64,000 nucleotides of DNA from the NCBI RefSeq assembly GCF_900156685.1, contig NZ_FTOJ01000001.1:434001-498000 (forward strand), read 5' to 3'. Positions 1-64,000 of the stretch are shown piece after piece (within the stretch, counting starts at the first letter, position 1; each line of letters opens with the position of its first letter). The position numbers were made by a program, and so were the translations under genes. The DNA is from Chryseobacterium piscicola. GTDB lineage: Bacteria; Bacteroidota; Bacteroidia; Flavobacteriales; Weeksellaceae. The notes under the pieces are model-generated. The model did no database searches. It was not told the origin of the DNA and saw only the letters and a program-made list of their open reading frames with translations.

Positions 1-54
1 AACAGTTCTCGCTCACTTCGTAAAATATTGGCTTACAAAATTATAACATTTTTT

Positions 55-86
55 TTTGTTTATCGATTTAAAATGTTCTATTTTTG
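55..86 (+). promoter_or_regulatory. Bacteroidetes-type promoter of the Crp/Fnr gene
   Basis: TTTG at 55-58 and TATTTTTG at 79-86 are separated by 20 bases. This matches the Bacteroidetes -33/-7 consensus (TTTG, about 20 bases, TAnnTTTG). Transcription would begin about 15 bases before the ATG at 106. Confidence 0.7.
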
Positions 87-100
87 TGATAAATGTCATA
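85..100. promoter_or_regulatory. Possible Crp-like operator overlapping the -7 box
   Basis: TGTGA, six bases, TCATA is a near-perfect palindrome of the Crp type (TGTGA-N6-TCACA with one change). It overlaps the end of the -7 box and the expected start of transcription of a Crp/Fnr-family gene, the position expected for negative autoregulation. Binding is inferred. Confidence 0.4.
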
Positions 101-105
101 TTATA

Positions 106-819
106 ATGTCGCAGGAACAACAAGTTGCCATTGAAGAAAAGTTTGCAAAAGTTTTTAACGATCAGTCTTTCAAAGAAAGGCTCTCTGAGGGGGATTATGA
201 AAAATATTTCAACGCAAAAAAGAAGTTTTCTTTTCAAAAGCATGAAATTATTTTCGAAGATGGAGAAATTCCGAAAGGTGTTTTTGTTTTAGAGAAAGGG
301 GCCGCAAAACTTTCAAAATCTGGAGCTTTCGGTAAAGATCAAATTTTAAGATTTATAAAAGAAGGCGATATCATTGGGTATCGGGCTTTGCTTTGTGGAG
401 AAAATTTTCAGGCAAAAGCTGAAGCGATGACTGATATAGAATGTACATTTCTTCCGTCTGAAGTTTTCATGCATCTATTAGAGGTAGATTCACAATTGTC
501 ATTCGTAATGTTGCAAAAAATCTCTTACGAATTGGGAGAATCATCCAATACCATCACGTTTCTTGCTCAAAAAACGGTAAGAGAAAGATTGGCGGAAATT
601 TTAATTCTTCTGGAGCAGAAATTGGGTACCGATCCTGAAGGTTTTATTAAAATCTCCTTAACGAGAGAAGAAATCGCGAATATCATCGGTACGGCAACAG
701 AAAGTGCCATTAGATTAATTTCAGAATTTAAAGGAGATCAGCTAATAGAAGTAGACGGCAGAAACATTAAGATTCTCAACCACGATAAACTCATGAAACT
801 CGGTCACGTAGTTTTATAA
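106..819 (+). CDS. Crp/Fnr family transcriptional regulator
   Basis: A 237-residue protein with an N-terminal cyclic-nucleotide-binding-type beta-roll (about 40-150), a dimerisation helix (about 150-175) and a C-terminal winged helix (about 180-225, containing LTREEIANIIGTATESAI). I chose the ATG at 106 because it follows a good promoter. The frame is open 78 bases further upstream, but that stretch contains the promoter itself. No cysteine cluster for an Fnr-type iron-sulfur centre is visible, so oxygen sensing by that route is unlikely. The effector is unknown. It is a single-gene unit ended by a strong terminator at 833. Confidence 0.9.
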   Translation: MSQEQQVAIEEKFAKVFNDQSFKERLSEGDYEKYFNAKKKFSFQKHEIIFEDGEIPKGVFVLEKGAAKLSKSGAFGKDQILRFIKEGDIIGYRALLCGENFQAKAEAMTDIECTFLPSEVFMHLLEVDSQLSFVMLQKISYELGESSNTITFLAQKTVRERLAEILILLEQKLGTDPEGFIKISLTREEIANIIGTATESAIRLISEFKGDQLIEVDGRNIKILNHDKLMKLGHVVL

Positions 820-832
820 TATACCATATACA

Positions 833-854
833 AGTCGGCTTAAGCCGACTTTTT
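833..854 (+). terminator. Terminator after the Crp/Fnr gene
   Basis: The perfect palindrome AGTCGGCTTAAGCCGACT (833-850) is followed by a run of T. It separates the regulator from panB. Confidence 0.8.
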
Positions 855-877
855 AACTTTAAACAACCACATCAATT

Positions 878-1693
878 ATGTCTGTTCATTCTGAAATTAA
901 AAGAGTTACGACGGAAACCTTGCGAAAAATGAAATTCGATAAGGAGAAAATTACAATGCTTACCGCTTATGATTTTACCACCGCAAAAATGGTAGACGCA
1001 GGCGGAGTAGATACAATTCTTATCGGAGATTCCGCGGCGAACGTCATGGCGGGTTTTGAAACTACACTGCCTATTACTTTAGACCATATGATTTATCATA
1101 CTCAAAGTGTTGTAAGAGGAGTAGCAAGAGCTTTGGTTATTGCAGATTTACCATTCGGAACTTATCAAAGCAATCCTGATTTGGCTTTGGAATCTGCTGT
1201 AAGAATGATGAAAGAGGGTGGTGCACACGCTATTAAGATAGAAGGTGGAAAAGAGATTTCAAAATCGATTAAAAAAATCATCAATGCAGGAATTCCTATT
1301 ATGGGACATTTGGGATTGACGCCACAGTCAATTTATCAATTCGGAACCTATAAAGTGAGAGCTAAAGAAGAGGCTGAAGCTGAGAAGTTAATAAGTGATG
1401 CGAAATTACTTGAAGAATTAGGTTGTTTTGGGGTTGTGCTTGAAAAAATCCCGGCAGATTTGGCTAAAAGAGTTTCAGAAAGTATTACAATCCCAACCAT
1501 CGGAATTGGAGCTGGGCCTCATTGTGATGGCCAAGTTTTGGTTTATCATGATATGGTGGGTATGAACAAAGATTTTTCACCGAAATTCTTAAGAAGATAT
1601 TTAGATCTGTATACAGAAATTACGGGTGCTGTTTCGCAGTATGTGAAAGACGTGAAATCTGCAGAGTTTCCTAACCAAAATGAAAGTTATTAA
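878..1693 (+). CDS. panB: 3-methyl-2-oxobutanoate hydroxymethyltransferase (PanB)
   Basis: Catalyses the first committed step of pantothenate and coenzyme A synthesis: transfer of a hydroxymethyl group from methylene-tetrahydrofolate to alpha-ketoisovalerate, giving ketopantoate. The 271 residues match the usual length of this TIM-barrel enzyme. Visible signatures are LTAYDF (28-33), the metal-site GDS (50-52), the TTLPIT stretch (about 62-67) and GIGAGPHCDGQ near residue 210. Its TAA shares one base with the ATG of the next gene, so the two are probably translationally coupled. No other pan gene is in the window. Confidence 0.97.
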   Translation: MSVHSEIKRVTTETLRKMKFDKEKITMLTAYDFTTAKMVDAGGVDTILIGDSAANVMAGFETTLPITLDHMIYHTQSVVRGVARALVIADLPFGTYQSNPDLALESAVRMMKEGGAHAIKIEGGKEISKSIKKIINAGIPIMGHLGLTPQSIYQFGTYKVRAKEEAEAEKLISDAKLLEELGCFGVVLEKIPADLAKRVSESITIPTIGIGAGPHCDGQVLVYHDMVGMNKDFSPKFLRRYLDLYTEITGAVSQYVKDVKSAEFPNQNESY

Positions 1694-2019
1694 TGAAAAA
1701 TAATCTTCAAGCAGCACAGGGGGTTTTATCTATTGTGGCATTGCTATGTATTGTTGCGGGCTGGTTTCATATTTTCCCCGAAAATATAAATCAATTTCTT
1801 TCCAAAAGAATTTTTTACGTTTTGGTGGGGATTAGTTTTATTCTTCAGGCACCTTTTGTAGGCAACAAAAACTTTATTTATCCTATGTATGCAGCAGCGG
1901 CATTGTGTATAATAGGTGCATTTTTGCCTTATGATTCCCTCTATAATTATATTAAAACAATTGGTTTGCTGGCAGGCATTATCATTAGTTTTTCAAACAG
2001 GTCTTATCAGGGAAGATAA
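1693..2019 (+). CDS. Small integral membrane protein, unknown function
   Basis: A 108-residue hydrophobic protein with about four predicted membrane segments (near 10-25, 38-53, 62-78, 86-101) and short polar ends. It starts on the last base of the panB stop codon and ends 3 bases before the rluA-type gene, so it is the middle gene of a tight three-gene operon. I recognise no catalytic motif. Its link to pantothenate synthesis or RNA modification is positional only. Confidence 0.8.
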   Translation: MKNNLQAAQGVLSIVALLCIVAGWFHIFPENINQFLSKRIFYVLVGISFILQAPFVGNKNFIYPMYAAAALCIIGAFLPYDSLYNYIKTIGLLAGIIISFSNRSYQGR

Positions 2020-2022
2020 TTT

Positions 2023-2697
2023 ATGGAAGAGCAGATTGTTTACGAAGATAACCATCTTTTAGTCATCAATAAGAAAGTAGGTCAACTCGTTCAAGGCGAC
2101 AAAACAGGCGACGAACCATTGCTGGATTCTATTAAAAACTTTATCAAAAAAAGAGATAATAAACCAGGGAATGTTTTTCTGGGTTTGGTTCATCGTATAG
2201 ACCGTCCTACTTCGGGTTTGGTTATTTATGCTAAAACCTCAAAAGCTTTGTCTAGATTAACTCAAATGGTTAAAAACCGTGAGATTAAGAAAACATATTG
2301 GGCGGTTGTTGCTAAAGAGGTGATTCCTCAAAGCCAAAGACTGGTTCATTATTTGCAAAAAAATGAGAAAAGTAATAAGGCAATTGTATTTCCAAAGGCT
2401 ACAGAGGGTGCAAAAGAAGCAATTCTTACTTATAACATCATCAAAACTTTAGATAATTATCTTCTTTTAGAAATAGATCTTGAAACAGGTAGGCATCATC
2501 AGATTAGAGCTCAGTTATCAAAAACTGGCGTTCCTATTAAAGGTGATTTGAAATATGGGGCGCCGCGTTCTAATCCAGATGGTGGTATTAATCTTCATGC
2601 AAGGAAACTAGAATTTATACATCCGGTAACGAAGGATTCTGTAGAAATTACCGCTCCCGTACCACAAAATGATTCGATTTGGAGGGCTTGTGAATAA
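2023..2697 (+). CDS. RluA-family pseudouridine synthase
   Basis: Isomerises uridine to pseudouridine in rRNA or tRNA. The catalytic motif HRIDRPTSG lies at 57-65, with the nucleophilic aspartate at D60. The family's GRHHQIRAQL element is near 157-166. At 224 residues it is a short form lacking the N-terminal S4 RNA-binding domain of RluC/RluD, so it resembles the RluA/TruC-like group. The target base cannot be read from sequence. It is the last gene of the panB operon and ends before a strong bidirectional terminator. Confidence 0.92.
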   Translation: MEEQIVYEDNHLLVINKKVGQLVQGDKTGDEPLLDSIKNFIKKRDNKPGNVFLGLVHRIDRPTSGLVIYAKTSKALSRLTQMVKNREIKKTYWAVVAKEVIPQSQRLVHYLQKNEKSNKAIVFPKATEGAKEAILTYNIIKTLDNYLLLEIDLETGRHHQIRAQLSKTGVPIKGDLKYGAPRSNPDGGINLHARKLEFIHPVTKDSVEITAPVPQNDSIWRACE

Positions 2698-2728
2698 ATT
2701 TTAAGAAATTTGAACAGTCTCTTATAAA

Positions 2729-2761
2729 AAAAACGGTTTTGATCTTCAAAACCGTTTTTTT
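2729..2761. terminator. Bidirectional terminator between convergent genes
   Basis: An AACGGTTTTGA / TCAAAACCGTT stem with a TCT loop is flanked by A-runs on the left and T-runs on the right. It can end the rluA-type transcript on + and the outer-membrane protein transcript on -. Confidence 0.85.
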
Positions 2762-2803
2762 AATGATTACCAAGAGCAAAAGTGTCTATTGCTTAGGTTT
2801 AAA

Positions 2804-4945
2804 TTATTGTCCTTGATTCATAACTCCACCATTGCTTTCGGTAGGTGTAGCGTTTTTAATCATATTCGGGTCTTCTTTTGCCAGTTTATTTTTGGTAGGG
2901 ATTTTATAATTAATTGTAATGCCGAAACTTCTGCTGTCAAATTTGTTTGAAGTAAGAACAGTTCCTCCTACCGATCGGGCAAGAATGACGCTTTTATTCT
3001 GATTGAAAATATCCCGAGCATACAACGAAAGGTTGAAGCGGTCGCTCATAAATTTCTTAGAAACCGTAATGTCTAAGGCATTATTCAATGGTTTTTCAAT
3101 TTCAAAATAATAATAGTTACCATTTGGAGTTAGAATGTTGTAGTTTGCTTGGAGTCTGATGTCTTTCGGAAGGATAAATTGTCCCATAATGCTGTAAACC
3201 CAGAAACCTTTAGACTTAATGTCGGGCATTTCTTGAAGTTGATATCCTGCATAAAGATAAAGTAAATTCATTTTATCAGGATTTATATTAAATTTCATCA
3301 ACTCGCTGAATGGAGTATTGAAAAGCATAAACGGAATAGGTAACCCGAAATTGAAATTGTGCGTTCTCAAATTATTGACCTGTACTTGTTCGTTGCTTAT
3401 TAGATTGTTGTTTCTGGTAATTCTTTGTACGATTTGATTTTTCACCCAACTTGTGTTGTAGCTTACGAATGCATAGTCGAATGCGCTGATTTTGAATTCT
3501 GCATTATCGTAAATTGTGGGTCTCAAATCTGGGTTACCGTTTGATGTTACAACACTTGTTCCCAGAGTTGTATTGTTTGGATTTAAGACAGAAATACTGG
3601 GTAGTGTTATTTTTTTGTTGTAATTCAAATTTACGAAGAGTTGCTTCATCAGGTTGTACTGAATGCTTGCATTAGGAAAGATCTTAAATTTTTTGAAAGG
3701 AATCAAATCTTTTTGAACCAAAGTTCCTTGGCTGTCTGAAGCTTTTGTAAGTCCCGTAATGTCGTAGTTTTCTGCTCTTGTGCCGGCGATGAAGTCAAAT
3801 TTTTTCAACGTTGCCTGGAATTCTAAATATCCCGCAAGTGTTTGTCTTGTATAATCGAGGTTGACAATGTTTCTGTTTTGGGTTTCAAAATTTTGCTGGT
3901 CGTAAAGCCCTCCAAAGCTCACTTTTCCGTCATCTAAAATTTTGAGAGGTTGCGAATAATCTACTTTAAAATTATAAAGATTAAACTGAGATGAGTTTTC
4001 AATATCAAAAAACGATAAATTACTTGCGTTTTTCTGGCTGAATTTAGAATTGCTGTCGTTGAACGTAAGTTTAAAATCGAGTTTTTTGTTTTTATCATCA
4101 AATTTTTTCTGATATGTAGCAGATACTTCTTGTCTTACACCTTCAGAGTTGCTTAAGTAATCTGTAGTATTTTTCCCATTTAAGAAAACATCAGTAGTAA
4201 CGTCTGAATTGTTATTGTTGTGACTCACGTCGTAATTTACTAATAATCTGTCTTTTCCAAGTTCAAAAGTGAAGGCAGAATTTATGTAATAAGTGCGTCC
4301 CACGGAACTAGAGTGATTTTTTGTAAGCACATCAAACTCAGAATCTGAAAGACTTTCACGGTAATATTGCCCTAAGTTGATCTGCCACCCAAACCATTTA
4401 TTTCTTGAGTTTAGTGCGATAGAATTATTAAATCTGCTTCTGAATTTGTCGTAATTGGAAAAACGGTAACCACCATTGTAAACTGCTGTTAAGTAATTTT
4501 TTGCAGATTTGCTGGTAATAATATTCATAATTGCACCACCAGATGTTGCCGGAAATTCTGCTCCGGGCTGTGTAATTACCTCAATTCTGTCTACAGAATT
4601 AGCGGGCATTCCTTCAAGAAATGCGGTAAGTTCGTTGCTTGAGATATTCAGAGGTCTACCATCCATATAAACGTCCAAAGGTTTTCCTTGGTACATCATT
4701 CCTACCATTTCTGAGGCTACAAGACCGGGGAGTTTTTTCACGCCCTCCATTACAGAGCCGTTATTGAGGTGTGCTTGTTCGGAGAAATCAAAAATCGTAC
4801 GATCGGCTTTCTGCTCAATTGCCTTTTTTGTTTTTGTAATTGTTACCCCTTCTATTTGCTTTTCTTTGGGAGTTTCTTTGGGGTTTTCTTGTGCAAAAGC
4901 AGTTGTAGAGGCTAAAATTGATAGACTGAGTACGATTCTCTTCAT
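2804..4945 (-). CDS. TonB-dependent-receptor-like outer membrane beta-barrel protein
   Basis: A 713-residue protein with a signal peptide (1-19, ending TAFAQ). A plug-like region follows (about 30-150, with EGVTITK, VDRIEVITQPGAEFP and GGAIMNIIT), then a long barrel rich in alternating aromatic and polar residues. The short plug and the missing carboxypeptidase-like domain fit the outer-membrane barrel family often annotated beside TonB receptors. Unlike the other receptors here it does not end in an aromatic residue: about 30 polar residues ending NQGQ follow the last apparent strand. The substrate is unknown. It is monocistronic. Confidence 0.85.
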   Translation of the reverse strand: MKRIVLSLSILASTTAFAQENPKETPKEKQIEGVTITKTKKAIEQKADRTIFDFSEQAHLNNGSVMEGVKKLPGLVASEMVGMMYQGKPLDVYMDGRPLNISSNELTAFLEGMPANSVDRIEVITQPGAEFPATSGGAIMNIITSKSAKNYLTAVYNGGYRFSNYDKFRSRFNNSIALNSRNKWFGWQINLGQYYRESLSDSEFDVLTKNHSSSVGRTYYINSAFTFELGKDRLLVNYDVSHNNNNSDVTTDVFLNGKNTTDYLSNSEGVRQEVSATYQKKFDDKNKKLDFKLTFNDSNSKFSQKNASNLSFFDIENSSQFNLYNFKVDYSQPLKILDDGKVSFGGLYDQQNFETQNRNIVNLDYTRQTLAGYLEFQATLKKFDFIAGTRAENYDITGLTKASDSQGTLVQKDLIPFKKFKIFPNASIQYNLMKQLFVNLNYNKKITLPSISVLNPNNTTLGTSVVTSNGNPDLRPTIYDNAEFKISAFDYAFVSYNTSWVKNQIVQRITRNNNLISNEQVQVNNLRTHNFNFGLPIPFMLFNTPFSELMKFNINPDKMNLLYLYAGYQLQEMPDIKSKGFWVYSIMGQFILPKDIRLQANYNILTPNGNYYYFEIEKPLNNALDITVSKKFMSDRFNLSLYARDIFNQNKSVILARSVGGTVLTSNKFDSRSFGITINYKIPTKNKLAKEDPNMIKNATPTESNGGVMNQGQ

Positions 4946-5278
4946 TTGAAAGTTTTATTTACTGAGTTAGACGCAGGAATTTGGGATTTGTTACAACTAT
5001 TTAGACGAACAATTGTTATGAAAATCCTAAGCAATACTTTTGATGCAACTGAGAAAAAAAACTATTCCGATTTTGAATTTGATTGGGTATAATTGATTTT
5101 TTTTACTCAATATTCTGTGTTTGGCTTTTAGGCCGATATATAGAATTTTTTAAACAGTCGTCTTTTTAATCTTTTTTCAAAATTTGATTTTTAATGCTTT
5201 CCTGATTTTGTGTTGTGCTAAGATGAAGGTTACAAAAAGTTATATTGTTTTCAAATTTTCTTTTATACAGAATGTCAT

Positions 5279-5385
5279 AGCCCTGATAGTAGCGGTTACC
5301 CCGGAGTATGCGTAGGAGGGTTGGGGGAATTGGGGTGGGAAATGTGGGGCGAGGAGTATGAGCGGATAGCAGGAAATAGCTCCTA
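5279..5385 (+). ncRNA. Possible Flavo-1-like structured RNA or repeat element
   Basis: A sharply GC- and purine-rich island in AT-rich surroundings. It begins AGCCCTGATAGTAGCGG and ends GAGCGGATAGCAGG followed by AAATAGCTCCT. GAGC (about 5360) can pair with GCTC (about 5379). The ends match my memory of an element common between genes of flavobacteria, probably the Flavo-1 RNA motif. The middle is G-rich (GGGTTGGGGGAATTGGGG) and unlike that memory. Orientation and identity are inferred. Confidence 0.5.
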
Positions 5386-5474
5386 AGAAAAAATATGTTT
5401 ATAGATGAAGATTGTACTTGTTGGCTTTTTTCTGAAAGAATGTAATGAGGTTCAATATTCTCATTTTTGAAACG

Positions 5475-5501
5475 AAAAAAGCACTCTTCTCGGAGTGCTT
5501 T
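5475..5501 (-). terminator. Terminator of the nuclease gene
   Basis: A 9-bp stem (AAAGCACTC / GAGTGCTTT) with loop TTCTCG, followed by a T-run on the minus strand, lies 20 bases after the stop codon. Confidence 0.85.
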
Positions 5502-5520
5502 CTATATTTTAATTTGCTGT

Positions 5521-6708
5521 TTATGGCTCTTTTTGTAGTACTACAAAGGCAGGGAAGTGATCACTGTAGCCGCCAGTAAATTGGTCGCCGTTCCAAGAGC
5601 GGAATGGGTAACCGCGATAGTTTCCTTCTTTATTTACTAAGTAGGGAGGAGCGAAAACTTCTGTTTTGTAAATAGAATATTCTTTGGTAACCTCTTTTGA
5701 TGTAAGGTTTTGAGATACGATAATTTGATCAAATAAGTTGGGTGCATCTTGATATGCCAATGAAGCAACACCTTTTTTGTACAGTGGATACATGAGATTG
5801 AGATAAGGATTGGTATCGCTTAAATCTTTAGGATTAGCTTGTGCTTTTAGATGGTTTTTTAAACTTGAGCTCACTGGGTCATCATTAAAGTCGCCCATTG
5901 CAAAAAGTTTAACGGTGGGATCTGCTGTCCTTACACTGTCCATCTGTTTTTTTAGTAATTGTGCTGCTGCATTTCTTTTTGGTAGTGATGCCGCTTCCCC
6001 TCCTCGTCTTGATGGCCAGTGATTCATGAAAATAGTTACTTTTTCGTTGTCTAGTAAACCGCTTACTACTAGAATATCTCTGGTGTATTCTCTTCTTCCT
6101 TCTTCGTTGTAAACTTTAAGTTCCTTTTTTTCTGAATTGGTTACTGTAAATCTTTTTTTCTGATAGATTAGCGCTACATCAATTCCTCTGTAGTCATAAG
6201 AATTATAGTGCACAATACCGTAGTTGTATTTTGCTAAAGCGGGTTGTTGTATAAGGTCTTCTATTACCTGGCGGTTTTCTACTTCAATCAACCCTACAAT
6301 TGCTGGTGCCGTTTTGGTGTATTGAGCTCCCATTTCAGAGATTACTTTTGCCTCGTTTGCTAGTTTTTGTTTATAAATTTTTGTGTTGTAATTTTTTCCG
6401 CTTGAAGGGGTGAATTCATCAGATCCGCTTTGGTATCTTACTGCTTTTTTTCCTTTCAGAGATTCGTCATTCCAAACACCTTCATATTTTTCTGCCTCAA
6501 GAAATTTAACACTGTCTAACGGGATGCTTCTATGGAAGGCAGGGTTTTTTATATCCATTGTTCCATCAATATAATCTGCAGACTTTATGGTGTCCCAAAG
6601 GTTTTCTACATTAAGAAAGCCTACAGTAGCAACTTTTCTAAGCTTGCCTTGCTGTGCAAAACTGATTGTGGTAATTATAAGCAAGAGTATGCTCAATGAT
6701 TTTTTCAT
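5521..6708 (-). CDS. Secreted endonuclease/exonuclease/phosphatase family protein
   Basis: A 395-residue protein with a signal peptide (1-19, ending ISFAQ). The EEP-fold catalytic signatures are present: NVENLWD near the N-terminus, GLIEVENR (metal-binding glutamate), NHWPSRRGG, GDFNDDP and the C-terminal SDHFPAF. Family members cleave phosphodiester or phosphomonoester bonds with a divalent metal. An exported enzyme of this kind could degrade extracellular nucleic acid. The gene is divergent from a TonB receptor followed by a DUF5689 lipoprotein, which suggests a shared scavenging role (inference). Confidence 0.9.
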   Translation of the reverse strand: MKKSLSILLLIITTISFAQQGKLRKVATVGFLNVENLWDTIKSADYIDGTMDIKNPAFHRSIPLDSVKFLEAEKYEGVWNDESLKGKKAVRYQSGSDEFTPSSGKNYNTKIYKQKLANEAKVISEMGAQYTKTAPAIVGLIEVENRQVIEDLIQQPALAKYNYGIVHYNSYDYRGIDVALIYQKKRFTVTNSEKKELKVYNEEGRREYTRDILVVSGLLDNEKVTIFMNHWPSRRGGEAASLPKRNAAAQLLKKQMDSVRTADPTVKLFAMGDFNDDPVSSSLKNHLKAQANPKDLSDTNPYLNLMYPLYKKGVASLAYQDAPNLFDQIIVSQNLTSKEVTKEYSIYKTEVFAPPYLVNKEGNYRGYPFRSWNGDQFTGGYSDHFPAFVVLQKEP

Positions 6709-6735
6709 TTCAGAGTATTACGTTTAATTAATGTG

Positions 6736-6743
6736 CAAATTTA
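6736..6743 (-). promoter_or_regulatory. -7 box of the nuclease gene
   Basis: TAAATTTG on the minus strand, 27 bases before the ATG, matches TAnnTTTG. No clear -33 TTTG at the right spacing. Confidence 0.55.
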
Positions 6744-6879
6744 AATTATTTTAAATTACTCTGTTTTAAATATTTGTAAATTTATCACCAGTATTTATAA
6801 AAAGGTATCTAAAATTAATAAAATTTAACAATATTAAGAAAAAGTAACGTTAAAATATTTTTTAAATAAATAATTTAAT

Positions 6880-6887
6880 TAAATTTG
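6880..6887 (+). promoter_or_regulatory. -7 box of the TonB receptor gene
   Basis: TAAATTTG matches TAnnTTTG, about 58 bases before the receptor ATG. With the box at 6736 it gives a divergent promoter region. Confidence 0.55.
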
Positions 6888-6945
6888 CGTCCCAAAAGTT
6901 TTTAACTTGTTGAGGGTAAAGCTATAAAGTATTAAAAAAGTATAT

Positions 6946-9810
6946 ATGTTTAAAAAGCTATCATTAGTCTCTTTATTTACATTACTTCCTGCATCTTTCT
7001 ATTTTGCGCAGACCACGGTCTATGCATACTTGAAAGATAATGATGGTAAGCCATTGGAAAAAGCAGAGGTAGATCTTAAAGGGAGCGAAAATGATGTAAC
7101 GGCAGATAAAATTGGATATTTTCAATTTGTAGATTTGAAGCCAGGGCATTATCAGATGGTAATCACAAAACCCAACTATGAAACTAAAGTTGTGGATTTT
7201 GATGTTACCAGCGACGAAAAAAGGAAAGACCTAGGTGTCATGGTTTTAGGCTCTGCACTTACAGGTGCGGACCAAGGACTGGCAATCATCGATAGTGATG
7301 ATGATGAAGATTCGAGCAATCAAGCATCTACCGTAGGGCTCTTGCAGTCTTCACAAGATGTTTTCAGCAGAATTGCTTCTTTCGATCTAGGTTTTTATTG
7401 GTTTAGACCAAGAGGAATTGATGGTAGGATGGGAGAAAATATGCTGAATGGTGTTTCTATGGTAAAGTCTGATAACGGAAATGTAGATTTCGGAAACTGG
7501 GGTGGTCTTAATGAGATTACCAGATATCCTGAAATTTCTCAAAATCACGCACCTTCAGAATATGCTTTTGGTGGAAATTCTTCGGTAATTTATAAAAATA
7601 CTAAAGCCAGCGAATATAGAAAAGGCTTCCAAGGAACGTACTCTATTACCAACAGAAATTACAGAAACCGTTTCTCATTAAGATATACATCTGGAATGAG
7701 CAAAAAAGGTTGGGCATTTACTGTCATGGGAGCAAGAAGATGGGCAGAAGAAGGAATTCAGGAAGGCACTTTCTATGATGCTTACGGAGCTTATCTAGGA
7801 ATTGAGAAGAAGTTTAATGATAAGCATACAATGACTTTCAACTTCATCGCTGCACCTTACAGAAGATCTACAGCTAGCCCAAGCACTCAGGAAGTTTATG
7901 ACTACAGAGGAGTTCATTACAATTCTTACTGGGGATATCAGAACGGTGAGCAGAGAAGTGAAAGAGTGAGAAGAGGTTTTCAGCCTATTTTTCAGATGCA
8001 GGATTTCTGGAAAATTAATCCTAAAACCAACTTGTGGACTTCAGTATCTTATCAGTTCGGAAAAGACAAAGGTTCACGTTTAGACTGGCAAAATGTTCAG
8101 AATCCATCACCAACGTACTATAGAAATCTTCCAAGTTATTATGATTCTTTGAATCCTGATGCTTCAGTGGTAAACCCCGATGGTAGCCAGACTACGGCGC
8201 AACAGGCATTTCAAACAGCTCTTGCAGCTTGGCAAAATGGAGACGCTAATATCACGCAAATTAACTGGGATAGACTTTACAGAAGAAATATGGCTCAGGC
8301 TCCAGGAAACTATTACGGACAAGTTGGTAAGAGAGCTTTATACTATATGGTAAATGATGTGAGTGATGATAAAATCTTTAACGCTTCTACTCACTTAACG
8401 CATAATTTTAATGATACATCTAAACTCATTTTAAATGTGTCTTATCAAAATTACCGTACTCAGCAATACAGAGAGGTAAATGATTTATTGGGTGCAGATT
8501 TTGTTTTAAACAGAGATCCGTTTGCGGCAACTAATCAACCAGGAAAATCAGGTTTATTCAATGAGCTGGATGATAATATTGCGAAAAAAGTAGGTGATAA
8601 AATGACCTATGATTATATTTTCAGAAGACAAGAATTTAAAGTTAATCCAGGATTTAAATTTTCAACAGGTAAGTTTGATGTATTTGTATCAGCTTTGGCG
8701 GGATATTCTTCTTCAAACAGAGAAGGTCTTTTCAAGCATTATTTATACAACGATTCATACGGAAAAGGAAAAAACTACAACTTCTTGAATTTCGGTTTAA
8801 AGGCTCAGGCAGTCTACAGAATGAACGGAAGAAACTTCTTTGTATACAACGGTGCAATGTACAATCAAGCTCCTTTCTTAGAAGATTTATTCTTCAACCC
8901 AAGAGTAAATGGTTCTGTGGCTCCGAATATCAAGAGTACTGTAGTAAATGCTAATGATTTAAGCTACGTAGTTGCAACGCCTTTCGTTAAAATGAGACTT
9001 ACAGGGTTCTTGGTGAATACTGAAAACGAAACTACGGTACAAAGATTTTTTGCAGATGGCATTCCATTGTCAAGCGTAGATGCAGATGGTTTAGCAACCA
9101 ATGTGCAAAGTGCATTTGTAACGCAAGTAATGACCGATGTAAAAAGAAGAAATATGGGTGCGGAACTTGGTTTGGATGTTAAGATTTTACCTACTCTATC
9201 ATTACAAGGGGTAGCGAGCTACGGAGATTATACCTATCAAAATAATCCTACAGTTTACTTCTCTTCAGACGCAGTAGGCGCATTCGGAAACGGATTGTCT
9301 TATACCAATCTTGGAAAGGCATATATCAAAAATTATAAACAAGGAGGAACTCCTCAGCAGGCATATTCATTAGGGTTTAGGTATAATTCTCCAAAATATT
9401 GGTGGGTAGGTGCCAACTGGAATTATCTTGATGATAATTATCTTGACCCTGCGGCTTTGGTGCGTACAGAGGCGTTCGTACAAAATAGTACTAGTGGAAC
9501 TCCTTTTTATGGTTTAACAAATGAGCAAGTAAGAAACGTACTACAACCCAATAAATTACCTTCTGCACATTTCTTTAATTTAAATGCAGGAAAATCTTGG
9601 TTGATAGGTAAATATTATGTTCTTATATCTGCCTCTATGAATAACGTATTTGATAATACAAAATACATTACTGGAGGTTTTGAACAAGTAAGAAATGCAC
9701 GCTACAACACTTTTGTGGAAGATTATAGCAGAGAATATACTTTGTTTGCCCCAAAATATTGGTACACACAGGGAAGATCATATTTTGTAAATTTACAGTT
9801 TAGATTCTAA
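6946..9810 (+). CDS. TonB-dependent receptor with N-terminal carboxypeptidase-like domain
   Basis: A 954-residue outer-membrane transporter. A signal peptide (1-22) is followed by a carboxypeptidase-regulatory-like beta-sandwich (about 25-105, with DNDGKPLEKAEVDLKG and YFQFVDLKPGHY). An acidic linker with DSDDDEDSS (about 121-129), a plug (about 130-250) and a beta-barrel ending in the aromatic NLQFRF follow. Such receptors import ligands too large for porins using TonB energy. Only 26 bases separate it from the DUF5689 lipoprotein gene, so they form an operon, and the divergent neighbour is a secreted nuclease/phosphatase. The ligand is inferred to be nucleic-acid or phosphoester derived. 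Confidence 0.93.
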   Translation: MFKKLSLVSLFTLLPASFYFAQTTVYAYLKDNDGKPLEKAEVDLKGSENDVTADKIGYFQFVDLKPGHYQMVITKPNYETKVVDFDVTSDEKRKDLGVMVLGSALTGADQGLAIIDSDDDEDSSNQASTVGLLQSSQDVFSRIASFDLGFYWFRPRGIDGRMGENMLNGVSMVKSDNGNVDFGNWGGLNEITRYPEISQNHAPSEYAFGGNSSVIYKNTKASEYRKGFQGTYSITNRNYRNRFSLRYTSGMSKKGWAFTVMGARRWAEEGIQEGTFYDAYGAYLGIEKKFNDKHTMTFNFIAAPYRRSTASPSTQEVYDYRGVHYNSYWGYQNGEQRSERVRRGFQPIFQMQDFWKINPKTNLWTSVSYQFGKDKGSRLDWQNVQNPSPTYYRNLPSYYDSLNPDASVVNPDGSQTTAQQAFQTALAAWQNGDANITQINWDRLYRRNMAQAPGNYYGQVGKRALYYMVNDVSDDKIFNASTHLTHNFNDTSKLILNVSYQNYRTQQYREVNDLLGADFVLNRDPFAATNQPGKSGLFNELDDNIAKKVGDKMTYDYIFRRQEFKVNPGFKFSTGKFDVFVSALAGYSSSNREGLFKHYLYNDSYGKGKNYNFLNFGLKAQAVYRMNGRNFFVYNGAMYNQAPFLEDLFFNPRVNGSVAPNIKSTVVNANDLSYVVATPFVKMRLTGFLVNTENETTVQRFFADGIPLSSVDADGLATNVQSAFVTQVMTDVKRRNMGAELGLDVKILPTLSLQGVASYGDYTYQNNPTVYFSSDAVGAFGNGLSYTNLGKAYIKNYKQGGTPQQAYSLGFRYNSPKYWWVGANWNYLDDNYLDPAALVRTEAFVQNSTSGTPFYGLTNEQVRNVLQPNKLPSAHFFNLNAGKSWLIGKYYVLISASMNNVFDNTKYITGGFEQVRNARYNTFVEDYSREYTLFAPKYWYTQGRSYFVNLQFRF

Positions 9811-9836
9811 CATAAATTATCTTAAAAATTACGACA

Positions 9837-11228
9837 ATGAATATAAAAAAATACTTAAGTCTGGTAACAGGAGTTGCATTATCTGCAATCGCTATTACTT
9901 CTTGTACACAGAAAGACGAGTGGGAAACGCCACCAATTAATTGTGAAAATAAATTCCCAACCACCAATACTACTTTAGCAAGCTTTAAAGCTTTAACTCC
10001 TTCTTCAGGATTTTTGCTTATCACAGACGATAAAATCTTTGACGGATACGTAGTTTCTTCCGACGAAAATGGAAATTTCTACAAAACTATTTCTATTCAA
10101 GATAAACCCGAGAATCCTACTGCTGCCATTCAGATGGAGGTAGACAGATCTAGCAACTACGCAGATTTTCCTGTTGGTGCTCATGTAAGAATTAATGCCA
10201 AAGGCCTTAGACTTGCTCTGGACAGAGGAACCGTGAAGATAGGTTCTGTAGATCCAAGTTTCACAGTAGGAAGAATCCCGGCATCACTTTTAAGCAGATA
10301 TATTGCAGGAGTATGTGGCGGAAACGGTCTTGAAGTGGCAACACTTAAACCTCTTGAATTGCCAAATCTTGCGGCTGCGAAAAATGATCAGTACATCAAT
10401 ATGTTGGTAAAAGTTCCGGGATCACAGTTTGCTGACGGTGAACTAGAACCTACCGTAAAAACTTTCATCGATTATGTAGCCGGTGCTGGTGTAGATACAG
10501 ACAGAACGATTGAGGATGCTTTCGGGAATACAGTAGCCATCAGAAATTCTGGTTTCTTTTCTGAAGGTTCTAAAAAGTTGCCTACAGGAAGTGGTTCTGC
10601 TACTTTCGTGGTAAGCAAGTACAATTCTACATGGCAAATGCTGATCAGAAACACTGCTGATCTTAATTTTGTAGGGACAAGAGTAGATCCTGCGCCACCA
10701 AAAGGAGGTACAACAATTACGTATTCTGGTGCTTTCCTTGAAAATTTTGAAAGCTACTCGCTTACTCCTTCCAACTTAGAAGTGTACCCTAAATATGTAA
10801 ACGATGCTACGAAAGGAAATAGATACTGGCAGTTAAAAACTTTCAGCAATAACAAGTATATTCAATTGGGAGCAAACGGAGGATCTGGTAATTATATCAC
10901 GTATTTTGCTGTTCCTATCGATTTTACTGCGGCAAACCAGTTTAAATTTAACGTAAATGTAGGTTTCTGGAATGCGAATGTTTTGAAAGTCTACACGAGC
11001 ACAAATTACACTCCGCTGGGTGATATTACTGCGGCTACAAAAACAGATATTACATCAAGTTTCACAATTCCACAGGCTCCTTCTGGCTCTTATGGTACTT
11101 TGGCACCTGCCGGAACGTATGATATTCCTGCAGCGCTTACAGGAAACGGATTCATCATCTTCGAATATACAGGTAATGCAACATCTGCTTCTACTACTAT
11201 TCAGTTAGATAATATTCAGGCTTTATAA
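9837..11228 (+). CDS. DUF5689 domain-containing lipoprotein
   Basis: A 463-residue exported lipoprotein. The hydrophobic leader ends in AITSC (cysteine at about 23). An OB-fold-like DUF5689 region (about 35-280) contains FDGYVVSSDENGNFYKTI and VGAHVRINAKGL. The C-terminal half (about 300-460) looks like a jelly-roll or choice-of-anchor domain with ENFESY. It follows the TonB receptor by 26 bases and probably serves as its surface ligand-binding partner, in the way SusD serves SusC. The substrate is unknown. A strong terminator follows. Confidence 0.85.
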   Translation: MNIKKYLSLVTGVALSAIAITSCTQKDEWETPPINCENKFPTTNTTLASFKALTPSSGFLLITDDKIFDGYVVSSDENGNFYKTISIQDKPENPTAAIQMEVDRSSNYADFPVGAHVRINAKGLRLALDRGTVKIGSVDPSFTVGRIPASLLSRYIAGVCGGNGLEVATLKPLELPNLAAAKNDQYINMLVKVPGSQFADGELEPTVKTFIDYVAGAGVDTDRTIEDAFGNTVAIRNSGFFSEGSKKLPTGSGSATFVVSKYNSTWQMLIRNTADLNFVGTRVDPAPPKGGTTITYSGAFLENFESYSLTPSNLEVYPKYVNDATKGNRYWQLKTFSNNKYIQLGANGGSGNYITYFAVPIDFTAANQFKFNVNVGFWNANVLKVYTSTNYTPLGDITAATKTDITSSFTIPQAPSGSYGTLAPAGTYDIPAALTGNGFIIFEYTGNATSASTTIQLDNIQAL

Positions 11229-11252
11229 TTAAAGGCTTAATATAAACACACT

Positions 11253-11286
11253 AAGGAGTTATTCGTAAGAGTAGCTCCTTTTTTTT
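11253..11286 (+). terminator. Terminator of the TonB receptor/DUF5689 operon
   Basis: A 12-bp stem including G-U pairs (AAGGAGTTATTC / GAGTAGCTCCTT), capped by a GTAA tetraloop and followed by a T-run. Confidence 0.85.
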
Positions 11287-11490
11287 ACAGTTGAACTGCT
11301 GGGTCTTTTTTTAATCTCATTAGAGTATTGTTGCTAAGGAAATCATAATATGCATTTTAACAGAGAATCTATAATTATAAAATTTCTATATTATTAAAAT
11401 CTTGTGAAAAATTGAAATCTATTAAAGAATAAAAGGGTATATACAAATTATTACAATCACTTCAATAAGAAGTTTCGCATCAATCCACAA

Positions 11491-11518
11491 AAAAACCACT
11501 GATAAATCAATGGTTTTT
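11491..11518 (-). terminator. Terminator of the DUF6702 gene
   Basis: AAAAACCA pairs with TGGTTTTT across a 12-base loop that can pair partly. The T-run follows on the minus strand, 25 bases after the stop. Confidence 0.7.
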
Positions 11519-11543
11519 ATACTATTAAAAAGAATCTGAATCT

Positions 11544-12014
11544 CTAAAATTCAACTTCGTTTACTTCTTTACCACGCTGGAAATTCATTGTTTTCTGACT
11601 TCCCTTATAGGCAATGTTTACCAGATTGATTTGTTTAGGAAATGCCCCAAGCAAAATCGTGTTTTTTATTTTTAACGAGTTAATATCTGAAACACCATTG
11701 GCTTCAAAATATACCCAAACCGTTTCTCCGCTTACCTGGCTTCCAGTGAAAGTAAGTGTTTTTGGTACATCGTTTACATAAACATCAAAATTATTATTTA
11801 TATATTTTTTTACTTCGGCTTCAAATCCTGCGGTATTTCTGTTGATCTTGATGGCATCAGAAATGTGTGCCGTATTAATTTTAGAAGTAAATTTCAATGT
11901 TTTACTAGCTTCTGCGTAGTCTACTTTGGTCATAGAAGAATAGAAGTCGAAGGCTTCAAAACTCATCATAGAGAGCAAGGCAAATATTCCTGTTATGTAT
12001 AAAAATTTTTTCAT
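11544..12014 (-). CDS. DUF6702-like exported protein
   Basis: A 156-residue protein with an N-terminal hydrophobic segment (MKKFLYITGIFALLSMMSF). The body matches what I know of the DUF6702 family of small periplasmic Bacteroidetes proteins (FYSSMTKVDYAEASKTLKF near the start, a late YKGSQKTMNFQRGKE). I chose the ATG at 12014. The longer frame to 12035 would need a TTG start. The function is unknown. In related genomes such proteins are often near metallopeptidase genes, but none is here. It is the last gene of the minus-strand run starting at amgK. Confidence 0.75.
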   Translation of the reverse strand: MKKFLYITGIFALLSMMSFEAFDFYSSMTKVDYAEASKTLKFTSKINTAHISDAIKINRNTAGFEAEVKKYINNNFDVYVNDVPKTLTFTGSQVSGETVWVYFEANGVSDINSLKIKNTILLGAFPKQINLVNIAYKGSQKTMNFQRGKEVNEVEF

Positions 12015-12076
12015 TTTAAATTGTTGATTTTTCAATCATTTTTTTTGTCTATTTAAAATCTCAAATAATATGCCAA

Positions 12077-12829
12077 TTAAAAATTCACATTTACTGCATA
12101 TTTTTCATAAAATGCCTTAATATGCTCAACGGCTTCGTCGGCAGTATCCACAATGCGATAAAGATCCAGATCATCGGTAGAAATCATACCTTCTTTAAGT
12201 AAAGTTTCTTTAAACCAGCCTAATAATCCGCCCCAAAATTCAGATCCTACCAAAACTATTGGGAATCTTCCTATTTTATTGGTTTGAATTAATGTAATTG
12301 CTTCTGTGAGCTCATCCAAAGTACCGAAACCTCCTGGCATTACGATGAAGCCCTGAGAGTATTTTACAAACATCACTTTTCTCACGAAGAAATAATCGAA
12401 ATTCAACGAATATAATTTGTTGATGTAAGGATTGAAGTGTTGCTCAAAAGGCAAATCAATATTTAAACCAATAGATTTTCCGTTAGTATTAAAAGCGCCT
12501 TTGTTGCCTGCTTCCATTATTCCGGGGCCACCACCAGTAATGATTCCGAAGCCAATTTTAGTGATTTTCTCGGCGATTTCCACTGCCATTTCGTAATATT
12601 TACTTTCAGGCTTTAATCTTGCAGATCCGAAAATAGAAACACAGGGCCCTATTTTAGCCATCTTTTCGTATCCATCCACAAATTCTGCCATGATTTTGAA
12701 AACCATCCAGCTGTCTTTGGTTACTATTTCGTCCCAGGTTTTTTGCCTGAAACTGTTGTGTAATATAGATTCGGTGATATTTAATTCCGGATTTTTTAAA
12801 CTTTCATCCCTAGTTCCTTCAGTTCCCAT
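12077..12829 (-). CDS. LOG-family Rossmann-fold protein (TIGR00730 type)
   Basis: A 250-residue protein carrying the LOG-family signature PGGFGTLDE at 165-173 and the nucleotide-binding stretch ITGGGPGIMEAGNKGA (about 97-112). Characterised relatives remove ribose-5-phosphate from nucleotide monophosphates, in some cases cytokinin precursors. In bacteria most act on purine or pyrimidine nucleotides. No cytokinin prenyltransferase lies nearby, so a housekeeping nucleotide role is more likely. It lies 131 bases after the MurU-like gene and may be transcribed separately. Confidence 0.85.
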   Translation of the reverse strand: MGTEGTRDESLKNPELNITESILHNSFRQKTWDEIVTKDSWMVFKIMAEFVDGYEKMAKIGPCVSIFGSARLKPESKYYEMAVEIAEKITKIGFGIITGGGPGIMEAGNKGAFNTNGKSIGLNIDLPFEQHFNPYINKLYSLNFDYFFVRKVMFVKYSQGFIVMPGGFGTLDELTEAITLIQTNKIGRFPIVLVGSEFWGGLLGWFKETLLKEGMISTDDLDLYRIVDTADEAVEHIKAFYEKYAVNVNF

Positions 12830-12960
12830 TCTTTTTTTATTGGTCTCAAATTATAGTTAAGATAATTTAGCTTTATTGGCTAATAAATTTATTTTCAAAG
12901 AATCCACAAATGTTTTTTATTTAAAAAAGACTATACTTTGTATTCGTTGAAAAAAGAGGT

Positions 12961-13674
12961 TTATTTAAAATGTTTTTCTGCCTCTAGTATAGATTCTGGT
13001 CTGCCCACATCAATTAAAATGCTTTGGTGCAGAAATCCGCGAATGTGCTCTGTCTGCATCAAATCTAGATATTCTTCCATTACAGAAAATTTTCCTGTTC
13101 TTTTTATTTTATTAAAAATTAGAGGATTAATGCAGTGTACACCACTAAATGCAAATGCTTTAAAACCTTTATTAAATTCTGCGAGTCTTTGCTCTCCGCT
13201 TTGTATATTAAGCCAACCGCGGAGTATCAAATCATCATTAAAGAGCAGTTTTCGGGAGCTTTCTCTGTCTGATACCGCTAAAGTAGCAAAATCTTTCATC
13301 TTTTTGTGATATTCTACCAGATCATTAATATTAATCTCCGTAAGAATATCTGCATTCATAATGATAAAATCTTCGCCATGATCTAAAAATCTTTTCGCAA
13401 AAACCAAACCACCTCCTGTTTCCAGAAGTTCTTCAGATTCGTCTGAAATTTCAATTTTAGCATTGAAATTATTATTTGCTTTTAAAAATTCTGTAATCTG
13501 ACTTCCAAAATGATGTACATTAATCACAAAATCATTGATGCCAAAGCTTTGAAGGTATTTGATGTTTCTCTCCAAAAGCGGCACATCATTTACCTTTGCC
13601 AATGCTTTTGGATGGTGATCTGTAAAAGGTTTCAAACGGGTTCCTTTCCCTGCCGCAAAAATAAGTGCCTTCAT
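12961..13674 (-). CDS. murU: MurU-like sugar-phosphate nucleotidyltransferase
   Basis: A 237-residue NDP-sugar pyrophosphorylase fold. The nucleotide-binding signature AAGKGTRLKPFT lies at 7-18, with the conserved HPKALAKV at 21-28 and the metal-binding NAD motif at about 110-112. The short length without a C-terminal hexapeptide domain fits MurU, which makes UDP-MurNAc from MurNAc-1-phosphate and UTP. An AmgK-like kinase is two genes upstream, the partner that supplies MurNAc-1-phosphate. The symbol rests on this pairing. A mannose-1-phosphate guanylyltransferase is the main alternative. Confidence 0.75.
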   Translation of the reverse strand: MKALIFAAGKGTRLKPFTDHHPKALAKVNDVPLLERNIKYLQSFGINDFVINVHHFGSQITEFLKANNNFNAKIEISDESEELLETGGGLVFAKRFLDHGEDFIIMNADILTEININDLVEYHKKMKDFATLAVSDRESSRKLLFNDDLILRGWLNIQSGEQRLAEFNKGFKAFAFSGVHCINPLIFNKIKRTGKFSVMEEYLDLMQTEHIRGFLHQSILIDVGRPESILEAEKHFK

Positions 13675-13752
13675 TTTTATTGTTGATAATAGATGAATAA
13701 TAATTGATAGAAATAAACTGTTTTTAAATAATCATTTATAAATAATCAATCA

Positions 13753-14163
13753 TCATTTATTATTAAGATGGTGCTGCTCATCGTGATGCAGGCTGATTTC
13801 CACTTGTGGGCCATACTTTTCTTCGATGAAATGTGCTATTTTTATCGCAGAATATACAGATCTGTGCTGTCCGCCAGTACATCCGAAATTGATTTGAAGA
13901 TTTTCAAAGCCTCTTCCCAAATAATTATCTATGTTGATGGAAACCATGCTTTTTATTAATTCTAAAAATTGTGGCATTTCGGTTTTTGATTCGAGATATT
14001 CTTGTACGCCGATGTCGTTTCCTGTCTGGATTTTATATTCTTCTACTCTTCCGGGGTTTAGAATTCCTCTACAATCAAAGGTAAAGCCACCGCCGTTACC
14101 GCTTTCGTCTTTGGGAATTCCTCCTTTCTTGTAAGAAAAACTGTGAATGTCTATGTGTAGCAT
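13753..14163 (-). CDS. Stand-alone RapZ C-terminal domain protein
   Basis: A 136-residue protein matching only the C-terminal domain of RapZ. Visible signatures are SFSYKKGG near residue 8, FDCRGILNPGR (29-39) and GCTGGQHRSV (94-103). In full-length RapZ this domain binds glucosamine-6-phosphate and the sRNA or RNase partner, while the N-terminal half is a P-loop ATPase, which is absent here. It lies between the AmgK-like and MurU-like genes. This suggests a role in sensing or processing amino sugars released from the wall (inference). Confidence 0.88.
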   Translation of the reverse strand: MLHIDIHSFSYKKGGIPKDESGNGGGFTFDCRGILNPGRVEEYKIQTGNDIGVQEYLESKTEMPQFLELIKSMVSINIDNYLGRGFENLQINFGCTGGQHRSVYSAIKIAHFIEEKYGPQVEISLHHDEQHHLNNK

Positions 14164-14343
14164 ATATTTTATAATTTATGTTTGATGAATGATTATTGAT
14201 TTAAAAAAAATCAGCATTCGTTACTTTGATATTTGTTCTCCGTTCATCATTTAATAAGAATCTCAATTTAATAATTTCCTTTTTTTGGATTAGATTCTTC
14301 CGAAATGACAGAAACGGTCTTTGTTGCATTCTTAAAATAAAAC

Positions 14344-15363
14344 TTAGTGGTTCAAAATTTCTTCAATTTTTATCTTTGTCTTATCAGAATTTAATTGTCT
14401 GATAACATTCAGCAGTTCAGGATAATTTTTCATCTCATCCCATTTTTCTGTGAATGCTGTAATGTTTTCAATGCCTTTTCCTATGCTTGCAATAAAATGT
14501 TTTTTCCTCTGAACCAAGCCCCGTAAGCCATAAGCGCCTAAAACCTGTAAAAATCTCATCAGCTGAATGGGTTGTACCGAGTTTTTTAGTTGAACTTTAG
14601 TTTCCTCATCTTCAAATAAATTAATATAGAATTCGAGCATTTCGGTTTTGAATTGTTCGGTGAAATTGGCTTTTGCCTGAAACAAAAAAGAAATAACATC
14701 ATACATCAAAGGACCCTTCATTGCAGATTGGTAATCTATAAATGAAACTTTATCTACATCATTAACCATAATGTTTCTTGCCTGAAAATCGCGCAGCATT
14801 AGTCCTTTTGGCACTAAGCTTTCGATGAGTTTTGTAATTTCTTTAAATTCTTTCAGCAAAGTTGATTTGTGATATTCTAAGTCGAGAACATCTGCGATGA
14901 AGCTTTTGAAATAATACAAATCGTGCATTACGGGAAGCTCATCATAACTTTCGTATTCAAAAGTTTTATGGTAATCTATACGGTCTGCGGTTTTGGTTTG
15001 AAGGGCGAAAAGCTTTTCAAGAGTCTGCATTACCAAAGTTTTTACCCTTTTAGAAACACCTTCTTCGGAAATAACGTCTGATAACGTTTTTGTTCCTAAA
15101 AACTCCTGAATGTATAGTTTTCTGTCCTCAGAAACCACATAAATATTTGGTGTATTGAGTTTTAAACTCCCAAATACTTCAGAAAAATAAAGAAACGATT
15201 CGTTTTCTCTAAGATTTTCGTTGAAAGTAATGATGTAATCACACGTAGCGTTTGAAGCCTTAAAGTTGACTCTAGATGAGCCACTTTGAGCTAAAATGAT
15301 GCATTCGTCAGCAGGCTGACCGAAATGTTTTTCGAAAAAAAATATTGCTTGTTCCTGAGTCAT
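14344..15363 (-). CDS. amgK: AmgK-like aminoglycoside-phosphotransferase-fold sugar kinase
   Basis: A 339-residue APH-fold kinase. The catalytic loop reads LRDFQARNIM and the metal-binding loop FIDYQSA, close to the LRDxxxxN and IDFQDA forms of AmgK rather than the HGDxxxxN of drug-resistance enzymes. AmgK phosphorylates the anomeric position of MurNAc or GlcNAc, bypassing de novo UDP-MurNAc synthesis. The start is the ATG at 15363. The frame could extend 30 bases but would run through the promoter. It heads the amgK-rapZ domain-murU run, with 180 bases before the next gene. Confidence 0.78.
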   Translation of the reverse strand: MTQEQAIFFFEKHFGQPADECIILAQSGSSRVNFKASNATCDYIITFNENLRENESFLYFSEVFGSLKLNTPNIYVVSEDRKLYIQEFLGTKTLSDVISEEGVSKRVKTLVMQTLEKLFALQTKTADRIDYHKTFEYESYDELPVMHDLYYFKSFIADVLDLEYHKSTLLKEFKEITKLIESLVPKGLMLRDFQARNIMVNDVDKVSFIDYQSAMKGPLMYDVISFLFQAKANFTEQFKTEMLEFYINLFEDEETKVQLKNSVQPIQLMRFLQVLGAYGLRGLVQRKKHFIASIGKGIENITAFTEKWDEMKNYPELLNVIRQLNSDKTKIKIEEILNH

Positions 15364-15373
15364 AATACGGTAA

Positions 15374-15381
15374 CAAATATA
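15374..15381 (-). promoter_or_regulatory. -7 box of the amgK-like gene
   Basis: TATATTTG on the minus strand, 10 bases before the ATG at 15363, in the 51-base divergent region shared with xrtF. Confidence 0.6.
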
Positions 15382-15402
15382 ATGATTTACCACCGAATAT
15401 TT

Positions 15403-15410
15403 TATCTTTG
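15403..15410 (+). promoter_or_regulatory. -7 box of xrtF, probably leaderless
   Basis: TATCTTTG ends 4 bases before the ATG at 15415. With Bacteroidetes spacing, transcription would start at or next to the start codon. Confidence 0.6.
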
Positions 15411-15414
15411 TGCT

Positions 15415-15936
15415 ATGCTAAAGGACTTTAAACCTATACTTGCGATTTTGCTGCGTTTCATCATCATTTATGTGGTGTTTATTTTGGCGTACCAATTTTT
15501 CCTGAACAGTTTTGAGACATCGGGCTTAGATCCTTATTCTAGGCTGATTGCCAATCAGGCAACTTGGGCGCAAAACAAATTAGGTTATCCTACTTTACTT
15601 TACAACGATGTGCCCAATCAGCAAGTTTGGTTTTATGTAAAACAAAAGTACATTACCCGAATGGTTGAAGGTTGTAACGCAATTTCTATTATCATCCTTT
15701 TTATAGCATTCGTGTTTGCTTTTTACAAAGGTGCAAAAACTTTTGTATTTGCATTCATTGGTTTTTTTATTCTTTACTTAATAAATGTTCTCAGAATAAT
15801 AGGTCTCAATATCGTTGTGAGAGACCATCCGCAATACAGTAAGATAGGGCATGATTACGTTTTTCCGGCAATTATATACGGCACTGTTGTGGTGCTTTGG
15901 CTAGTTTGGATCAAGTTTTTTGCTTTGAAGAAATGA
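15415..15936 (+). CDS. xrtF: Exosortase family protein XrtF
   Basis: A 173-residue membrane protein with about four to five transmembrane segments. It carries the exosortase catalytic residues: Cys87 in MVEGCNAI, Arg127 in NVLRI and His146 in IGHDY. Exosortases cleave and transfer proteins carrying a C-terminal hydrophobic sorting signal. XrtF is the short flavobacterial form. I chose the ATG at 15415 because it follows a -7 box. The frame open upstream overlaps the amgK-like gene on the other strand. Its stop overlaps the start of the partner gene (ATGA). No protein with an obvious exosortase signal is encoded nearby. Confidence 0.92.
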   Translation: MLKDFKPILAILLRFIIIYVVFILAYQFFLNSFETSGLDPYSRLIANQATWAQNKLGYPTLLYNDVPNQQVWFYVKQKYITRMVEGCNAISIIILFIAFVFAFYKGAKTFVFAFIGFFILYLINVLRIIGLNIVVRDHPQYSKIGHDYVFPAIIYGTVVVLWLVWIKFFALKK

Positions 15937-16370
15937 GGTTTTTAATTCATTTTTATATAGTGATAGGAATTGCAGGAATTGTTTCTGTAAGGATTTTTGA
16001 GGATCAACTCTTCTACGATCCATTTCTGAATTTCTTTCATGAAGCAACCAAAAATGCAAGTTTTCCTGAGTTTGATTGGGTAAAATTAATCATCAGCCAT
16101 TTTTTAAGATTTGTTTTAAACCTTATTTTTTCCTGCATCATCATTCATTTTATATTTAAAAATAAAGAATGGACAGCCCAGGGCGCTCTGCTGATGATTA
16201 TAATTTTCGCTATTACATTGCCCATTTATCTCTATTGCATTTCAGACAGGTTTGAAATAGGTTACCTTTTTTCTTTCTACATGAGAAGGTTTGTGATACA
16301 GCCTTTGATTTTACTTTTGATAATTCCTCTGTTTTATTACAGAAAACAAATGCTTGACAGAACAGTTTAG
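15933..16370 (+). CDS. Exosortase F system-associated membrane protein
   Basis: A 145-residue protein with about four membrane segments (near 5-18, 44-65, 74-92, 113-135). It starts at the ATG at 15933 overlapping the xrtF stop by four bases. Such overlap and the size match the small partner protein that regularly accompanies XrtF in Flavobacteriia. The biochemical role is unknown. It may assemble with XrtF in the inner membrane. Confidence 0.85.
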   Translation: MRFLIHFYIVIGIAGIVSVRIFEDQLFYDPFLNFFHEATKNASFPEFDWVKLIISHFLRFVLNLIFSCIIIHFIFKNKEWTAQGALLMIIIFAITLPIYLYCISDRFEIGYLFSFYMRRFVIQPLILLLIIPLFYYRKQMLDRTV

Positions 16371-16666
16371 GCCATAAAGATTTGTAATAACAGTGTTTTT
16401 CTGCGTTTAATACTTGTTCTAGTGTTTTATAAAACGTCTAATAATAGATTTTATTGTATCTCCGCTGTTCATCATAATGCTTTATTTAATGCAACAGTAA
16501 AAAAAGGATTTTAAATACTGATTGTTTTTAAGTTATACAAAGGCGTAAATTTAGCTACGAAATACATAGTATTTTCAATGATAGCAGATTGCGGACAATC
16601 ATATAGTTTTAAACCTATTGAATTTTTTATAAAAATAACAAGATATTTGTAAAGCTTTTATTAGAA

Positions 16667-17110
16667 ATGATGAAAAATTTCAGTTCAAAAATTAAATTAT
16701 TCTTCGGTCTGTGGACGCTGTTTCTCTTATTCGGATGCAGTATTGAAACGAATATATATATGCAGAATCTTACTAATGAAACGAAGATGGTAACCATAAA
16801 ATATATTCGGCAAATTAGTAGAATCAAAAGTTCTCATTACCAATTAAAATATATAGACAGCCTAGAGCCTGTTAAATTTTTCAATTATAAAAATGAAAAA
16901 AAACTTAAAGTGCTTGAGCAAAAAGTTTATGATTCTATGATTGTTATCACTTTACCAGCCCGATCCACCAGTAGAATAGAACAAGGTTCTAATTATAATT
17001 GGCATTCTACTATTGATTATATTGAGATTGATAATTATAGATACAGTGTAGAAGAATTGCAAGCAAAATTGGGTAGTGTGAAGAAGTATTTTTTTTTAAA
17101 AATTGAATAA
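16667..17110 (+). CDS. Hypothetical lipoprotein
   Basis: A 147-residue protein with a lipoprotein signal (hydrophobic leader ending LFGCS, cysteine near 24) and a polar, tyrosine- and isoleucine-rich body without a motif I recognise. Two ATGs in a row (16667 and 16670) make either start possible. The gene stands alone after 296 AT-rich bases in which I see nothing. It converges on the CDF gene with 9 bases between the stops and no visible terminator. Confidence 0.65.
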   Translation: MMKNFSSKIKLFFGLWTLFLLFGCSIETNIYMQNLTNETKMVTIKYIRQISRIKSSHYQLKYIDSLEPVKFFNYKNEKKLKVLEQKVYDSMIVITLPARSTSRIEQGSNYNWHSTIDYIEIDNYRYSVEELQAKLGSVKKYFFLKIE

Positions 17111-17119
17111 AGTGTCTTT

Positions 17120-18112
17120 CTATATTGTATGTTTCTCTACACTCGTTACGTTTTCGGGTGTCCATATTACTTTTTTTACAAAATCTCTTTCTCTCACAGG
17201 GCAATGCATGATCTGGCAAATGGGGCAGGAAATTGTTTTGCAATCATCCATGTGAAAATTGAATTCCACCGTTCTATCGGTATTGTTGGCTAATAAAATA
17301 ACCACATTTTCCATTTTCTGATGTGCCTCACGAAGACTGTAATAATAGGGTAGTGTAATGTGTGCATCGATGTGAAGTGAGGAGCCAAACTGCTGAATTT
17401 TCATGTTGTGAATATCAATCCACTCGGTATGTCTGTTTTCTTCTAGAAGGTCTATGATGTTTTTCAAAAGCTCAGGATTTTGCTCATCCATAATTCCGCT
17501 TAAAGATTTTCGGACAATCTTGTAGCCCACAAAAATAATGTAGAAGCCAAAAATAAGTGCAAACACAGAGTCTATCCAATAAATTTTGGTGAAGTATACA
17601 ATGATTAAACTGATTACAACGCCCAACGTAGTGATGGTATCAGACTGTAAATGTTTTCCAGATGAAATGAGAACCAATGAATTTTCTTTTTTCCCTTTTT
17701 TGATGGAGATGTAGCCTAAAAAATAATTTATAATTGCTGTAAGGGTGATGATGGCAATTCCCCAATCGAGCCCTTTCAGTACTCTTCCAACCACTAAACT
17801 GTTGATGCCTTCGTAGATGATCATAATCCCGGCAATAGCAATGAGTGCGCCTTCAATTCCTGATGTTACAAATTCTACTTTCCCATGGCCATAAGGATGG
17901 TCTTCGTCTTTTGGTTTTGAAGCTAAATACAAAGAATAAAGACCCATGAAAGCACTAATGACATTAACGATGCTCTCCATGGCGTCCGAAAATACGGAAT
18001 CTGAGTCTGTAAGCTTCCAAGCTATTATTTTACCTACAAAAAGAACAATTCCGAAAATAGCTATAAGTTTTTGGAAGCCTATTTTGTCTTTGATATTGTT
18101 TATTGTTGTCAT
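17120..18112 (-). CDS. Cation diffusion facilitator family transporter
   Basis: A 330-residue metal/proton antiporter with six predicted membrane segments and a cytoplasmic C-terminal domain. Family signatures are FSDAMESIVN in TM2, DEDHPYGHGKVEF in the loop between TM2 and TM3 and SGKHLQSDTITT (HxxxD) in TM5. The C-terminal tail carries an extra Cys/His cluster, with cysteines at 291, 296, 299 and 304 and His303, which could bind or sense metal. The substrate (zinc, iron, cobalt or manganese) cannot be fixed from sequence. It is monocistronic. Confidence 0.9.
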   Translation of the reverse strand: MTTINNIKDKIGFQKLIAIFGIVLFVGKIIAWKLTDSDSVFSDAMESIVNVISAFMGLYSLYLASKPKDEDHPYGHGKVEFVTSGIEGALIAIAGIMIIYEGINSLVVGRVLKGLDWGIAIITLTAIINYFLGYISIKKGKKENSLVLISSGKHLQSDTITTLGVVISLIIVYFTKIYWIDSVFALIFGFYIIFVGYKIVRKSLSGIMDEQNPELLKNIIDLLEENRHTEWIDIHNMKIQQFGSSLHIDAHITLPYYYSLREAHQKMENVVILLANNTDRTVEFNFHMDDCKTISCPICQIMHCPVRERDFVKKVIWTPENVTSVEKHTI

Positions 18113-18283
18113 TTTTTTTGTCTTATAATATTATTGTAACCTCTTCAAAATTAATTGCCCCTACCGTAAGGAGTGTAATTTTTGATAGTTTTTTCAAAGA
18201 AATTGTGCTTTCTTTCGGACTGAGGTAAACAAGATTTAGGCATACTATAATTATAAGCCTATTGCTAAAAGTTTTTTTCGATA

Positions 18284-18316
18284 AAAAAAAGAATCTCTTT
18301 TGGAGACTCTTTTTTA
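18284..18316 (-). terminator. Terminator of asd
   Basis: AAAAGAATCTC pairs with GAGACTCTTTT (one A-C mismatch) around a TTTTG loop, with a long T-run on the minus strand, 10 bases after the asd stop. Confidence 0.75.
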
Positions 18317-18326
18317 TTTTGTTAGC

Positions 18327-19319
18327 TTATACTAAGTTGTTTTCAACCAGATATTCAGCAATTTGTACTGCGTTGGTTGCAGCGCCTTTCCTCAGATTGT
18401 CTGCTACAATCCAGAGGTTCAGTGTTTTCGGTTGCGAGAGATCTCTTCGGATTCTTCCAACAAAAACTTCATCTTTTCCTTCGGAATAAAGAGGCATTGG
18501 ATATTCGTTGTTTTTTACGTTATCCATTACGATAACACCTGGTGTTTCAGATAAAATCTTTCTTACCTCATCTAGTTCAAATTCGTTTTCAAATTCGATG
18601 TTGACGCTTTCAGAATGACCTCCTTGTACCGGAACTCTTACCGCAGTGGCTGTTAAATTGAATGTGTCGTCGCCTAAAATTTTCTTAGGTTCCTTCATCA
18701 GTTTAATCTCCTCTTTCGTGTAATCATCATCCGAAAATACATCACAATGAGGCAATGCATTTTTGAAGATTTGATAAGGATACACTTTGGCAACAGAATC
18801 ATCTCCTGCAATCTCTGCATTCAATTGATCTACGGCAGCTTTCCCTGTTCCTGTTACAGACTGATAGGTAGAAACGATTACTCTTTTTAAATCATATTTT
18901 TTATTCAATGGCCCTAAAACCATTACCAACTGAATGGTAGAGCAGTTTGGGTTGGCAATAATCTTATCTTCTTTTGTCAATACATCAGCATTGATTTCTG
19001 GAACGACTAATTTCTTAGTGGGATCCATTCTCCAGGCTGAAGAATTGTCGATTACGGTAATTCCGGCTTCGGCAAATTTTGGAGCGTACTCCAAAGAAGT
19101 AGAACCTCCCGCGGAGAAGATGGCGATATCAGGTTTGGCAGCTATAGCGTCGTCGATGCTTACGATAGTGTAATCTACCTGTTTATATTTCACCTGTTTA
19201 CCAATAGATCTTTCCGAAGCGACCGGAATTAATTCAGTTACAGGGAAATTTCTCTCTTCGAGAACTTTAAGCATCACTTGTCCAACCATTCCTGTTGAAC
19301 CTACTACAGCTACTTTCAT
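18327..19319 (-). CDS. asd: Aspartate-semialdehyde dehydrogenase
   Basis: Reduces aspartyl phosphate to aspartate semialdehyde, the branch point to lysine, diaminopimelate, threonine and methionine. The 330 residues show the N-terminal NADP-binding GSTGMVGQ (7-14) and the active-site NPNCST with nucleophile Cys126. A late GGHSESV carries the catalytic histidine. Length and motifs fit the Gram-positive/Bacteroidetes type. The neighbouring genes are unrelated, so it appears to be a single-gene unit. Confidence 0.97.
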   Translation of the reverse strand: MKVAVVGSTGMVGQVMLKVLEERNFPVTELIPVASERSIGKQVKYKQVDYTIVSIDDAIAAKPDIAIFSAGGSTSLEYAPKFAEAGITVIDNSSAWRMDPTKKLVVPEINADVLTKEDKIIANPNCSTIQLVMVLGPLNKKYDLKRVIVSTYQSVTGTGKAAVDQLNAEIAGDDSVAKVYPYQIFKNALPHCDVFSDDDYTKEEIKLMKEPKKILGDDTFNLTATAVRVPVQGGHSESVNIEFENEFELDEVRKILSETPGVIVMDNVKNNEYPMPLYSEGKDEVFVGRIRRDLSQPKTLNLWIVADNLRKGAATNAVQIAEYLVENNLV

Positions 19320-19343
19320 AATATGATATTCAAAAATTTAAAA

Positions 19344-19371
19344 TTTAATATTCAAGATTTAATATTCAAGA
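19344..19371. repeat. Tandem 14-base repeat next to the IVP gene
   Basis: TTTAATATTCAAGA occurs twice in tandem (19344-19357 and 19358-19371). It lies 7 bases from the stop end of the four-helix-bundle gene. A further ATTTAATATT follows. Confidence 0.75.
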
Positions 19372-19377
19372 TTCGAT

Positions 19378-19767
19378 TTAATATTTATATTTACTCCCTT
19401 TGATATCACTGTTTTGAAGATAAGTGATAAATCCGCTGATTTGTCTGCTTAAAATTTCGGTTTGGTCTTTCAGTTTTTCAAACGTAATATCATCGATGAA
19501 TTTTCTGTCTAAAACTCTGTAAAGCTGAGATCTCGTTTCACCGCATGAAGCTTTAGCTATAGAGAGAAATTGCACAAATTCTTTATTGCCATTTCTTTCA
19601 AATCCTTCTGCGATATTATCCATAATAGATCCTGAAGATCCGTCTATTTGATTGTTAAGGCGATAATTTTTCCCCAAGAGAGTTTCCTGCGAAATTTGAT
19701 AAATGTCATTGCATAAAATTCGTGCAAGTTGCCAGATTTCTAAATCTTCAAATTTTTTAATTACCAT
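19378..19767 (-). CDS. Four helix bundle protein (23S rRNA intervening-sequence type)
   Basis: A 129-residue all-helical protein with the family's hallmarks: FEDLEIWQLAR at the N-terminus, SIMDNIAEGFERNGNKEF in the middle and KASCGETRSQL afterwards. Relatives were first found inside intervening sequences of 23S rRNA genes, and many Bacteroidetes carry stand-alone copies as here. The function is unknown. The gene sits between asd and a small membrane protein gene in a stretch flanked by AT-rich short repeats, which suggests insertion as a cassette (inference). Confidence 0.9.
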   Translation of the reverse strand: MVIKKFEDLEIWQLARILCNDIYQISQETLLGKNYRLNNQIDGSSGSIMDNIAEGFERNGNKEFVQFLSIAKASCGETRSQLYRVLDRKFIDDITFEKLKDQTEILSRQISGFITYLQNSDIKGSKYKY

Positions 19768-19807
19768 GCTGAAGTAATTTTAAATTTTAAACCTTAAATT
19801 TTGAATT

Positions 19808-20239
19808 CTACGCTCCGAAGACTCTTGCCCAAGGAAACGCGTATCCGAATAGTGCTACAGCTATTAATCCCATTACCACAACCGGTACAGTGATTCTGTC
19901 GCTAGATTTTACTTTTTTATTGACGATAGTCATCAAAACTGCTGCTACCAACATAGAGAATGGGTGTTCTACATATTGGAATCTCAAGTCGGCATTTTTC
20001 ATAACACCTCCCATGTCTAAGCCTTTAGAGAAATTGATAACGAGCATAATGATTCCGATCAAAAACTGAACGTGGAAGAATATCATTGTGAACAAAGTCG
20101 TTTTCTTTAAAAACTTGTTTACTTTTCCGCTGAAGCCAAACATAGTCGCTAAAAGTGCGATAATGAAAAGAGCCACCAAAAGCAGTTCCAGATAGGCAAA
20201 ACCTTTGTGTGCGCTGAGTAAAATTTTGTAAAAGTCCAT
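19808..20239 (-). CDS. Four-helix integral membrane protein, unknown function
   Basis: A 143-residue protein with four predicted membrane helices (near 15-35, 45-68, 92-108, 116-136). Histidines near the start (SAHKG), in helix 2 (FFHVQ) and before helix 3 (VEHPF) could bind a cofactor such as haem, but I see no established motif. Similar short Bacteroidetes proteins are sometimes labelled cytochrome-like. It has its own -7 box and no functional neighbours. Confidence 0.75.
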   Translation of the reverse strand: MDFYKILLSAHKGFAYLELLLVALFIIALLATMFGFSGKVNKFLKKTTLFTMIFFHVQFLIGIIMLVINFSKGLDMGGVMKNADLRFQYVEHPFSMLVAAVLMTIVNKKVKSSDRITVPVVVMGLIAVALFGYAFPWARVFGA

Positions 20240-20267
20240 AGTATATTTATTTTTAATTTTTCAAGCA

Positions 20268-20275
20268 CAAAGATA
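20268..20275 (-). promoter_or_regulatory. -7 box of the four-helix membrane protein gene
   Basis: TATCTTTG on the minus strand, 28 bases before the ATG at 20239. It abuts the terminator of the upstream receptor gene. Confidence 0.6.
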
Positions 20276-20277
20276 AC

Positions 20278-20306
20278 AAAAAAACCCAGCTGTGAGGCTG
20301 GGTTTT
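20278..20306 (-). terminator. Terminator of the TonB receptor gene
   Basis: A 10-bp stem AAAACCCAGC / GCTGGGTTTT with loop TGTGAG and a T-run on the minus strand, 22 bases after the stop. Confidence 0.88.
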
Positions 20307-20328
20307 GTATGTAATAAAAGTGAATTTA

Positions 20329-23004
20329 TTAGAATCTGAAAGTTAAACTTGTAGACCATGTTCTACCAAAACCAAAATATACTTGGTTAGATTGATGAAT
20401 ACCTTGGTAAGTTCCTACTGCATTGTAATTAGCTAACGCTGTTGCCTGCTGCGCAGGTGTTCCAGTGAAGTTGTTTGCAGAAAGACCTGTGTGGTTATTT
20501 GTAGTAGATTCAGTAATGTAGGTAGTATCAAACAAATTGTACACATTTGCACTAATTGTTAAACTTTGTCCTCCTTTTAGATTGAATCTATAGTTGGCTC
20601 CTAAATCAAATAAATGATAATCAGGCAAACGAAGTGCTCCAAACTGAGTAGCTGGTGCGGTATAAGTTGCTGTATTTCTTGAGTTATCAAAATCATTTAC
20701 GTTGAAACCAGCATAGTTTCTATCTGCATATCTCCAGTTAGCATAAAATCTTAATCCTTTTACAGGTTTTAAAATTACCGTTAATGAAGTTGTAGTTTGT
20801 GCAGCATCACCTACTTTTACACCGTCTAAAGCTAACGTAGCAATGTTACTACCTGCAGCCAAATTGATTGGGTTGTTGTTCTGGTCATAAGAAGTACTGC
20901 TTGCATTACCTTCATATTCCCAATTTCCAATTGATGCCATACCTTCTAGCTCTACGAATTGACCTAATTTGTATGATGCTTCAAATTCAACTCCTGAATG
21001 AACTTCAGTTATACCGTTAACTTCAGCATATGAAAAAGGATTTGAAACTCCATTTGCATCTATAATCGTTAAACCAGTTCTTCTTTGAAATCTGTCTGCC
21101 CAAGAAGTTCTATATAAGTTTACATTAACTCTAAGGTTTTTAGCTCTGAAACCATATCCCAATTCTGCTGAGAAGATTTTCTCGTTAGTCAAGTTCGGGT
21201 TTACAACTTGTTGGTTATTTGGATAAACTGAAGTGAAGAAAGGTTGTCTTGAATAATAACCGATATTACCAAATACATTATGGTGATCATTAATATTATA
21301 GTTAATACCTCCTTTTGCATTATAACCTATTAAATCTTTAAAGCCTGTTTTTGTATTAACAATTTGTCCTGTTGTTGCGCTTGGTTGTTTTGTAACACCA
21401 TCTACAACCCAGTTTTCAATTCTTTGGAAAGATTGATTAGATATAGAACCTTGTGCAAATGCGGATATCTTGTCATTCGAATATTCTACTTGTCCGAAAC
21501 CTCCGTACCATAAAACTTCACCATTGTAATTTCTACTTGCAATCTGAGAATTATCTTTAATTGCCTTTACAAAAGGATTTGCAGATGGAACTGTGCTGTA
21601 TGATTGATTAACAGTGTAGAACGGTTGTTGGTTTAGGTTTTGATTTTCACGATATTCTTTATTGCCTAAGAAATTTGTAATTACGCCCGGGTGGTAACCG
21701 AAGTAATATCTACCGTCAATTCCTACAGAGAAATTCAAGTTATCGTTGATTTTATGTTGGAAATTAGATAAAATCCCATACCAGTCATGAGAGTTTACGT
21801 GTGCTCTTTGTACAAGACCATTAGATCTTGTAGCAATACCAGGTGTGGCATTTACTGGAGCATTTGTAGTATTCCCCACGGTAAAGTCTGAAACTACTTG
21901 GCCTTGATTCCATCTTACGATATCGTCCCATCTCATTTGACCGTCAGCTGTTTTTGCTACGTTGAAAACAGTTTTCCCGTTAATGCTTCCTAAGAAACCT
22001 GTTCCACCTCCTCTACCAAAAGAACCATAACCTACGGTAGATAATTTCGATTTTTCAGAAATTTTCCAATCCCAGTTGATTGACGCAATTGGTTTTGAAT
22101 AGTAATTGGTGTTGGTTGAAAACTGCTGGCCATTCAAAGTTCCCCAGTTAGAGTTGTATTTTCTGTTTGGGTCGTTTGCTTTTACACCATTTAGTAAACC
22201 ATCACCCATATCTAAATAGGTTGCAATAGTGTTTGTAAAGTTTTGGTTATGCCATTGAGGAGCTCCTGTAAATGTAAACTGTAAATCGTGTTTTTCATTG
22301 GGCTGATATCCTAATGCAAAATAATAGTTGTAAGATTCGAAATCTGAACCATCAATATACATTGCTCCGGCAGTTCTTCCTAATAAGAAAGATGAAGACC
22401 ATCCTTTTTTTGATTTTCCTGTATTATATGCAAAAGATGTTTTTAAGTATCCGTCGTTTGCAATTCCTAAAGTCACGATTCCTTCTCTTTTTTTATCAGC
22501 AGCTTTAGTAATGAAGTTTTGAGTACCTCCTACTGACGCAATAGCTAATTTAGAAGATCCAAGACCTCTCTGAATCTGGATGTCTGAAGTAACATCTGCA
22601 AGACCAGCCCAGTTTGACCAATAAACGGCACCATTTTCCATGTCGTTTACAGGCATACCATTGATCATTACAGCGGTATTAGAATTACCAAAACCTCTAA
22701 CTCTAATGTTAGCATCTCCGAAACCACCACCACCTTTGGTTACATATACTGAAGGCGTCGTGTTTAATATTTCCGGTAACTCTTGATTTCCTAATCTTTC
22801 GATTATTTGCGCTGCTTTTATGTTTGAAACAGCAACCGGAGTTTTTCTGTCTTTAGCAAGATCGGCAACACCAGTAATAACAACAGCGTCGATATCTCTC
22901 GAGCTTTCGTTTTTTACGGTATCCTGTACCTGTTGTGCATAATAAACACTAGCCGTAGATAACGTGATCAGGACGGTTAATGCTGATTTGTTGATTAATT
23001 TCAT
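20329..23004 (-). CDS. TonB-dependent receptor
   Basis: An 891-residue outer-membrane receptor. A signal peptide (1-24, ending SVYYAQ) is followed by a TonB-box-like DAVVITG, a plug domain (about 50-170, with IRVRGFGNSNTAVMINGMP) and a large beta-barrel ending in the aromatic STSLTFRF. It lacks the N-terminal carboxypeptidase-like domain of the receptor at 6946. It stands alone without a lipoprotein partner, so the ligand is open: siderophore, cobalamin, peptide or oligosaccharide. Two inverted repeats lie in its upstream region. Confidence 0.92.
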   Translation of the reverse strand: MKLINKSALTVLITLSTASVYYAQQVQDTVKNESSRDIDAVVITGVADLAKDRKTPVAVSNIKAAQIIERLGNQELPEILNTTPSVYVTKGGGGFGDANIRVRGFGNSNTAVMINGMPVNDMENGAVYWSNWAGLADVTSDIQIQRGLGSSKLAIASVGGTQNFITKAADKKREGIVTLGIANDGYLKTSFAYNTGKSKKGWSSSFLLGRTAGAMYIDGSDFESYNYYFALGYQPNEKHDLQFTFTGAPQWHNQNFTNTIATYLDMGDGLLNGVKANDPNRKYNSNWGTLNGQQFSTNTNYYSKPIASINWDWKISEKSKLSTVGYGSFGRGGGTGFLGSINGKTVFNVAKTADGQMRWDDIVRWNQGQVVSDFTVGNTTNAPVNATPGIATRSNGLVQRAHVNSHDWYGILSNFQHKINDNLNFSVGIDGRYYFGYHPGVITNFLGNKEYRENQNLNQQPFYTVNQSYSTVPSANPFVKAIKDNSQIASRNYNGEVLWYGGFGQVEYSNDKISAFAQGSISNQSFQRIENWVVDGVTKQPSATTGQIVNTKTGFKDLIGYNAKGGINYNINDHHNVFGNIGYYSRQPFFTSVYPNNQQVVNPNLTNEKIFSAELGYGFRAKNLRVNVNLYRTSWADRFQRRTGLTIIDANGVSNPFSYAEVNGITEVHSGVEFEASYKLGQFVELEGMASIGNWEYEGNASSTSYDQNNNPINLAAGSNIATLALDGVKVGDAAQTTTSLTVILKPVKGLRFYANWRYADRNYAGFNVNDFDNSRNTATYTAPATQFGALRLPDYHLFDLGANYRFNLKGGQSLTISANVYNLFDTTYITESTTNNHTGLSANNFTGTPAQQATALANYNAVGTYQGIHQSNQVYFGFGRTWSTSLTFRF

Positions 23005-23060
23005 AATCGTAGTAATAGTTAGAATTAATTTGATGCAAAATTCATAAAATAATTCCTAAC

Positions 23061-23126
23061 CATTGTTAACGCAATGTTAATTTTTAATCAGTCCAAATAC
23101 TATGTAAAACATTGTTTTTCAATGTT
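23061..23126. promoter_or_regulatory. Two CATTG/CAATG inverted repeats upstream of the TonB receptor
   Basis: CATTG-TTAACG-CAATG (23061-23076) and AACATTG-TTTTT-CAATGTT (23108-23126) share the same half-site with 5-6 base spacers, 47 bases centre to centre. They lie about 57-122 bases upstream of the receptor ATG on the minus strand. Two similar palindromes in one promoter region suggest operators for a dimeric regulator. The second could also form a hairpin. Confidence 0.4.
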
Positions 23127-23214
23127 GTGTACTCTTTTTGGATTTTAACGTGAAAAAAATCATATTATTTAGTATTTAACAAAATAGGATTGTTTTTGAT
23201 AAAAATGTAATATT

Positions 23215-24075
23215 TTATTTAATTGCTTTTAAACTTAAATCTATATTGGCAGCCGAGTGTGTGAGGGCACCCGCAGAGATGTAAGTCACTCCGGTTGATG
23301 CAATTTCTTTTAATTGTTCTCTTGTAATTCCACCAGAAGCCTCACTTTCGCAAACTCCGTTGATCAGTTTCACGGCTTTTTTCATTGTGATAACATCCAT
23401 ATTATCAAGCATTATTCTATCCACTTTTGCGTTAATGGCTTCCTGTACTTCGTCTAAATTTCTGGTTTCTACTTCAATCTTTAGTTTTTTCTTGGATTTT
23501 TTCACATAGTCTTTTGCCATTTTCACGGCGTTGGTGATGCTTCCGTTGTAATCGATATGGTTATCTTTCAGCATAATCATGTCGTATAAACCATATCTGT
23601 GGTTGGTTCCTCCACCGATAGCAACGGCCCATTTTTCACATACTCTGAAATTGGGAGTTGTTTTTCTTGTGTCTAAAAGCTTTGTTTTTGACCCTACAAG
23701 CCTTGAATCCCAATCTTGAGCTAATGTTGCAATGCCACTCATTCTTTGCATGCAATTGAGAACCAGTCTTTCTGTTGAAAGAATTGATCTTGCACTTCCT
23801 GTGACAATAAATGCAATGTCACCCACTTTTGCCAACTCGCCGTCTTTGATGTAGTTTTCTATTTTAAGATTCTTATCAAAAGTTTTAAAAATAATTTCGG
23901 CCAGCTCAACACCTGCCAAAATACAGTTTTCTTTCACCAAAAGTTTGGCACTTTGATGAAGGTCTTTAGGAATTGTAGCCAAAGTAGAGTGGTCTCCATC
24001 CTGAATGTCTTCTTCTAAAGCATTTTTGATGAATTGTTTTAAAACTTTGTCGGTCGCGTAGTTTGGTCTTTTCAT
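23215..24075 (-). CDS. nadC: Nicotinate-nucleotide pyrophosphorylase (carboxylating)
   Basis: Quinolinate phosphoribosyltransferase, which makes nicotinate mononucleotide from quinolinate and PRPP. The 286 residues carry the family's LNCMQRMSGIATLA (about 108-121), DTRKTTPNFR (about 135-144) with substrate-binding Arg and Lys, and GGGTNHRYGLYD. The C-terminal barrel glycines (SGGI, ISAGALTHS) are also present. Its ATG shares a base with the stop of a 41-codon ORF upstream, beyond which lies nadB. nadA, needed to make quinolinate, is not in the window. Confidence 0.97.
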   Translation of the reverse strand: MKRPNYATDKVLKQFIKNALEEDIQDGDHSTLATIPKDLHQSAKLLVKENCILAGVELAEIIFKTFDKNLKIENYIKDGELAKVGDIAFIVTGSARSILSTERLVLNCMQRMSGIATLAQDWDSRLVGSKTKLLDTRKTTPNFRVCEKWAVAIGGGTNHRYGLYDMIMLKDNHIDYNGSITNAVKMAKDYVKKSKKKLKIEVETRNLDEVQEAINAKVDRIMLDNMDVITMKKAVKLINGVCESEASGGITREQLKEIASTGVTYISAGALTHSAANIDLSLKAIK

Positions 24076-24200
24076 TATTGTAATTTTTTTAGTTCATTTT
24101 CTATCTCTTCCAATTGATGGAAGATGAGAATTGAAATTTTCTGGGAATTGTGTGTAAATCTAAAATCCAGCAGATATTTTTCATTGCTTTTCTGCAGCAT
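24075..24200 (-). CDS. Small 41-codon ORF between nadB and nadC
   Basis: It begins ATG at 24200 (MLQKSNEKYLLDF) and ends in a charged helix-like tail (LEEIENELKKLQ). Its TAA overlaps the nadC ATG by one base (TAATG), an arrangement typical of translational coupling. An in-frame stop at 24243-24245 with no other ATG between fixes this start. I recognise no family. It may be a real small protein, a coupling leader for nadC, or chance. The exact overlap and the otherwise empty spacer favour a real gene. Confidence 0.5.
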   Translation of the reverse strand: MLQKSNEKYLLDFRFTHNSQKISILIFHQLEEIENELKKLQ

Positions 24201-24257
24201 AATTAAAATTTGATGAAAATTATAAATTTCAATTTGAGAATTTTAAATAATAATCAA

Positions 24258-25835
24258 TTATGCCTGCACTAAATCTTTATTGTAAAATGCGCCTTTGTTT
24301 TGCGTCATTTCCATCGACTGAGTGATAATTAAATGGGCAACTGTCGTTAAATTTCTTAATTCAGAAAGCTGAGGCGACAAAATAGAGTAGTGGTAAATTT
24401 CGTCAACGGCAGCGGCAATTTCCTGATGTTTTTGGAGAGCCATTTTTAATCTGCTGTTGCTTCTTACAATTCCTACAAGGTTACTCATCATTTCCTGAAG
24501 CTGTTTTCTGAGATACGATACGATTACCATTTCGTCGATAATCTTCATGCCTTCCTCGTTCCATTCGGGAATGGCTTTTAAATCATCAAATTCAAAATTA
24601 TTTTCTTTCAATAGTTCTATCGTTTTGATAGCTGCGTTGTGACCGAAAACCAATCCTTCCAACAAAGAATTAGAAGCCAATCTGTTTGCGCCATGAAGTC
24701 CAGAATTAGTACATTCTCCAACTGCAAATAGATTGTTTAAGGAAGATTGTCCGTCTTTATCAATATCAATTCCGCCCATTAGATAATGGCAAGCTGGAAC
24801 TACGGGTATTAATTGAGTAAAAGGATCAATGCCTTCGTCTTTGCACTTTTTGTAGATATTAGGGAAATGTTCTAAGAATTTTTTCTGGTTCATTTGTCTG
24901 CAATCAAGACCTACGAATTCGTCTCCGGTAACTTTCATTTCAGCATCAATTGCTCTTGCAACGATGTCTCTGGAGGCTAATTCTTCACGCTCATCATATT
25001 TGTGCATGAATTTTTCACCTTTTTTTGTTCTCAGTTTTGCACCATCTCCACGTACAGCTTCGGAAATTAAAAACAACATTCCGTCTAGTTTGCTGAATAG
25101 CGCAGTTGGATGAAACTGATAGTACTGCATATTGCTCACTTTTCCTTTTGCACGGGCAACGAAAGCGATTCCGTCTCCAGTTGCAATAACGGGGTTTGTG
25201 GTGTTTTTGTAAACATGACCCGCTCCGCCGGTGGCAACTAAAGTGATTTTTGAGGTGATTTTTTTAATAGATTTCGATTTTTCATCTAATATATATGCGC
25301 CATAACAATTGATTTCACCCTCGTTTAATTCTTTCCCGGGAACATGGTGTTGGGTAATGATGTCTATAACATAGTGATGGTCAAGTATTTCTATGTTAGA
25401 GCTGCTTTTAGCTGTTTGCAGCAAGGCTCTTTCAATTTCAAAACCTGTAATGTCTTTGTGATGTACAATTCTGTTTTCGGTATGACCGCCTTCTCTGCCT
25501 AAGGTAAATTCACCATTTTTCATATCAAAATTGGCTCCCCATTCCACGATTTCATTAAATCTTGCAGGTGCTTCTCTTACCACCATCTCTACCACATCAC
25601 GTTTGTTTTCGCCATCTCCGGCACGCATGGTGTCTTCTATATGTTTTTCGAAATTATCGTTTTTAGAATCAGTAACAACAGCCAAGCCACCCTGAGCGTA
25701 TTTTGTGTTGCTTTCGTCTTCATCAGATTTAGTTACGATGATTATTTTGGCATCGGGAAATTGTTCTGAAACTTTTATAGCATAAGAAAGTCCGGAAATT
25801 CCCGAGCCAATTACTAGTACATCCGCTTTTATCAT
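24258..25835 (-). CDS. nadB: L-aspartate oxidase
   Basis: A flavoenzyme oxidising L-aspartate to iminoaspartate, the first step of de novo NAD synthesis. The 525 residues show the FAD-binding VIGSGISGLSYAI near the N-terminus and KYAQGGLAVV. Active-site stretches typical of the fumarate reductase/aspartate oxidase family follow: GREGGHTENRIVHH, QYYQFHPTAL, SEAVRGDGA, ACHYLMGGID and a later GANRLASNSLLEG. It lies upstream of the small ORF and nadC on the same strand, consistent with one NAD operon. Confidence 0.97.
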   Translation of the reverse strand: MIKADVLVIGSGISGLSYAIKVSEQFPDAKIIIVTKSDEDESNTKYAQGGLAVVTDSKNDNFEKHIEDTMRAGDGENKRDVVEMVVREAPARFNEIVEWGANFDMKNGEFTLGREGGHTENRIVHHKDITGFEIERALLQTAKSSSNIEILDHHYVIDIITQHHVPGKELNEGEINCYGAYILDEKSKSIKKITSKITLVATGGAGHVYKNTTNPVIATGDGIAFVARAKGKVSNMQYYQFHPTALFSKLDGMLFLISEAVRGDGAKLRTKKGEKFMHKYDEREELASRDIVARAIDAEMKVTGDEFVGLDCRQMNQKKFLEHFPNIYKKCKDEGIDPFTQLIPVVPACHYLMGGIDIDKDGQSSLNNLFAVGECTNSGLHGANRLASNSLLEGLVFGHNAAIKTIELLKENNFEFDDLKAIPEWNEEGMKIIDEMVIVSYLRKQLQEMMSNLVGIVRSNSRLKMALQKHQEIAAAVDEIYHYSILSPQLSELRNLTTVAHLIITQSMEMTQNKGAFYNKDLVQA

Positions 25836-25866
25836 ATTTTTGCTTTAAGACAATCGTCTAAAATAA

Positions 25867-26496
25867 TTAAATAAATTTAAACAATTTTTCATTTGGTTTT
25901 CTTACCTTTTTCATGTTTTGAAATTGGTCATCATTTGATCTGTAGCCTAATGCTAAGGTTACTGTTGCTTTTTCTTTTTCAGAATCGATATTTAGAATGT
26001 TTTCAATAAGTTCTTGTTTGAAGCCTTCCATTGGGCAGGTGTCGATATTTTCAATAGCAGCGGCGTACATCAAATTGGCTAAAACGATGTAAGCTTGTTT
26101 TTCTGCCCAATTCAAAATATCATCATGCTCTAGTCTACCGAAATGTGCAGTTATGCTTTTTTTAAATAAGCTTAAATCTTCTACAGGTTGTTCTCTTACC
26201 CGAGAGATATGGTTGAAATATCCATCGAGGTAAGTTTCTTCCATTGCTTTTTTTGAAACTAAGACGATTAAGTGTGAGCAAGTGGAAATTTGGGAAGGGT
26301 TGTAGAAAGCCGGAATAAGTTTTTCTTTCATTTCTGCGCTTTCAACTACCCAAATTTTGTAGGGCTGAAGTCCCAGAGAACTTGCTGCAAGTTTTCCTGC
26401 TTCAAGTATATTTAAAAGCACATCCTGAGGAATGCGCAATTCTGGATTGAATTTTTTCACAGAATATCTTCTGCTTAAAGCTTCCAAATAATTCAT
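25867..26496 (-). CDS. Nitroreductase family NAD(P)H-dependent flavoprotein
   Basis: A 209-residue FMN-dependent oxidoreductase fold. The N-terminal RRYSVKKFNP binds the FMN phosphate, AGKLAASSLGLQPYKIWV follows at about 34-51 and a C-terminal VTLALGYRSNDD is present. The family reduces nitro compounds, quinones or flavins. The physiological substrate cannot be told. It is 31 bases upstream of nadB on the same strand, so it may be transcribed with the NAD genes. A -7 box ends 4 bases before its ATG. Confidence 0.9.
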   Translation of the reverse strand: MNYLEALSRRYSVKKFNPELRIPQDVLLNILEAGKLAASSLGLQPYKIWVVESAEMKEKLIPAFYNPSQISTCSHLIVLVSKKAMEETYLDGYFNHISRVREQPVEDLSLFKKSITAHFGRLEHDDILNWAEKQAYIVLANLMYAAAIENIDTCPMEGFKQELIENILNIDSEKEKATVTLALGYRSNDDQFQNMKKVRKPNEKLFKFI

Positions 26497-26500
26497 AAAA

Positions 26501-26508
26501 CAAATTTA
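26501..26508 (-). promoter_or_regulatory. -7 box of the nitroreductase gene, probably leaderless
   Basis: TAAATTTG on the minus strand, followed by TTTT and the ATG. Confidence 0.55.
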
Positions 26509-26571
26509 AGAATAGAATGCGAATAAACTGTCTTTTAAACGAATTATCTATTTAGAAATTATCTAAACAAA

Positions 26572-26600
26572 AAAGCCGCTCCTTTTCAAGGGAACGACTT
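26572..26600 (-). terminator. Terminator of the first lectin-type T9SS gene
   Basis: On the minus strand AAGTCGTTCC pairs with GGAGCGGCTT (with G-U pairs), followed by a T-run, 23 bases after the stop. Confidence 0.8.
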
Positions 26601-26623
26601 CACTAATTAAGTATGAAAAAAAA

Positions 26624-28891
26624 TTATTCTCTGTTTTTCACCACAATCCATCCTGAGAATTTCACGGGTGTTTTGTTTTTGTTATTTTCTGTCCAGGTTA
26701 CAGAATACCAATAGTTTCCGGTAGGAACTTTTCTTCCGTTCGCAGTTCCGTCCCATTTGTACTGGTTGGTTTTATCGCCTTGATGAATTTTTGCACCATA
26801 TCTGTCATATACATTAAAGATAAGGTTTAGCTTGTTTCCTAAAGCCGAATAATCTATATAGTCATTCATTCCATCTGCGTTTGGAGTAATCACGTTTATG
26901 AGATTCGGAACGGTAACGACGATTTGAATTGGCTCGCACTGATAAGCATCTTTCACATAAATTGTGTATTCTCCTCGTGTAATATTTTTAAATTCGTTAG
27001 AATTTTGCCAGTTTACATTGTCTAAAGAATATTGATATGGAGGAGTGCCGCCAACAATATTTACGATGATGGAAGAATTTGAAATTTCAACATAATTTAC
27101 CACTGGCTGCTCTGATGGGAAAATTTTCACGGTTTGAGTTGCCCAGCAATCTCCTGTTTTTAATTTTACCCAATAATTTCCTACTCCTATGCCGCTTATA
27201 GATTGGGTGGTTTGGCCATTGCTCCATTCGTATCCGTTAAAGCCAGGTCCGGCATTTAGAGTTGTGGTGTCTCCGAAACATATTATTTTATCTTGTAAAA
27301 CGCTTGAATAGACTGGTTGAATAACTTCTAGAGTTACTTTGGCAATACTGTAGCATCCATTAGAATTTGTTACTTTAATAAAAATTACTCCCGTTGGTGC
27401 TGTATAGGCTGTGGGATTAGTGATTTCGTTGGTTCCGTTAATGGCATCGGTTAACGATGGATAATATTTTTTGGTGCTATTTGTTTGTTGGGTAACATTT
27501 GCGTTTGTCAAATTAAATAAACCAGTAGAAATATTGGTTTGAATAAAGCATGACCTCAATAATGCATCAGTTACTGTTACTGTAGGATGATGATTTAGTG
27601 TTATTTTGGCGTCGTCTACACATCCTTGTGGTGTTGTTACTTTTACGTAAACGGAAGCACCGTTGGCTGCAGGGTAAGCGGGCCAATTCATGATTTCATT
27701 GGTTCCGGCATTTAAAGCAGCTAATGTGGGATAGTAATTTTTTGTTACACCCACTATGTTTGTTACCGCAGCATTTCCTAGATTAAAAATTCCTACCCCA
27801 GCATTATTGTTATTGCACTCTGTGAGGGTAACATCTGTAGCATCAAAAGGTTGCGGATTTAAAATAATTCTAGCATCACCATTATCACATAATGTAGACG
27901 ACGGATCGCTTACAACTACTGAAATATTTGTAGGTCCTGTATATTGGAAGCTGGTAGGATTGGCAATCGGAGTACCACTTCCTGTGATGTAATAGGTAAT
28001 TGTATAATTTGCTGGGTTGTTTACGAATTGGTTGGCGTAAGCAGTTAAATTTACAGATCCATTTCCTGTACTTGGATTTAAGCAAACAAAGGGAGTGATG
28101 GTATTTGTGAAAATGGGAACTTTATCCACAAAAATTTTTACGTCTTTGATAGATTGTCTTGCGCTTGCGGCGCCAGTGGCAGATGAAAAGCCAAAATAAC
28201 CTGTTGTCATTCCTATTGCACCTCCAGAAGGAGTGAAAGATTGATTGGTGATTAAAACGCCATCAATTCTTATCTGAATTATCCAATTGTTTACATTGCT
28301 TGGATCTGTCTCGCCATTGACCACTACATGTTTGTAATTTGTGCCTACAAATGGCAGTGTGGGGTTGAGGTCATTAGAATGAAATGTGCTGTTGGCGGTG
28401 GTGTTGTATTCTATATTTGGATTTCCTGCAGGAAGATTGTTTGTTCCGTACAATACATGTACTTTACTCATTTGTCCTTCTGTAGAGTTATTAAAAATAT
28501 CAAAAGCTACCATAAGTCCGTTTGCGTTAGCGGGAATACCAAGACCTCCACCAGCGGTAAATCCGGCTGGAGGGTTTGAAAGGTACCAAAAGGTTAAACC
28601 ATCCCCACGTCCGTATGCGGTAGTTCCGTTTCCGTCTATTCTAAAATCAAATTCAACTTTCCATTTGTCACAATATTTTAGATTGATAGCATTTGAAAGT
28701 TTTATAGCTCCAAATTGGCTCGTTTGGTCGGGTGTAAGTCTTATGAAATCTCCACTAACAGTTGCAGCAGATACAAGATCCCAGCCAGTAGTAACTACAG
28801 GGTTTCCTGTAAGTTGATAGGTTTGAGCTTTTGAATGATTAAACAAGAGACTTAAAGCGATACTAAAAAATAATAATAGATTTTTTTTCAT
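26624..28891 (-). CDS. L-type-lectin-domain protein with T9SS type B sorting domain
   Basis: A 755-residue exported surface protein. In order: signal peptide (about 1-22); legume-lectin-like beta-sandwich (about 24-250, with VEFDFRIDG, GDGLTFWYL and GLMVAFDIFN); two cysteine-containing modules of about 85 residues; a GYEWSNGQTTQSI module; a SprB-type repeat (GGTPPYQYSLD). The gliding-motility-associated C-terminal domain (about 668-755, from NVITPNADGMNDYID to the final KNRE) comes last. That domain directs T9SS export and surface attachment. The lectin domain suggests sugar binding. Its C-terminal half most resembles the protein at 36048. Confidence 0.93.
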   Translation of the reverse strand: MKKNLLLFFSIALSLLFNHSKAQTYQLTGNPVVTTGWDLVSAATVSGDFIRLTPDQTSQFGAIKLSNAINLKYCDKWKVEFDFRIDGNGTTAYGRGDGLTFWYLSNPPAGFTAGGGLGIPANANGLMVAFDIFNNSTEGQMSKVHVLYGTNNLPAGNPNIEYNTTANSTFHSNDLNPTLPFVGTNYKHVVVNGETDPSNVNNWIIQIRIDGVLITNQSFTPSGGAIGMTTGYFGFSSATGAASARQSIKDVKIFVDKVPIFTNTITPFVCLNPSTGNGSVNLTAYANQFVNNPANYTITYYITGSGTPIANPTSFQYTGPTNISVVVSDPSSTLCDNGDARIILNPQPFDATDVTLTECNNNNAGVGIFNLGNAAVTNIVGVTKNYYPTLAALNAGTNEIMNWPAYPAANGASVYVKVTTPQGCVDDAKITLNHHPTVTVTDALLRSCFIQTNISTGLFNLTNANVTQQTNSTKKYYPSLTDAINGTNEITNPTAYTAPTGVIFIKVTNSNGCYSIAKVTLEVIQPVYSSVLQDKIICFGDTTTLNAGPGFNGYEWSNGQTTQSISGIGVGNYWVKLKTGDCWATQTVKIFPSEQPVVNYVEISNSSIIVNIVGGTPPYQYSLDNVNWQNSNEFKNITRGEYTIYVKDAYQCEPIQIVVTVPNLINVITPNADGMNDYIDYSALGNKLNLIFNVYDRYGAKIHQGDKTNQYKWDGTANGRKVPTGNYWYSVTWTENNKNKTPVKFSGWIVVKNRE

Positions 28892-29014
28892 GTAATTATT
28901 AATTTTTTGATTAGGTAAATGTATTAGTTTTAAGGTGTGTTGCAGTGTGTAAAATAGCTTTAAAGTATCAAATGTGTATCTTAATTGTTTAATTTATGTT
29001 TTTCCTACCAATAA

Positions 29015-29043
29015 AAATCACTCCTTACTGTAAGGAGTGATTT
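29015..29043 (-). terminator. Terminator of the second lectin-type T9SS gene
   Basis: A perfect 13-bp stem AAATCACTCCTTA / TAAGGAGTGATTT with loop CTG and a short T-run on the minus strand, 11 bases after the stop. Confidence 0.88.
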
Positions 29044-29054
29044 GCATGAAGAGG

Positions 29055-31313
29055 TTATTCTCTATTCTTTAATAATACCCAGCCGTTGTAAACTGTTTTT
29101 GTATTGTTTTTATCGTTTTCGTTCCAAGAGATAGTGTACCAATAGGTTCCTGTAGGGAGTTTTTTATTGCCTGAGGTTCCGTCCCATTTGTAGTTTCTGA
29201 TTTTGTCTGCCTCAAATTTTTTGTTTCCGTATCTGTCATAAACAATGAAAATCAAGTTTTTCTTGTAAGCAAGAGCTGTATAGTCAATCACATCATTTAC
29301 ATTGTCTCCGTTTGGCGTGATTGCGTTAAGGATATTTGGTACTGTAACCTGCACTTCTATTGGCAGGCAGTTATAAGAATCTTTTACATAAATTTTGTTT
29401 TCGCCCCTTGGTAAGCCTGTGAAAACATTAGAGTTTTGCCAAGTCGTCCCATTTAAGGAATATTGATAAGCGGGAGTTCCGCCAGATACATTTACGGTAA
29501 TTGTATTGTTTTTAATATCTAAGCTTGAGATAACCGGGTTTCCGGCTGCCCTTACCCTTACGGTTTGTAAAGTAAAGCAATTTCCTGTTTTTAATCTTAC
29601 CCAATAGGTGCCTACGGATACACCTGTGATAGATTGCGTTGTTGCGCCTGTGCTCCATTCGTAGCTTGCAAATCCAGGTCCTGCATCTAATGTCGTTCTA
29701 TCTTCAATACAAATAATTTTGTCTTTTAAAACAGAAGATCTTGTTGGTGGTATTACAGAAAGGGTAATTTTTCTAATAACATAACAAGCGTTTGTACCTG
29801 TAATTTTCACATAAACAATGGCACTTGGAGACACATAAACTGCAGGGTTTGCAATGGGGTTTGTGTTATTAAGAGCATTGTCTAATGTAGAATAATAAAT
29901 CTTTGTAATTCCTAAATCGTTTGAAACATTTGCTGAGGTGAGGTTAAATGATCCTGTCATTCCTATTTCTTCTATAAAACAAGATTGCAAAGATGCATCT
30001 GTAGCTGTAGGAAGAGGTGAAAAGCTTAATGTGATTTCTGCATTACCGGTACAGCCTTGTGGTGTAGTCACCTTTACATAAACCTTTCCTGGGGCTGAAA
30101 CATAAGCTGTAGGATTAGTAATTTCGTTTGTACCTGCGGTAAGATCTGCTAAGGTTTTGTAATATTTCTTAGTTGCTCCAGGAGTTGAAGACACCGCTGC
30201 TAGAGTAAGGTTAAATGTAGCTGTGGTGGCATAATTGTCATTACATGTAGAAAGCGTGACATTGGTGGCTGTAAAAGCACCAAGTGTAAGTTGAATTTTT
30301 CCGTCCGGATTATCACAAAGAAGTCCAGAATTATCTTTAACAAATACATTAATAGTTGTATTTGCGTTATATTGAAAATTGGTAGGATTTGCTATTGGGG
30401 TAGGGTTACCTTGTACGTAATATGTAAATGTATAATTTGCAGGATTTGCTACAAATTGGTTATTGAAAGAGGTAAGGTTTACTGTGCCTAATCCTGTAGA
30501 TGGATTTGGGCAGGTTGATTGATTAATTGTGCTCTGTAAAATAGGAATTTTTTCAGTATAGATTTTCACATTTTTTATAGAATGTCTTGCGCTTGCAGCT
30601 CCTGTAGAAGCTGAAAACCCGAAATATCCGGTTGTCATACCCATTGCTCCACCAGAAGGTGCGAAAGTTTGGTTAACAACTGTTACATTATCTAGTTTGA
30701 TCTGAATGACCCAGTTGTTGGGGTTGGTTGCACTTACTTCGCCCAGCACCTCTACATGCTTGTAAGTAGCACCTACAAAAGGTTGTGTAGCAATAAGATC
30801 AGGGGTGTGATATGTGCTTCCAGGCGTGTTATTGAACTCAATATTGCTTCCCGCGGTATTGTTTGTTCCGTATAAAACGTGAATTTTACTCATTTGACCT
30901 TCTGTACTATTGTTGAAGATATCAAAACCAACCATCAAACCATTCGAGTTGGCTGGGATTCCCAATCCACCACCACTTGTGTAAGAAGCTGGAGGATTAT
31001 TTAAATACCAAAAAGCAAAGCCGTCTCCATTGCCATAAGCAGGAGTACCTGTGCCGTCAATACGAAAATCGAATTCAACTCTCCATTTATCGCAATATTT
31101 TAAATTAATGGGAGCGTTTAGTTTAATTCCTCCTACTTGACCTGTTTGATTGGCTGTTAGCTGTATGAAATCTCCACTTACAGATGCAGAAGGCACAATA
31201 TCCCAGCCTGTAGTTACTACGGGGTTTCCAACTAGCTGATATGTCTGGGATTTTAATAAAGCACTAAAACAAAAAAGAAAAAGCGCAATACAAGATAATA
31301 GATTTTTATTCAT
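29055..31313 (-). CDS. L-type-lectin-domain protein with T9SS type B sorting domain (paralogue)
   Basis: A 752-residue paralogue of the downstream gene: signal peptide, lectin-like domain (about 24-250, sharing PVVTTGWD, INLKYCDKW and NSTEGQMSK), two cysteine-containing modules, an EWSTGATTQSI module, a SprB-type repeat (GGTPAYQYSLN) and the T9SS type B domain from NAITPNGDNVNDVID to KNRE. The lectin half is closest to the adjacent paralogue. The C-terminal part (GLPRGEN, DRYGNKKFEADKIRNYKWDG) is closest to the protein at 33875. Probably a cell-surface adhesin; the ligand is unknown. Confidence 0.93.
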   Translation of the reverse strand: MNKNLLSCIALFLFCFSALLKSQTYQLVGNPVVTTGWDIVPSASVSGDFIQLTANQTGQVGGIKLNAPINLKYCDKWRVEFDFRIDGTGTPAYGNGDGFAFWYLNNPPASYTSGGGLGIPANSNGLMVGFDIFNNSTEGQMSKIHVLYGTNNTAGSNIEFNNTPGSTYHTPDLIATQPFVGATYKHVEVLGEVSATNPNNWVIQIKLDNVTVVNQTFAPSGGAMGMTTGYFGFSASTGAASARHSIKNVKIYTEKIPILQSTINQSTCPNPSTGLGTVNLTSFNNQFVANPANYTFTYYVQGNPTPIANPTNFQYNANTTINVFVKDNSGLLCDNPDGKIQLTLGAFTATNVTLSTCNDNYATTATFNLTLAAVSSTPGATKKYYKTLADLTAGTNEITNPTAYVSAPGKVYVKVTTPQGCTGNAEITLSFSPLPTATDASLQSCFIEEIGMTGSFNLTSANVSNDLGITKIYYSTLDNALNNTNPIANPAVYVSPSAIVYVKITGTNACYVIRKITLSVIPPTRSSVLKDKIICIEDRTTLDAGPGFASYEWSTGATTQSITGVSVGTYWVRLKTGNCFTLQTVRVRAAGNPVISSLDIKNNTITVNVSGGTPAYQYSLNGTTWQNSNVFTGLPRGENKIYVKDSYNCLPIEVQVTVPNILNAITPNGDNVNDVIDYTALAYKKNLIFIVYDRYGNKKFEADKIRNYKWDGTSGNKKLPTGTYWYTISWNENDKNNTKTVYNGWVLLKNRE

Positions 31314-31340
31314 TTACCAGAGAACTTTAGATTTAAGTGG

Positions 31341-31348
31341 CAAAGGTA
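31341..31348 (-). promoter_or_regulatory. -7 box of the second lectin-type T9SS gene
   Basis: TACCTTTG on the minus strand, 27 bases before the ATG at 31313. Confidence 0.55.
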
Positions 31349-31530
31349 TAAATAAAAACGATATGTAATGGAAATATTATATTAATATTGTAAAAATAAC
31401 TGATTATATTTCAATAAAAAGTGTGAATGATAGCGAATTGAATAAAGATTTTAAGATTGTTTTGAAATAATTAGAAATAAGAATATTTAGATTTTTACCT
31501 GCATATTTTATGATAAGAATGTGTTTAAAT

Positions 31531-32007
31531 TTAAAACAAAGAATTATTCTGAATGCTCTCAAAATAGCCATCCGCTTCAAGATTTTCACTAGCTGCAGCT
31601 GCTACAGCGAGTTTGTCGCAAAGTTCATTTTCGAAATGCCCTGCATGTCCTTTTATCCAATGGAATTTAGGATTATGAAGTTGAAAAAGAGGAATGAATC
31701 TTTTCCATAAATCGGGATTTTTCACGTTTTTCCAGCTTCTTTTTACCCAGCCTGCAATCCAATTTTGGTTTACAGCATCAGATACATATTTGCTGTCTGT
31801 AAAAACATGAATATCATTTTGGTCAGATTTTAGTTTTTCTAAAGCAACGATTACTGCCAAAAGTTCCATTCTGTTGTTGGTGGTTTTTTTGAATCCTTTA
31901 GAAAAAGTTTTCTGAAAATTCTTCTCAGGTACACGCATTAGAATTCCATAGCCTCCTTTGCCCGGGTTTCCGCTGCATGCACCGTCAGTATATATTTCAA
32001 TTCTCAT
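31531..32007 (-). CDS. rnhA: Ribonuclease HI
   Basis: Cleaves the RNA strand of RNA-DNA hybrids, removing primers and R-loops. The 158 residues match E. coli RNase HI in length and show all four catalytic carboxylates: Asp8 in YTDGACSGNPG, Glu48 in NNRMELLAV, Asp71 in FTDSKYV and Asp131, with the catalytic His121 in IKGHAGH. It lies 130 bases downstream of dnaB on the same strand. The replication link is natural, but both genes sit in the middle of the T9SS surface-protein array. Confidence 0.96.
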   Translation of the reverse strand: MRIEIYTDGACSGNPGKGGYGILMRVPEKNFQKTFSKGFKKTTNNRMELLAVIVALEKLKSDQNDIHVFTDSKYVSDAVNQNWIAGWVKRSWKNVKNPDLWKRFIPLFQLHNPKFHWIKGHAGHFENELCDKLAVAAAASENLEADGYFESIQNNSLF

Positions 32008-32137
32008 TTTTAGTTAAGGTTAATGATAAGGTGTAGTTAAAAGAAACCCTGAAGATTTATCAAAATACATAAATTAATTTTCAAGACTATATTTTTACGA
32101 ATTTTAAAAAACTTAGTTTTTATTTCTGTCGTAGATA

Positions 32138-33718
32138 TTAAAAAGGAAAATCTTCCTCGTCATCCAAATCATTCATAGACGATCCAGAAAGTTTAGAACT
32201 GTTTGGTAAATCAAATGCGGCTCCTGGTTGAATGGTTGTTTTAATTTTTTCAAAACCACTTGGTTCACTCTTGAATCCTCCACCAAAATTGTTGTCGAAT
32301 GCAGCTTCCACATTGTCAAACTTCGCAAAATGCTTTAAGAATGACAATCTTACATCGGCAGTTGCACCATTTCTGTGTTTTGCAATGATAAGCTCTGCCT
32401 GATTTTCGGTTGATGTTTCTGCGCCTTCTTCGTCATTATCCCAAGTTGTAATTTTATAATATTCTGGTCTGAAAATAAAGGAAACGATATCTGCATCTTG
32501 CTCAATCGCTCCAGATTCCCTAAGATCCGAGAGTTGGGGCCTTTTACCGGGGCGGGTTTCCACACTTCTTGAAAGCTGGGAAAGAGCTATTACCGGAACG
32601 TTTAATTCTTTAGCAATTGCTTTTAGAGATCTAGAAATCATGGAGATTTCCTGTTCGCGATTTCCAGAACCTTTTCCGCTTCCACCGCCAGCAGTCATCA
32701 ACTGAAGGTAATCCACCATGATTAATCTTACACCATGCTGCATTACCAGTCTTCTGCATTTTGCACGAAAATCGAATATTGAAAGTGAAGGTGTTTCATC
32801 AATAAAAAGTGGTGCATTTTCAAGCTCAGAAACATTAGAAAACAGTCTTTGCCATTCGTCGTCTTCTAAAGTTCCTTTTCGTAATTTTTCAGATGAAATT
32901 TTGGTTTCCGAGGCAATCATTCTTGTGATGAGCTGTACGGATGCCATTTCCAGAGAGAATAGAACCATTGGGATTTTGTGACCTACTGCAATATTTCTTG
33001 CCATTGATAAAAGGAATGCTGTTTTACCCATTGCTGGACGAGCAGCAATTATAATGAGGTCAGAATTTTGCCAGCCTCCAGTTTCTTTATCAATATCTCT
33101 GAAGCCCGACGGCACACCAGAAAGCCCCTCTTTATCTTTTAAAGATTTTATGGTTTCAATGGCTTGTTTTACCAAAGAGTTTGCAGTGTCGAAACCTTTT
33201 TTTATGGTTCCGTTGGTAATCTCAAAGAATGACTGTTCTGCTTTATCTAAAAGTTCAAAAACGTCTGTTGATTCTTTGTACGAAGAGTCGATTACATTGG
33301 CAGATACGTTGATGAGGCTTCTCAAAATATATTTTTCGAGAATTACCCTTACGTGATATTCAATATGTGCACTAGAGCTTACACCCATCGTAAGTTCAAT
33401 AATATAATGATCACCACCTGCAAGATTCAGTTTTTCTTCTTTTTTAAGTTCCTGAATAATGGTCATAATATCAACCGGATGGTTAGCTTCATACAGTTTA
33501 AGTATTATTCTAAAAATGACTTGATGTCTCGGGTCGTAAAAAACTTCGGGCGTTAAAAGGTCAATAGAATGATCTAAACCTTTTTTATCGATTAGAAAAG
33601 TACCGATTACCAATCGCTCAAATTCTACTGCATTGGGAGGCATTTTTCCATCTGAAATGGAAAGCTCTCTGGCAAAGTTGCCTTGGGTAAGTGATGATAA
33701 TGTTTCTTTCTGCGCCAT
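32138..33718 (-). CDS. dnaB: Replicative DNA helicase DnaB
   Basis: A hexameric helicase that unwinds DNA at the fork. The 526 residues comprise the N-terminal DnaB domain (about 25-130, PPNAVEFERLVIGTFL) and a RecA-like ATPase with Walker A ARPAMGKTAF, Walker B LIMVDYLQLM and the ALSQLSRSVE and ESGAIEQDADI motifs. A disordered Bacteroidetes-type tail ends DDEEDFPF. No intein is visible. Its -7 box ends 4 bases before the ATG. Confidence 0.97.
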   Translation of the reverse strand: MAQKETLSSLTQGNFARELSISDGKMPPNAVEFERLVIGTFLIDKKGLDHSIDLLTPEVFYDPRHQVIFRIILKLYEANHPVDIMTIIQELKKEEKLNLAGGDHYIIELTMGVSSSAHIEYHVRVILEKYILRSLINVSANVIDSSYKESTDVFELLDKAEQSFFEITNGTIKKGFDTANSLVKQAIETIKSLKDKEGLSGVPSGFRDIDKETGGWQNSDLIIIAARPAMGKTAFLLSMARNIAVGHKIPMVLFSLEMASVQLITRMIASETKISSEKLRKGTLEDDEWQRLFSNVSELENAPLFIDETPSLSIFDFRAKCRRLVMQHGVRLIMVDYLQLMTAGGGSGKGSGNREQEISMISRSLKAIAKELNVPVIALSQLSRSVETRPGKRPQLSDLRESGAIEQDADIVSFIFRPEYYKITTWDNDEEGAETSTENQAELIIAKHRNGATADVRLSFLKHFAKFDNVEAAFDNNFGGGFKSEPSGFEKIKTTIQPGAAFDLPNSSKLSGSSMNDLDDEEDFPF

Positions 33719-33722
33719 AGTG

Positions 33723-33730
33723 CAAAGATA
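33723..33730 (-). promoter_or_regulatory. -7 box of dnaB, probably leaderless
   Basis: TATCTTTG on the minus strand, followed by CACT and the ATG at 33718. Confidence 0.6.
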
Positions 33731-33824
33731 AATTTTTTAAAAAAGAAATAATAAATACTAACTAACAATTTGTTGGGATAATTTTGAAAACGCCGATAGT
33801 TGCTGTGTTTTTGTTGTTAATAAA

Positions 33825-33854
33825 AAAACACCTTCAATTTTTTGAAGGTGTTTT
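33825..33854 (-). terminator. Terminator of the first PPC-type T9SS gene
   Basis: AAAACACCTTCAA pairs with TTGAAGGTGTTTT around a short T-loop, with a T-run on the minus strand, 20 bases after the stop. Confidence 0.85.
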
Positions 33855-33874
33855 GTGAATTTATTTGATAGAGC

Positions 33875-35938
33875 TTATTCTCTGTTTTTTACAAGAATCC
33901 AACCGCTGTATTTCATCTCGGTTTTATTTTTGTCGTCTTCGGTCCATGTGATAGTGTACCAATATGTACCAGTCTGAATTTTTTTACCTCCTGAAGTTCC
34001 GTCCCATGAATAGTTTCGGATTTTGTCTCCTACATAAATTTTATTTCCATATCTATTGTAAACTGTAAAGACTAAATTCTTTTTGTATGATAGTGCAGAA
34101 TAGTCTACGGCATCATTCATATTATCACCATTTGGAGTGATGGCATTTACTAGATTAGGTACCGTTACAGTAACTTGTACAGGATCACAATCATAAGAGT
34201 CATTTACGTAAACTGTATTTTCGCCCCTAGGTAATCCTGAGAAAACATTAGAAGCCTGCCAATTGATCCCATTAATGGAGTATTGGTATCCTGGTGTTCC
34301 ACCGTTAGCAGTTATGGTAACAGAATTATTAGTAATATCAACGGTTGAAATTATAGGCTGATTGCTAGGATAAACATTTACATTCTGAATAGTAAAACAT
34401 TTACCTGTCTGAAGTTTTACCCAATAAGTACCAACTGCTACTCCTGTGATGATTTGTGTTTTTGCACCGGTACTCCATTCATAGCTTAGGAAGCCTGCTC
34501 CGGCATCTAAAGTAGTTCTGTCTTCCATGCAAATTGTTTTGTCTTTAAGGACAGTAGATTTTACTGGAGGAAGAACAATTAAAGTGATTTTTGCAATTGC
34601 CCAACATTCATTTGTGTTGGTTACTCTTACATATACCTCTCTGCTTGTCGTGATATAGTTTGTAGGGTTTGGAATCGGACTTGTTTGTGCTGTAGCATTA
34701 GCTAGAGTGGTGTAGAAAAGTTTTGTGATTCCTGTTTGTGATGTTACTGTAGCTGTTGTTAAATCAAAAGCAGCAGTGGTAGGTGCAAGTTCTATGTAGC
34801 AAGATTCTAATGTAGCTGGGTTTACTATAACAACAGGATAGAAACTCAATGCAATGGTAGCATCATCTGTACAGCCTTCAAAAGAAGTTACTTTTACATA
34901 AACTGTTTTTGGTGCAGACACGTAAGCTGTAGGATTCATTATTTGGTTTGTATTGGCATTCATATCTGCCAAAGATGGGTAGTATTTTTTTATAGATCCA
35001 GGATCATTAAATACTGTTGCAAGTGTAAGATTGAATGTTGCTGTACCTGCGCCATTATTATTACATGCCGTTAAAGTAGCATCTGAAGCTACAATATTTC
35101 CCTGCTTAAATTTAAATCTACCCGTAACAAAGCAACTGTTGATAGGGTTATTCGGGTTTGCGGGATCTTGGTATTTTAGTCTATAATAATAGATTGTTGT
35201 ACCATTTACTAAAGTTGTAGTAAGTGGGTTGTCTCCAGTAATTGCATCATTTACGGTGTTGTGATAGGTTACATTAAAATTTTGATTTCCATTTAGAATA
35301 CCTGCGCTCAAAGTAGTGAAATCAAACTGCATAGGCAATGCACATTTCAAGATTTCGTTTGGTAATGTAGGGTCTGTTGCATTTGGCACTCCAGGAGTAA
35401 TAAATGGAAAAGGAGTTAATGCAGGATTGTTAAATGGAGATGAAAGCTGTGCTGTGCCTTCCCAGATTAAAGAGAATCCGCTATTTGCAGTACTGCTAAA
35501 ATTATCTACAATTAAATAATATGTTTCACCGGCAATTACATCGAGATTAGCTTCAAAATAATTTGATCCCGAATCTGATAATTCCAATCCGGTATTTCCT
35601 GTTGGACTTGCACCCGCATAGTTACATCTGATAGGAGCTCCCAAATTGGCACATGTCGCATTGGCAGCGTAAACAGCAAAATCGTAATCTGTACTGTTAT
35701 TCACAGCATCAATAGTAAAAGCTAAAGTTCCACTTGTAGAAGCGGTAAAGCTATACCAAGTAGAAAAATGTTCGTCATTAATTAAGCATCCTCCAAGATC
35801 TTCTAGGGTTGAGCCTGGTCCACTTGGTGTATAAGATAGAGTTGAATTTCCACAAACGGGTATTGCAGAACTACAATCAGACTGGGAGTAAAGTAATTGT
35901 GAAGATATTAAAATAAAAAGGAGTAGTATTTTTTTCAT
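33875..35938 (-). CDS. PPC-like-domain protein with T9SS type B sorting domain
   Basis: A 687-residue exported surface protein. A signal peptide (1-18) is followed by a beta-sandwich resembling bacterial pre-peptidase C-terminal domains (about 20-170, with SDCSSAIPVCGN, STWYSFTASTSGTLAF, DYDFAVYAAN and GETYYLIVDNF). A linker domain and two cysteine-containing modules (DATLTACNNNGAG) follow. Then come an EWSTGAKTQII module, a SprB-type repeat and the T9SS type B domain from NAITPNGDNMND to KNRE. The N-terminal half is closest to the gene at 36048; the C-terminal half is closest to the lectin protein at 29055. Confidence 0.92.
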   Translation of the reverse strand: MKKILLLFILISSQLLYSQSDCSSAIPVCGNSTLSYTPSGPGSTLEDLGGCLINDEHFSTWYSFTASTSGTLAFTIDAVNNSTDYDFAVYAANATCANLGAPIRCNYAGASPTGNTGLELSDSGSNYFEANLDVIAGETYYLIVDNFSSTANSGFSLIWEGTAQLSSPFNNPALTPFPFITPGVPNATDPTLPNEILKCALPMQFDFTTLSAGILNGNQNFNVTYHNTVNDAITGDNPLTTTLVNGTTIYYYRLKYQDPANPNNPINSCFVTGRFKFKQGNIVASDATLTACNNNGAGTATFNLTLATVFNDPGSIKKYYPSLADMNANTNQIMNPTAYVSAPKTVYVKVTSFEGCTDDATIALSFYPVVIVNPATLESCYIELAPTTAAFDLTTATVTSQTGITKLFYTTLANATAQTSPIPNPTNYITTSREVYVRVTNTNECWAIAKITLIVLPPVKSTVLKDKTICMEDRTTLDAGAGFLSYEWSTGAKTQIITGVAVGTYWVKLQTGKCFTIQNVNVYPSNQPIISTVDITNNSVTITANGGTPGYQYSINGINWQASNVFSGLPRGENTVYVNDSYDCDPVQVTVTVPNLVNAITPNGDNMNDAVDYSALSYKKNLVFTVYNRYGNKIYVGDKIRNYSWDGTSGGKKIQTGTYWYTITWTEDDKNKTEMKYSGWILVKNRE

Positions 35939-35954
35939 TTTAAATTAATTTAAA

Positions 35955-35962
35955 CAAAGTTA
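35955..35962 (-). promoter_or_regulatory. -7 box of the first PPC-type T9SS gene
   Basis: TAACTTTG on the minus strand, 16 bases before the ATG at 35938. Confidence 0.55.
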
Positions 35963-36003
35963 AATAAAATAATTGTCAATTTATATCATTGATTGTATAA
36001 AAC

Positions 36004-36030
36004 AAAAGCTGCACAAAATATGCAGCTTTT
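36004..36030 (-). terminator. Terminator of the second PPC-type T9SS gene
   Basis: A perfect 10-bp stem AAAAGCTGCA / TGCAGCTTTT with loop CAAAATA, 17 bases after the stop on the minus strand. Confidence 0.85.
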
Positions 36031-36047
36031 ATTAGTAGAATATATAA

Positions 36048-38102
36048 TTATTCTCTGTTTTTTACCATTACCCACCCGGAGAATTTAATTGGGGTACTGT
36101 TTTTATTGTTTTCGTTCCATGTTACGGAATACCAATAGGTGCCTGTAGAAACTTTTTTGCCAGCAATGGTTCCGTCCCATTTATACTGGTTGTTTTTATC
36201 AGCCTGATGTATTTTCGTTCCGTATCTATCAAATATATTCAAAACTAAATTCTTTTTATTAGAAAGAGCAGAATAATCTATTACATCATTTACACCGTCT
36301 CCGTTTGGAGTAATCACGTTGATAATGTTTGGAACTACGATATCCACAACAATAGGATCACAGTCATAAGCATCTTTTACATAAACGGTATGGTCACCTC
36401 TATTTAAGTTTAAGAATATATTTGAATCTTGCCAGTTGATATTATCTAGAGAATAGCTATATGCAGGCGTTCCTCCGATTGCGAAAACTGTTACAGTATT
36501 GTTTGATATTTCAATATTAGAAACAACAGGCTGTTCTGAAGGGAAAACTTTTACGGTTTGTTTTGCCCAACAATCTCCAGTTTTTAATTTTACCCAATAC
36601 GTTCCTACAGAAATATTAGATACAGTTTGTGTAGTTGCTCCAGTACTCCATTCATAACCACTAAATCCTGGTCCTGCATCTAGAGTAGTACGGTCTTCCA
36701 TACAGATTACTTTATCAACCAATACTGTAGAATATACGGGAGGAATTACCTCGAGAGTTACTTTTGCTACCGCATAGCAATTGTTTCCGTTCATTACTCT
36801 CACATACACTACTCCTGTTGGTGCGATATAAGGGTTTGTATTTAAAATTTCATTAGTCTGGTTAATAGCATCAGTTTCAGAAGGGTAGTATTTTTTAGTA
36901 ACACCTGTTTGGGAAGTAACTAAGGCTGCAGTAAGATTAAAACTTGCCATAGATGAGTTTCCTTCGATAAAGCAAGACCTTAGAGAAGCTTGGTTTACAA
37001 CCACAACAGGAAAGAAGGTGAGTTTGATTTCTGCTATATCAGTACATCCAAAAGGCGAAGTTCCAAGTACAAAAACAGAACCTCCACCAGATAGGTATTG
37101 ATATATATTTGTAATCTGGTTTGTATTATTGTTAAGGTCAAACATTGAAGGATAATATTTCAATGTAATAGTTGTGTCTGTGGTTACAACAGCATCTGTA
37201 AGATTAAATATGGCTGTGCCAGTATTGTTATTATTACATTGTGTGAGTGTTTGATCTGTAAGAGTAAAAGCACCGTTTTTAAACTTAAAATTGCCAGTTA
37301 TCGCACATTTGTTGACTGGGTCATTCGGATTAGTCGGATTGGTGTATTGTATACTGTAATAATAGGTGTCTGTAGTATTTACAGGAATAGGAGCTGTGAT
37401 AGCATTTTGATTGCTAAGCATATCATTCGTATTCTTATAATATTTTACTGCAAAATTGGGGTTGCCATTAATGATTCCTGTAGATAATGTACTGAAATTA
37501 AAAACTGCAGGGTTTGTACAAACAACTACTTCGTTTGGTCCACCATTCGGGCTTGTAAGTCCAGGTGCAATGAAAGGATTGGGTACTAGAGTAGAGTTAA
37601 AAGGCGATGCAAGCGTTGCTGTTCCACTCCATGTTAAACTAAAACCGTTAGCAGATTTACTAAAGTTATCTACTACTAAATAATAAGTTTCACCTGGTAA
37701 TACATCTAGATATTGACTCCAATAACCAGTGTAGGGAGGCGTGAGCGCCAGACCGGTAACTCCCGCAGGGTTTGATCCTGCGTAATTACATCTAATAGGC
37801 GCACCAAAGTTAGCACATGTTTTATTAGGCCCGTAAACTCCAAAATCATAGTCATCTGGTAAGTTATTCGATGTTATAGTAAATCCTAAAGTTCCTGCTG
37901 TGCCAATGGTAAAACTGTACCAAACAGAATAGTGCTCGTCAGTAGAAAGACAGCCACCAAGATCTTCTAGTATATCACCAGGACCAGATGGCGTGTACGA
38001 AATATTTGAATTTCCGCATAAAGCAATTGCTGTAGGGCAGTCTGATTGCGCAAAAAACAGATGCGACAGAAATATGAAGAGAATGAGTAGAGTTTTTTTC
38101 AT
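36048..38102 (-). CDS. PPC-like-domain protein with T9SS type B sorting domain (paralogue)
   Basis: A 684-residue paralogue of the gene at 33875. Its signal peptide and N-terminal PPC-like domain share SDCPTAIALCGN, SYTPSGPGDILEDLGGCL and GETYYLVVDNFSKS. The two cysteine-containing modules, EWSTGATTQTV module, SprB-type repeat (GGTPAYSYSLD) and T9SS type B domain then follow. The stretches KLKTGDCWAKQTVKVFPSEQ and DRYGTKIHQADKNNQYKWDG are closest to the lectin protein at 26624 rather than to the adjacent paralogue. Expected to be exported by the T9SS and held on the surface. The role is unknown. Confidence 0.92.
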   Translation of the reverse strand: MKKTLLILFIFLSHLFFAQSDCPTAIALCGNSNISYTPSGPGDILEDLGGCLSTDEHYSVWYSFTIGTAGTLGFTITSNNLPDDYDFGVYGPNKTCANFGAPIRCNYAGSNPAGVTGLALTPPYTGYWSQYLDVLPGETYYLVVDNFSKSANGFSLTWSGTATLASPFNSTLVPNPFIAPGLTSPNGGPNEVVVCTNPAVFNFSTLSTGIINGNPNFAVKYYKNTNDMLSNQNAITAPIPVNTTDTYYYSIQYTNPTNPNDPVNKCAITGNFKFKNGAFTLTDQTLTQCNNNNTGTAIFNLTDAVVTTDTTITLKYYPSMFDLNNNTNQITNIYQYLSGGGSVFVLGTSPFGCTDIAEIKLTFFPVVVVNQASLRSCFIEGNSSMASFNLTAALVTSQTGVTKKYYPSETDAINQTNEILNTNPYIAPTGVVYVRVMNGNNCYAVAKVTLEVIPPVYSTVLVDKVICMEDRTTLDAGPGFSGYEWSTGATTQTVSNISVGTYWVKLKTGDCWAKQTVKVFPSEQPVVSNIEISNNTVTVFAIGGTPAYSYSLDNINWQDSNIFLNLNRGDHTVYVKDAYDCDPIVVDIVVPNIINVITPNGDGVNDVIDYSALSNKKNLVLNIFDRYGTKIHQADKNNQYKWDGTIAGKKVSTGTYWYSVTWNENNKNSTPIKFSGWVMVKNRE

Positions 38103-38118
38103 ACTAAAAAATTTATAA

Positions 38119-38126
38119 CAAATATA
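38119..38126 (-). promoter_or_regulatory. -7 box of the second PPC-type T9SS gene
   Basis: TATATTTG on the minus strand, 16 bases before the ATG at 38102. Confidence 0.55.
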
Positions 38127-38187
38127 ATAAATTATTAAATAGAAACTGATTATTTGATGATAATTAATTAAAAACGAGAAAAAACAA

Positions 38188-39423
38188 TTAATATTGCATT
38201 TTTCTCAACTTAAAATTGGTACTTCCTACCATTAAGGCAATTAATACAGTAAGACTTCCGCCAATTACTACAGACCGTACTGCACCGAGAAATTTTGCAG
38301 CAACTCCGCTCTCAAACTGCCCCATTTCGTTGCTAGACATGATGAATATAGAGTTTACACTTAAAACTCGTCCTCTGATGTGATCTGGAGTTTTCAATTG
38401 TACAATAGTTCCTCGAATAACTACTGAAATGCCATCCAACATTCCACTCATGACTAAAAACAAGAATGAAAGCCAATAATAATTTGAAAGACCGAAGCCA
38501 ATTATACAAATTCCGAATCCTGCTACTGCAACCAATAATATTTTGCCTTGATTTTTTCTTAAAGGAAACAATGCCAATGTTGTTATAATAATCATTGAGC
38601 CAATATCCGATGCAGCATTAAGTAGTCCTAAACCGTCAGCACCAGATTTCAAAATATCTGTAGCGAATACAGGGATCATAGCTACCGCTCCTCCAAAAAG
38701 TACCGCAAACATATCTAGATATAAAGCACCCAGTATTTCTTTGGTTTTATAAATGAAAGAAACTCCCTCCTTTATACTTTCTATTACCTTTATATCTCCT
38801 TTTTTAGGCTCAGGAAACTGTTTGTTGAGTTGCCAAAAAAATAGAGAAGAGATGATAATAAGTATAACCACTACCATCACAGTCCATTTTATTCCGTAAA
38901 ATTCTATTAAAAATCCACCTGCAGCATGTCCGCAAACAGACGATATCAAGAATGTAGCTTGGTTAAGCGTAATTGCACTTGGGAGGTTAATTTGATTTAC
39001 AATTTTTGGGATCATTGATGGAACAATCGGCCCAATAAAGGCTCTAGCAATACCCGTAAAAAAAATAACAGCATATATAAAATAGGTAATCTGATTACCG
39101 CTAAAATCTAGTTCAATATTGTAAAATGCAGGAATCAGCAAAAGCCCAATCAAAAAAACATAGGCGTAAGTACAGATAAGTAGTAGTTTTTTCTTCTCTC
39201 TGGTGTCAATTACATGTCCTGCGTACAATGCACAGCTTACAGCAGGAATCACTTCAGAAAGTCCGATAAGCCCGATTGAGAAAGGGTCTTTTGTGAGCTG
39301 ATAAACCCACCATCCTAGTAATGTTGCAAGCATTCTGAATGCTAAAATGATAAAAAATCTTCCTGTAAGAAGATTTCTAAATTCGCCATTTTTCAAGGTT
39401 TGTAGCGGAGAAAGTGAAATCAT
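38188..39423 (-). CDS. Major facilitator superfamily transporter
   Basis: A 411-residue inner-membrane protein with about 12 membrane helices. It has an early FRNLLTGRFF, a cytoplasmic loop DTREKKK between helices 2 and 3 and a second-half RGTIVQLKTPDHIRGRVLSV. The last stretch is typical of the DHA3-like/enterobactin-exporter group. Drug, siderophore or metabolite efflux is likely; the substrate is unknown. I chose the ATG at 39423, since the two-codon longer frame would need TTG. The ATG is 3 bases after a -7 box that lies in the tail of the preceding terminator. Confidence 0.88.
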   Translation of the reverse strand: MISLSPLQTLKNGEFRNLLTGRFFIILAFRMLATLLGWWVYQLTKDPFSIGLIGLSEVIPAVSCALYAGHVIDTREKKKLLLICTYAYVFLIGLLLIPAFYNIELDFSGNQITYFIYAVIFFTGIARAFIGPIVPSMIPKIVNQINLPSAITLNQATFLISSVCGHAAGGFLIEFYGIKWTVMVVVILIIISSLFFWQLNKQFPEPKKGDIKVIESIKEGVSFIYKTKEILGALYLDMFAVLFGGAVAMIPVFATDILKSGADGLGLLNAASDIGSMIIITTLALFPLRKNQGKILLVAVAGFGICIIGFGLSNYYWLSFLFLVMSGMLDGISVVIRGTIVQLKTPDHIRGRVLSVNSIFIMSSNEMGQFESGVAAKFLGAVRSVVIGGSLTVLIALMVGSTNFKLRKMQY

Positions 39424-39426
39424 GTA

Positions 39427-39434
39427 CAAAAATA
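39427..39434 (-). promoter_or_regulatory. -7 box of the MFS gene, overlapping a terminator
   Basis: TATTTTTG on the minus strand ends 3 bases before the ATG. It coincides with the 3' arm and T-run of the terminator at 39430-39461. Confidence 0.5.
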
Positions 39435-39461
39435 GCTCTAAAAATTTATTTAGAGCTATTT
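39430..39461 (-). terminator. Terminator of the small lipoprotein gene
   Basis: A 13-bp stem AAATAGCTCTAAA / TTTAGAGCTATTT with a 6-base loop. The T-run on the minus strand reaches the start of the MFS gene. Confidence 0.8.
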
Positions 39462-39494
39462 ATATTTTATTTTAAGCTAAAATTAAGCTTGAAT

Positions 39495-39863
39495 TTAGTT
39501 TTTGTCTGCTCTCATTGAGCTGAGTACAATTGCGGCAGTAGCAGCAGCGCCTATTACGATTGCGCCCGTACTTACTCTGGCTTTAGAGCGGTCTTTTACA
39601 GATTCTATATTGCTTTTTGGGATTTTAATTTCTGTACTGTCTTTTTTACCTTTCATTCCGATGATATTTTCGCCAACGATATTCTTGAATAGGATGGTTT
39701 CTTTTGCAGAACCATCTTTTTTATTTACGGTATAAATTTTCCCGGCTTGAAGATTTGAGTAATTGTTTTGAGAAATATCTTCCGAATAATTTGTTGTAGC
39801 GCAAGACGAAATCACGAATAACGAAGTCAGTAAGGAAGATTTTAATAGTACAGATGCTCTCAT
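39495..39863 (-). CDS. Small hypothetical lipoprotein
   Basis: A 122-residue exported protein. The signal ends in VISSCATT (lipidated cysteine near 21), the body is lysine- and asparagine-rich, and a small hydrophobic stretch near the C-terminus (GAIVIGAAATAAIVLSSM) could be a second membrane anchor. The body has short beta-like segments (GKIYTVNKKDG, IIGMKGKKDSTEIKIPKS). I recognise no domain with a known role. It is monocistronic with its own -7 box and terminator. Confidence 0.75.
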   Translation of the reverse strand: MRASVLLKSSLLTSLFVISSCATTNYSEDISQNNYSNLQAGKIYTVNKKDGSAKETILFKNIVGENIIGMKGKKDSTEIKIPKSNIESVKDRSKARVSTGAIVIGAAATAAIVLSSMRADKN

Positions 39864-39881
39864 TATAATTTTTTAGTTTTT

Positions 39882-39889
39882 CAAATTTA
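39882..39889 (-). promoter_or_regulatory. -7 box of the small lipoprotein gene
   Basis: TAAATTTG on the minus strand, 18 bases before the ATG at 39863. Confidence 0.55.
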
Positions 39890-39933
39890 TAATTTTTTTT
39901 GAATATATCTTTTGGGAATTTAAAAAAATGTGT

Positions 39934-41433
39934 CTATACTTTGTAAATTTCAATTAAATCTGCCAATTTTCTGTCATTAGCAAGTCTTGGTGTTTTGTTT
40001 TGGCCTCCCAATTTCCCTTGAGATTTTGCATATTCATTGAAGGCATTTTTTTTCAATCTCGAAATTTTTAATTTTTGAAGAATGTTTCCAGAAATTAAAT
40101 CATCATAATAGGTGTTTCTATTTCTCAGTTGAATATCGAGTTCTTCTTTAAATTGATTTAAATCTTGTGGTTCTTGTTCAAATTCTATAAACCATTCATG
40201 ATAAGGTAGTTCTTCTTCCGCATTCACCTGAGGCGCAAGATGAAATTCGGTGATTTTTGCAGGAAATTTCTCAACCGTAGCTTTCATTGCTTCTTCTACT
40301 TCAAAAGCAATAACGTGCTCACCAAAAGCTGATGTGAAATGCTTTGTTCTTCCGCTTACCAAAACTCGATAAGGATTTTTATCTATAAACCTCACTACAT
40401 CACCAATAGAGTAAGCCCAAAGGCCAGAGTTGGTGGTTAAAATTAAAGCATAATCTTTATTTAATTCCACATCTTTTAAAGTAAGTCTTTCGGCGTCTGG
40501 CTTTCCAAATTGTTCTAATGGAATAAATTCATAGAAAATACCATGGTTGGTTAAAAGCAGAAGACCTTCTTTTGTATAGTCGTCTTGAAAAGCAAAAAAA
40601 CCTTCAGAAGCGGGAAAAGTCTGCACGATATCTACTTTTTCACCAAGAAGATATTCCATTTTATCTTTATAAGGTTCGTAGTTTACTCCACCTGTCACAA
40701 TGAGTTGAAGATTAGGAAACAGTTGTTTGATTTTTTTGCCGTGTTTTTCAGTCAGTTTTTCGAAATACATAATTAGCCACGGTGGAATTCCGGAAATCAA
40801 AGTCATATTTTCATGCTCTGTTTCTTTTACTATTTTATCTACTTTGGTTTCCCAGTCGTCAATCAAATTCGTTTCCCAGCTAGGTAATCTGTTTTTTTGA
40901 AGATATTTGGGGATGTGATGAGCAACAATTCCTGAAAGTCGCCCTGTTTTAATACCATAAACTTCTTCTAATTCTGGGCTTCCCTGTAGGAAAATCATTT
41001 TACCAGTGACGAAATCGGCATTATATTTTTTAGCAATATAATGGAATAAAGCACTCTGCGCACCTTTTACCTGAAAAGGCATTGCTTCTTTTGAAATAGG
41101 AATGTATTTTGAGCCGGAAGTAGTACCAGATGTTTTAGCAAAATACTCCGGTGTGCCTATCCAAAGAATGTCTCGTTGCCCTTTTTTTACTTTTTCAATA
41201 TAAAATTTTAGATCTTCATAATCATTAATCTTTACTTTTTCCTGAAAATCTTTAACGGTTTTTATGTTTTCAAAGTCGTGGCTGCGCCCGAAAAGCGTCT
41301 TTTCGGCAGTTTTTACAAGGGTTAATAATAATTCTTCCTGCAATCTTTCGGCCTTGTTTTTAAAATTTTTAGTTTGTAAAACGTGACGTTTTGCCCAAGC
41401 CAAAGCAATATTTTTCTTCAAGAAATTTAGCAT
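39934..41433 (-). CDS. GH3 auxin-responsive promoter family protein
   Basis: A 499-residue enzyme of the adenylate-forming superfamily related to plant GH3 acyl-amino acid synthetases. The ATP-binding FAKTSGTTSGSKYIPI (about 104-119), the later LIVTGGVNYEPY, the YALILTTNSGLWAYSIGDVV substrate/ATP region and a C-terminal HFTSAFGEHV match the family. Plant enzymes conjugate jasmonate or auxin to amino acids. What the many Bacteroidetes homologues adenylate is unknown. It is a single gene whose -7 box ends 4 bases before the ATG. Confidence 0.92.
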   Translation of the reverse strand: MLNFLKKNIALAWAKRHVLQTKNFKNKAERLQEELLLTLVKTAEKTLFGRSHDFENIKTVKDFQEKVKINDYEDLKFYIEKVKKGQRDILWIGTPEYFAKTSGTTSGSKYIPISKEAMPFQVKGAQSALFHYIAKKYNADFVTGKMIFLQGSPELEEVYGIKTGRLSGIVAHHIPKYLQKNRLPSWETNLIDDWETKVDKIVKETEHENMTLISGIPPWLIMYFEKLTEKHGKKIKQLFPNLQLIVTGGVNYEPYKDKMEYLLGEKVDIVQTFPASEGFFAFQDDYTKEGLLLLTNHGIFYEFIPLEQFGKPDAERLTLKDVELNKDYALILTTNSGLWAYSIGDVVRFIDKNPYRVLVSGRTKHFTSAFGEHVIAFEVEEAMKATVEKFPAKITEFHLAPQVNAEEELPYHEWFIEFEQEPQDLNQFKEELDIQLRNRNTYYDDLISGNILQKLKISRLKKNAFNEYAKSQGKLGGQNKTPRLANDRKLADLIEIYKV

Positions 41434-41437
41434 GCCT

Positions 41438-41445
41438 CAAATTTA
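41438..41445 (-). promoter_or_regulatory. -7 box of the GH3 gene, probably leaderless
   Basis: TAAATTTG on the minus strand, followed by AGGC and the ATG at 41433. Confidence 0.55.
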
Positions 41446-41481
41446 TAAATAATGCAATAATTTTTGAATATTTTATTTCAA

Positions 41482-41508
41482 CAAAAAGCCGAAGATTTTT
41501 CTCCGGCT
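41482..41508 (-). terminator. Terminator of the small basic protein gene
   Basis: On the minus strand AGCCGGAG pairs with CTTCGGCT (one G-U pair), loop AAAAAT, followed by TTTTTG, 40 bases after the stop. Confidence 0.8.
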
Positions 41509-41548
41509 CTATAGAATTTGATTATCAAATTACAACCTATGGTTGATA

Positions 41549-41794
41549 TTATTTGTTTTGCTTGAATCTTTTGTCGGGCGTACCGTCTTTTTTTAATTTT
41601 TGGTTTTCCTTGTACCTTTTATCCGGAGTACCGTCTTTTTTCATTTTTGCAGCTGGTTTTGCAGCCGGTTTAGCTTCCATAGTCTTTACCACTTTTGTGG
41701 TTTTTTGGGATGCTTTCGTAGCTGGTGCTACTTGCTGTGCTTGTGCAAATCCTAATCCAATGATTATAGATAGTGCGGTGATGAATTTTCTCAT
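41549..41794 (-). CDS. Small basic secreted protein with KKDGTPDKR repeats
   Basis: An 81-residue protein with a signal peptide (1-19, cleavage after AQA). A lysine/alanine/proline-rich linker and two copies of KKDGTPDKR (52-60 and 68-76) follow, separated by YKENQKL. The mature part is strongly basic with no hydrophobic core, so it is probably unstructured in the periplasm or outside the cell. Similar repeat proteins are common in Chryseobacterium and relatives as far as I recall, with no known function. Binding to nucleic acid, polysaccharide or the envelope is possible but not shown. Confidence 0.8.
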   Translation of the reverse strand: MRKFITALSIIIGLGFAQAQQVAPATKASQKTTKVVKTMEAKPAAKPAAKMKKDGTPDKRYKENQKLKKDGTPDKRFKQNK

Positions 41795-42105
41795 TGTTGA
41801 TATGTTTTAATGATAATCAAATGTAATCAAAAACCAGATATATTTTATTCCAAATTAAAATTTAACTAAAACTTATTAAATCTTAAAATAAACTTACCTT
41901 TCTATGGAGACAGTTTAATTTTTAAATAAATCTGTGGATTTATCTTGTGCAATTAGCTTTATAAGATTTTCTAGATTTAATGTATTGTTGTCTATTCTTA
42001 GATAAATCACCCTATTAAATCATCTTTTTATTAGAGTGTTGTCTCTTCATGCTTTTTTGGTCTGTAATTTGGTTTTCATGAAAAACATTGATGTCAAATA
42101 AATCT

Positions 42106-42113
42106 TATCTTTG
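42106..42113 (+). promoter_or_regulatory. -7 box of mfd
   Basis: TATCTTTG matches TAnnTTTG. It lies 64 bases before the chosen ATG, predicting a leader of about 60 bases, unusually long beside the short leaders of this window. Confidence 0.6.
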
Positions 42114-42124
42114 CAAATGACCCT

Positions 42125-42155
42125 GCGGTTTCGGAAAACTCCCGAAATCGCTTTT
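42125..42155 (+). other. Terminator-like hairpin in the mfd leader
   Basis: GCGGTTTCGG pairs with CCGAAATCGC (10 bp, one G-U) around the loop AAAACTC and is followed by TTTTG. It lies between the -7 box and the start codon, the position of an attenuator. Confidence 0.55.
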
Positions 42156-42177
42156 GTCGTTGATACTAAAATTACTT

Positions 42178-45100
42178 ATGCAGCTAAAAAATATAGATCA
42201 AGTACTCCTCCCGGCTCTATTAAAAAGTGAATTCGGGAAAGACGTTTTTACGATTTTAGAAAAAGAAAATCACATTTCTGTAAAAGGCTTTGCGGGCTCT
42301 GCAACGTCTATATTTACAGCAGAGCTTTTCTTGGTTCAGAAAAAAACTATTCTTTATATTATTGATGAAAAAGAAGATGCGCTCTATGTAAATACTGAGA
42401 TGGAAGACCTTTTGGGTAAAGAAAAAGTGCTTTATTTTCCGGCAACACATCTTGAGCCGTATCAGGTTGAGAAAACCCAAAACGCCAACCTCGTTCTCCG
42501 TACAGAGGTATTAAATAAAATTAATGCAGGAAAATATCCCAAAGTAATTGTTGCTTACGCCGGAGCTTTGTCTGAAAAAGTTTTGAGAAAAGAAGATTTC
42601 AAAGCTATTTCTCACCACATTAAAGTGGGAGATCAGCTAGATTTTGATTTTGTAGATGAATTGTTGAATCATTATCAGTTTAATCAGACTGATTTTGTCT
42701 CAGAACCAGGCGAATTTTCCGTTCGTGGAGGAATTGTTGACGTTTTCTCCTATTCTAATGAAAGACCTTATAGAATTACTTTTTTTGGAAATGAAGTAGA
42801 AAACATTAAAACTTTCGATATAGAAACTCAGCTTTCTATCTCTAAAGTAGAAAGTTTTCAGTTGGTTTCTAATATGAATTTTTCTGCCTCGGGAACTAAA
42901 GTGTCTTTACTGGAAATTTTACCGCAGGAAACTTTAATTATTTCTAAAAATCTAGAGACTTCAAAGCTAAAACTGAAAACTTTTTACGAAAAAGCATTAG
43001 AGAAATATGAAACTTTAAGCAAAGATATTTCTCATCGCACCCCACAAGATTTATTTATTTCAAATGAAGATTTCTTTTTTGAATATAAAAAGTTCCGCAC
43101 GATAGATTTTTCTTCTGTTATCTTGAGCGGAATGAAAACCTCACTTTTAGAATTTAACCAAACCTCGCAACCTTCTTTCCACAAAAATTTTGAACTTCTT
43201 GTTGAAGATTTAGAAGAAAAAGAAGCGGCTGGCTACGAAATGTGGATTTCTTTTTCCGGAGATAAGCAAAAAGAAAGATTAGAATCTATTTTTGAAGACA
43301 TCGGACGAAACGAATCTGAAAAACGTGAAATTAAATTCAAAAGTTTTAAATCTGAACTTCACGAAGGTTTCGTAGATCCCGACAACAAAATTTTGATCTA
43401 TACAGATCATCAGATTTTTGATCGATATCAGCGCTACAAAACAAAAAATTCTTTTGCCAAATCTGAGCAGTTGACTCTAAAGGATTTAATGTCTTTAAAA
43501 GTAGGGGATTATATTGCCCACATAGACCATGGCATCGGGAAATTTATGGGGCTTGTAAAAGTAAATAACGACGGAAAAGTACAAGAATGCTTTAAACTGA
43601 CCTACAAAAACGGAGATCTTCTTTATGTAAGTATTCATTCACTACACAAAATTTCAAAATACAACGGTCCCGACGGTAAAGAAGTGGTCTTGAGTAAACT
43701 CGGTTCACCAGCTTGGAAATCATTAAAACAAAAAACAAAAGCGAAGGTAAAGCAAATTGCTTTTGATTTAATAAAATTATACGCTCAAAGGAAAACGGCC
43801 AAAGGTTTCTCTTACTCACCAGATTCTTACCTTCAAAATGAGCTGGAAGCTAGTTTCGTTTATGAAGATACACCAGATCAGGAAAAAGCCACTATCGATG
43901 TGAAAAAAGACATGGAAGCTGAAACTGTGATGGATCGTTTGATTTGTGGTGATGTAGGTTTCGGTAAAACAGAGGTTGCCATTCGGGCTGCCTTCAAAGC
44001 TGCCACTGATGGGAAACAAGTTGCTATTTTAGTTCCTACTACTATTTTGGCATTTCAGCATTACAGAAGTTTCAAAGAAAGATTGAAAGATTTCCCAGTT
44101 AATGTTTCTTATTTGAATCGTTTCAGAACGGCAAAACAAAAATCTGAAACTTTAGCTGGCCTTAAAGAAGGAAAACTAGATATCGTTATCGGAACGCATC
44201 AATTGGTTTCAGATAAAGTGAAATTTAAGGATTTGGGCCTTTTAATTATTGATGAAGAACATAAATTTGGGGTTGCTGTAAAAGATAAACTTAAAACTTT
44301 TAAATCCAATGTAGATACTTTAACCCTTACGGCAACGCCTATCCCGAGAACACTGCAGTTTTCGCTGATGGCAGCGAGAGATCTTTCTGTGATAAAAACA
44401 CCACCGCCCAACAGGCAACCTGTAGAAACACACATGGTTGGTTTTGATGAGGAACTCTTGCGAGATGCTATTTCTTATGAGCTGCAACGTGATGGGCAGG
44501 TTTATTTTATCAACAATAGGATAGAAAATTTGAAAGATATCGCCGGTTTAATTCAAAGGCTTGTTCCGGATGCAAAAGTAATTACGGGACATGGGCAAAT
44601 GGAAGGTAAACAGCTCGAGCAGAATATTCTCGATTTTATGGATGGAAAATATGATGTTTTGGTTTCTACCACCATCATAGAAAGTGGAGTGGATGTACCG
44701 AATGCCAATACTATCTTCATTAATGACGCGCAGAGATTTGGGATGGCAGATGTGCATCAAATGAGAGGAAGAGTAGGACGTAGTAATAGAAAAGCATTTT
44801 GTTATTTAATAACGCCTCCTTTAGACATGATTACTTCTGATGCCAAGAAAAGATTAGAAGCCATTGAGCAATTTTCTGATTTGGGAAGTGGTTTTCAGAT
44901 TGCGATGAAAGATTTGGAAATTCGTGGTGCAGGAGATCTTTTAGGAGGCGAGCAGAGTGGTTTTATTAACGAAATGGGCTTCGAAACCTATCAGAAAATG
45001 ATGCAGGAAGCTTTGGAGGAACTGAAAGATGATGATGAATTTGCAACTTTGTTTCACAATGAAGAAGACCGCCAGAAATTGTTTAAATCTGTAAAAGAAG

Positions 45101-45555
45101 TAAATATAGAAACGGATCTAGAATTGATGTTGCCAGATTTTTATGTGTCTAGTACCGAAGAACGGCTTTTGCTCTATCAAAAATTAGCAGAAATAGATAA
45201 CGAAAATGATTTGCAAAAATTTGAAGCAGAGTTGGTAGATAGATTTGGTACGTTACCTCATGAAGTTGTTAATTTATTAAAAAGTGTTGCTTTGAAATGG
45301 CTCGCAGCAGAAATTGGCTTCGAAAAAATAGTCATGAAAAATGGGGTTTTCTTAGGCTACTTTCCATCTAATCCGCAAGATAAATTTTATCAAACCGAGA
45401 AATTCAGGAATATTATATCTTATTTAACCCAAAATCCCTCACAGGCGCAATTGAAGGAGAAGGCTAGTAAAGAGGGAAGTAATCTTATGATGCGAAAGGA
45501 TAAAGTGAAAAATGTAGATGAGGTAAATATTTTATTGAAATCTATTTTAGCTTAA
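42178..45555 (+). CDS. mfd: Transcription-repair coupling factor Mfd
   Basis: A DNA translocase that removes stalled RNA polymerase and recruits UvrA. The 1125 residues contain an N-terminal UvrB-like region, a CarD-like RNA-polymerase-interaction domain (VGDYIAHIDHGIGKFMG) and superfamily 2 motor motifs: Walker A GDVGFGKTEVA, DEEH, TATPIPRT, IIESGVDVPNANT and QMRGRVGRS. The C-terminal TRCF domain follows. I start at the ATG at 42178, since the longer frame to 42154 needs TTG and would begin in the leader hairpin's tail. It is monocistronic. Confidence 0.97.
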   Translation: MQLKNIDQVLLPALLKSEFGKDVFTILEKENHISVKGFAGSATSIFTAELFLVQKKTILYIIDEKEDALYVNTEMEDLLGKEKVLYFPATHLEPYQVEKTQNANLVLRTEVLNKINAGKYPKVIVAYAGALSEKVLRKEDFKAISHHIKVGDQLDFDFVDELLNHYQFNQTDFVSEPGEFSVRGGIVDVFSYSNERPYRITFFGNEVENIKTFDIETQLSISKVESFQLVSNMNFSASGTKVSLLEILPQETLIISKNLETSKLKLKTFYEKALEKYETLSKDISHRTPQDLFISNEDFFFEYKKFRTIDFSSVILSGMKTSLLEFNQTSQPSFHKNFELLVEDLEEKEAAGYEMWISFSGDKQKERLESIFEDIGRNESEKREIKFKSFKSELHEGFVDPDNKILIYTDHQIFDRYQRYKTKNSFAKSEQLTLKDLMSLKVGDYIAHIDHGIGKFMGLVKVNNDGKVQECFKLTYKNGDLLYVSIHSLHKISKYNGPDGKEVVLSKLGSPAWKSLKQKTKAKVKQIAFDLIKLYAQRKTAKGFSYSPDSYLQNELEASFVYEDTPDQEKATIDVKKDMEAETVMDRLICGDVGFGKTEVAIRAAFKAATDGKQVAILVPTTILAFQHYRSFKERLKDFPVNVSYLNRFRTAKQKSETLAGLKEGKLDIVIGTHQLVSDKVKFKDLGLLIIDEEHKFGVAVKDKLKTFKSNVDTLTLTATPIPRTLQFSLMAARDLSVIKTPPPNRQPVETHMVGFDEELLRDAISYELQRDGQVYFINNRIENLKDIAGLIQRLVPDAKVITGHGQMEGKQLEQNILDFMDGKYDVLVSTTIIESGVDVPNANTIFINDAQRFGMADVHQMRGRVGRSNRKAFCYLITPPLDMITSDAKKRLEAIEQFSDLGSGFQIAMKDLEIRGAGDLLGGEQSGFINEMGFETYQKMMQEALEELKDDDEFATLFHNEEDRQKLFKSVKEVNIETDLELMLPDFYVSSTEERLLLYQKLAEIDNENDLQKFEAELVDRFGTLPHEVVNLLKSVALKWLAAEIGFEKIVMKNGVFLGYFPSNPQDKFYQTEKFRNIISYLTQNPSQAQLKEKASKEGSNLMMRKDKVKNVDEVNILLKSILA

Positions 45556-45582
45556 ATGTAAAATAACTTCTTTGTAATTGAA

Positions 45583-45610
45583 AAAAACCGCATTATATTG
45601 TGCGGTTTTT
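45583..45610 (+). terminator. Terminator of mfd
   Basis: AAAAACCGCA pairs with TGCGGTTTTT around an 8-base loop and is followed by Ts, about 28 bases after the stop. Confidence 0.85.
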
Positions 45611-45913
45611 TGCTGGGTTATTTTGCGGTTTTTTCTCTAGTAATTCTTAATTACTTTTTAAAAAATGGAGCAAAAATTTTAAAAGATATTTTTAAGAATT
45701 GTTGTGGAAATGCAACAGTGACTATTAATTTCGGGGAATTTTCAACCATAATTTTATTTAAAAACTGACAAAAGTCATGTTTTAGAAGAGTTTTTGTTAT
45801 AAAATAAATACTTGAAATTCAATAAATTATAAAATAATTCAGCTCTAACGTTAAAAAATATTAAGTTTATATTAAAAAAAGGTTAATATAGAAAACCGAA
45901 AAATCTAGCCAAA

Positions 45914-45931
45914 CGTGCAATCGATTACGCA
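45914..45931. promoter_or_regulatory. LacI-family-type operator before susC
   Basis: CGTGCAATCGATTACGCA is a near-palindrome centred on ATCGAT with a perfect AATCGATT core and flanks of the TGnAATCGATTnCA kind. LacI-family sugar regulators bind palindromes with a central CG of this form. It is about 37 bases upstream of the candidate -7 box. No regulator gene is in the window. Confidence 0.5.
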
Positions 45932-46034
45932 ATGATTTTAAAGTACTTTTTTAGATAAGAAATTTGTGAAGTAGCTAATCTCAAATTACTTGTCGGAATA
46001 GCAAATTTTAACTCACAAAAAACTCTAATCAATT

Positions 46035-49000
46035 ATGTCATTTGAAAAACTTACAGAATCCGGCTTTCTTGTTCGCAAAAAGCTTGCTGTTTTGTTTCTT
46101 TTTTCTTCTGCGGTAGTATTTGCGCAGCAAGGCAAAGAGATAAGCGGAAAAATAACGAACGACAAACAAGCGGCCATGCCCAATGTGACAGTAAAGGAAG
46201 AAGGAACTGAAAACACTGTAACTACAGACGCAGAAGGTAATTTCATCATTACCCTCCTCAAAGATCAATCATCACTTTCTGTAATCAACGATGGATTTCA
46301 ATCTCAAACTATTCCAGTTGATAACCGTAGTTTTATTGCAATTCCGCTAAGGGAAGACAAAACAAAAACAATAGAGCAAGTAGTGATTGTAGGATATGGT
46401 AGTGTAAAAAAGACCGATCTTACCGGCTCGGTAAACACCCTGAGTGCAGATAAAATAGTAGAAAGAAATACAACAAGTCCGTTAGAAGCCATCCAAGGAA
46501 GTATGCCGGGTGTACAGATTACTTCAAACTCAGGAAGAGTAGGAGATGGATTTAAAATGACAATTAGAGGCAGCAATTCTTTGATTTCATCAGGCAACCC
46601 TCTTTACGTGGTAGATGGAGTTCCTACAGATAATATAGACTTTTTGAATCCACAGGATATCTCTAGAATGGATGTATTGAAAGATGCTTCATCTGCAGCA
46701 ATTTACGGTTCCAGAGGGGCGAGTGGTGTGGTGTTGGTAACTACCAAAAACGGAGCAACCGCAAAAGGAGGAATCAATGTATCACTAGAAACTTCTTACG
46801 GTGTGAGAGCGGCAGCCCGTTTACCAAAAATGATGAGTGGAGCCGAATGGTGGAATTTTCATCAGGCAGCTTACCTGAGTGCCAATCCCAATACTCAGAC
46901 TCCCGCAGCATTGGCTACTTTAGCAGGAAATCAAAGTCCGCTTTTGGTGCAGAGAGCCAATAACGGCTATAATTTTGATTGGTACGATGCCGTTTTACAA
47001 CCTGGTGCAATGCAGAATCATTACATTAATATCTCTGGAAGATCAGAAGGAGGATTAGGGTACAATCTCTCTTTCGGTGCACAAGGAAACGATGGAATTA
47101 TCGATAATGATTCAAACGATAAATACACATTCAAGTTAGGTTTAAATCACAAAATCAACAGCCAATTTTCTACCGGAGCAAATATTACGCTTGCAAGAAC
47201 GATAACAGAATACGGAAGTGATCTGGCGATGAGGTCTGCATTCAGTTTCAGTCCGCTGATCTCTCCTTATGCAGTTGATGCACAGGGAAATGATATTGAA
47301 GGGCAATTGTTTCTACTTCCAGGTAAACTGACCTATCCAGACGGAAGCTGGGCGATCAATAAAACAAGTACGATAAACCCACTTTTTGAAATTGCTAATT
47401 CAAGACAAACAGAAAGAATATGGCAGGCTTTAGGAAATGTATTTTTCCAATATCAGCCAAAAAAATGGTTGTCATTTAAGACCACATTCTCCGGAGGTTT
47501 TGCAAATAACACCTTTGGAATATCCAATTCAGCACAAACAAATGCCGGAATAGCTCTCAATTACAAGAATTCTGCATCTGTAGCGAAAAGCGAGAATTTT
47601 AATTATACTTGGGACAATCAAATCGATGTAAAACATACATTTAATGAAACTCATGACCTAAGTGTATTACTATTGCAGAGTTTATACTCTAATACCGATG
47701 AGTATTTCTATTCTTCATCAAACGGAATGCCTTTCGATATGGGTATTTATGGTGGTGTATTTGGCACACCAACGAGTTTCCAGCTAAGAGATCCTGCACT
47801 TACTCCTCCGTACATGAAAAGAACCTTGAATTCTTATGCGGTAAGAGTAAATTATGGGTTCAGAGATAAATATTTGCTAACGGCTTCTTCAAGATGGGAT
47901 GGATCGTCAGTATTATCTACGGGTAATAAATGGACCGTTTTCCCTTCATTAGCATTAGGCTGGAAAATTAAAAAAGAATCTTTCCTGGAAAATATTGGTG
48001 CCATTTCAGATTTAAAATTAAGAGCAAGTATCGGTTATACAGGGAATGATAATGTTGCTCCTTACCAATCATTAGCTCTTCTGGATCAGCAGACATTTTA
48101 TGCAAACAACAATACATTGGTTCCCGGGTTACAAACTTCAAGTCTTTCTAATCCTAATTTAACTTGGGAAAAAACCAGAGAATTAAATTTTGGGATTGAT
48201 TTCGGATTTCTAAAAAACAGAATTACAGGTACTGTAGATGTGTATGACAGGCTTTCAGAAAATCTGATTTACAGACAGCAACCTCCCGCAGAAATGGGAT
48301 ATAAGATTACCTATGCCAATGTGGGATCTGTAAGCAATAAGGGAGTTGAAGTATTGGTAGTTACAAAAAACATCAAAAGTAGCCTTGTAAATTGGGAAAC
48401 AACATTTACCTACACTAAAAACGTCAACAGATTAGAATCAATTTATAATCAGGATAGAGTAAGTGATATTGGTAATAATTTGATTTTAGGATCAAGTTTA
48501 AACCCAAATTACAACTATGTTTATGATGGAGTTTGGCAGGAAAGTGAAGCGACTCAAGCAGCTGCTTACGGAATGGCACCAGGACAAGCAAGACCAAAAG
48601 ACCTCAATGGTGACGGGAAATTTAATGCTAACGACAGAACGGTAATTGGCAGCTCGGTTCCGAAATGGCAGGGAAGTTTTTATTCGAGACTTACCGTTGG
48701 TAAATTTGATTTTAATTTTTCCATCATTACAAGCCAAGGACAAACAGTGCTGAGTACATTTCACCAAAACTTTGCTGACGTATCAGACAGAGGTCGCCAA
48801 AAAATGGCAATGGAATATTTTGTACCAACCAACAGTGCAGGTGTTGCATCAAATGCCAACAACAGCAACCCAAGACCAGGACCCGTGGCAACAGGCGCTG
48901 GTGCATTTTGGACAACCAATTTCGGGTATTACAGAGAGGTGTCTTTTACAAAAGTGAAAAATATCTCACTAGGATATACTTTTGATACAGAATTTCTTAA

Positions 49001-49160
49001 AAGAATAAAAATGAGCAGCTTGAGAGTTTATGTTAACGTATTAGATCCGTTTGTATTTACAAAATTCGATGGGTATGATCCGGAATGGGCAGCTGCCAAT
49101 ATGGGGATCAACAGACCTGCTGCTATAACAACTCAATTGGGATTAAGTGCTAAATTTTAA
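46035..49160 (+). CDS. SusC/RagA family TonB-linked outer membrane protein
   Basis: A 1041-residue transporter. A signal segment (about 12-32, ending VVFAQ) is followed by a carboxypeptidase-like domain (about 35-105), a TonB-box-like EQVVIVGYG (about 115-123) and a plug with the family's RGSNSLISSGNPLYVVDGVP and AAIYGSRGASGVVLVTTK. The long barrel ends in LGLSAKF. SusC proteins import oligosaccharides or other polymers captured by a SusD lid. Its susD lies 10 bases downstream. No glycosidase, sulfatase or peptidase lies near, so the substrate is open. Confidence 0.95.
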   Translation: MSFEKLTESGFLVRKKLAVLFLFSSAVVFAQQGKEISGKITNDKQAAMPNVTVKEEGTENTVTTDAEGNFIITLLKDQSSLSVINDGFQSQTIPVDNRSFIAIPLREDKTKTIEQVVIVGYGSVKKTDLTGSVNTLSADKIVERNTTSPLEAIQGSMPGVQITSNSGRVGDGFKMTIRGSNSLISSGNPLYVVDGVPTDNIDFLNPQDISRMDVLKDASSAAIYGSRGASGVVLVTTKNGATAKGGINVSLETSYGVRAAARLPKMMSGAEWWNFHQAAYLSANPNTQTPAALATLAGNQSPLLVQRANNGYNFDWYDAVLQPGAMQNHYINISGRSEGGLGYNLSFGAQGNDGIIDNDSNDKYTFKLGLNHKINSQFSTGANITLARTITEYGSDLAMRSAFSFSPLISPYAVDAQGNDIEGQLFLLPGKLTYPDGSWAINKTSTINPLFEIANSRQTERIWQALGNVFFQYQPKKWLSFKTTFSGGFANNTFGISNSAQTNAGIALNYKNSASVAKSENFNYTWDNQIDVKHTFNETHDLSVLLLQSLYSNTDEYFYSSSNGMPFDMGIYGGVFGTPTSFQLRDPALTPPYMKRTLNSYAVRVNYGFRDKYLLTASSRWDGSSVLSTGNKWTVFPSLALGWKIKKESFLENIGAISDLKLRASIGYTGNDNVAPYQSLALLDQQTFYANNNTLVPGLQTSSLSNPNLTWEKTRELNFGIDFGFLKNRITGTVDVYDRLSENLIYRQQPPAEMGYKITYANVGSVSNKGVEVLVVTKNIKSSLVNWETTFTYTKNVNRLESIYNQDRVSDIGNNLILGSSLNPNYNYVYDGVWQESEATQAAAYGMAPGQARPKDLNGDGKFNANDRTVIGSSVPKWQGSFYSRLTVGKFDFNFSIITSQGQTVLSTFHQNFADVSDRGRQKMAMEYFVPTNSAGVASNANNSNPRPGPVATGAGAFWTTNFGYYREVSFTKVKNISLGYTFDTEFLKRIKMSSLRVYVNVLDPFVFTKFDGYDPEWAAANMGINRPAAITTQLGLSAKF

Positions 49161-49170
49161 TTAAAAAATC

Positions 49171-50823
49171 ATGAAAAAAATAATATTAACTTTAGTTTTT
49201 GCTACTTCACTTTTCAATTCTTGCAGTGATTTTATTGAAGAAGAAAGTTTGGCATTTTCACCAGCAGACGAAGCTTTCAAAACAGCGGCTGGATATCAGT
49301 TGCTTGTAAATTCCAATTACGCATGGCTGAAAGGAATTTATGGAGGTGACCCGTGGCTTTTTGTATCTGGTACAGATATGTACGCAGAGGGCAGAACTCC
49401 GGAACCAGCAGGTTTGAGCCAATACACACAACTTATTCCCGCTTCTGAAGGTGTAGATCAGTTGTATATGTCTTGTTATCAATTAATTCAATCTGTTAAT
49501 AAAACCGTTTATTATTCTACACTTACTGAGCAGACTCCTTCTGTACCTGTAATGGTGGGTGAGGCGAGATTTTTGAGAGCCAATGCTTATTTTCTAATGG
49601 TGCAGACCTACGGTGGAGTTCCTATTGTAGAAGAAAATTTTACAATACCAGTTTTACAGTTTAACAGAAACACAGCGCAGGAAGTTTATGCCTATATTAT
49701 AAAGGAATTAGAAGCTTCTTTAGCCGCAGTAAACACAAGCGCTTATGCTTCCAGTGGAAGAGTAAATAAAAAAGCGGTAAATGATCTTTTAGCCAAAGTA
49801 TATCTTACAAGAGGATATGAAACTTTCGGGTTATCAACAGATTTTGCAACCGCTGCTACGTATGCAGACGCAGCAATTGCAGGTCAGCCACTTACCATGA
49901 CTCCGGCACAGCTATCCTCACCGGGAACAGCAAATGAACTAGGTCCGGAAACAATTTTCTCAGTGCAGTATGATTTACAGTCCACAAGTACATCTCCTAC
50001 GACTTTAGGAAACAAACAATTTTACTTTTTTAGTTCTTACCTTGGAGGAGCAGAAACTCAAGGAAACGCCCCTTTGAGAAGTTATAATCTTTGTCCTACA
50101 AAATATGCAATTGAATTATTTAAACAAGGGGACTTGAGGTGGGAAGCTACTTTTATGAATGTTGTTTATGAGAGATATTACGATTTTTTCAGAGTAGCAG
50201 ATAAATCTACACTCAAAATTAAACATTATTACGAGCCAACGTGGTACACGGCTGCGGACAAAACTGCTTGGATGACTGCTAACGCTTCAAAATTAGCAAC
50301 AGGTTTTATTTATCATGATAAAGGAACTTATGATGCAGCTTATACCTTGGTGAAAAATTTAGATTATCAAACGATTCCGGTGAAAAAATTTGATGATCCT
50401 GCGTTAACTACACCATCAAGCACAGGCCCCGTAAGCACTAGAGACATCATAGTTTCTAGATTGGCAGATACTTACCTTATTGCAGCTGAGGCTTATCTGA
50501 AAGCAGGAAATCCGGGAGTGGGTCTTGCAAGATTAAACACCGTGAGAACAAGAGCCGGAGTTCCTAGTGCTACCTCAGCAGAATTTAATATTAATTATAT
50601 TCTTGATGAAAGAGGAAGAGAAATGCTTGGCGAATACAACAGATGGTTTGATTTGAAACGTACAGGAACTTTGGTTACAAGAGCGGTACAATACAATTAT
50701 AAAATCACCAATGCGTCCCAGTTTAACGGAAACGGGGGGAATCAGAAAATTCTAAGACCAATTCCGCAAACGGTATTAGATTTAAATCAAAATAAAAACT
50801 TTCCGCAGAATCCTGCTTACTAA
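49171..50823 (+). CDS. SusD/RagB family nutrient-binding lipoprotein
   Basis: A 550-residue surface lipoprotein forming the lid of the SusC channel. The signal peptide ends in LFNSC (lipidated cysteine near 18). The N-terminal SusD-like part shows ASEGVDQLYMSCYQLIQSVNKT and GEARFLRANAYFLMVQTYGGVP. The C-terminal RagB/SusD part shows DIIVSRLADTYLIAAEAYLK and the typical ending ILDERGREMLGEYNRWFDLKR and LRPIPQTVLDLN. It is 10 bases behind susC. The operon ends in a terminator 27 bases after its stop. Confidence 0.95.
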   Translation: MKKIILTLVFATSLFNSCSDFIEEESLAFSPADEAFKTAAGYQLLVNSNYAWLKGIYGGDPWLFVSGTDMYAEGRTPEPAGLSQYTQLIPASEGVDQLYMSCYQLIQSVNKTVYYSTLTEQTPSVPVMVGEARFLRANAYFLMVQTYGGVPIVEENFTIPVLQFNRNTAQEVYAYIIKELEASLAAVNTSAYASSGRVNKKAVNDLLAKVYLTRGYETFGLSTDFATAATYADAAIAGQPLTMTPAQLSSPGTANELGPETIFSVQYDLQSTSTSPTTLGNKQFYFFSSYLGGAETQGNAPLRSYNLCPTKYAIELFKQGDLRWEATFMNVVYERYYDFFRVADKSTLKIKHYYEPTWYTAADKTAWMTANASKLATGFIYHDKGTYDAAYTLVKNLDYQTIPVKKFDDPALTTPSSTGPVSTRDIIVSRLADTYLIAAEAYLKAGNPGVGLARLNTVRTRAGVPSATSAEFNINYILDERGREMLGEYNRWFDLKRTGTLVTRAVQYNYKITNASQFNGNGGNQKILRPIPQTVLDLNQNKNFPQNPAY

Positions 50824-50850
50824 AAACCTTTTATATAAATTGATTATTGG

Positions 50851-50880
50851 AGAGACTGTGTAAAAACCAGTCTCTTTTTT
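50851..50880 (+). terminator. Terminator of the SusCD operon
   Basis: AGAGACTG pairs with CAGTCTCT around the loop TGTAAAAAC, followed by a T-run. Confidence 0.85.
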
Positions 50881-51003
50881 GGTAAGATGAATTTTTACGG
50901 ATGGTTTGAAGCACTTATTACACATATATCCAAAATTCTTTAAATTTTTGATATTATTTTGTTACAATCTGAATAAGAAAGTGTTTCTTATGTAAAAAAA
51001 AAT

Positions 51004-51011
51004 TATATTTG
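51004..51011 (+). promoter_or_regulatory. -7 box of the lipoprotein gene after SusCD
   Basis: TATATTTG, 26 bases before the ATG at 51038. With the terminator at 50851 it shows this gene is a separate transcription unit. Confidence 0.6.
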
Positions 51012-51037
51012 TGAAAAAATAAGTAATCTCTTTAAAT

Positions 51038-51979
51038 ATGAAAAAACTTTTCTATTTTATTTTACTGGTTGCAGGTTTGTCTTCTATACATTCTTGTAAA
51101 GATTTGGTAGACGAAGAAGGAAATCCGCTTCTTGATCTCAATGATAACACAGGTCTTATAGGACCAAGATCTTTATTTAGAGAAATTACAAACTCTGACA
51201 CCATTGCTGAATACCGTTACAATGGTCTTTTACTCTCAAAAGCACTTACAAAAGGAAAAAGAACAAAATCTGTTACAGACTTGATGTGGAGTGGTGATAA
51301 AATAAGTAAAATTACTTTCTACGGATTTTTGGATGAAGATAAAAATGGTACTCTAGATAACGATAGTGTTGCATATACCCAATTATTGACTTACGGCGCT
51401 GGCGGTAGATTAACCATTATCGCAGAAAACAGAATCAGCTATGTGAAAACTGTTCCTCCAGGAAGTACTATTCCTGTTTTACCATGGGTTGTAAGCAAAA
51501 AGTATAAGAAATTATACAATCTTGAATACGCAACAGGAACGGATAAATTGAGCAAAATTACCATGAAAAATGGTGAAGAAATAACAGGAGTAAATTTTGA
51601 TTACACAACTTATTCGGTATCTAATTATACGTATACAGGTGACAATATCTCTAAAGTAGAAAGAAATTACGGACCAATGACTGGAGGTACTATGGGTACA
51701 GCTACGGAAAAGTATAAGTATGAATACTTTACGTTTGATTCTCAAATTAATCCTCATACATTATTGCCTTTTGCTTACAAAGTTTCTTCTTTGCTGGCAA
51801 CAAGAGTAAACGATGAGAAGAGCCAAAGTCTCTCTATCAATAATCCGAGAAGATTGACAGTTACAGACATGATGGTTCCTATTCCTACACCAATTGTATT
51901 TACTACCAATTATGCATACGATCTCCAGACTTACATGACGAGAGGATTTGGTATCAATTACATTTACAAGCCACAATAA
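51038..51979 (+). CDS. Hypothetical lipoprotein with YD-like strand repeats
   Basis: A 313-residue lipoprotein (signal ending SIHSC, cysteine near 20). The mature part has repeated short beta-strand units such as SDTIAEYRYNGLLLSK, WSGDKISKITFYG, DKLSKITMKNGEE and YTGDNISKVERNYG. These resemble the DUF4595/RHS-like repeats of Bacteroidetes surface proteins. The role is unknown. It follows susD by 214 bases with its own promoter and terminator, so membership in the SusCD system is uncertain. Confidence 0.75.
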   Translation: MKKLFYFILLVAGLSSIHSCKDLVDEEGNPLLDLNDNTGLIGPRSLFREITNSDTIAEYRYNGLLLSKALTKGKRTKSVTDLMWSGDKISKITFYGFLDEDKNGTLDNDSVAYTQLLTYGAGGRLTIIAENRISYVKTVPPGSTIPVLPWVVSKKYKKLYNLEYATGTDKLSKITMKNGEEITGVNFDYTTYSVSNYTYTGDNISKVERNYGPMTGGTMGTATEKYKYEYFTFDSQINPHTLLPFAYKVSSLLATRVNDEKSQSLSINNPRRLTVTDMMVPIPTPIVFTTNYAYDLQTYMTRGFGINYIYKPQ

Positions 51980-52002
51980 GAATATTGTTTCAAACAGATA
52001 CA

Positions 52003-52032
52003 GCTCAATCTTTAGAAAGATTGGGCTTTTTT
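52003..52032 (+). terminator. Terminator of the YD-like lipoprotein gene
   Basis: An 11-bp stem GCTCAATCTTT / AAAGATTGGGC (one G-U) with loop AG and a T-run. Confidence 0.85.
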
Positions 52033-52045
52033 ATTTTTAAAAATT

Positions 52046-52053
52046 TAATTTTG
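52046..52053 (+). promoter_or_regulatory. -7 box of pth
   Basis: TAATTTTG, 14 bases before the ATG. A TTG at 52021-52023, inside the preceding terminator, lies 22 bases upstream and could be the -33 element. Confidence 0.6.
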
Positions 52054-52067
52054 CAAAAAAGTTTAAA

Positions 52068-52631
52068 ATGAAATACCTCATCGTAGGATTAGGAAATAAA
52101 GGTGCAGAATACGAAAATACACGTCATAATGTAGGTTTTAAAGTTGCAGATAAAATTGCAGAAACGTTAGGATCAACTTTCAATACCACTAATTTTGGCT
52201 GGATGGCTGAAGGGAAGCATAAAGGCAGAAAGGTTTTTGTCTTAAAACCAGACACTTATATGAATCTTTCTGGGAATGCTGTAAAATATTGGATGCAAAA
52301 AGAAAATATTCCTTTAGAAAATTTATTGGTTGTAACAGACGACCTTGCTCTTCCTTTTGGAACTTTGAGATTAAAAGGAAAAGGCTCAGATGCTGGTCAT
52401 AATGGTTTAAAAAACATTATTGAAGTTCTTCAAACGCAGAACTATGCGAGATTAAGATTCGGGATCTCTGCAGAATTTTCTGAAGGTAGACAGGTAGATT
52501 ACGTGTTGGGGATATGGAATACTGAAGAATCTGAAAAAATTAGCGAAAGAATTGATAAGTTTACGAAAGCATCACTATCCTTTGTTTTTGCTGGATTAGG
52601 AAATACAATGTCTGCATTCAATGGTAAATAA
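52068..52631 (+). CDS. pth: Peptidyl-tRNA hydrolase
   Basis: Releases tRNA from peptidyl-tRNA dropped by ribosomes. The 187 residues show VGLGNKGAEYENTRHNVGF with Asn10 and the catalytic His20, the DTYMNLSG stretch with the conserved asparagine, and VVTDDLALPFG followed by GSDAGHNGLKNI. Length and motifs are typical. It is a single-gene unit between its own promoter and a strong terminator. Confidence 0.97.
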   Translation: MKYLIVGLGNKGAEYENTRHNVGFKVADKIAETLGSTFNTTNFGWMAEGKHKGRKVFVLKPDTYMNLSGNAVKYWMQKENIPLENLLVVTDDLALPFGTLRLKGKGSDAGHNGLKNIIEVLQTQNYARLRFGISAEFSEGRQVDYVLGIWNTEESEKISERIDKFTKASLSFVFAGLGNTMSAFNGK

Positions 52632-52632
52632 A

Positions 52633-52672
52633 AAAAAGACCATTTTCATTAACGAAAACGGTCTTTTTTTTT
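52633..52672 (+). terminator. Terminator of pth
   Basis: AAAAAGACC-A-TTTTC pairs with GAAAA-C-GGTCTTTTT (one internal mismatch) and is followed by a T-run. A-runs on the other side could let it also end the SulP transcript from the minus strand. Confidence 0.85.
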
Positions 52673-52714
52673 AAATTTTAATTAAGTAAGGCTATTCTCA
52701 ATTATTTAACTTCC

Positions 52715-54310
52715 CTACATCGCTCTCATGTGCGTAATGACGATATGCGAATTTTCATCAGTTTCATAATCTTTGTAAGAGGTTTTAAAGCCTAACAATT
52801 CTACTTCAATATCTTCTTCAATGGCTCTCACATTAGCAAATTCTTGTATCATTTCCAGAACATCTGTTGCAATGTAAGCTGTTTTCCTTGCGTCAAATAT
52901 GATTTTAGAATTGGGTTTAATATTCTTTAAAGTCTTTTTAATCGCTGCTTTATTCAAAAAAGATACTTCTTCTGCCAATTTCATCGTAATTTCGTCAGCA
53001 TTATGCAGTTTTTCTTTGCTTAAATAATAAGCACGTTTCATATTTCCCTGTAGAATATAGAAAATTGATATGGCTAAGCCTATTCCAACTCCTTTCAATA
53101 AATCGGTGAAAACAATAGCTACAACGGTTGCAAGAAAAGGGACGAACTGGAATTTACCCAATGCCCAGAAATGCTTGAAGGTTGCTGGCTTTGCCAAACG
53201 ATATCCAACGATAATAAGCACTGCCGCAAGTGTCGCTAACGGAATTTTGTTTAAAATCATAGGTATAGACAAAACGCAAATCAAAAGAAGAACACCATGA
53301 ATGATGGTAGAAATTTTAGAAGTAGCTCCAGAATTGGCATTAGCAGAACTTCTTACTACTACCGAGGTCATCGGAAGCCCTCCAATGAATGAGCTTACAA
53401 GATTTCCTATTCCTTGTGCTTTTAGCTCCAGATTAGTATCGGTAATTCTTTTCTGCTTATCCAAACGATCAGACGCTTCTATGCATAATAGTGTTTCTAT
53501 TGATGCTACAATGGCAATCGTTGCTCCTGCAAGCCAAACATTATAATTGGTGAATCCAGAAAAATTTGGAAACGTAATCAGGTTTTTAAAATCGTCAATA
53601 TTTTTCGGAACTGGCAAAGAAACCAGATGGTGCTTTTGAATTGCAAGATTACTTCCGGTCATTTTAAATATTTCGTTCAAAACAATTCCTACGGTAACAG
53701 CTACTAATGCACCGGGAAGTATTTTTAATCTTTTCAACATTGGGATTTTATCCCATAAAATTAAAAGTCCTACTGAAACAAGTGTAATGATAACCGCACC
53801 AAGATGTATTGCTGAAAAAGCTTCTACAAAATAGTTAAAATTAATTCCATTATCAAAAAGGGTTTCATTTCCTTCAAAATCTTTATCAAAACCTACGGCG
53901 TGAGGAATTTGTTTTAGTATAATGATAATTCCTATGGCAGCTAGCATTCCTTCAATGACGTTATTGGGGAAATAATTGGAGATACTTCCAGCTTTTATAA
54001 ATCCTAAAACAAGCTGAATTAAACCTGCAATAATACCTGCGCAGAGAAAAAGGTCAAAAGCGCCAAGATCGGTTATTGCATTAAGGACAATGGTGGTGAG
54101 CCCGGCTGCGGGTCCGGAAACGGATATGTTTGAATTACTCATTAAACCGATTACAATACCGCCTACGATACCTGCAATCACTCCGGAAAGGGCTGGAGCT
54201 CCAGATGCTGATGCAATGCCCAAACATAAAGGCAAAGCAACGAGGAATACTACTAAACCTGAAGGCAGGTTTTCTTTGATCCCTCCCATTAAAGTTTTAC
54301 TTTTTTTCAT
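52715..54310 (-). CDS. SulP family inorganic anion transporter
   Basis: A 531-residue SLC26/SulP transporter with 10-14 membrane helices. An N-terminal LPSGLVVFLVALPLCLGIA, SGPAAGLTTIV in the substrate region and GLPMTSVVVRSSANANSGA follow the family pattern. The C-terminal cytoplasmic STAS domain starts at about 430. SulP proteins move sulfate, bicarbonate or other anions. The beta-carbonic anhydrase upstream in the same operon favours bicarbonate, as in BicA-like systems (inference). Confidence 0.92.
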   Translation of the reverse strand: MKKSKTLMGGIKENLPSGLVVFLVALPLCLGIASASGAPALSGVIAGIVGGIVIGLMSNSNISVSGPAAGLTTIVLNAITDLGAFDLFLCAGIIAGLIQLVLGFIKAGSISNYFPNNVIEGMLAAIGIIIILKQIPHAVGFDKDFEGNETLFDNGINFNYFVEAFSAIHLGAVIITLVSVGLLILWDKIPMLKRLKILPGALVAVTVGIVLNEIFKMTGSNLAIQKHHLVSLPVPKNIDDFKNLITFPNFSGFTNYNVWLAGATIAIVASIETLLCIEASDRLDKQKRITDTNLELKAQGIGNLVSSFIGGLPMTSVVVRSSANANSGATSKISTIIHGVLLLICVLSIPMILNKIPLATLAAVLIIVGYRLAKPATFKHFWALGKFQFVPFLATVVAIVFTDLLKGVGIGLAISIFYILQGNMKRAYYLSKEKLHNADEITMKLAEEVSFLNKAAIKKTLKNIKPNSKIIFDARKTAYIATDVLEMIQEFANVRAIEEDIEVELLGFKTSYKDYETDENSHIVITHMRAM

Positions 54311-54387
54311 GACCGAAAAAATTATTTTTTTTGAAAATGCTGATAAATGTTGAATGCCGATTTAGTATAAAACGGCAGTATAAAAGG

Positions 54388-54419
54388 AAAAGCAGTGTGT
54401 TAATTTAATAATACACTGC
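54388..54419 (-). terminator. Possible attenuating hairpin between the small gene and the SulP gene
   Basis: On the minus strand GCAGTGT pairs with ACACTGC around an AT-rich loop that can pair further, followed by TTTT. It lies just after the stop of the 100-residue gene and could reduce read-through into the SulP gene. Confidence 0.5.
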
Positions 54420-54427
54420 AAATTTAT

Positions 54428-54730
54428 CTAGGCTTCCGGAGGGGGAGAAAATAGGTTCAGGTAAGGCGACAGATGACAACGGTCATCAGTCTGTACAAAA
54501 GAGCTTGCTTCCACGTCAGGCTCAAAAAACTTTAAATAGTCATACACATTCAAAGTTTTTGGAAGTGTCTTTTCTACAACAGATAAGAAAGAGGAATAAG
54601 GAGAATGATTTTCTTCTTCGTTCAGCACTATATTGGTCTTTACCAATTCCCATCCCAACACTGTAGCAATACTAGGTAATGCTGTAAAGTTGAGGACGAA
54701 TAATAAAGTAATAATGCTCCAGATTTTCAT
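54428..54730 (-). CDS. Small exported protein between carbonic anhydrase and SulP genes
   Basis: A 100-residue protein with an N-terminal hydrophobic segment (about 4-22, signal or anchor) and a polar body. The C-terminus CHLSPYLNLFSPPPEA looks like a short conserved motif. I recognise no domain. It lies 20 bases downstream of the carbonic anhydrase gene and upstream of the SulP gene on the same strand, so it is probably co-transcribed. It may be an accessory factor of anion transport, but that rests on position only. Confidence 0.7.
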   Translation of the reverse strand: MKIWSIITLLFVLNFTALPSIATVLGWELVKTNIVLNEEENHSPYSSFLSVVEKTLPKTLNVYDYLKFFEPDVEASSFVQTDDRCHLSPYLNLFSPPPEA

Positions 54731-54750
54731 TTTTCCAAATCTCTTTTAGA

Positions 54751-55413
54751 CTATCTTCTAGTCATGGTCCATTTGTCTTCGCTAAGATTATAAATCTTTT
54801 GGATGTCTTTCAATTCTTTTTCGAAATCGATTTCAAGATCAATAATTTTTCCGCTTCTCATGTCGAAAACCCATCCATGTACAATAGGATACTCTTCTGC
54901 GATGTATCTTTCTTGTACGCATGCCATTTTGATAACATTAATGCACTGCTCAAGTACATTCAATTCTACCAATCTGTCATAACGCTTGTCTGCATCCTCG
55001 ATACCGTCAAGCTCTGCTTGATGTATTCTGTATACATCACGAATGTTTCTTAACCATGGATTAAGGATTCCTAAATCCTGAGGAGTCATAGCTGCTTTCA
55101 CACCGCCACAATTGTAATGCCCGCATACAACAATGTGCTTTACTTTCAAATGAGATACAGCGTATTCTACTACAGAAGCTGCACTCATATCTAGCGCGTT
55201 CACTACATTGGCAATGTTTCTGTGTACAAAAACTTCCCCTGGTTTAGCACCCATCAATTCTTCAGCTGTTGCTCTACTGTCTGAACATCCGATGTAAAGA
55301 TACTCCGGTGTCTGACTTTTTGCTAATTCACTGAAAAAATCTGGGTTGTCTCCTAATTTAGACTCTACCCACTTTCTGTTGTTTTCGAAAATAACTTCGT
55401 ACGAATTTGACAT
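54751..55413 (-). CDS. can: Beta-class carbonic anhydrase
   Basis: Interconverts carbon dioxide and bicarbonate in the cytoplasm. The 220 residues show all zinc ligands and the catalytic dyad of the beta class: Cys43, Asp45 and Arg47 in GCSDSRAT, then His99 and Cys102 in CGHYNCGG. An HRNIANVV stretch and NPWLRNIRDV are also typical. It heads the operon with the small exported protein and the SulP transporter, linking hydration of CO2 to bicarbonate movement. Confidence 0.96.
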   Translation of the reverse strand: MSNSYEVIFENNRKWVESKLGDNPDFFSELAKSQTPEYLYIGCSDSRATAEELMGAKPGEVFVHRNIANVVNALDMSAASVVEYAVSHLKVKHIVVCGHYNCGGVKAAMTPQDLGILNPWLRNIRDVYRIHQAELDGIEDADKRYDRLVELNVLEQCINVIKMACVQERYIAEEYPIVHGWVFDMRSGKIIDLEIDFEKELKDIQKIYNLSEDKWTMTRR

Positions 55414-55657
55414 AAAAATAATATTTAAAGGTTATAATTATTGTTTCTCGTTTAAATTATTTTCTATTTCAATAGTCTATATCAATAATTATGCAAAAAT
55501 ATAATTTTTGATGAATTCTAAATTTTTTTTAACATTGTTTAATATTTATCTTCCTGGTAGCAATGAGTAATCCGGTGCAGAAATTTTGAATTTCTTGGTG
55601 AAGTTTACGCCATTGTATATCTTAAAAACGGTTAATTATTATAAACGTTTCGTTAAA

Positions 55658-56215
55658 TTATACAAGATTATTAATGTACCCAAAGGTTGCCTCTTCATTA
55701 GGGTAAATTTTTGCAGGATTGCCAACTACCAAAGAGTTTTCTGGGATATCAAAATTTACATAAGCATTGGGTGCTACCAAAACATTGTTTCCAATTTTAA
55801 TATTCCCTACCAAAACAGCGTTGGGACCAATCCAAACTTGATCTCCAATTTCCGGATAGCCTTCGTTCTTGCCTCTGTTTTGCTGACCAATGGTTACACC
55901 TTGTGCAATATTGCAGTTTTTACCAATTTTTGCTTTTGGGTTGATGACCAAGCTTCCCCAGTGTCCCAAGTATAAACCTTCGCCAATTTCTGTTTCAGGA
56001 TAAATTTGAAAGCCATATTTAATTTGAAAATGCCTCAAAACAATACGCCACCAAAGTCCTAAAATTGGGGTTTTTCTATATTGTTGTGTTTTCCTCAAAA
56101 TATAAATAAAATGAAGATTAGGATTTACACATTTCATCCAAATATTGATTACCGAAAGCCACTTTCCGCTCTCACGGTAAAAGTCTTTCTGTATTGTAGA
56201 ATAACGTTCTGCCAT
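55658..56215 (-). CDS. Serine O-acetyltransferase-like hexapeptide acyltransferase
   Basis: A 185-residue left-handed beta-helix protein. An N-terminal helical part is followed by hexapeptide turns from about residue 78 (TEIGEGLYLGHWGSLVI, IGKNCNIAQGVTIG, GNNVLVAPNAYVN) and a VVGNPAKI tail. It resembles cysE-type serine acetyltransferases, but the polysaccharide locus suggests a sugar O-acetyltransferase instead. The start is the ATG at 56215, since the longer frame would need TTG. A -7 box in the 44-base spacer gives it its own promoter although it follows the glycosyltransferase operon. Confidence 0.85.
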   Translation of the reverse strand: MAERYSTIQKDFYRESGKWLSVINIWMKCVNPNLHFIYILRKTQQYRKTPILGLWWRIVLRHFQIKYGFQIYPETEIGEGLYLGHWGSLVINPKAKIGKNCNIAQGVTIGQQNRGKNEGYPEIGDQVWIGPNAVLVGNIKIGNNVLVAPNAYVNFDIPENSLVVGNPAKIYPNEEATFGYINNLV

Positions 56216-56218
56216 ACA

Positions 56219-56226
56219 CAAAAATA
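56219..56226 (-). promoter_or_regulatory. -7 box of the hexapeptide acyltransferase gene, probably leaderless
   Basis: TATTTTTG on the minus strand, followed by TGT and the ATG at 56215. Confidence 0.5.
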
Positions 56227-56259
56227 AAAGTTCTGTTATATTCTAAATTTAAGAATTTT

Positions 56260-57411
56260 TTAAAGATCATCAAGCACTGCCATTATTTTTTCTACTGATT
56301 TTTCTAAACTGAAAGGCATTTCAGCGTTTTCAAGTTGTGAACTATAAGGCTGGAAAAAAGTTTGATCTGTAATTGCTTTTTTTATTCCGTTGTAAATTCC
56401 TTCTTCTGAATTTTCTACAATTAAGCCAAAATCACCGTCTTTTAACATTTCCCGAACGCCAGAAACATCAGTAGCGATGATTTTTTTCTTTAAAGTAATT
56501 GCTTCAAACAAAACCGTGGGGAAACCTTCATATCTAGAACTTAAAATATAAAAATCTGCATTTTTAAAATAAGGATAAGGATTGTCTGTGAAACCCAGCA
56601 TTGTCGCTGTTTCATCGACTCCCAATTCGGTTTTCAAGTTTTTAATGTTTTCAAAATCATATCCATCGCCAACGATTAAAATTTTATGCTGAAAACCTTC
56701 ATCCAGCAGTTTTTTGTGAACTTTCAAAAGTCTATCAAATCCTTTTTGCGGAAAAACGGTTCCTACAGAAACAAAAGTGGGGATTTTTGCCTCAAAAACA
56801 TATCTTTCAACTGGCTTTTCTGCTTTGGTTAAAATTTCTTCCGTGTCTAAAGGATTATAAATTCGGATTATTTTATTTTTTTGACTATCGTTTTTAGCTA
56901 AACTCTTAAAAAGTTTCTCAATTTTTTCTGAAATAACCAAAATCTTATCGAAACCAAAAAACTTTTTAATTTCCTCATCAGAATAACCTTTTACTTGGGA
57001 AAGGTCATTGTGGATCCAGACTATTTTTTTAGATGATTGTAAGGGAGAATTTAATATTTCGTCTCGCATTCCGTGAATTGCGGCAAACTCAATATCATAT
57101 TTTTTATTTTGAAGTTTTCCTTTATAAAGTAATTTTGGGAATTTATATAAAAGGTTTTGATAAACGACTCTATAAGCCTTTTTGGGAATATCCTGAATTC
57201 TGTTGGTAGTAATCATTTCTCCCTTGTTTAGATAAATGATGTTGATCCATTGAGGTACTTCAGCCAAATATTTACCGGAATATAAATTTAAAAGCAAGTC
57301 AATCTCATATCTATCGGGTGGAATATTTTTGAGAAACGTTACCAATACTTTTTCCGCACCGCCATGTCGCAATGAGCCAATTCTGATGAGTATTTTTTTC
57401 TTTTTTGCCAT
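56260..57411 (-). CDS. Glycosyltransferase family 4 protein
   Basis: A 383-residue GT-B fold enzyme. The N-terminal acceptor domain begins IRIGSLRHGGAEKVLV. The C-terminal nucleotide-sugar domain starts with PTFVSVGTVFPQKGFDRLL and carries the retaining EX7E-type motif in LSSRYEGFPTVLFEAI. It probably adds a sugar to a surface polysaccharide or lipooligosaccharide core. Its ATG follows directly on the TAA of the upstream acyltransferase gene, and the operon continues upstream with another GT4. Confidence 0.92.
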   Translation of the reverse strand: MAKKKKILIRIGSLRHGGAEKVLVTFLKNIPPDRYEIDLLLNLYSGKYLAEVPQWINIIYLNKGEMITTNRIQDIPKKAYRVVYQNLLYKFPKLLYKGKLQNKKYDIEFAAIHGMRDEILNSPLQSSKKIVWIHNDLSQVKGYSDEEIKKFFGFDKILVISEKIEKLFKSLAKNDSQKNKIIRIYNPLDTEEILTKAEKPVERYVFEAKIPTFVSVGTVFPQKGFDRLLKVHKKLLDEGFQHKILIVGDGYDFENIKNLKTELGVDETATMLGFTDNPYPYFKNADFYILSSRYEGFPTVLFEAITLKKKIIATDVSGVREMLKDGDFGLIVENSEEGIYNGIKKAITDQTFFQPYSSQLENAEMPFSLEKSVEKIMAVLDDL

Positions 57412-57975
57412 TTATTTTTTAACAGGTTTGTAAATGTGAGGCAAGTTTTTTTTGATGTAATCGTCTAGTTTATGTCTTGTTGGTTCTAGTTCTCTAGGAT
57501 ACATTATGTTGTTTTCCAGGGCTTTGTCTCCGTATTCTTCAATGGTGCAAATGAATTTTGCGGGAACGCCTGCATACACGGAATTGTCTGGCATAGATGA
57601 ATTTAAAACGGATCCTGCGCCCAGAATACAATTGTTTCCCATACTAGAACCCGGTAAAAACGTACAATTATTTCCTACAAAACAGTTTTCGCCCAATTTA
57701 ATTCTGCCAAAATTTCGTGCGTCTTCATATTTTTCTAAGTTTCTGATGACGTACATTGCCCCGTCATGGTTGATGAATGTGCAGCCAGCAGTAATTTTCG
57801 TACGATCCCCGATTTCTATTAAATAAGGTTCAGATCCGAAAGCGGGAGCTTCAATAAATATAACGTTTTTACCCACCTTCATGCCTCTGGCTTTACAAAT
57901 TTCAATGTAGGATTTGCTGTAAAGGTGTTGCCAAAATGTATGGATTTTGAGGATAATTCGGTAAAATAAATTCAT
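57412..57975 (-). CDS. Hexapeptide-repeat acyltransferase
   Basis: A 187-residue left-handed beta-helix protein. Hexapeptide turns run from about residue 34 to 145 (VGKNVIFIEAPAFG, IKLGENCFVGNNCTFLPG, GNNCILGAGSVL) and end in VYAGVPAKFI, the hallmark of O-acetyltransferases using acetyl-CoA. It lies between two GT4 genes with no spacing downstream and 6 bases upstream, so it probably O-acetylates a sugar of the same polymer. The start is ATG 57975; the longer frame needs TTG. Confidence 0.9.
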   Translation of the reverse strand: MNLFYRIILKIHTFWQHLYSKSYIEICKARGMKVGKNVIFIEAPAFGSEPYLIEIGDRTKITAGCTFINHDGAMYVIRNLEKYEDARNFGRIKLGENCFVGNNCTFLPGSSMGNNCILGAGSVLNSSMPDNSVYAGVPAKFICTIEEYGDKALENNIMYPRELEPTRHKLDDYIKKNLPHIYKPVKK

Positions 57976-57981
57976 CAAAGG

Positions 57982-59142
57982 TTATTTTTGTGCTAATTTA
58001 AGAATGATATTTTCAACGGCATCAAAAATTTTCTGATTGTCGAATTGTTTTTCAATATCAGTTAAATTTTCTTTTATTTTCTCTACATATTTGGGTTCCG
58101 TCATGAATTTTTTCATCGCATCATACATTTCTTCAACCTCATAATTCACGAGGAAGCCTGTTTTGTCATGGGTAATCATTTCGGGAATTCCTCCAACGTT
58201 GGTTGAGATAATAGGTTTTTGTAAAATCAAAGAATCGGCGATGATTAAAGGCCAGCTTTCAGATTCGGATGGTAGGATAAAAAAATCTGCATTCTTCACA
58301 TAAGGATAGGGGTTTAGTAAGGATCCTAAAAGCTGAAAACTATCTGTTACGCCCAATTCTTGAGCTTGTTTTTTAAGGTTTGTTTTTTCTTCGCCATCTC
58401 CAATGATGATAATTTGATGATCAAAACCAGCTTTTAAAAGTTGGGCATGGGCTTCCATTAATTTATGAAAGCCTTTTCTGCTGTGAAGCCTTCCTACGGA
58501 AACAAAAATCGGTTTTTCTGGAAATTGCGGGACGAATTCTTTGGATTTTTTCTTTAATTCTTCAATGGGAATAGCATTTCTGATAACTTGATTTTCAGGA
58601 ATTTTAATAGTGGGATATGTTTCAATGAGAATATCTTTCGTTTGCTGAGATCCGAAAATGAAATAATCAAACTGCGGAATTTGCTTCAATATCTCTGGAA
58701 CGAGTGGCTGAAGTTTTGGCAAAGTAATATCTGAATGAAACCAGCCTATTTTCTTAGAATTTTTGTTAGATGAATTTAAAACTGAAGAAAATGTGGCGTA
58801 AGTGGGAGCAATCTCTACATCAAATTGGTCTTTTAAGACAGCATCTGCAATTTTTGGGTTTTTTTGTGCTTTATCTAGTTTAAGTTTTCTTTTCGCAAGT
58901 TGCAATTTTTGAATAAGGGAATTTTTTGAAAAATCTTCTTTCCCACTTGCAATACTTACTTTTTTTACATGAGGCGGAATCTCATTTCGCAAATCCCCTT
59001 GATTGATATTAAGGCAAATCGTCATATCAAATTTTTCTCTGTCGAGGCCATTCAGCATACTGAGTATCACTTTTTCTACACCACCCATTTCCATGGAACG
59101 CTGTCTGAAAAGTACTTTTAATTTTTTATTTTCTTTCATCAT
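57982..59142 (-). CDS. Glycosyltransferase family 4 protein
   Basis: A 386-residue GT-B fold enzyme paralogous to the one at 56260. The N-terminus has RSMEMGGVEKVILS, the C-terminal donor domain has PIFVSVGRLHSRKGFHKLM and the catalytic loop is LPSESESWPLIIADS. Two successive ATGs (59142 and 59139) could both serve. It lies 8 bases after the upstream GT2 gene and 6 before the acyltransferase gene, in the core of the polysaccharide operon. Confidence 0.92.
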   Translation of the reverse strand: MMKENKKLKVLFRQRSMEMGGVEKVILSMLNGLDREKFDMTICLNINQGDLRNEIPPHVKKVSIASGKEDFSKNSLIQKLQLAKRKLKLDKAQKNPKIADAVLKDQFDVEIAPTYATFSSVLNSSNKNSKKIGWFHSDITLPKLQPLVPEILKQIPQFDYFIFGSQQTKDILIETYPTIKIPENQVIRNAIPIEELKKKSKEFVPQFPEKPIFVSVGRLHSRKGFHKLMEAHAQLLKAGFDHQIIIIGDGEEKTNLKKQAQELGVTDSFQLLGSLLNPYPYVKNADFFILPSESESWPLIIADSLILQKPIISTNVGGIPEMITHDKTGFLVNYEVEEMYDAMKKFMTEPKYVEKIKENLTDIEKQFDNQKIFDAVENIILKLAQK

Positions 59143-59150
59143 GTTAAAAA

Positions 59151-59978
59151 TTATTGCATCAAGATTTTCAGTTTCTTCAAAATTCGGTATGATATTGAGT
59201 TTTGATATTCCAAAAGAGAATAGATTTCTTTCGGGTTATTGTATTCTGAAGGAATTTTTTTACCGTTAATGGTTTTTAAGCCCCGTCTTTTCATCGTGTT
59301 AAAAATCACTCTTGCGAAATATTCTCTTGATTTTGGAAGGTTTTCATTCTGTGAAATCCCTCCGGAATGTGCTCTATAAAGATAGTTTGGCTCATTAATA
59401 TATTTTACTTTCCCTTTTTCATACATTTTGAGGTAAAGGTCTTGGTCTTCGGCGATTCTCATTTCAGAATTCATCTTTTCGGTTTGCTCGTAAATGTTTT
59501 TTCTGAAACATACAAAGTGAACGATATGCACAGGGCAATTGAAGAAAAAGGGGTCGTTATTGATGACCTGCATTCCCGATTTGAATTGCTCAACGGGCTT
59601 TAAATATTCATCACATTTCATAAAGCTTGAATAGGTAAGAACGGTCTGTTGATCTTTAATAAAAACATCCATAGCAGATTGCAACGCATTCGGTGTAATG
59701 GCGTCATCGGGATCTACAAAACCGCAGATATTACCATTGGCTAGCTCAATAAGTTTGCTTTTTGTAATGCCTACACCCGAGTTTTTATCATTTTTGTAAA
59801 TTTTAAAACGGATATCATCCTTTATTAAGGCCGAAATTACCTCTAAAGAATTGTCTGTTGAAGCATCGTCTAAAATTACGGCTTCCCATTCTGTAAAAGA
59901 CTGAGCTATAATAGAATGGTAACAATCTTTAAAGAATTTTCCGTTGTTATAATTGGCAATCAGGATCGAAAACTTCAT
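59151..59978 (-). CDS. Glycosyltransferase family 2 protein
   Basis: A 275-residue GT-A fold enzyme. Family signatures are ILIANYNNGKFF at the N-terminus, LDDASTDNS with the nucleotide-binding aspartates, the DxD-like FVDPDDAIT near 92 and RIAEDQDLYLKMY near 190. It is the first gene of the minus-strand operon and has a -7 box 35 bases before its ATG. It is divergent from the methyltransferase gene. Confidence 0.93.
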   Translation of the reverse strand: MKFSILIANYNNGKFFKDCYHSIIAQSFTEWEAVILDDASTDNSLEVISALIKDDIRFKIYKNDKNSGVGITKSKLIELANGNICGFVDPDDAITPNALQSAMDVFIKDQQTVLTYSSFMKCDEYLKPVEQFKSGMQVINNDPFFFNCPVHIVHFVCFRKNIYEQTEKMNSEMRIAEDQDLYLKMYEKGKVKYINEPNYLYRAHSGGISQNENLPKSREYFARVIFNTMKRRGLKTINGKKIPSEYNNPKEIYSLLEYQNSISYRILKKLKILMQ

Positions 59979-60013
59979 GATGAGGGAGGCGTCTTTGTAT
60001 TAATAAATTTTCA

Positions 60014-60021
60014 CAAAGATA
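60014..60021 (-). promoter_or_regulatory. -7 box of the minus-strand polysaccharide operon
   Basis: TATCTTTG on the minus strand, 35 bases before the GT2 ATG at 59978. Confidence 0.6.
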
Positions 60022-60050
60022 AATATTCTGCTCAATCTGATAAAAATCTT

Positions 60051-60058
60051 TATTTTTG
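60051..60058 (+). promoter_or_regulatory. -7 box of the methyltransferase gene
   Basis: TATTTTTG, 19 bases before the GTG at 60078. It supports that start over any upstream one. Confidence 0.6.
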
Positions 60059-60077
60059 CAGGATTAATAATAACACT

Positions 60078-60848
60078 GTGAGCGAAATAACCCGAATTCT
60101 CAAAACTTTTATAGGCTATCTAAAACGTCCGGATCTATATCCTGAATTAGGTAGAAAAATCATCAAAAATATTTTCAACAGAAATAGCGCCTTTAAGGGA
60201 AAAGAGAAAACCAATCTTTGGGCTTCGGAAATTGCGATTAGCCAGAAAAATGCTTTGAAAAAATTGTTTCATATTGATTTTAAGGAATTTTCTGAACTAT
60301 ATCCTAAAGAATTTAAAAAGGCACTGGATACCCAAAATGCTTGCCCTATAAAAATGGGTGGAGCAGGAGCTTTGGAGCTTTTATATAACGCTTGCGAATT
60401 TACCCAAGCAAAGGTCGTTATAGAAACCGGTGTTGCTTACGGTTGGAGTTCCTTGGCAACGCTTACTTCTTTACAAAAAAGAAATGGCACTTTATACAGT
60501 TCAGATATGCCTTATTTAGGCCAAAATGGTGATCAGTATGTGGGATGTGTAGTTCCGGAAGATTTAAGGTCTTATTGGAAACTTTTCCGTCATGCAGATC
60601 GTGAATCTTTGCCAAAAATTCTAAAAGAAAGTGGTGATATAGATGTAGTACATTATGATTCAGACAAATCTTATGAAGGAATGAAGTGGGCTTATGAAAC
60701 GCTTTATCCCAGATTAAGAAAAGGCGGCGTTTTTATTTCTGACGACATTAATGACAATTCTGCTTTTCAGGATTTTTGTGAACAAGAGAAAATAGTTCCC
60801 ACGGTGGTGGAATTTGAAGGAAAATTTGTGGGGGTTTTTGTAAAGTAA
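60078..60848 (+). CDS. Class I SAM-dependent methyltransferase
   Basis: A 256-residue protein with a Rossmann-type methyltransferase domain: VVIETGVAYGWSSLATL (motif I), LYSSDMPY, DIDVVHYDSDKSYEGM and the GGVFISDDI strand. This arrangement matches the group found in surface-glycan clusters. I chose GTG at 60078 because it follows a -7 box. The open frame further up runs over the divergent GT2 gene and the promoter. The substrate is probably a sugar or a glycan end. The GT2 gene at 60911 follows after 62 bases. Confidence 0.8.
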   Translation: MSEITRILKTFIGYLKRPDLYPELGRKIIKNIFNRNSAFKGKEKTNLWASEIAISQKNALKKLFHIDFKEFSELYPKEFKKALDTQNACPIKMGGAGALELLYNACEFTQAKVVIETGVAYGWSSLATLTSLQKRNGTLYSSDMPYLGQNGDQYVGCVVPEDLRSYWKLFRHADRESLPKILKESGDIDVVHYDSDKSYEGMKWAYETLYPRLRKGGVFISDDINDNSAFQDFCEQEKIVPTVVEFEGKFVGVFVK

Positions 60849-60910
60849 AACTTTGCTTGTTTATTTAAAACCAATATTTTAAAGTATTTTAGAAAAAGAA
60901 ATTGTTTAGT

Positions 60911-61864
60911 ATGAAGAAAGTTTATCTGATTATATCTGCTTATAATGAAGAAGAAAATCTAGCTGTGCTGCACGCTGGTCTTCATGAAGAATTGAATAAA
61001 ATTTCTTTTGAAGACTACGAATTGGTTTTTGTGAATGACGGTTCTAGAGACCAGACCCTTCAGGTTTTAAAAAATTTACAGAAAAGTGATTCGCATATTA
61101 CCATCATCAACCAATCTAAAAATTTCGGTCACGAAATGGCAATGACGGCAGGATTGAACTATGTAGCCCAGCATAATAAAGAAAAAGAATTTGCAATACT
61201 TTTTATGGATGCCGATTTGCAGCACCCACCAGCAATGGCCGCAGAAATGATTCAAAAATGGCTCGAAGGCTACAAGTTGGTGCTTACACAGCGAACAGAT
61301 AATGAAGATAAAGGTTTGAAATACAGAATTTTGGGAAATTCATATTATAAAATTCTCAACTTTCTTTCGGATGTTAAAATCCCCCGCAACATGCCGGATT
61401 TCAGGCTTTTAGATAAAAAATATGTAATCTGGATCAACCAGCTGAATGAGACAGACAGAATGTTCCGAGGAATGCTTTCTTTGGTGGGTCTTCAGGATGC
61501 TTTGATTTTAGAGTTTACAGCTCCCAAAAGATTTGCCGGGACTTCAAAATATAATTTCTTAAAACTATATAAGTTGGCAATAGACAGCGTGATTCAATTT
61601 TCTGTAAAACCTTTGAGGCTAGCAACTCTTTTGGGATTTTTCGGGTGTTTTGGATCTGTTTTGTTTTTGGCATTTTCTATTTATACAAGCCATGTAAATA
61701 ATGAACCCAAGACTGGTTTTCTTACTTTGCTTTCGGTAATGATATTTTTCTGTTCTTTGATTATGCTTTTTTTAGGAATTTTAGGAGAGTATATTGGAAG
61801 AATTCATATAGAAGTAAAAAACAGACCGCTGTATTTTAATGAAATTATTAAAAATGAAGACTAA
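60911..61864 (+). CDS. GtrB/DPM1-like polyprenyl-phosphate glycosyltransferase
   Basis: A 317-residue GT2 enzyme: LIISAYNEEENL, VFVNDGSRDQT and the DxD motif MDADLQHPP, then two C-terminal membrane helices (about 230-255 and 268-293). This architecture belongs to enzymes that load a sugar onto a polyprenyl phosphate carrier. I chose ATG 60911; the frame to 60902 begins with TTG. The next gene starts inside it, so lipid-linked sugar and the membrane protein are probably made together. Confidence 0.9.
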   Translation: MKKVYLIISAYNEEENLAVLHAGLHEELNKISFEDYELVFVNDGSRDQTLQVLKNLQKSDSHITIINQSKNFGHEMAMTAGLNYVAQHNKEKEFAILFMDADLQHPPAMAAEMIQKWLEGYKLVLTQRTDNEDKGLKYRILGNSYYKILNFLSDVKIPRNMPDFRLLDKKYVIWINQLNETDRMFRGMLSLVGLQDALILEFTAPKRFAGTSKYNFLKLYKLAIDSVIQFSVKPLRLATLLGFFGCFGSVLFLAFSIYTSHVNNEPKTGFLTLLSVMIFFCSLIMLFLGILGEYIGRIHIEVKNRPLYFNEIIKNED

Positions 61865-63200
61865 ATTTTTACCTTTATTTTTAATTGTTCTTATCAATAT
61901 AGGATTTCTACTAAGTCTGTATTGGTTTCCGGTTACCCGAGATGAATTTTATTATCTTGATAAATCTCAATTGCCTTATGTCTTTTCTGAATATTGGACG
62001 AGCTACAATTACGTAAACCCAAGAATCGGACAGTTTTTTCTAAATATTGTCGCTCGGAGCAAAATATTGAAAGTTATATTTGGATTGCTACTTTTCAACG
62101 GATTTTTGTGGGCTTTATTTGCCAATGTTTTCAGACGATTTCCAAAAATTTCTCATAAAGAAGATGCATGGAAATTTTTGATTCTAACTGCAGCTTTTAT
62201 TTTTTTAATAAATTATTTTGGGGAATTGTTTTATTACAGCCCGTTTGCGACCAACTATACTTTTACACATGTGCTGTATTTGCTGTATTTGTTTGTGATG
62301 ACAGAATACTTTATTTTTCAACGGAATGTATTGCCGAAATCTGCTTTGAAGATTGTTTTACTCTGTTTTGTAGCATTTGTAACAGGAATGGGCAATGAGC
62401 ATGTACCACCTATTCTTTTGCTTTTTTCAGGGGTTTGCGGTGTTGTATTTATCTTTAAAAACAAGAAGCTTCCTGATTTCAACATTATAGCAATTAATAT
62501 CTCAGTAGCAACGGGTTATTTGGCATTGTTTTTTGCTCCGGCGAATGCGGTGAAATATAAAACTGCTGGTAAGACTCAGTATGGTTTTAGTTGGGAAGAT
62601 TATTCTTCTACCTTTGTAATGATATTTAAGTATTTTTATCATTACAATTTGATATTGATTATCGTTGTTATTGTTTCTTTTTTGATCGCTTTGTACCTGC
62701 TGAGTAGAAGGGTTTTGGATAGAGAAAATAAAATTTTAATCGCTAGTTATATTTCGTTGGCAGGATTGGCAATATTGGTGATATCATATTCACCACTTAT
62801 TGGCACAAGACTTATGTTTTTCTCAACGACAATGTTGATTATTCTGGTGTGTTTCTTATTCAAAAATTTGATCAAATGTATCGATTTCAATAAAAATGTT
62901 TTAAAAATCTCGTCCTCTGTTTGGTTGCTGGTCTATTTCGTTTTTAGTACTATAGTATGCTACAATGCAAATGAGATTTATAATAATTTTTATAATGAGA
63001 TTTCACAAAAAGCTAAAATCTCAAAAGATGTTATTTTGGATGAAGAATTAAACTATTTCGACCAAAACTTCCCTACATTCAATAGAAAAGTTTTGCTAGA
63101 AAGTGGAAATGAATATGTTGATAAGGAAGTGAAAAATAAAACAGCTGAAGAAAAAAATATTATCTTGCATTTTAATTTAAAAACCCTTTCTCATAAGTAA
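61854..63200 (+). CDS. Multi-pass membrane protein, possible GT-C glycosyltransferase
   Basis: A 448-residue protein with about 10-12 membrane helices. The first extracytoplasmic loop carries an acidic pair (Asp30-Glu31 in TRDEFYY), where GT-C glycosyltransferases have their catalytic acid. It resembles the DUF6056 type of Bacteroidetes polysaccharide loci as far as I can judge. It overlaps the GtrB-like gene by 11 bases, consistent with using its polyprenyl-linked sugar outside the membrane. An in-frame ATG at 61839 is an alternative start. Confidence 0.75.
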   Translation: MKTKFLPLFLIVLINIGFLLSLYWFPVTRDEFYYLDKSQLPYVFSEYWTSYNYVNPRIGQFFLNIVARSKILKVIFGLLLFNGFLWALFANVFRRFPKISHKEDAWKFLILTAAFIFLINYFGELFYYSPFATNYTFTHVLYLLYLFVMTEYFIFQRNVLPKSALKIVLLCFVAFVTGMGNEHVPPILLLFSGVCGVVFIFKNKKLPDFNIIAINISVATGYLALFFAPANAVKYKTAGKTQYGFSWEDYSSTFVMIFKYFYHYNLILIIVVIVSFLIALYLLSRRVLDRENKILIASYISLAGLAILVISYSPLIGTRLMFFSTTMLIILVCFLFKNLIKCIDFNKNVLKISSSVWLLVYFVFSTIVCYNANEIYNNFYNEISQKAKISKDVILDEELNYFDQNFPTFNRKVLLESGNEYVDKEVKNKTAEEKNIILHFNLKTLSHK

Positions 63201-63210
63201 ATTGAATAAC

Positions 63211-63555
63211 ATGCTCATTACAAATGCAGATAATTTATGATGGTCTAGAGGTATCAACAAAGAAATTCTCCTCGCAAGCAAGTACTGATATTTTAAGTAC
63301 AATCTTATAACAGCACGTTTTTCTAATATTATCAAACTATTCCTCCTAAAATATTTTAATTCTAATAAAAATGAAATTGATTTTCACACAATTTTAAATA
63401 TTGGTGAAATTAAATCTCAAAACCTCTTCACCTATTGGCAAGCACAACAAGGGAAAAAAATTGTAGTGATGCTACACCTATCTTTGATTCAGTTAAATGA
63501 TAATCTTGATAGTCTCGATCCGATAATTTTTATATTTTTTACTTCAGATTTCTAA
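63211..63555 (+). pseudogene. Decayed gene with two in-frame TGA codons
   Basis: Starting at ATG 63211, 10 bases after the previous stop, one frame stays open for 114 codons to TAA at 63553-63555 except for TGA at 63238-63240 and 63286-63288. The translation is protein-like (SRGINKEILLASKY, LNIGEIKSQNLFTYWQAQQG). FTYWQAQQG recalls the start of GT32/capsular-synthesis glycosyltransferases, weakly. Most likely the remnant of a glycosyltransferase at the operon end. This is the only content of the 389 bases between 63201 and 63589. Confidence 0.5.
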
Positions 63556-63589
63556 AAAAAAGAATTTAAACTTTGTTTTGATTAAAAAA

Positions 63590-64000
63590 TTAAAATAACT
63601 CATTCCTGAAATTTATATTGTAAAGGCCTGATCTTATACTTTTAAAATCTGTAAGTAAATACTTGGCAATCATTCCCCATTTTTTCAAAAGAGGAGCTTG
63701 GGCAATTTCCCAGCTTCTGTGGGTTCTTTTGATGTGAAGTTGTATGTCTTCAGACATCGTTTTCTCGCTTTGAGCCCACTCATTTACTGCCCTCCACAAT
63801 AGTACTCTGGTGTTGGAAGGCTTTACTTTATTAGAATCTACTTGGGTAATTCTGTTGCTCTCGTGTACGCCTCTCATTGCAACGGCTTGGTCTAAGATTC
63901 CTGGATAAAAATTGAGGTAATATGAACTTCTGAACAAAAGCTCAGTATCCTGATGCAGTCTTAAATGAGTTTTAAATAACGGCTTTACCTTTTCAATCAG
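63590..64000 (-). CDS. Glycosyltransferase family 2, C-terminal part (cut by window end)
   Basis: The reading frame is open to the last base of the window, so the N-terminal catalytic part lies outside. The visible 136 residues have the end typical of a common GT2 group in Bacteroidetes surface-polysaccharide loci: HQDTELLFRSSYYLNFYPG followed by AVAMRGVHESNRIT. The ATG-less start near 63937 is internal. It converges on the decayed gene, with no terminator visible between them. The locus clearly continues beyond 64000. Confidence 0.82.
   Translation of the reverse strand: MIEKVKPLFKTHLRLHQDTELLFRSSYYLNFYPGILDQAVAMRGVHESNRITQVDSNKVKPSNTRVLLWRAVNEWAQSEKTMSEDIQLHIKRTHRSWEIAQAPLLKKWGMIAKYLLTDFKSIRSGLYNINFRNELF

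Follow-up and report, generated by a model that had tools for sequence, protein, structure and literature searches.

The window analysed here, a stretch of 64,000 nucleotides from Chryseobacterium piscicola, carries a two-gene operon (Table 1) in which a SusC/RagA TonB-linked protein is followed, after a gap of 10 bases, by a SusD/RagB protein, i.e., the gene order of SusC/SusD importers. The SusC protein scores 714 bits against TIGR04056 (cut-off 368) and the SusD protein 127.7 bits against PF07980 (cut-off 23.1), and the similarity of the latter to SusD homologs of known structure is weak to moderate. A hairpin followed by a T-run closes the operon, in agreement with the first-pass annotation, which had placed a terminator after susD; its predicted folding energy is -15.6 kcal/mol (z -4.0) and none of 200 shuffled sequences folded as well, although the hairpin was not reported by a consensus terminator scan.

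As also stated in that annotation, no enzyme or regulator gene adjoins susCD. The upstream neighbour, identified as mfd by sequence resemblance, ends at position 45555, and the downstream ORF (51038-51979) matches no Pfam or NCBIfam family. Relatives of this ORF were found in all 98 genomes of the genus that were examined, which makes it a core neighbour located outside the operon. At seven of 29 loci of these relatives in other genomes of the genus (L178, L180, L181, L182, L184, L188 and L201), the end of mfd is visible nearby and susCD is absent between the two; at the other 22, only a short stretch without mfd match is present. The pair is accordingly an accessory element placed within a core neighbourhood. 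Control by an ECF sigma/anti-sigma system was rejected, as no such gene adjoins the pair and the family search gave no match to an STN domain in SusC; control by a HTCS was discarded as well, given that no regulator gene adjoins.

Table 1. Features of the susCD locus (positions in the window) and exact matches to the predicted operator elsewhere in the genome (contig:position).
Feature	Position	Strand	Remarks
TTAATATAG block, candidate promoter element	45883..45891	+	20-25 nt upstream of operator
Predicted LacI-type operator, 16-base form GTGCAATCGATTACGC	45915..45930	.	Fits RYGYAATCGATTRCRY; conserved in orthologs; tracks pectin LacI gene in 173 genomes
susC, SusC/RagA TonB-dependent outer-membrane transporter, 1041 aa	46035..49160	+	TIGR04056, TIGR04057, Plug, CarbopepD_reg_2
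susD, SusD/RagB-family glycan-binding protein, 550 aa	49171..50823	+	PF07980, PF14322
Intrinsic-terminator-like hairpin and T-run	about 50849..50877	+	Follows susD, closes operon
Exact site	C22:56348		Before susC of pectin PUL
Exact site	C22:57225		Before kduI-kduD-uxaC operon, divergent from pectin-PUL susC
Exact site	C11:756270		Before rhaT in rhamnogalacturonan locus

A CG-centred palindrome of LacI type had been noticed about 110 bases before susC. This 18-base palindrome, CGTGCAATCGATTACGCA, is located at positions 45914-45931, 103 bases from the susC start codon; its 8-base core, AATCGATT, is perfectly palindromic and two of the five outer pairs match. Operators of the LacI family are described as even palindromes with a central CG pair, and more than 75% of the sites as lying about 140 to 30 bp upstream (PMC4052901). 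Both the core and the 16-base form RYGYAATCGATTRCRY have this architecture, and the 16-base operator is 104 bp away from the ATG. The TTAATATAG block precedes the operator by 20-25 nt in all 14 orphan upstream regions of Weeksellaceae that were compared, in which mean pairwise identity reaches 88% in the operator vs 34-55% in its flanks. This block may correspond to a promoter element; it differs from the canonical TAnnTTTG motif, no copy of which was found around the four operators of the genome in a stretch beginning 159 bases upstream and ending about 60 bases downstream.

The bare 8-base core occurs three times in the window for 2.07 expected, which is not significant, and the 12-base form GNAATCGATTNC, used instead of the differently spaced pattern GNNAATCGATTNNC (0 matches), occurs seven times in the genome vs six for the reversed control. 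As counts give no enrichment for the 12-base form, the argument is carried by the longer 16-base form, which has four exact matches in the 3.45 Mb genome and none for the reversed control. The RYGYAATCGATTRCRY motif was derived from six sites, of which this genome contributed four and the genomes G024 and G064 one each, so that the count of four is partly circular and fair tests have to be sought outside this genome. In 173 genomes of the genus, there are 312 exact sites vs 19 for the reversed control. Three of the seven 12-base places are located inside genes: C11:488823 and C11:542778 were dropped as chance occurrences, and C22:50500 is a one-mismatch match inside a pectinesterase gene. Eight of the twelve places with two mismatches, including C6:61440 in a susC-like ORF (L018), also fall inside ORFs and were taken as chance.

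It had been proposed that the degradative enzymes and the regulator must be encoded elsewhere and that the operator could be used as a handle to find the rest of the regulon. Both expectations were borne out: apart from the site upstream of the orphan susC, all exact sites (three) lie in front of pectin, uronate or rhamnose genes (Table 1). The pectin locus encodes enzymes for degradation (GH28, GH43, a GH105-type protein matching PF07470, DUF4861, pectinesterases and a PelZ-like pectate lyase below cut-off), a second SusCD pair (by resemblance) and a MFS transporter. It also encodes KduI, a short-chain dehydrogenase (SDR) of KduD type, UxaC, a PfkB kinase, a KDPG aldolase, a tagaturonate reductase, an altronate-hydrolase-type protein and a LacI-family protein, P0001. 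The rhamnogalacturonan locus combines GH106, PL11, GDSL esterases, a GH105-type protein, RhaT, a SusCD pair (by resemblance) and an aldolase-dehydrogenase. A DUF4861-PL10 operon has a site with one mismatch (C22:34618) at its start, and exact sites occupy the same position in three relatives (L147, L155 and L169).

The genome contains three LacI-family genes, in line with the prediction that such a regulator should be present. The gene for P0001, a protein of 342 amino acids, lies in the pectin locus next to uxaB-uxaA, at a distance of about 12 kb from the operators of the pectin-locus susC and kduI; no exact site is found beside P0001, uxaB or uxaA in this genome. The distribution of the site matches that of P0001 (orthologs retained at E values up to 1e-60): it is present in 92 of the 92 genomes of the genus with a P0001 ortholog and in one of the 81 without (173 genomes). 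The lone exception, G177, is a genome 73% complete with two sites and no P0001. The Fisher p-value is 2e-49 for P0001 vs 0.006 and 0.22 for the two other LacI genes; these values are too small because the genomes are related, and it is the contrast between the three regulators that stands. Many sites also share a locus with P0001, which leaves room for joint gain or loss. The recognition helix of the 55 P0001 relatives compared is TAATVSRAL, TASTVSRAL or SVATVSRAL, ending with TVSRAL in all cases. In Epilithonimonas-type orthologs, the DNA-binding domain shows higher conservation than the core, a difference that is only modest in Flavobacterium.

SusD orthologs are present in 10 of the 173 genomes of the genus, all ten of which encode a P0001 ortholog, vs 82 of the 163 non-carriers (p 0.0014). 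A scan of named genomes detected 33 SusD loci, 29 of them with a usable susC upstream region; the four others (L125, L126, L141 and L145), in which susC or its 5′ end was not found, were left out of the upstream count. In all 29 intact loci, the 2 kb preceding susC contain the site with at most one mismatch (exact in 25), whereas the remaining 404 kb of these loci contain no exact site (reversed control, 0). Orthologous susC genes thus keep the motif in front of them even where protein identity falls to about 50%.

The description of the pair as an orphan holds for this genome and fails for the family, since the orthologs are mostly embedded in a pectin PUL in Flavobacteriaceae. In nearly all Flavobacteriaceae loci, the pair is surrounded by genes of such a PUL (among GH28, GH43, GH105, DUF4861, pectate lyase and uxaA/B); the truncated locus L126 has none. 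The typical order is uxaB-uxaA, a LacI gene (54-59% identity), the operator, GH28, susC and susD, followed by enzymes (typically an esterase, DUF4861, GH105, GH43, a pectate-lyase-like gene and GH28). No pectin PUL enzyme was found in the Weeksellaceae loci (Chryseobacterium, Epilithonimonas) within the stretches compared. In the SusD tree, midpoint rooted for drawing, the Weeksellaceae proteins form a single clade (15 rows, support 100/100) among Flavobacterium rows. Of the 15 Weeksellaceae genomes in which a SusD locus occurs, 14 encode a P0001 ortholog with 70-95% identity, the exception being a 2.6 Mb MAG (L124) in which the site is present and the best LacI match reaches only 29%. This distribution suggests that the Weeksellaceae pair lost its PUL, or arrived without it, and kept the operator. 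The mfd neighbourhood of the window is shared by the Chryseobacterium loci L113-L115 and absent at L116-L120, and no SusD relative was detected on plasmids at E 1e-50.

The comparison between genomes establishes a shared predicted operator, a co-occurring regulator and the location of the orthologs among pectin genes. We therefore favour, with a probability of roughly 0.8, the reading that the palindrome is an operator of P0001 and that susCD encodes a putative TonB-dependent importer taking up pectin fragments (most likely oligogalacturonides), detached from its PUL and controlled by the same LacI-type regulator. The pectic nature of the ligand is suggested by the PUL context of the orthologs and by the shared operator. 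P0001 is probably a repressor, a polarity deduced from the position of the operator: if the TTAATATAG block is a promoter, the operator would overlap the beginning of the transcript, as expected for a repressor. In the absence of pectin, a LacI dimer would occupy the operator just 3′ of this block and transcription would be prevented. An intracellular uronate intermediate, the inducer suggested by the pathway, would release the dimer, so that this importer would be switched on together with the pectin lyases, the esterases, the second SusCD pair and the uronate pathway.

The same operator and regulator could also work in the opposite sense, P0001 being an activator or a dual regulator whose inducer is required for susCD expression. 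Targets differ in the spacing between operator and start codon, which would be compatible with this alternative; we nevertheless regard it as unlikely, as the invariable placement of the operator downstream of the promoter-like block in the orphan loci is a blocking position, and most characterised LacI-family proteins are repressors. It is much less probable that the palindrome is bound by one of the other two LacI-family proteins, encoded at C6:55033 (beside a fructokinase-like gene) and at C18:86738. Both have an intact DNA-binding domain, but they track the site poorly: it is present in 56 of 87 and 27 of 43 carriers, respectively, and also in 37 of 86 and 66 of 130 non-carriers (with regulator and site, regulator only, site only and neither: 56/31/37/49 and 27/16/66/64). 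Their recognition helices differ from those of the P0001 relatives (SVATVSYVL and STSTVSRAL), and the 20 kb stretches around the two genes contain no site of the 12-base form.

The least credible alternative is a chance match in front of an importer for an unrelated substrate. The frequencies of the core and of the 12-base form would be consistent with chance, but neither the retention of the site upstream of distant orthologs nor its absence from 80 of the 81 genomes without the regulator would then be expected.

Compared with known systems, the control proposed for P0001 would be a further example of LacI control of uronate catabolism, already known for KdgR (BT0487) and UxaR (BT0824) of Bacteroides, which control glucuronate/galacturonate catabolism and form one branch with UxuR (PMC3878776; PMC4052901). 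P0001 resembles KdgR and UxaR in being a LacI-family protein of Bacteroidota linked to uronate catabolism. As described in these sources, KdgR and UxaR mainly control cytoplasmic monosaccharide catabolism, with few periplasmic or extracellular genes (PMC3878776; PMC4052901), whereas here a single operator lies before SusCD pairs, pectin-degradation operons and catabolic operons. The LacI survey covers one Bacteroides group only, and no word beginning with Flavobacteri- occurs in its text (PMC4052901). A pectin PUL of a flavobacterium, Gramella flava JLT2011, includes susCD, pemA, kduI, uxaA and exuR, a regulator gene named for hexuronate use, and a LacI gene appears in the same figure legend; the accessible part of this account gives no operator, regulon or detached SusCD pair (PMC5306329). 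Other regulators are described in the accessible parts of PMC3870299, PMC5334617 and PMC12125979. Among the papers found in an open-licence library for LacI with pectin, SusC, Flavobacterium or Chryseobacterium, none describes this operator in its title or abstract opening.

The closest solved relative of P0001 by sequence is CcpA (1zvv, E 1.4e-51), with a near-identical helix (SMATVSR); the score against the NCBIfam ccpA family (TIGR01481), 184 bits, does not reach the cut-off of 442. CcpA is a global regulator of Firmicutes with HPr as co-repressor, and its cre sites are similar CG-centred palindromes. A LacI-type repressor over TonB-dependent outer-membrane uptake, as proposed here, is also found in Xanthomonas (SuxR); that system belongs to another phylum, has no SusD partner and serves sucrose instead of pectin. 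TonB-dependent receptors of Xanthomonas are part of plant-carbohydrate utilisation loci (PMC1790865).

The substrate of a SusCD pair without neighbouring enzymes can usually not be assigned. In the present case, the 16-base operator points to pectin, names the likely regulator and defines a predicted regulon in about half of the genomes of the genus searched, coupling to the PUL an importer located outside of it. A broader role can be put forward tentatively, with somewhat less than even odds: P0001 could be a master regulator of pectic-sugar use in Flavobacteriales, a single cytoplasmic LacI protein for outer-membrane uptake, secreted pectinases and uronate, rhamnose and, in some species, xylose genes, replacing the membrane HTCS sensors used by Bacteroides, in which rhamnogalacturonan PULs are described as being under HTCS control (PMC3878776). 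Separated parts of the PUL, this susCD pair among them, would have been kept in the regulon by the operator after their relocation elsewhere in the chromosome.

The gene context was determined for 28 exact sites outside the main susC/kduI pair (L146-L173), a part of the 312. Nine are associated with a DUF4440 gene that adjoins a GntR-type regulator gene and has a sugar kinase nearby, and five with xylose-type genes, the isomerase being named by resemblance without Pfam match; two of these five (L146 and L152) lie within a sugar-kinase gene and not in an intergenic gap. Others are located by rhaT (three), DUF4861-PL10 (three), the orphan susC (two) and an unidentified gene (one). The last five lie by a PL1-CBM77 pectate lyase gene, so that the predicted regulon of these relatives includes a pectate lyase encoded apart from the PUL.

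In the source genome, a copy of the candidate operator with one mismatch overlaps the start of a DUF4861 gene, downstream of which lies a PL10 pectate lyase gene. Because relatives have exact sites at the equivalent position (see table), we place the operator of the DUF4861-PL10 genes, from sequence, probably at or inside the gene start.

In several relatives, a gene for a PL1-CBM77 pectate lyase is directly preceded by an exact operator. This lyase, which carries a type IX secretion tail, is encoded away from the PUL, and the site at its gene in L172 is the sole exact one in that genome (G112). Exact operators were also observed at nine loci in the gap between genes for a GntR-type regulator and a small DUF4440 protein. 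In some relatives, they lie upstream of or within genes of xylose type, for a kinase, an isomerase-like protein and a sugar transporter, which suggests an extension of the regulon to xylose use there. Upstream of susC in Algoriphagus oliviformis, two operators, one exact and one with one mismatch, stand side by side with starts 16 bases apart.

Candidate operator sites and the window gene (G000:C22, source-genome contig with the pectin PUL; L, loci examined)
Feature	Position or loci
DUF4861-PL10, one mismatch	G000:C22:34618-34633 (L037:11618)
DUF4861-PL10, exact	L147, L155, L169
PL1-CBM77	L149, L154, L158, L160, L172
GntR-DUF4440	L148, L157, L159, L161, L163, L165, L166, L170, L173
Xylose-type genes	L146, L150, L152, L162, L168
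A. oliviformis operator pair	L143:6803-6834
Window protein gene	51038-51979

The window protein listed last matches no Pfam or NCBIfam family and looks secreted. At the loci inspected, its gene type adjoins pth, and a second copy, 26-35% identical and absent from the window, stands next to it in several relatives. Relatives of the protein occur in all 98 genus genomes examined.
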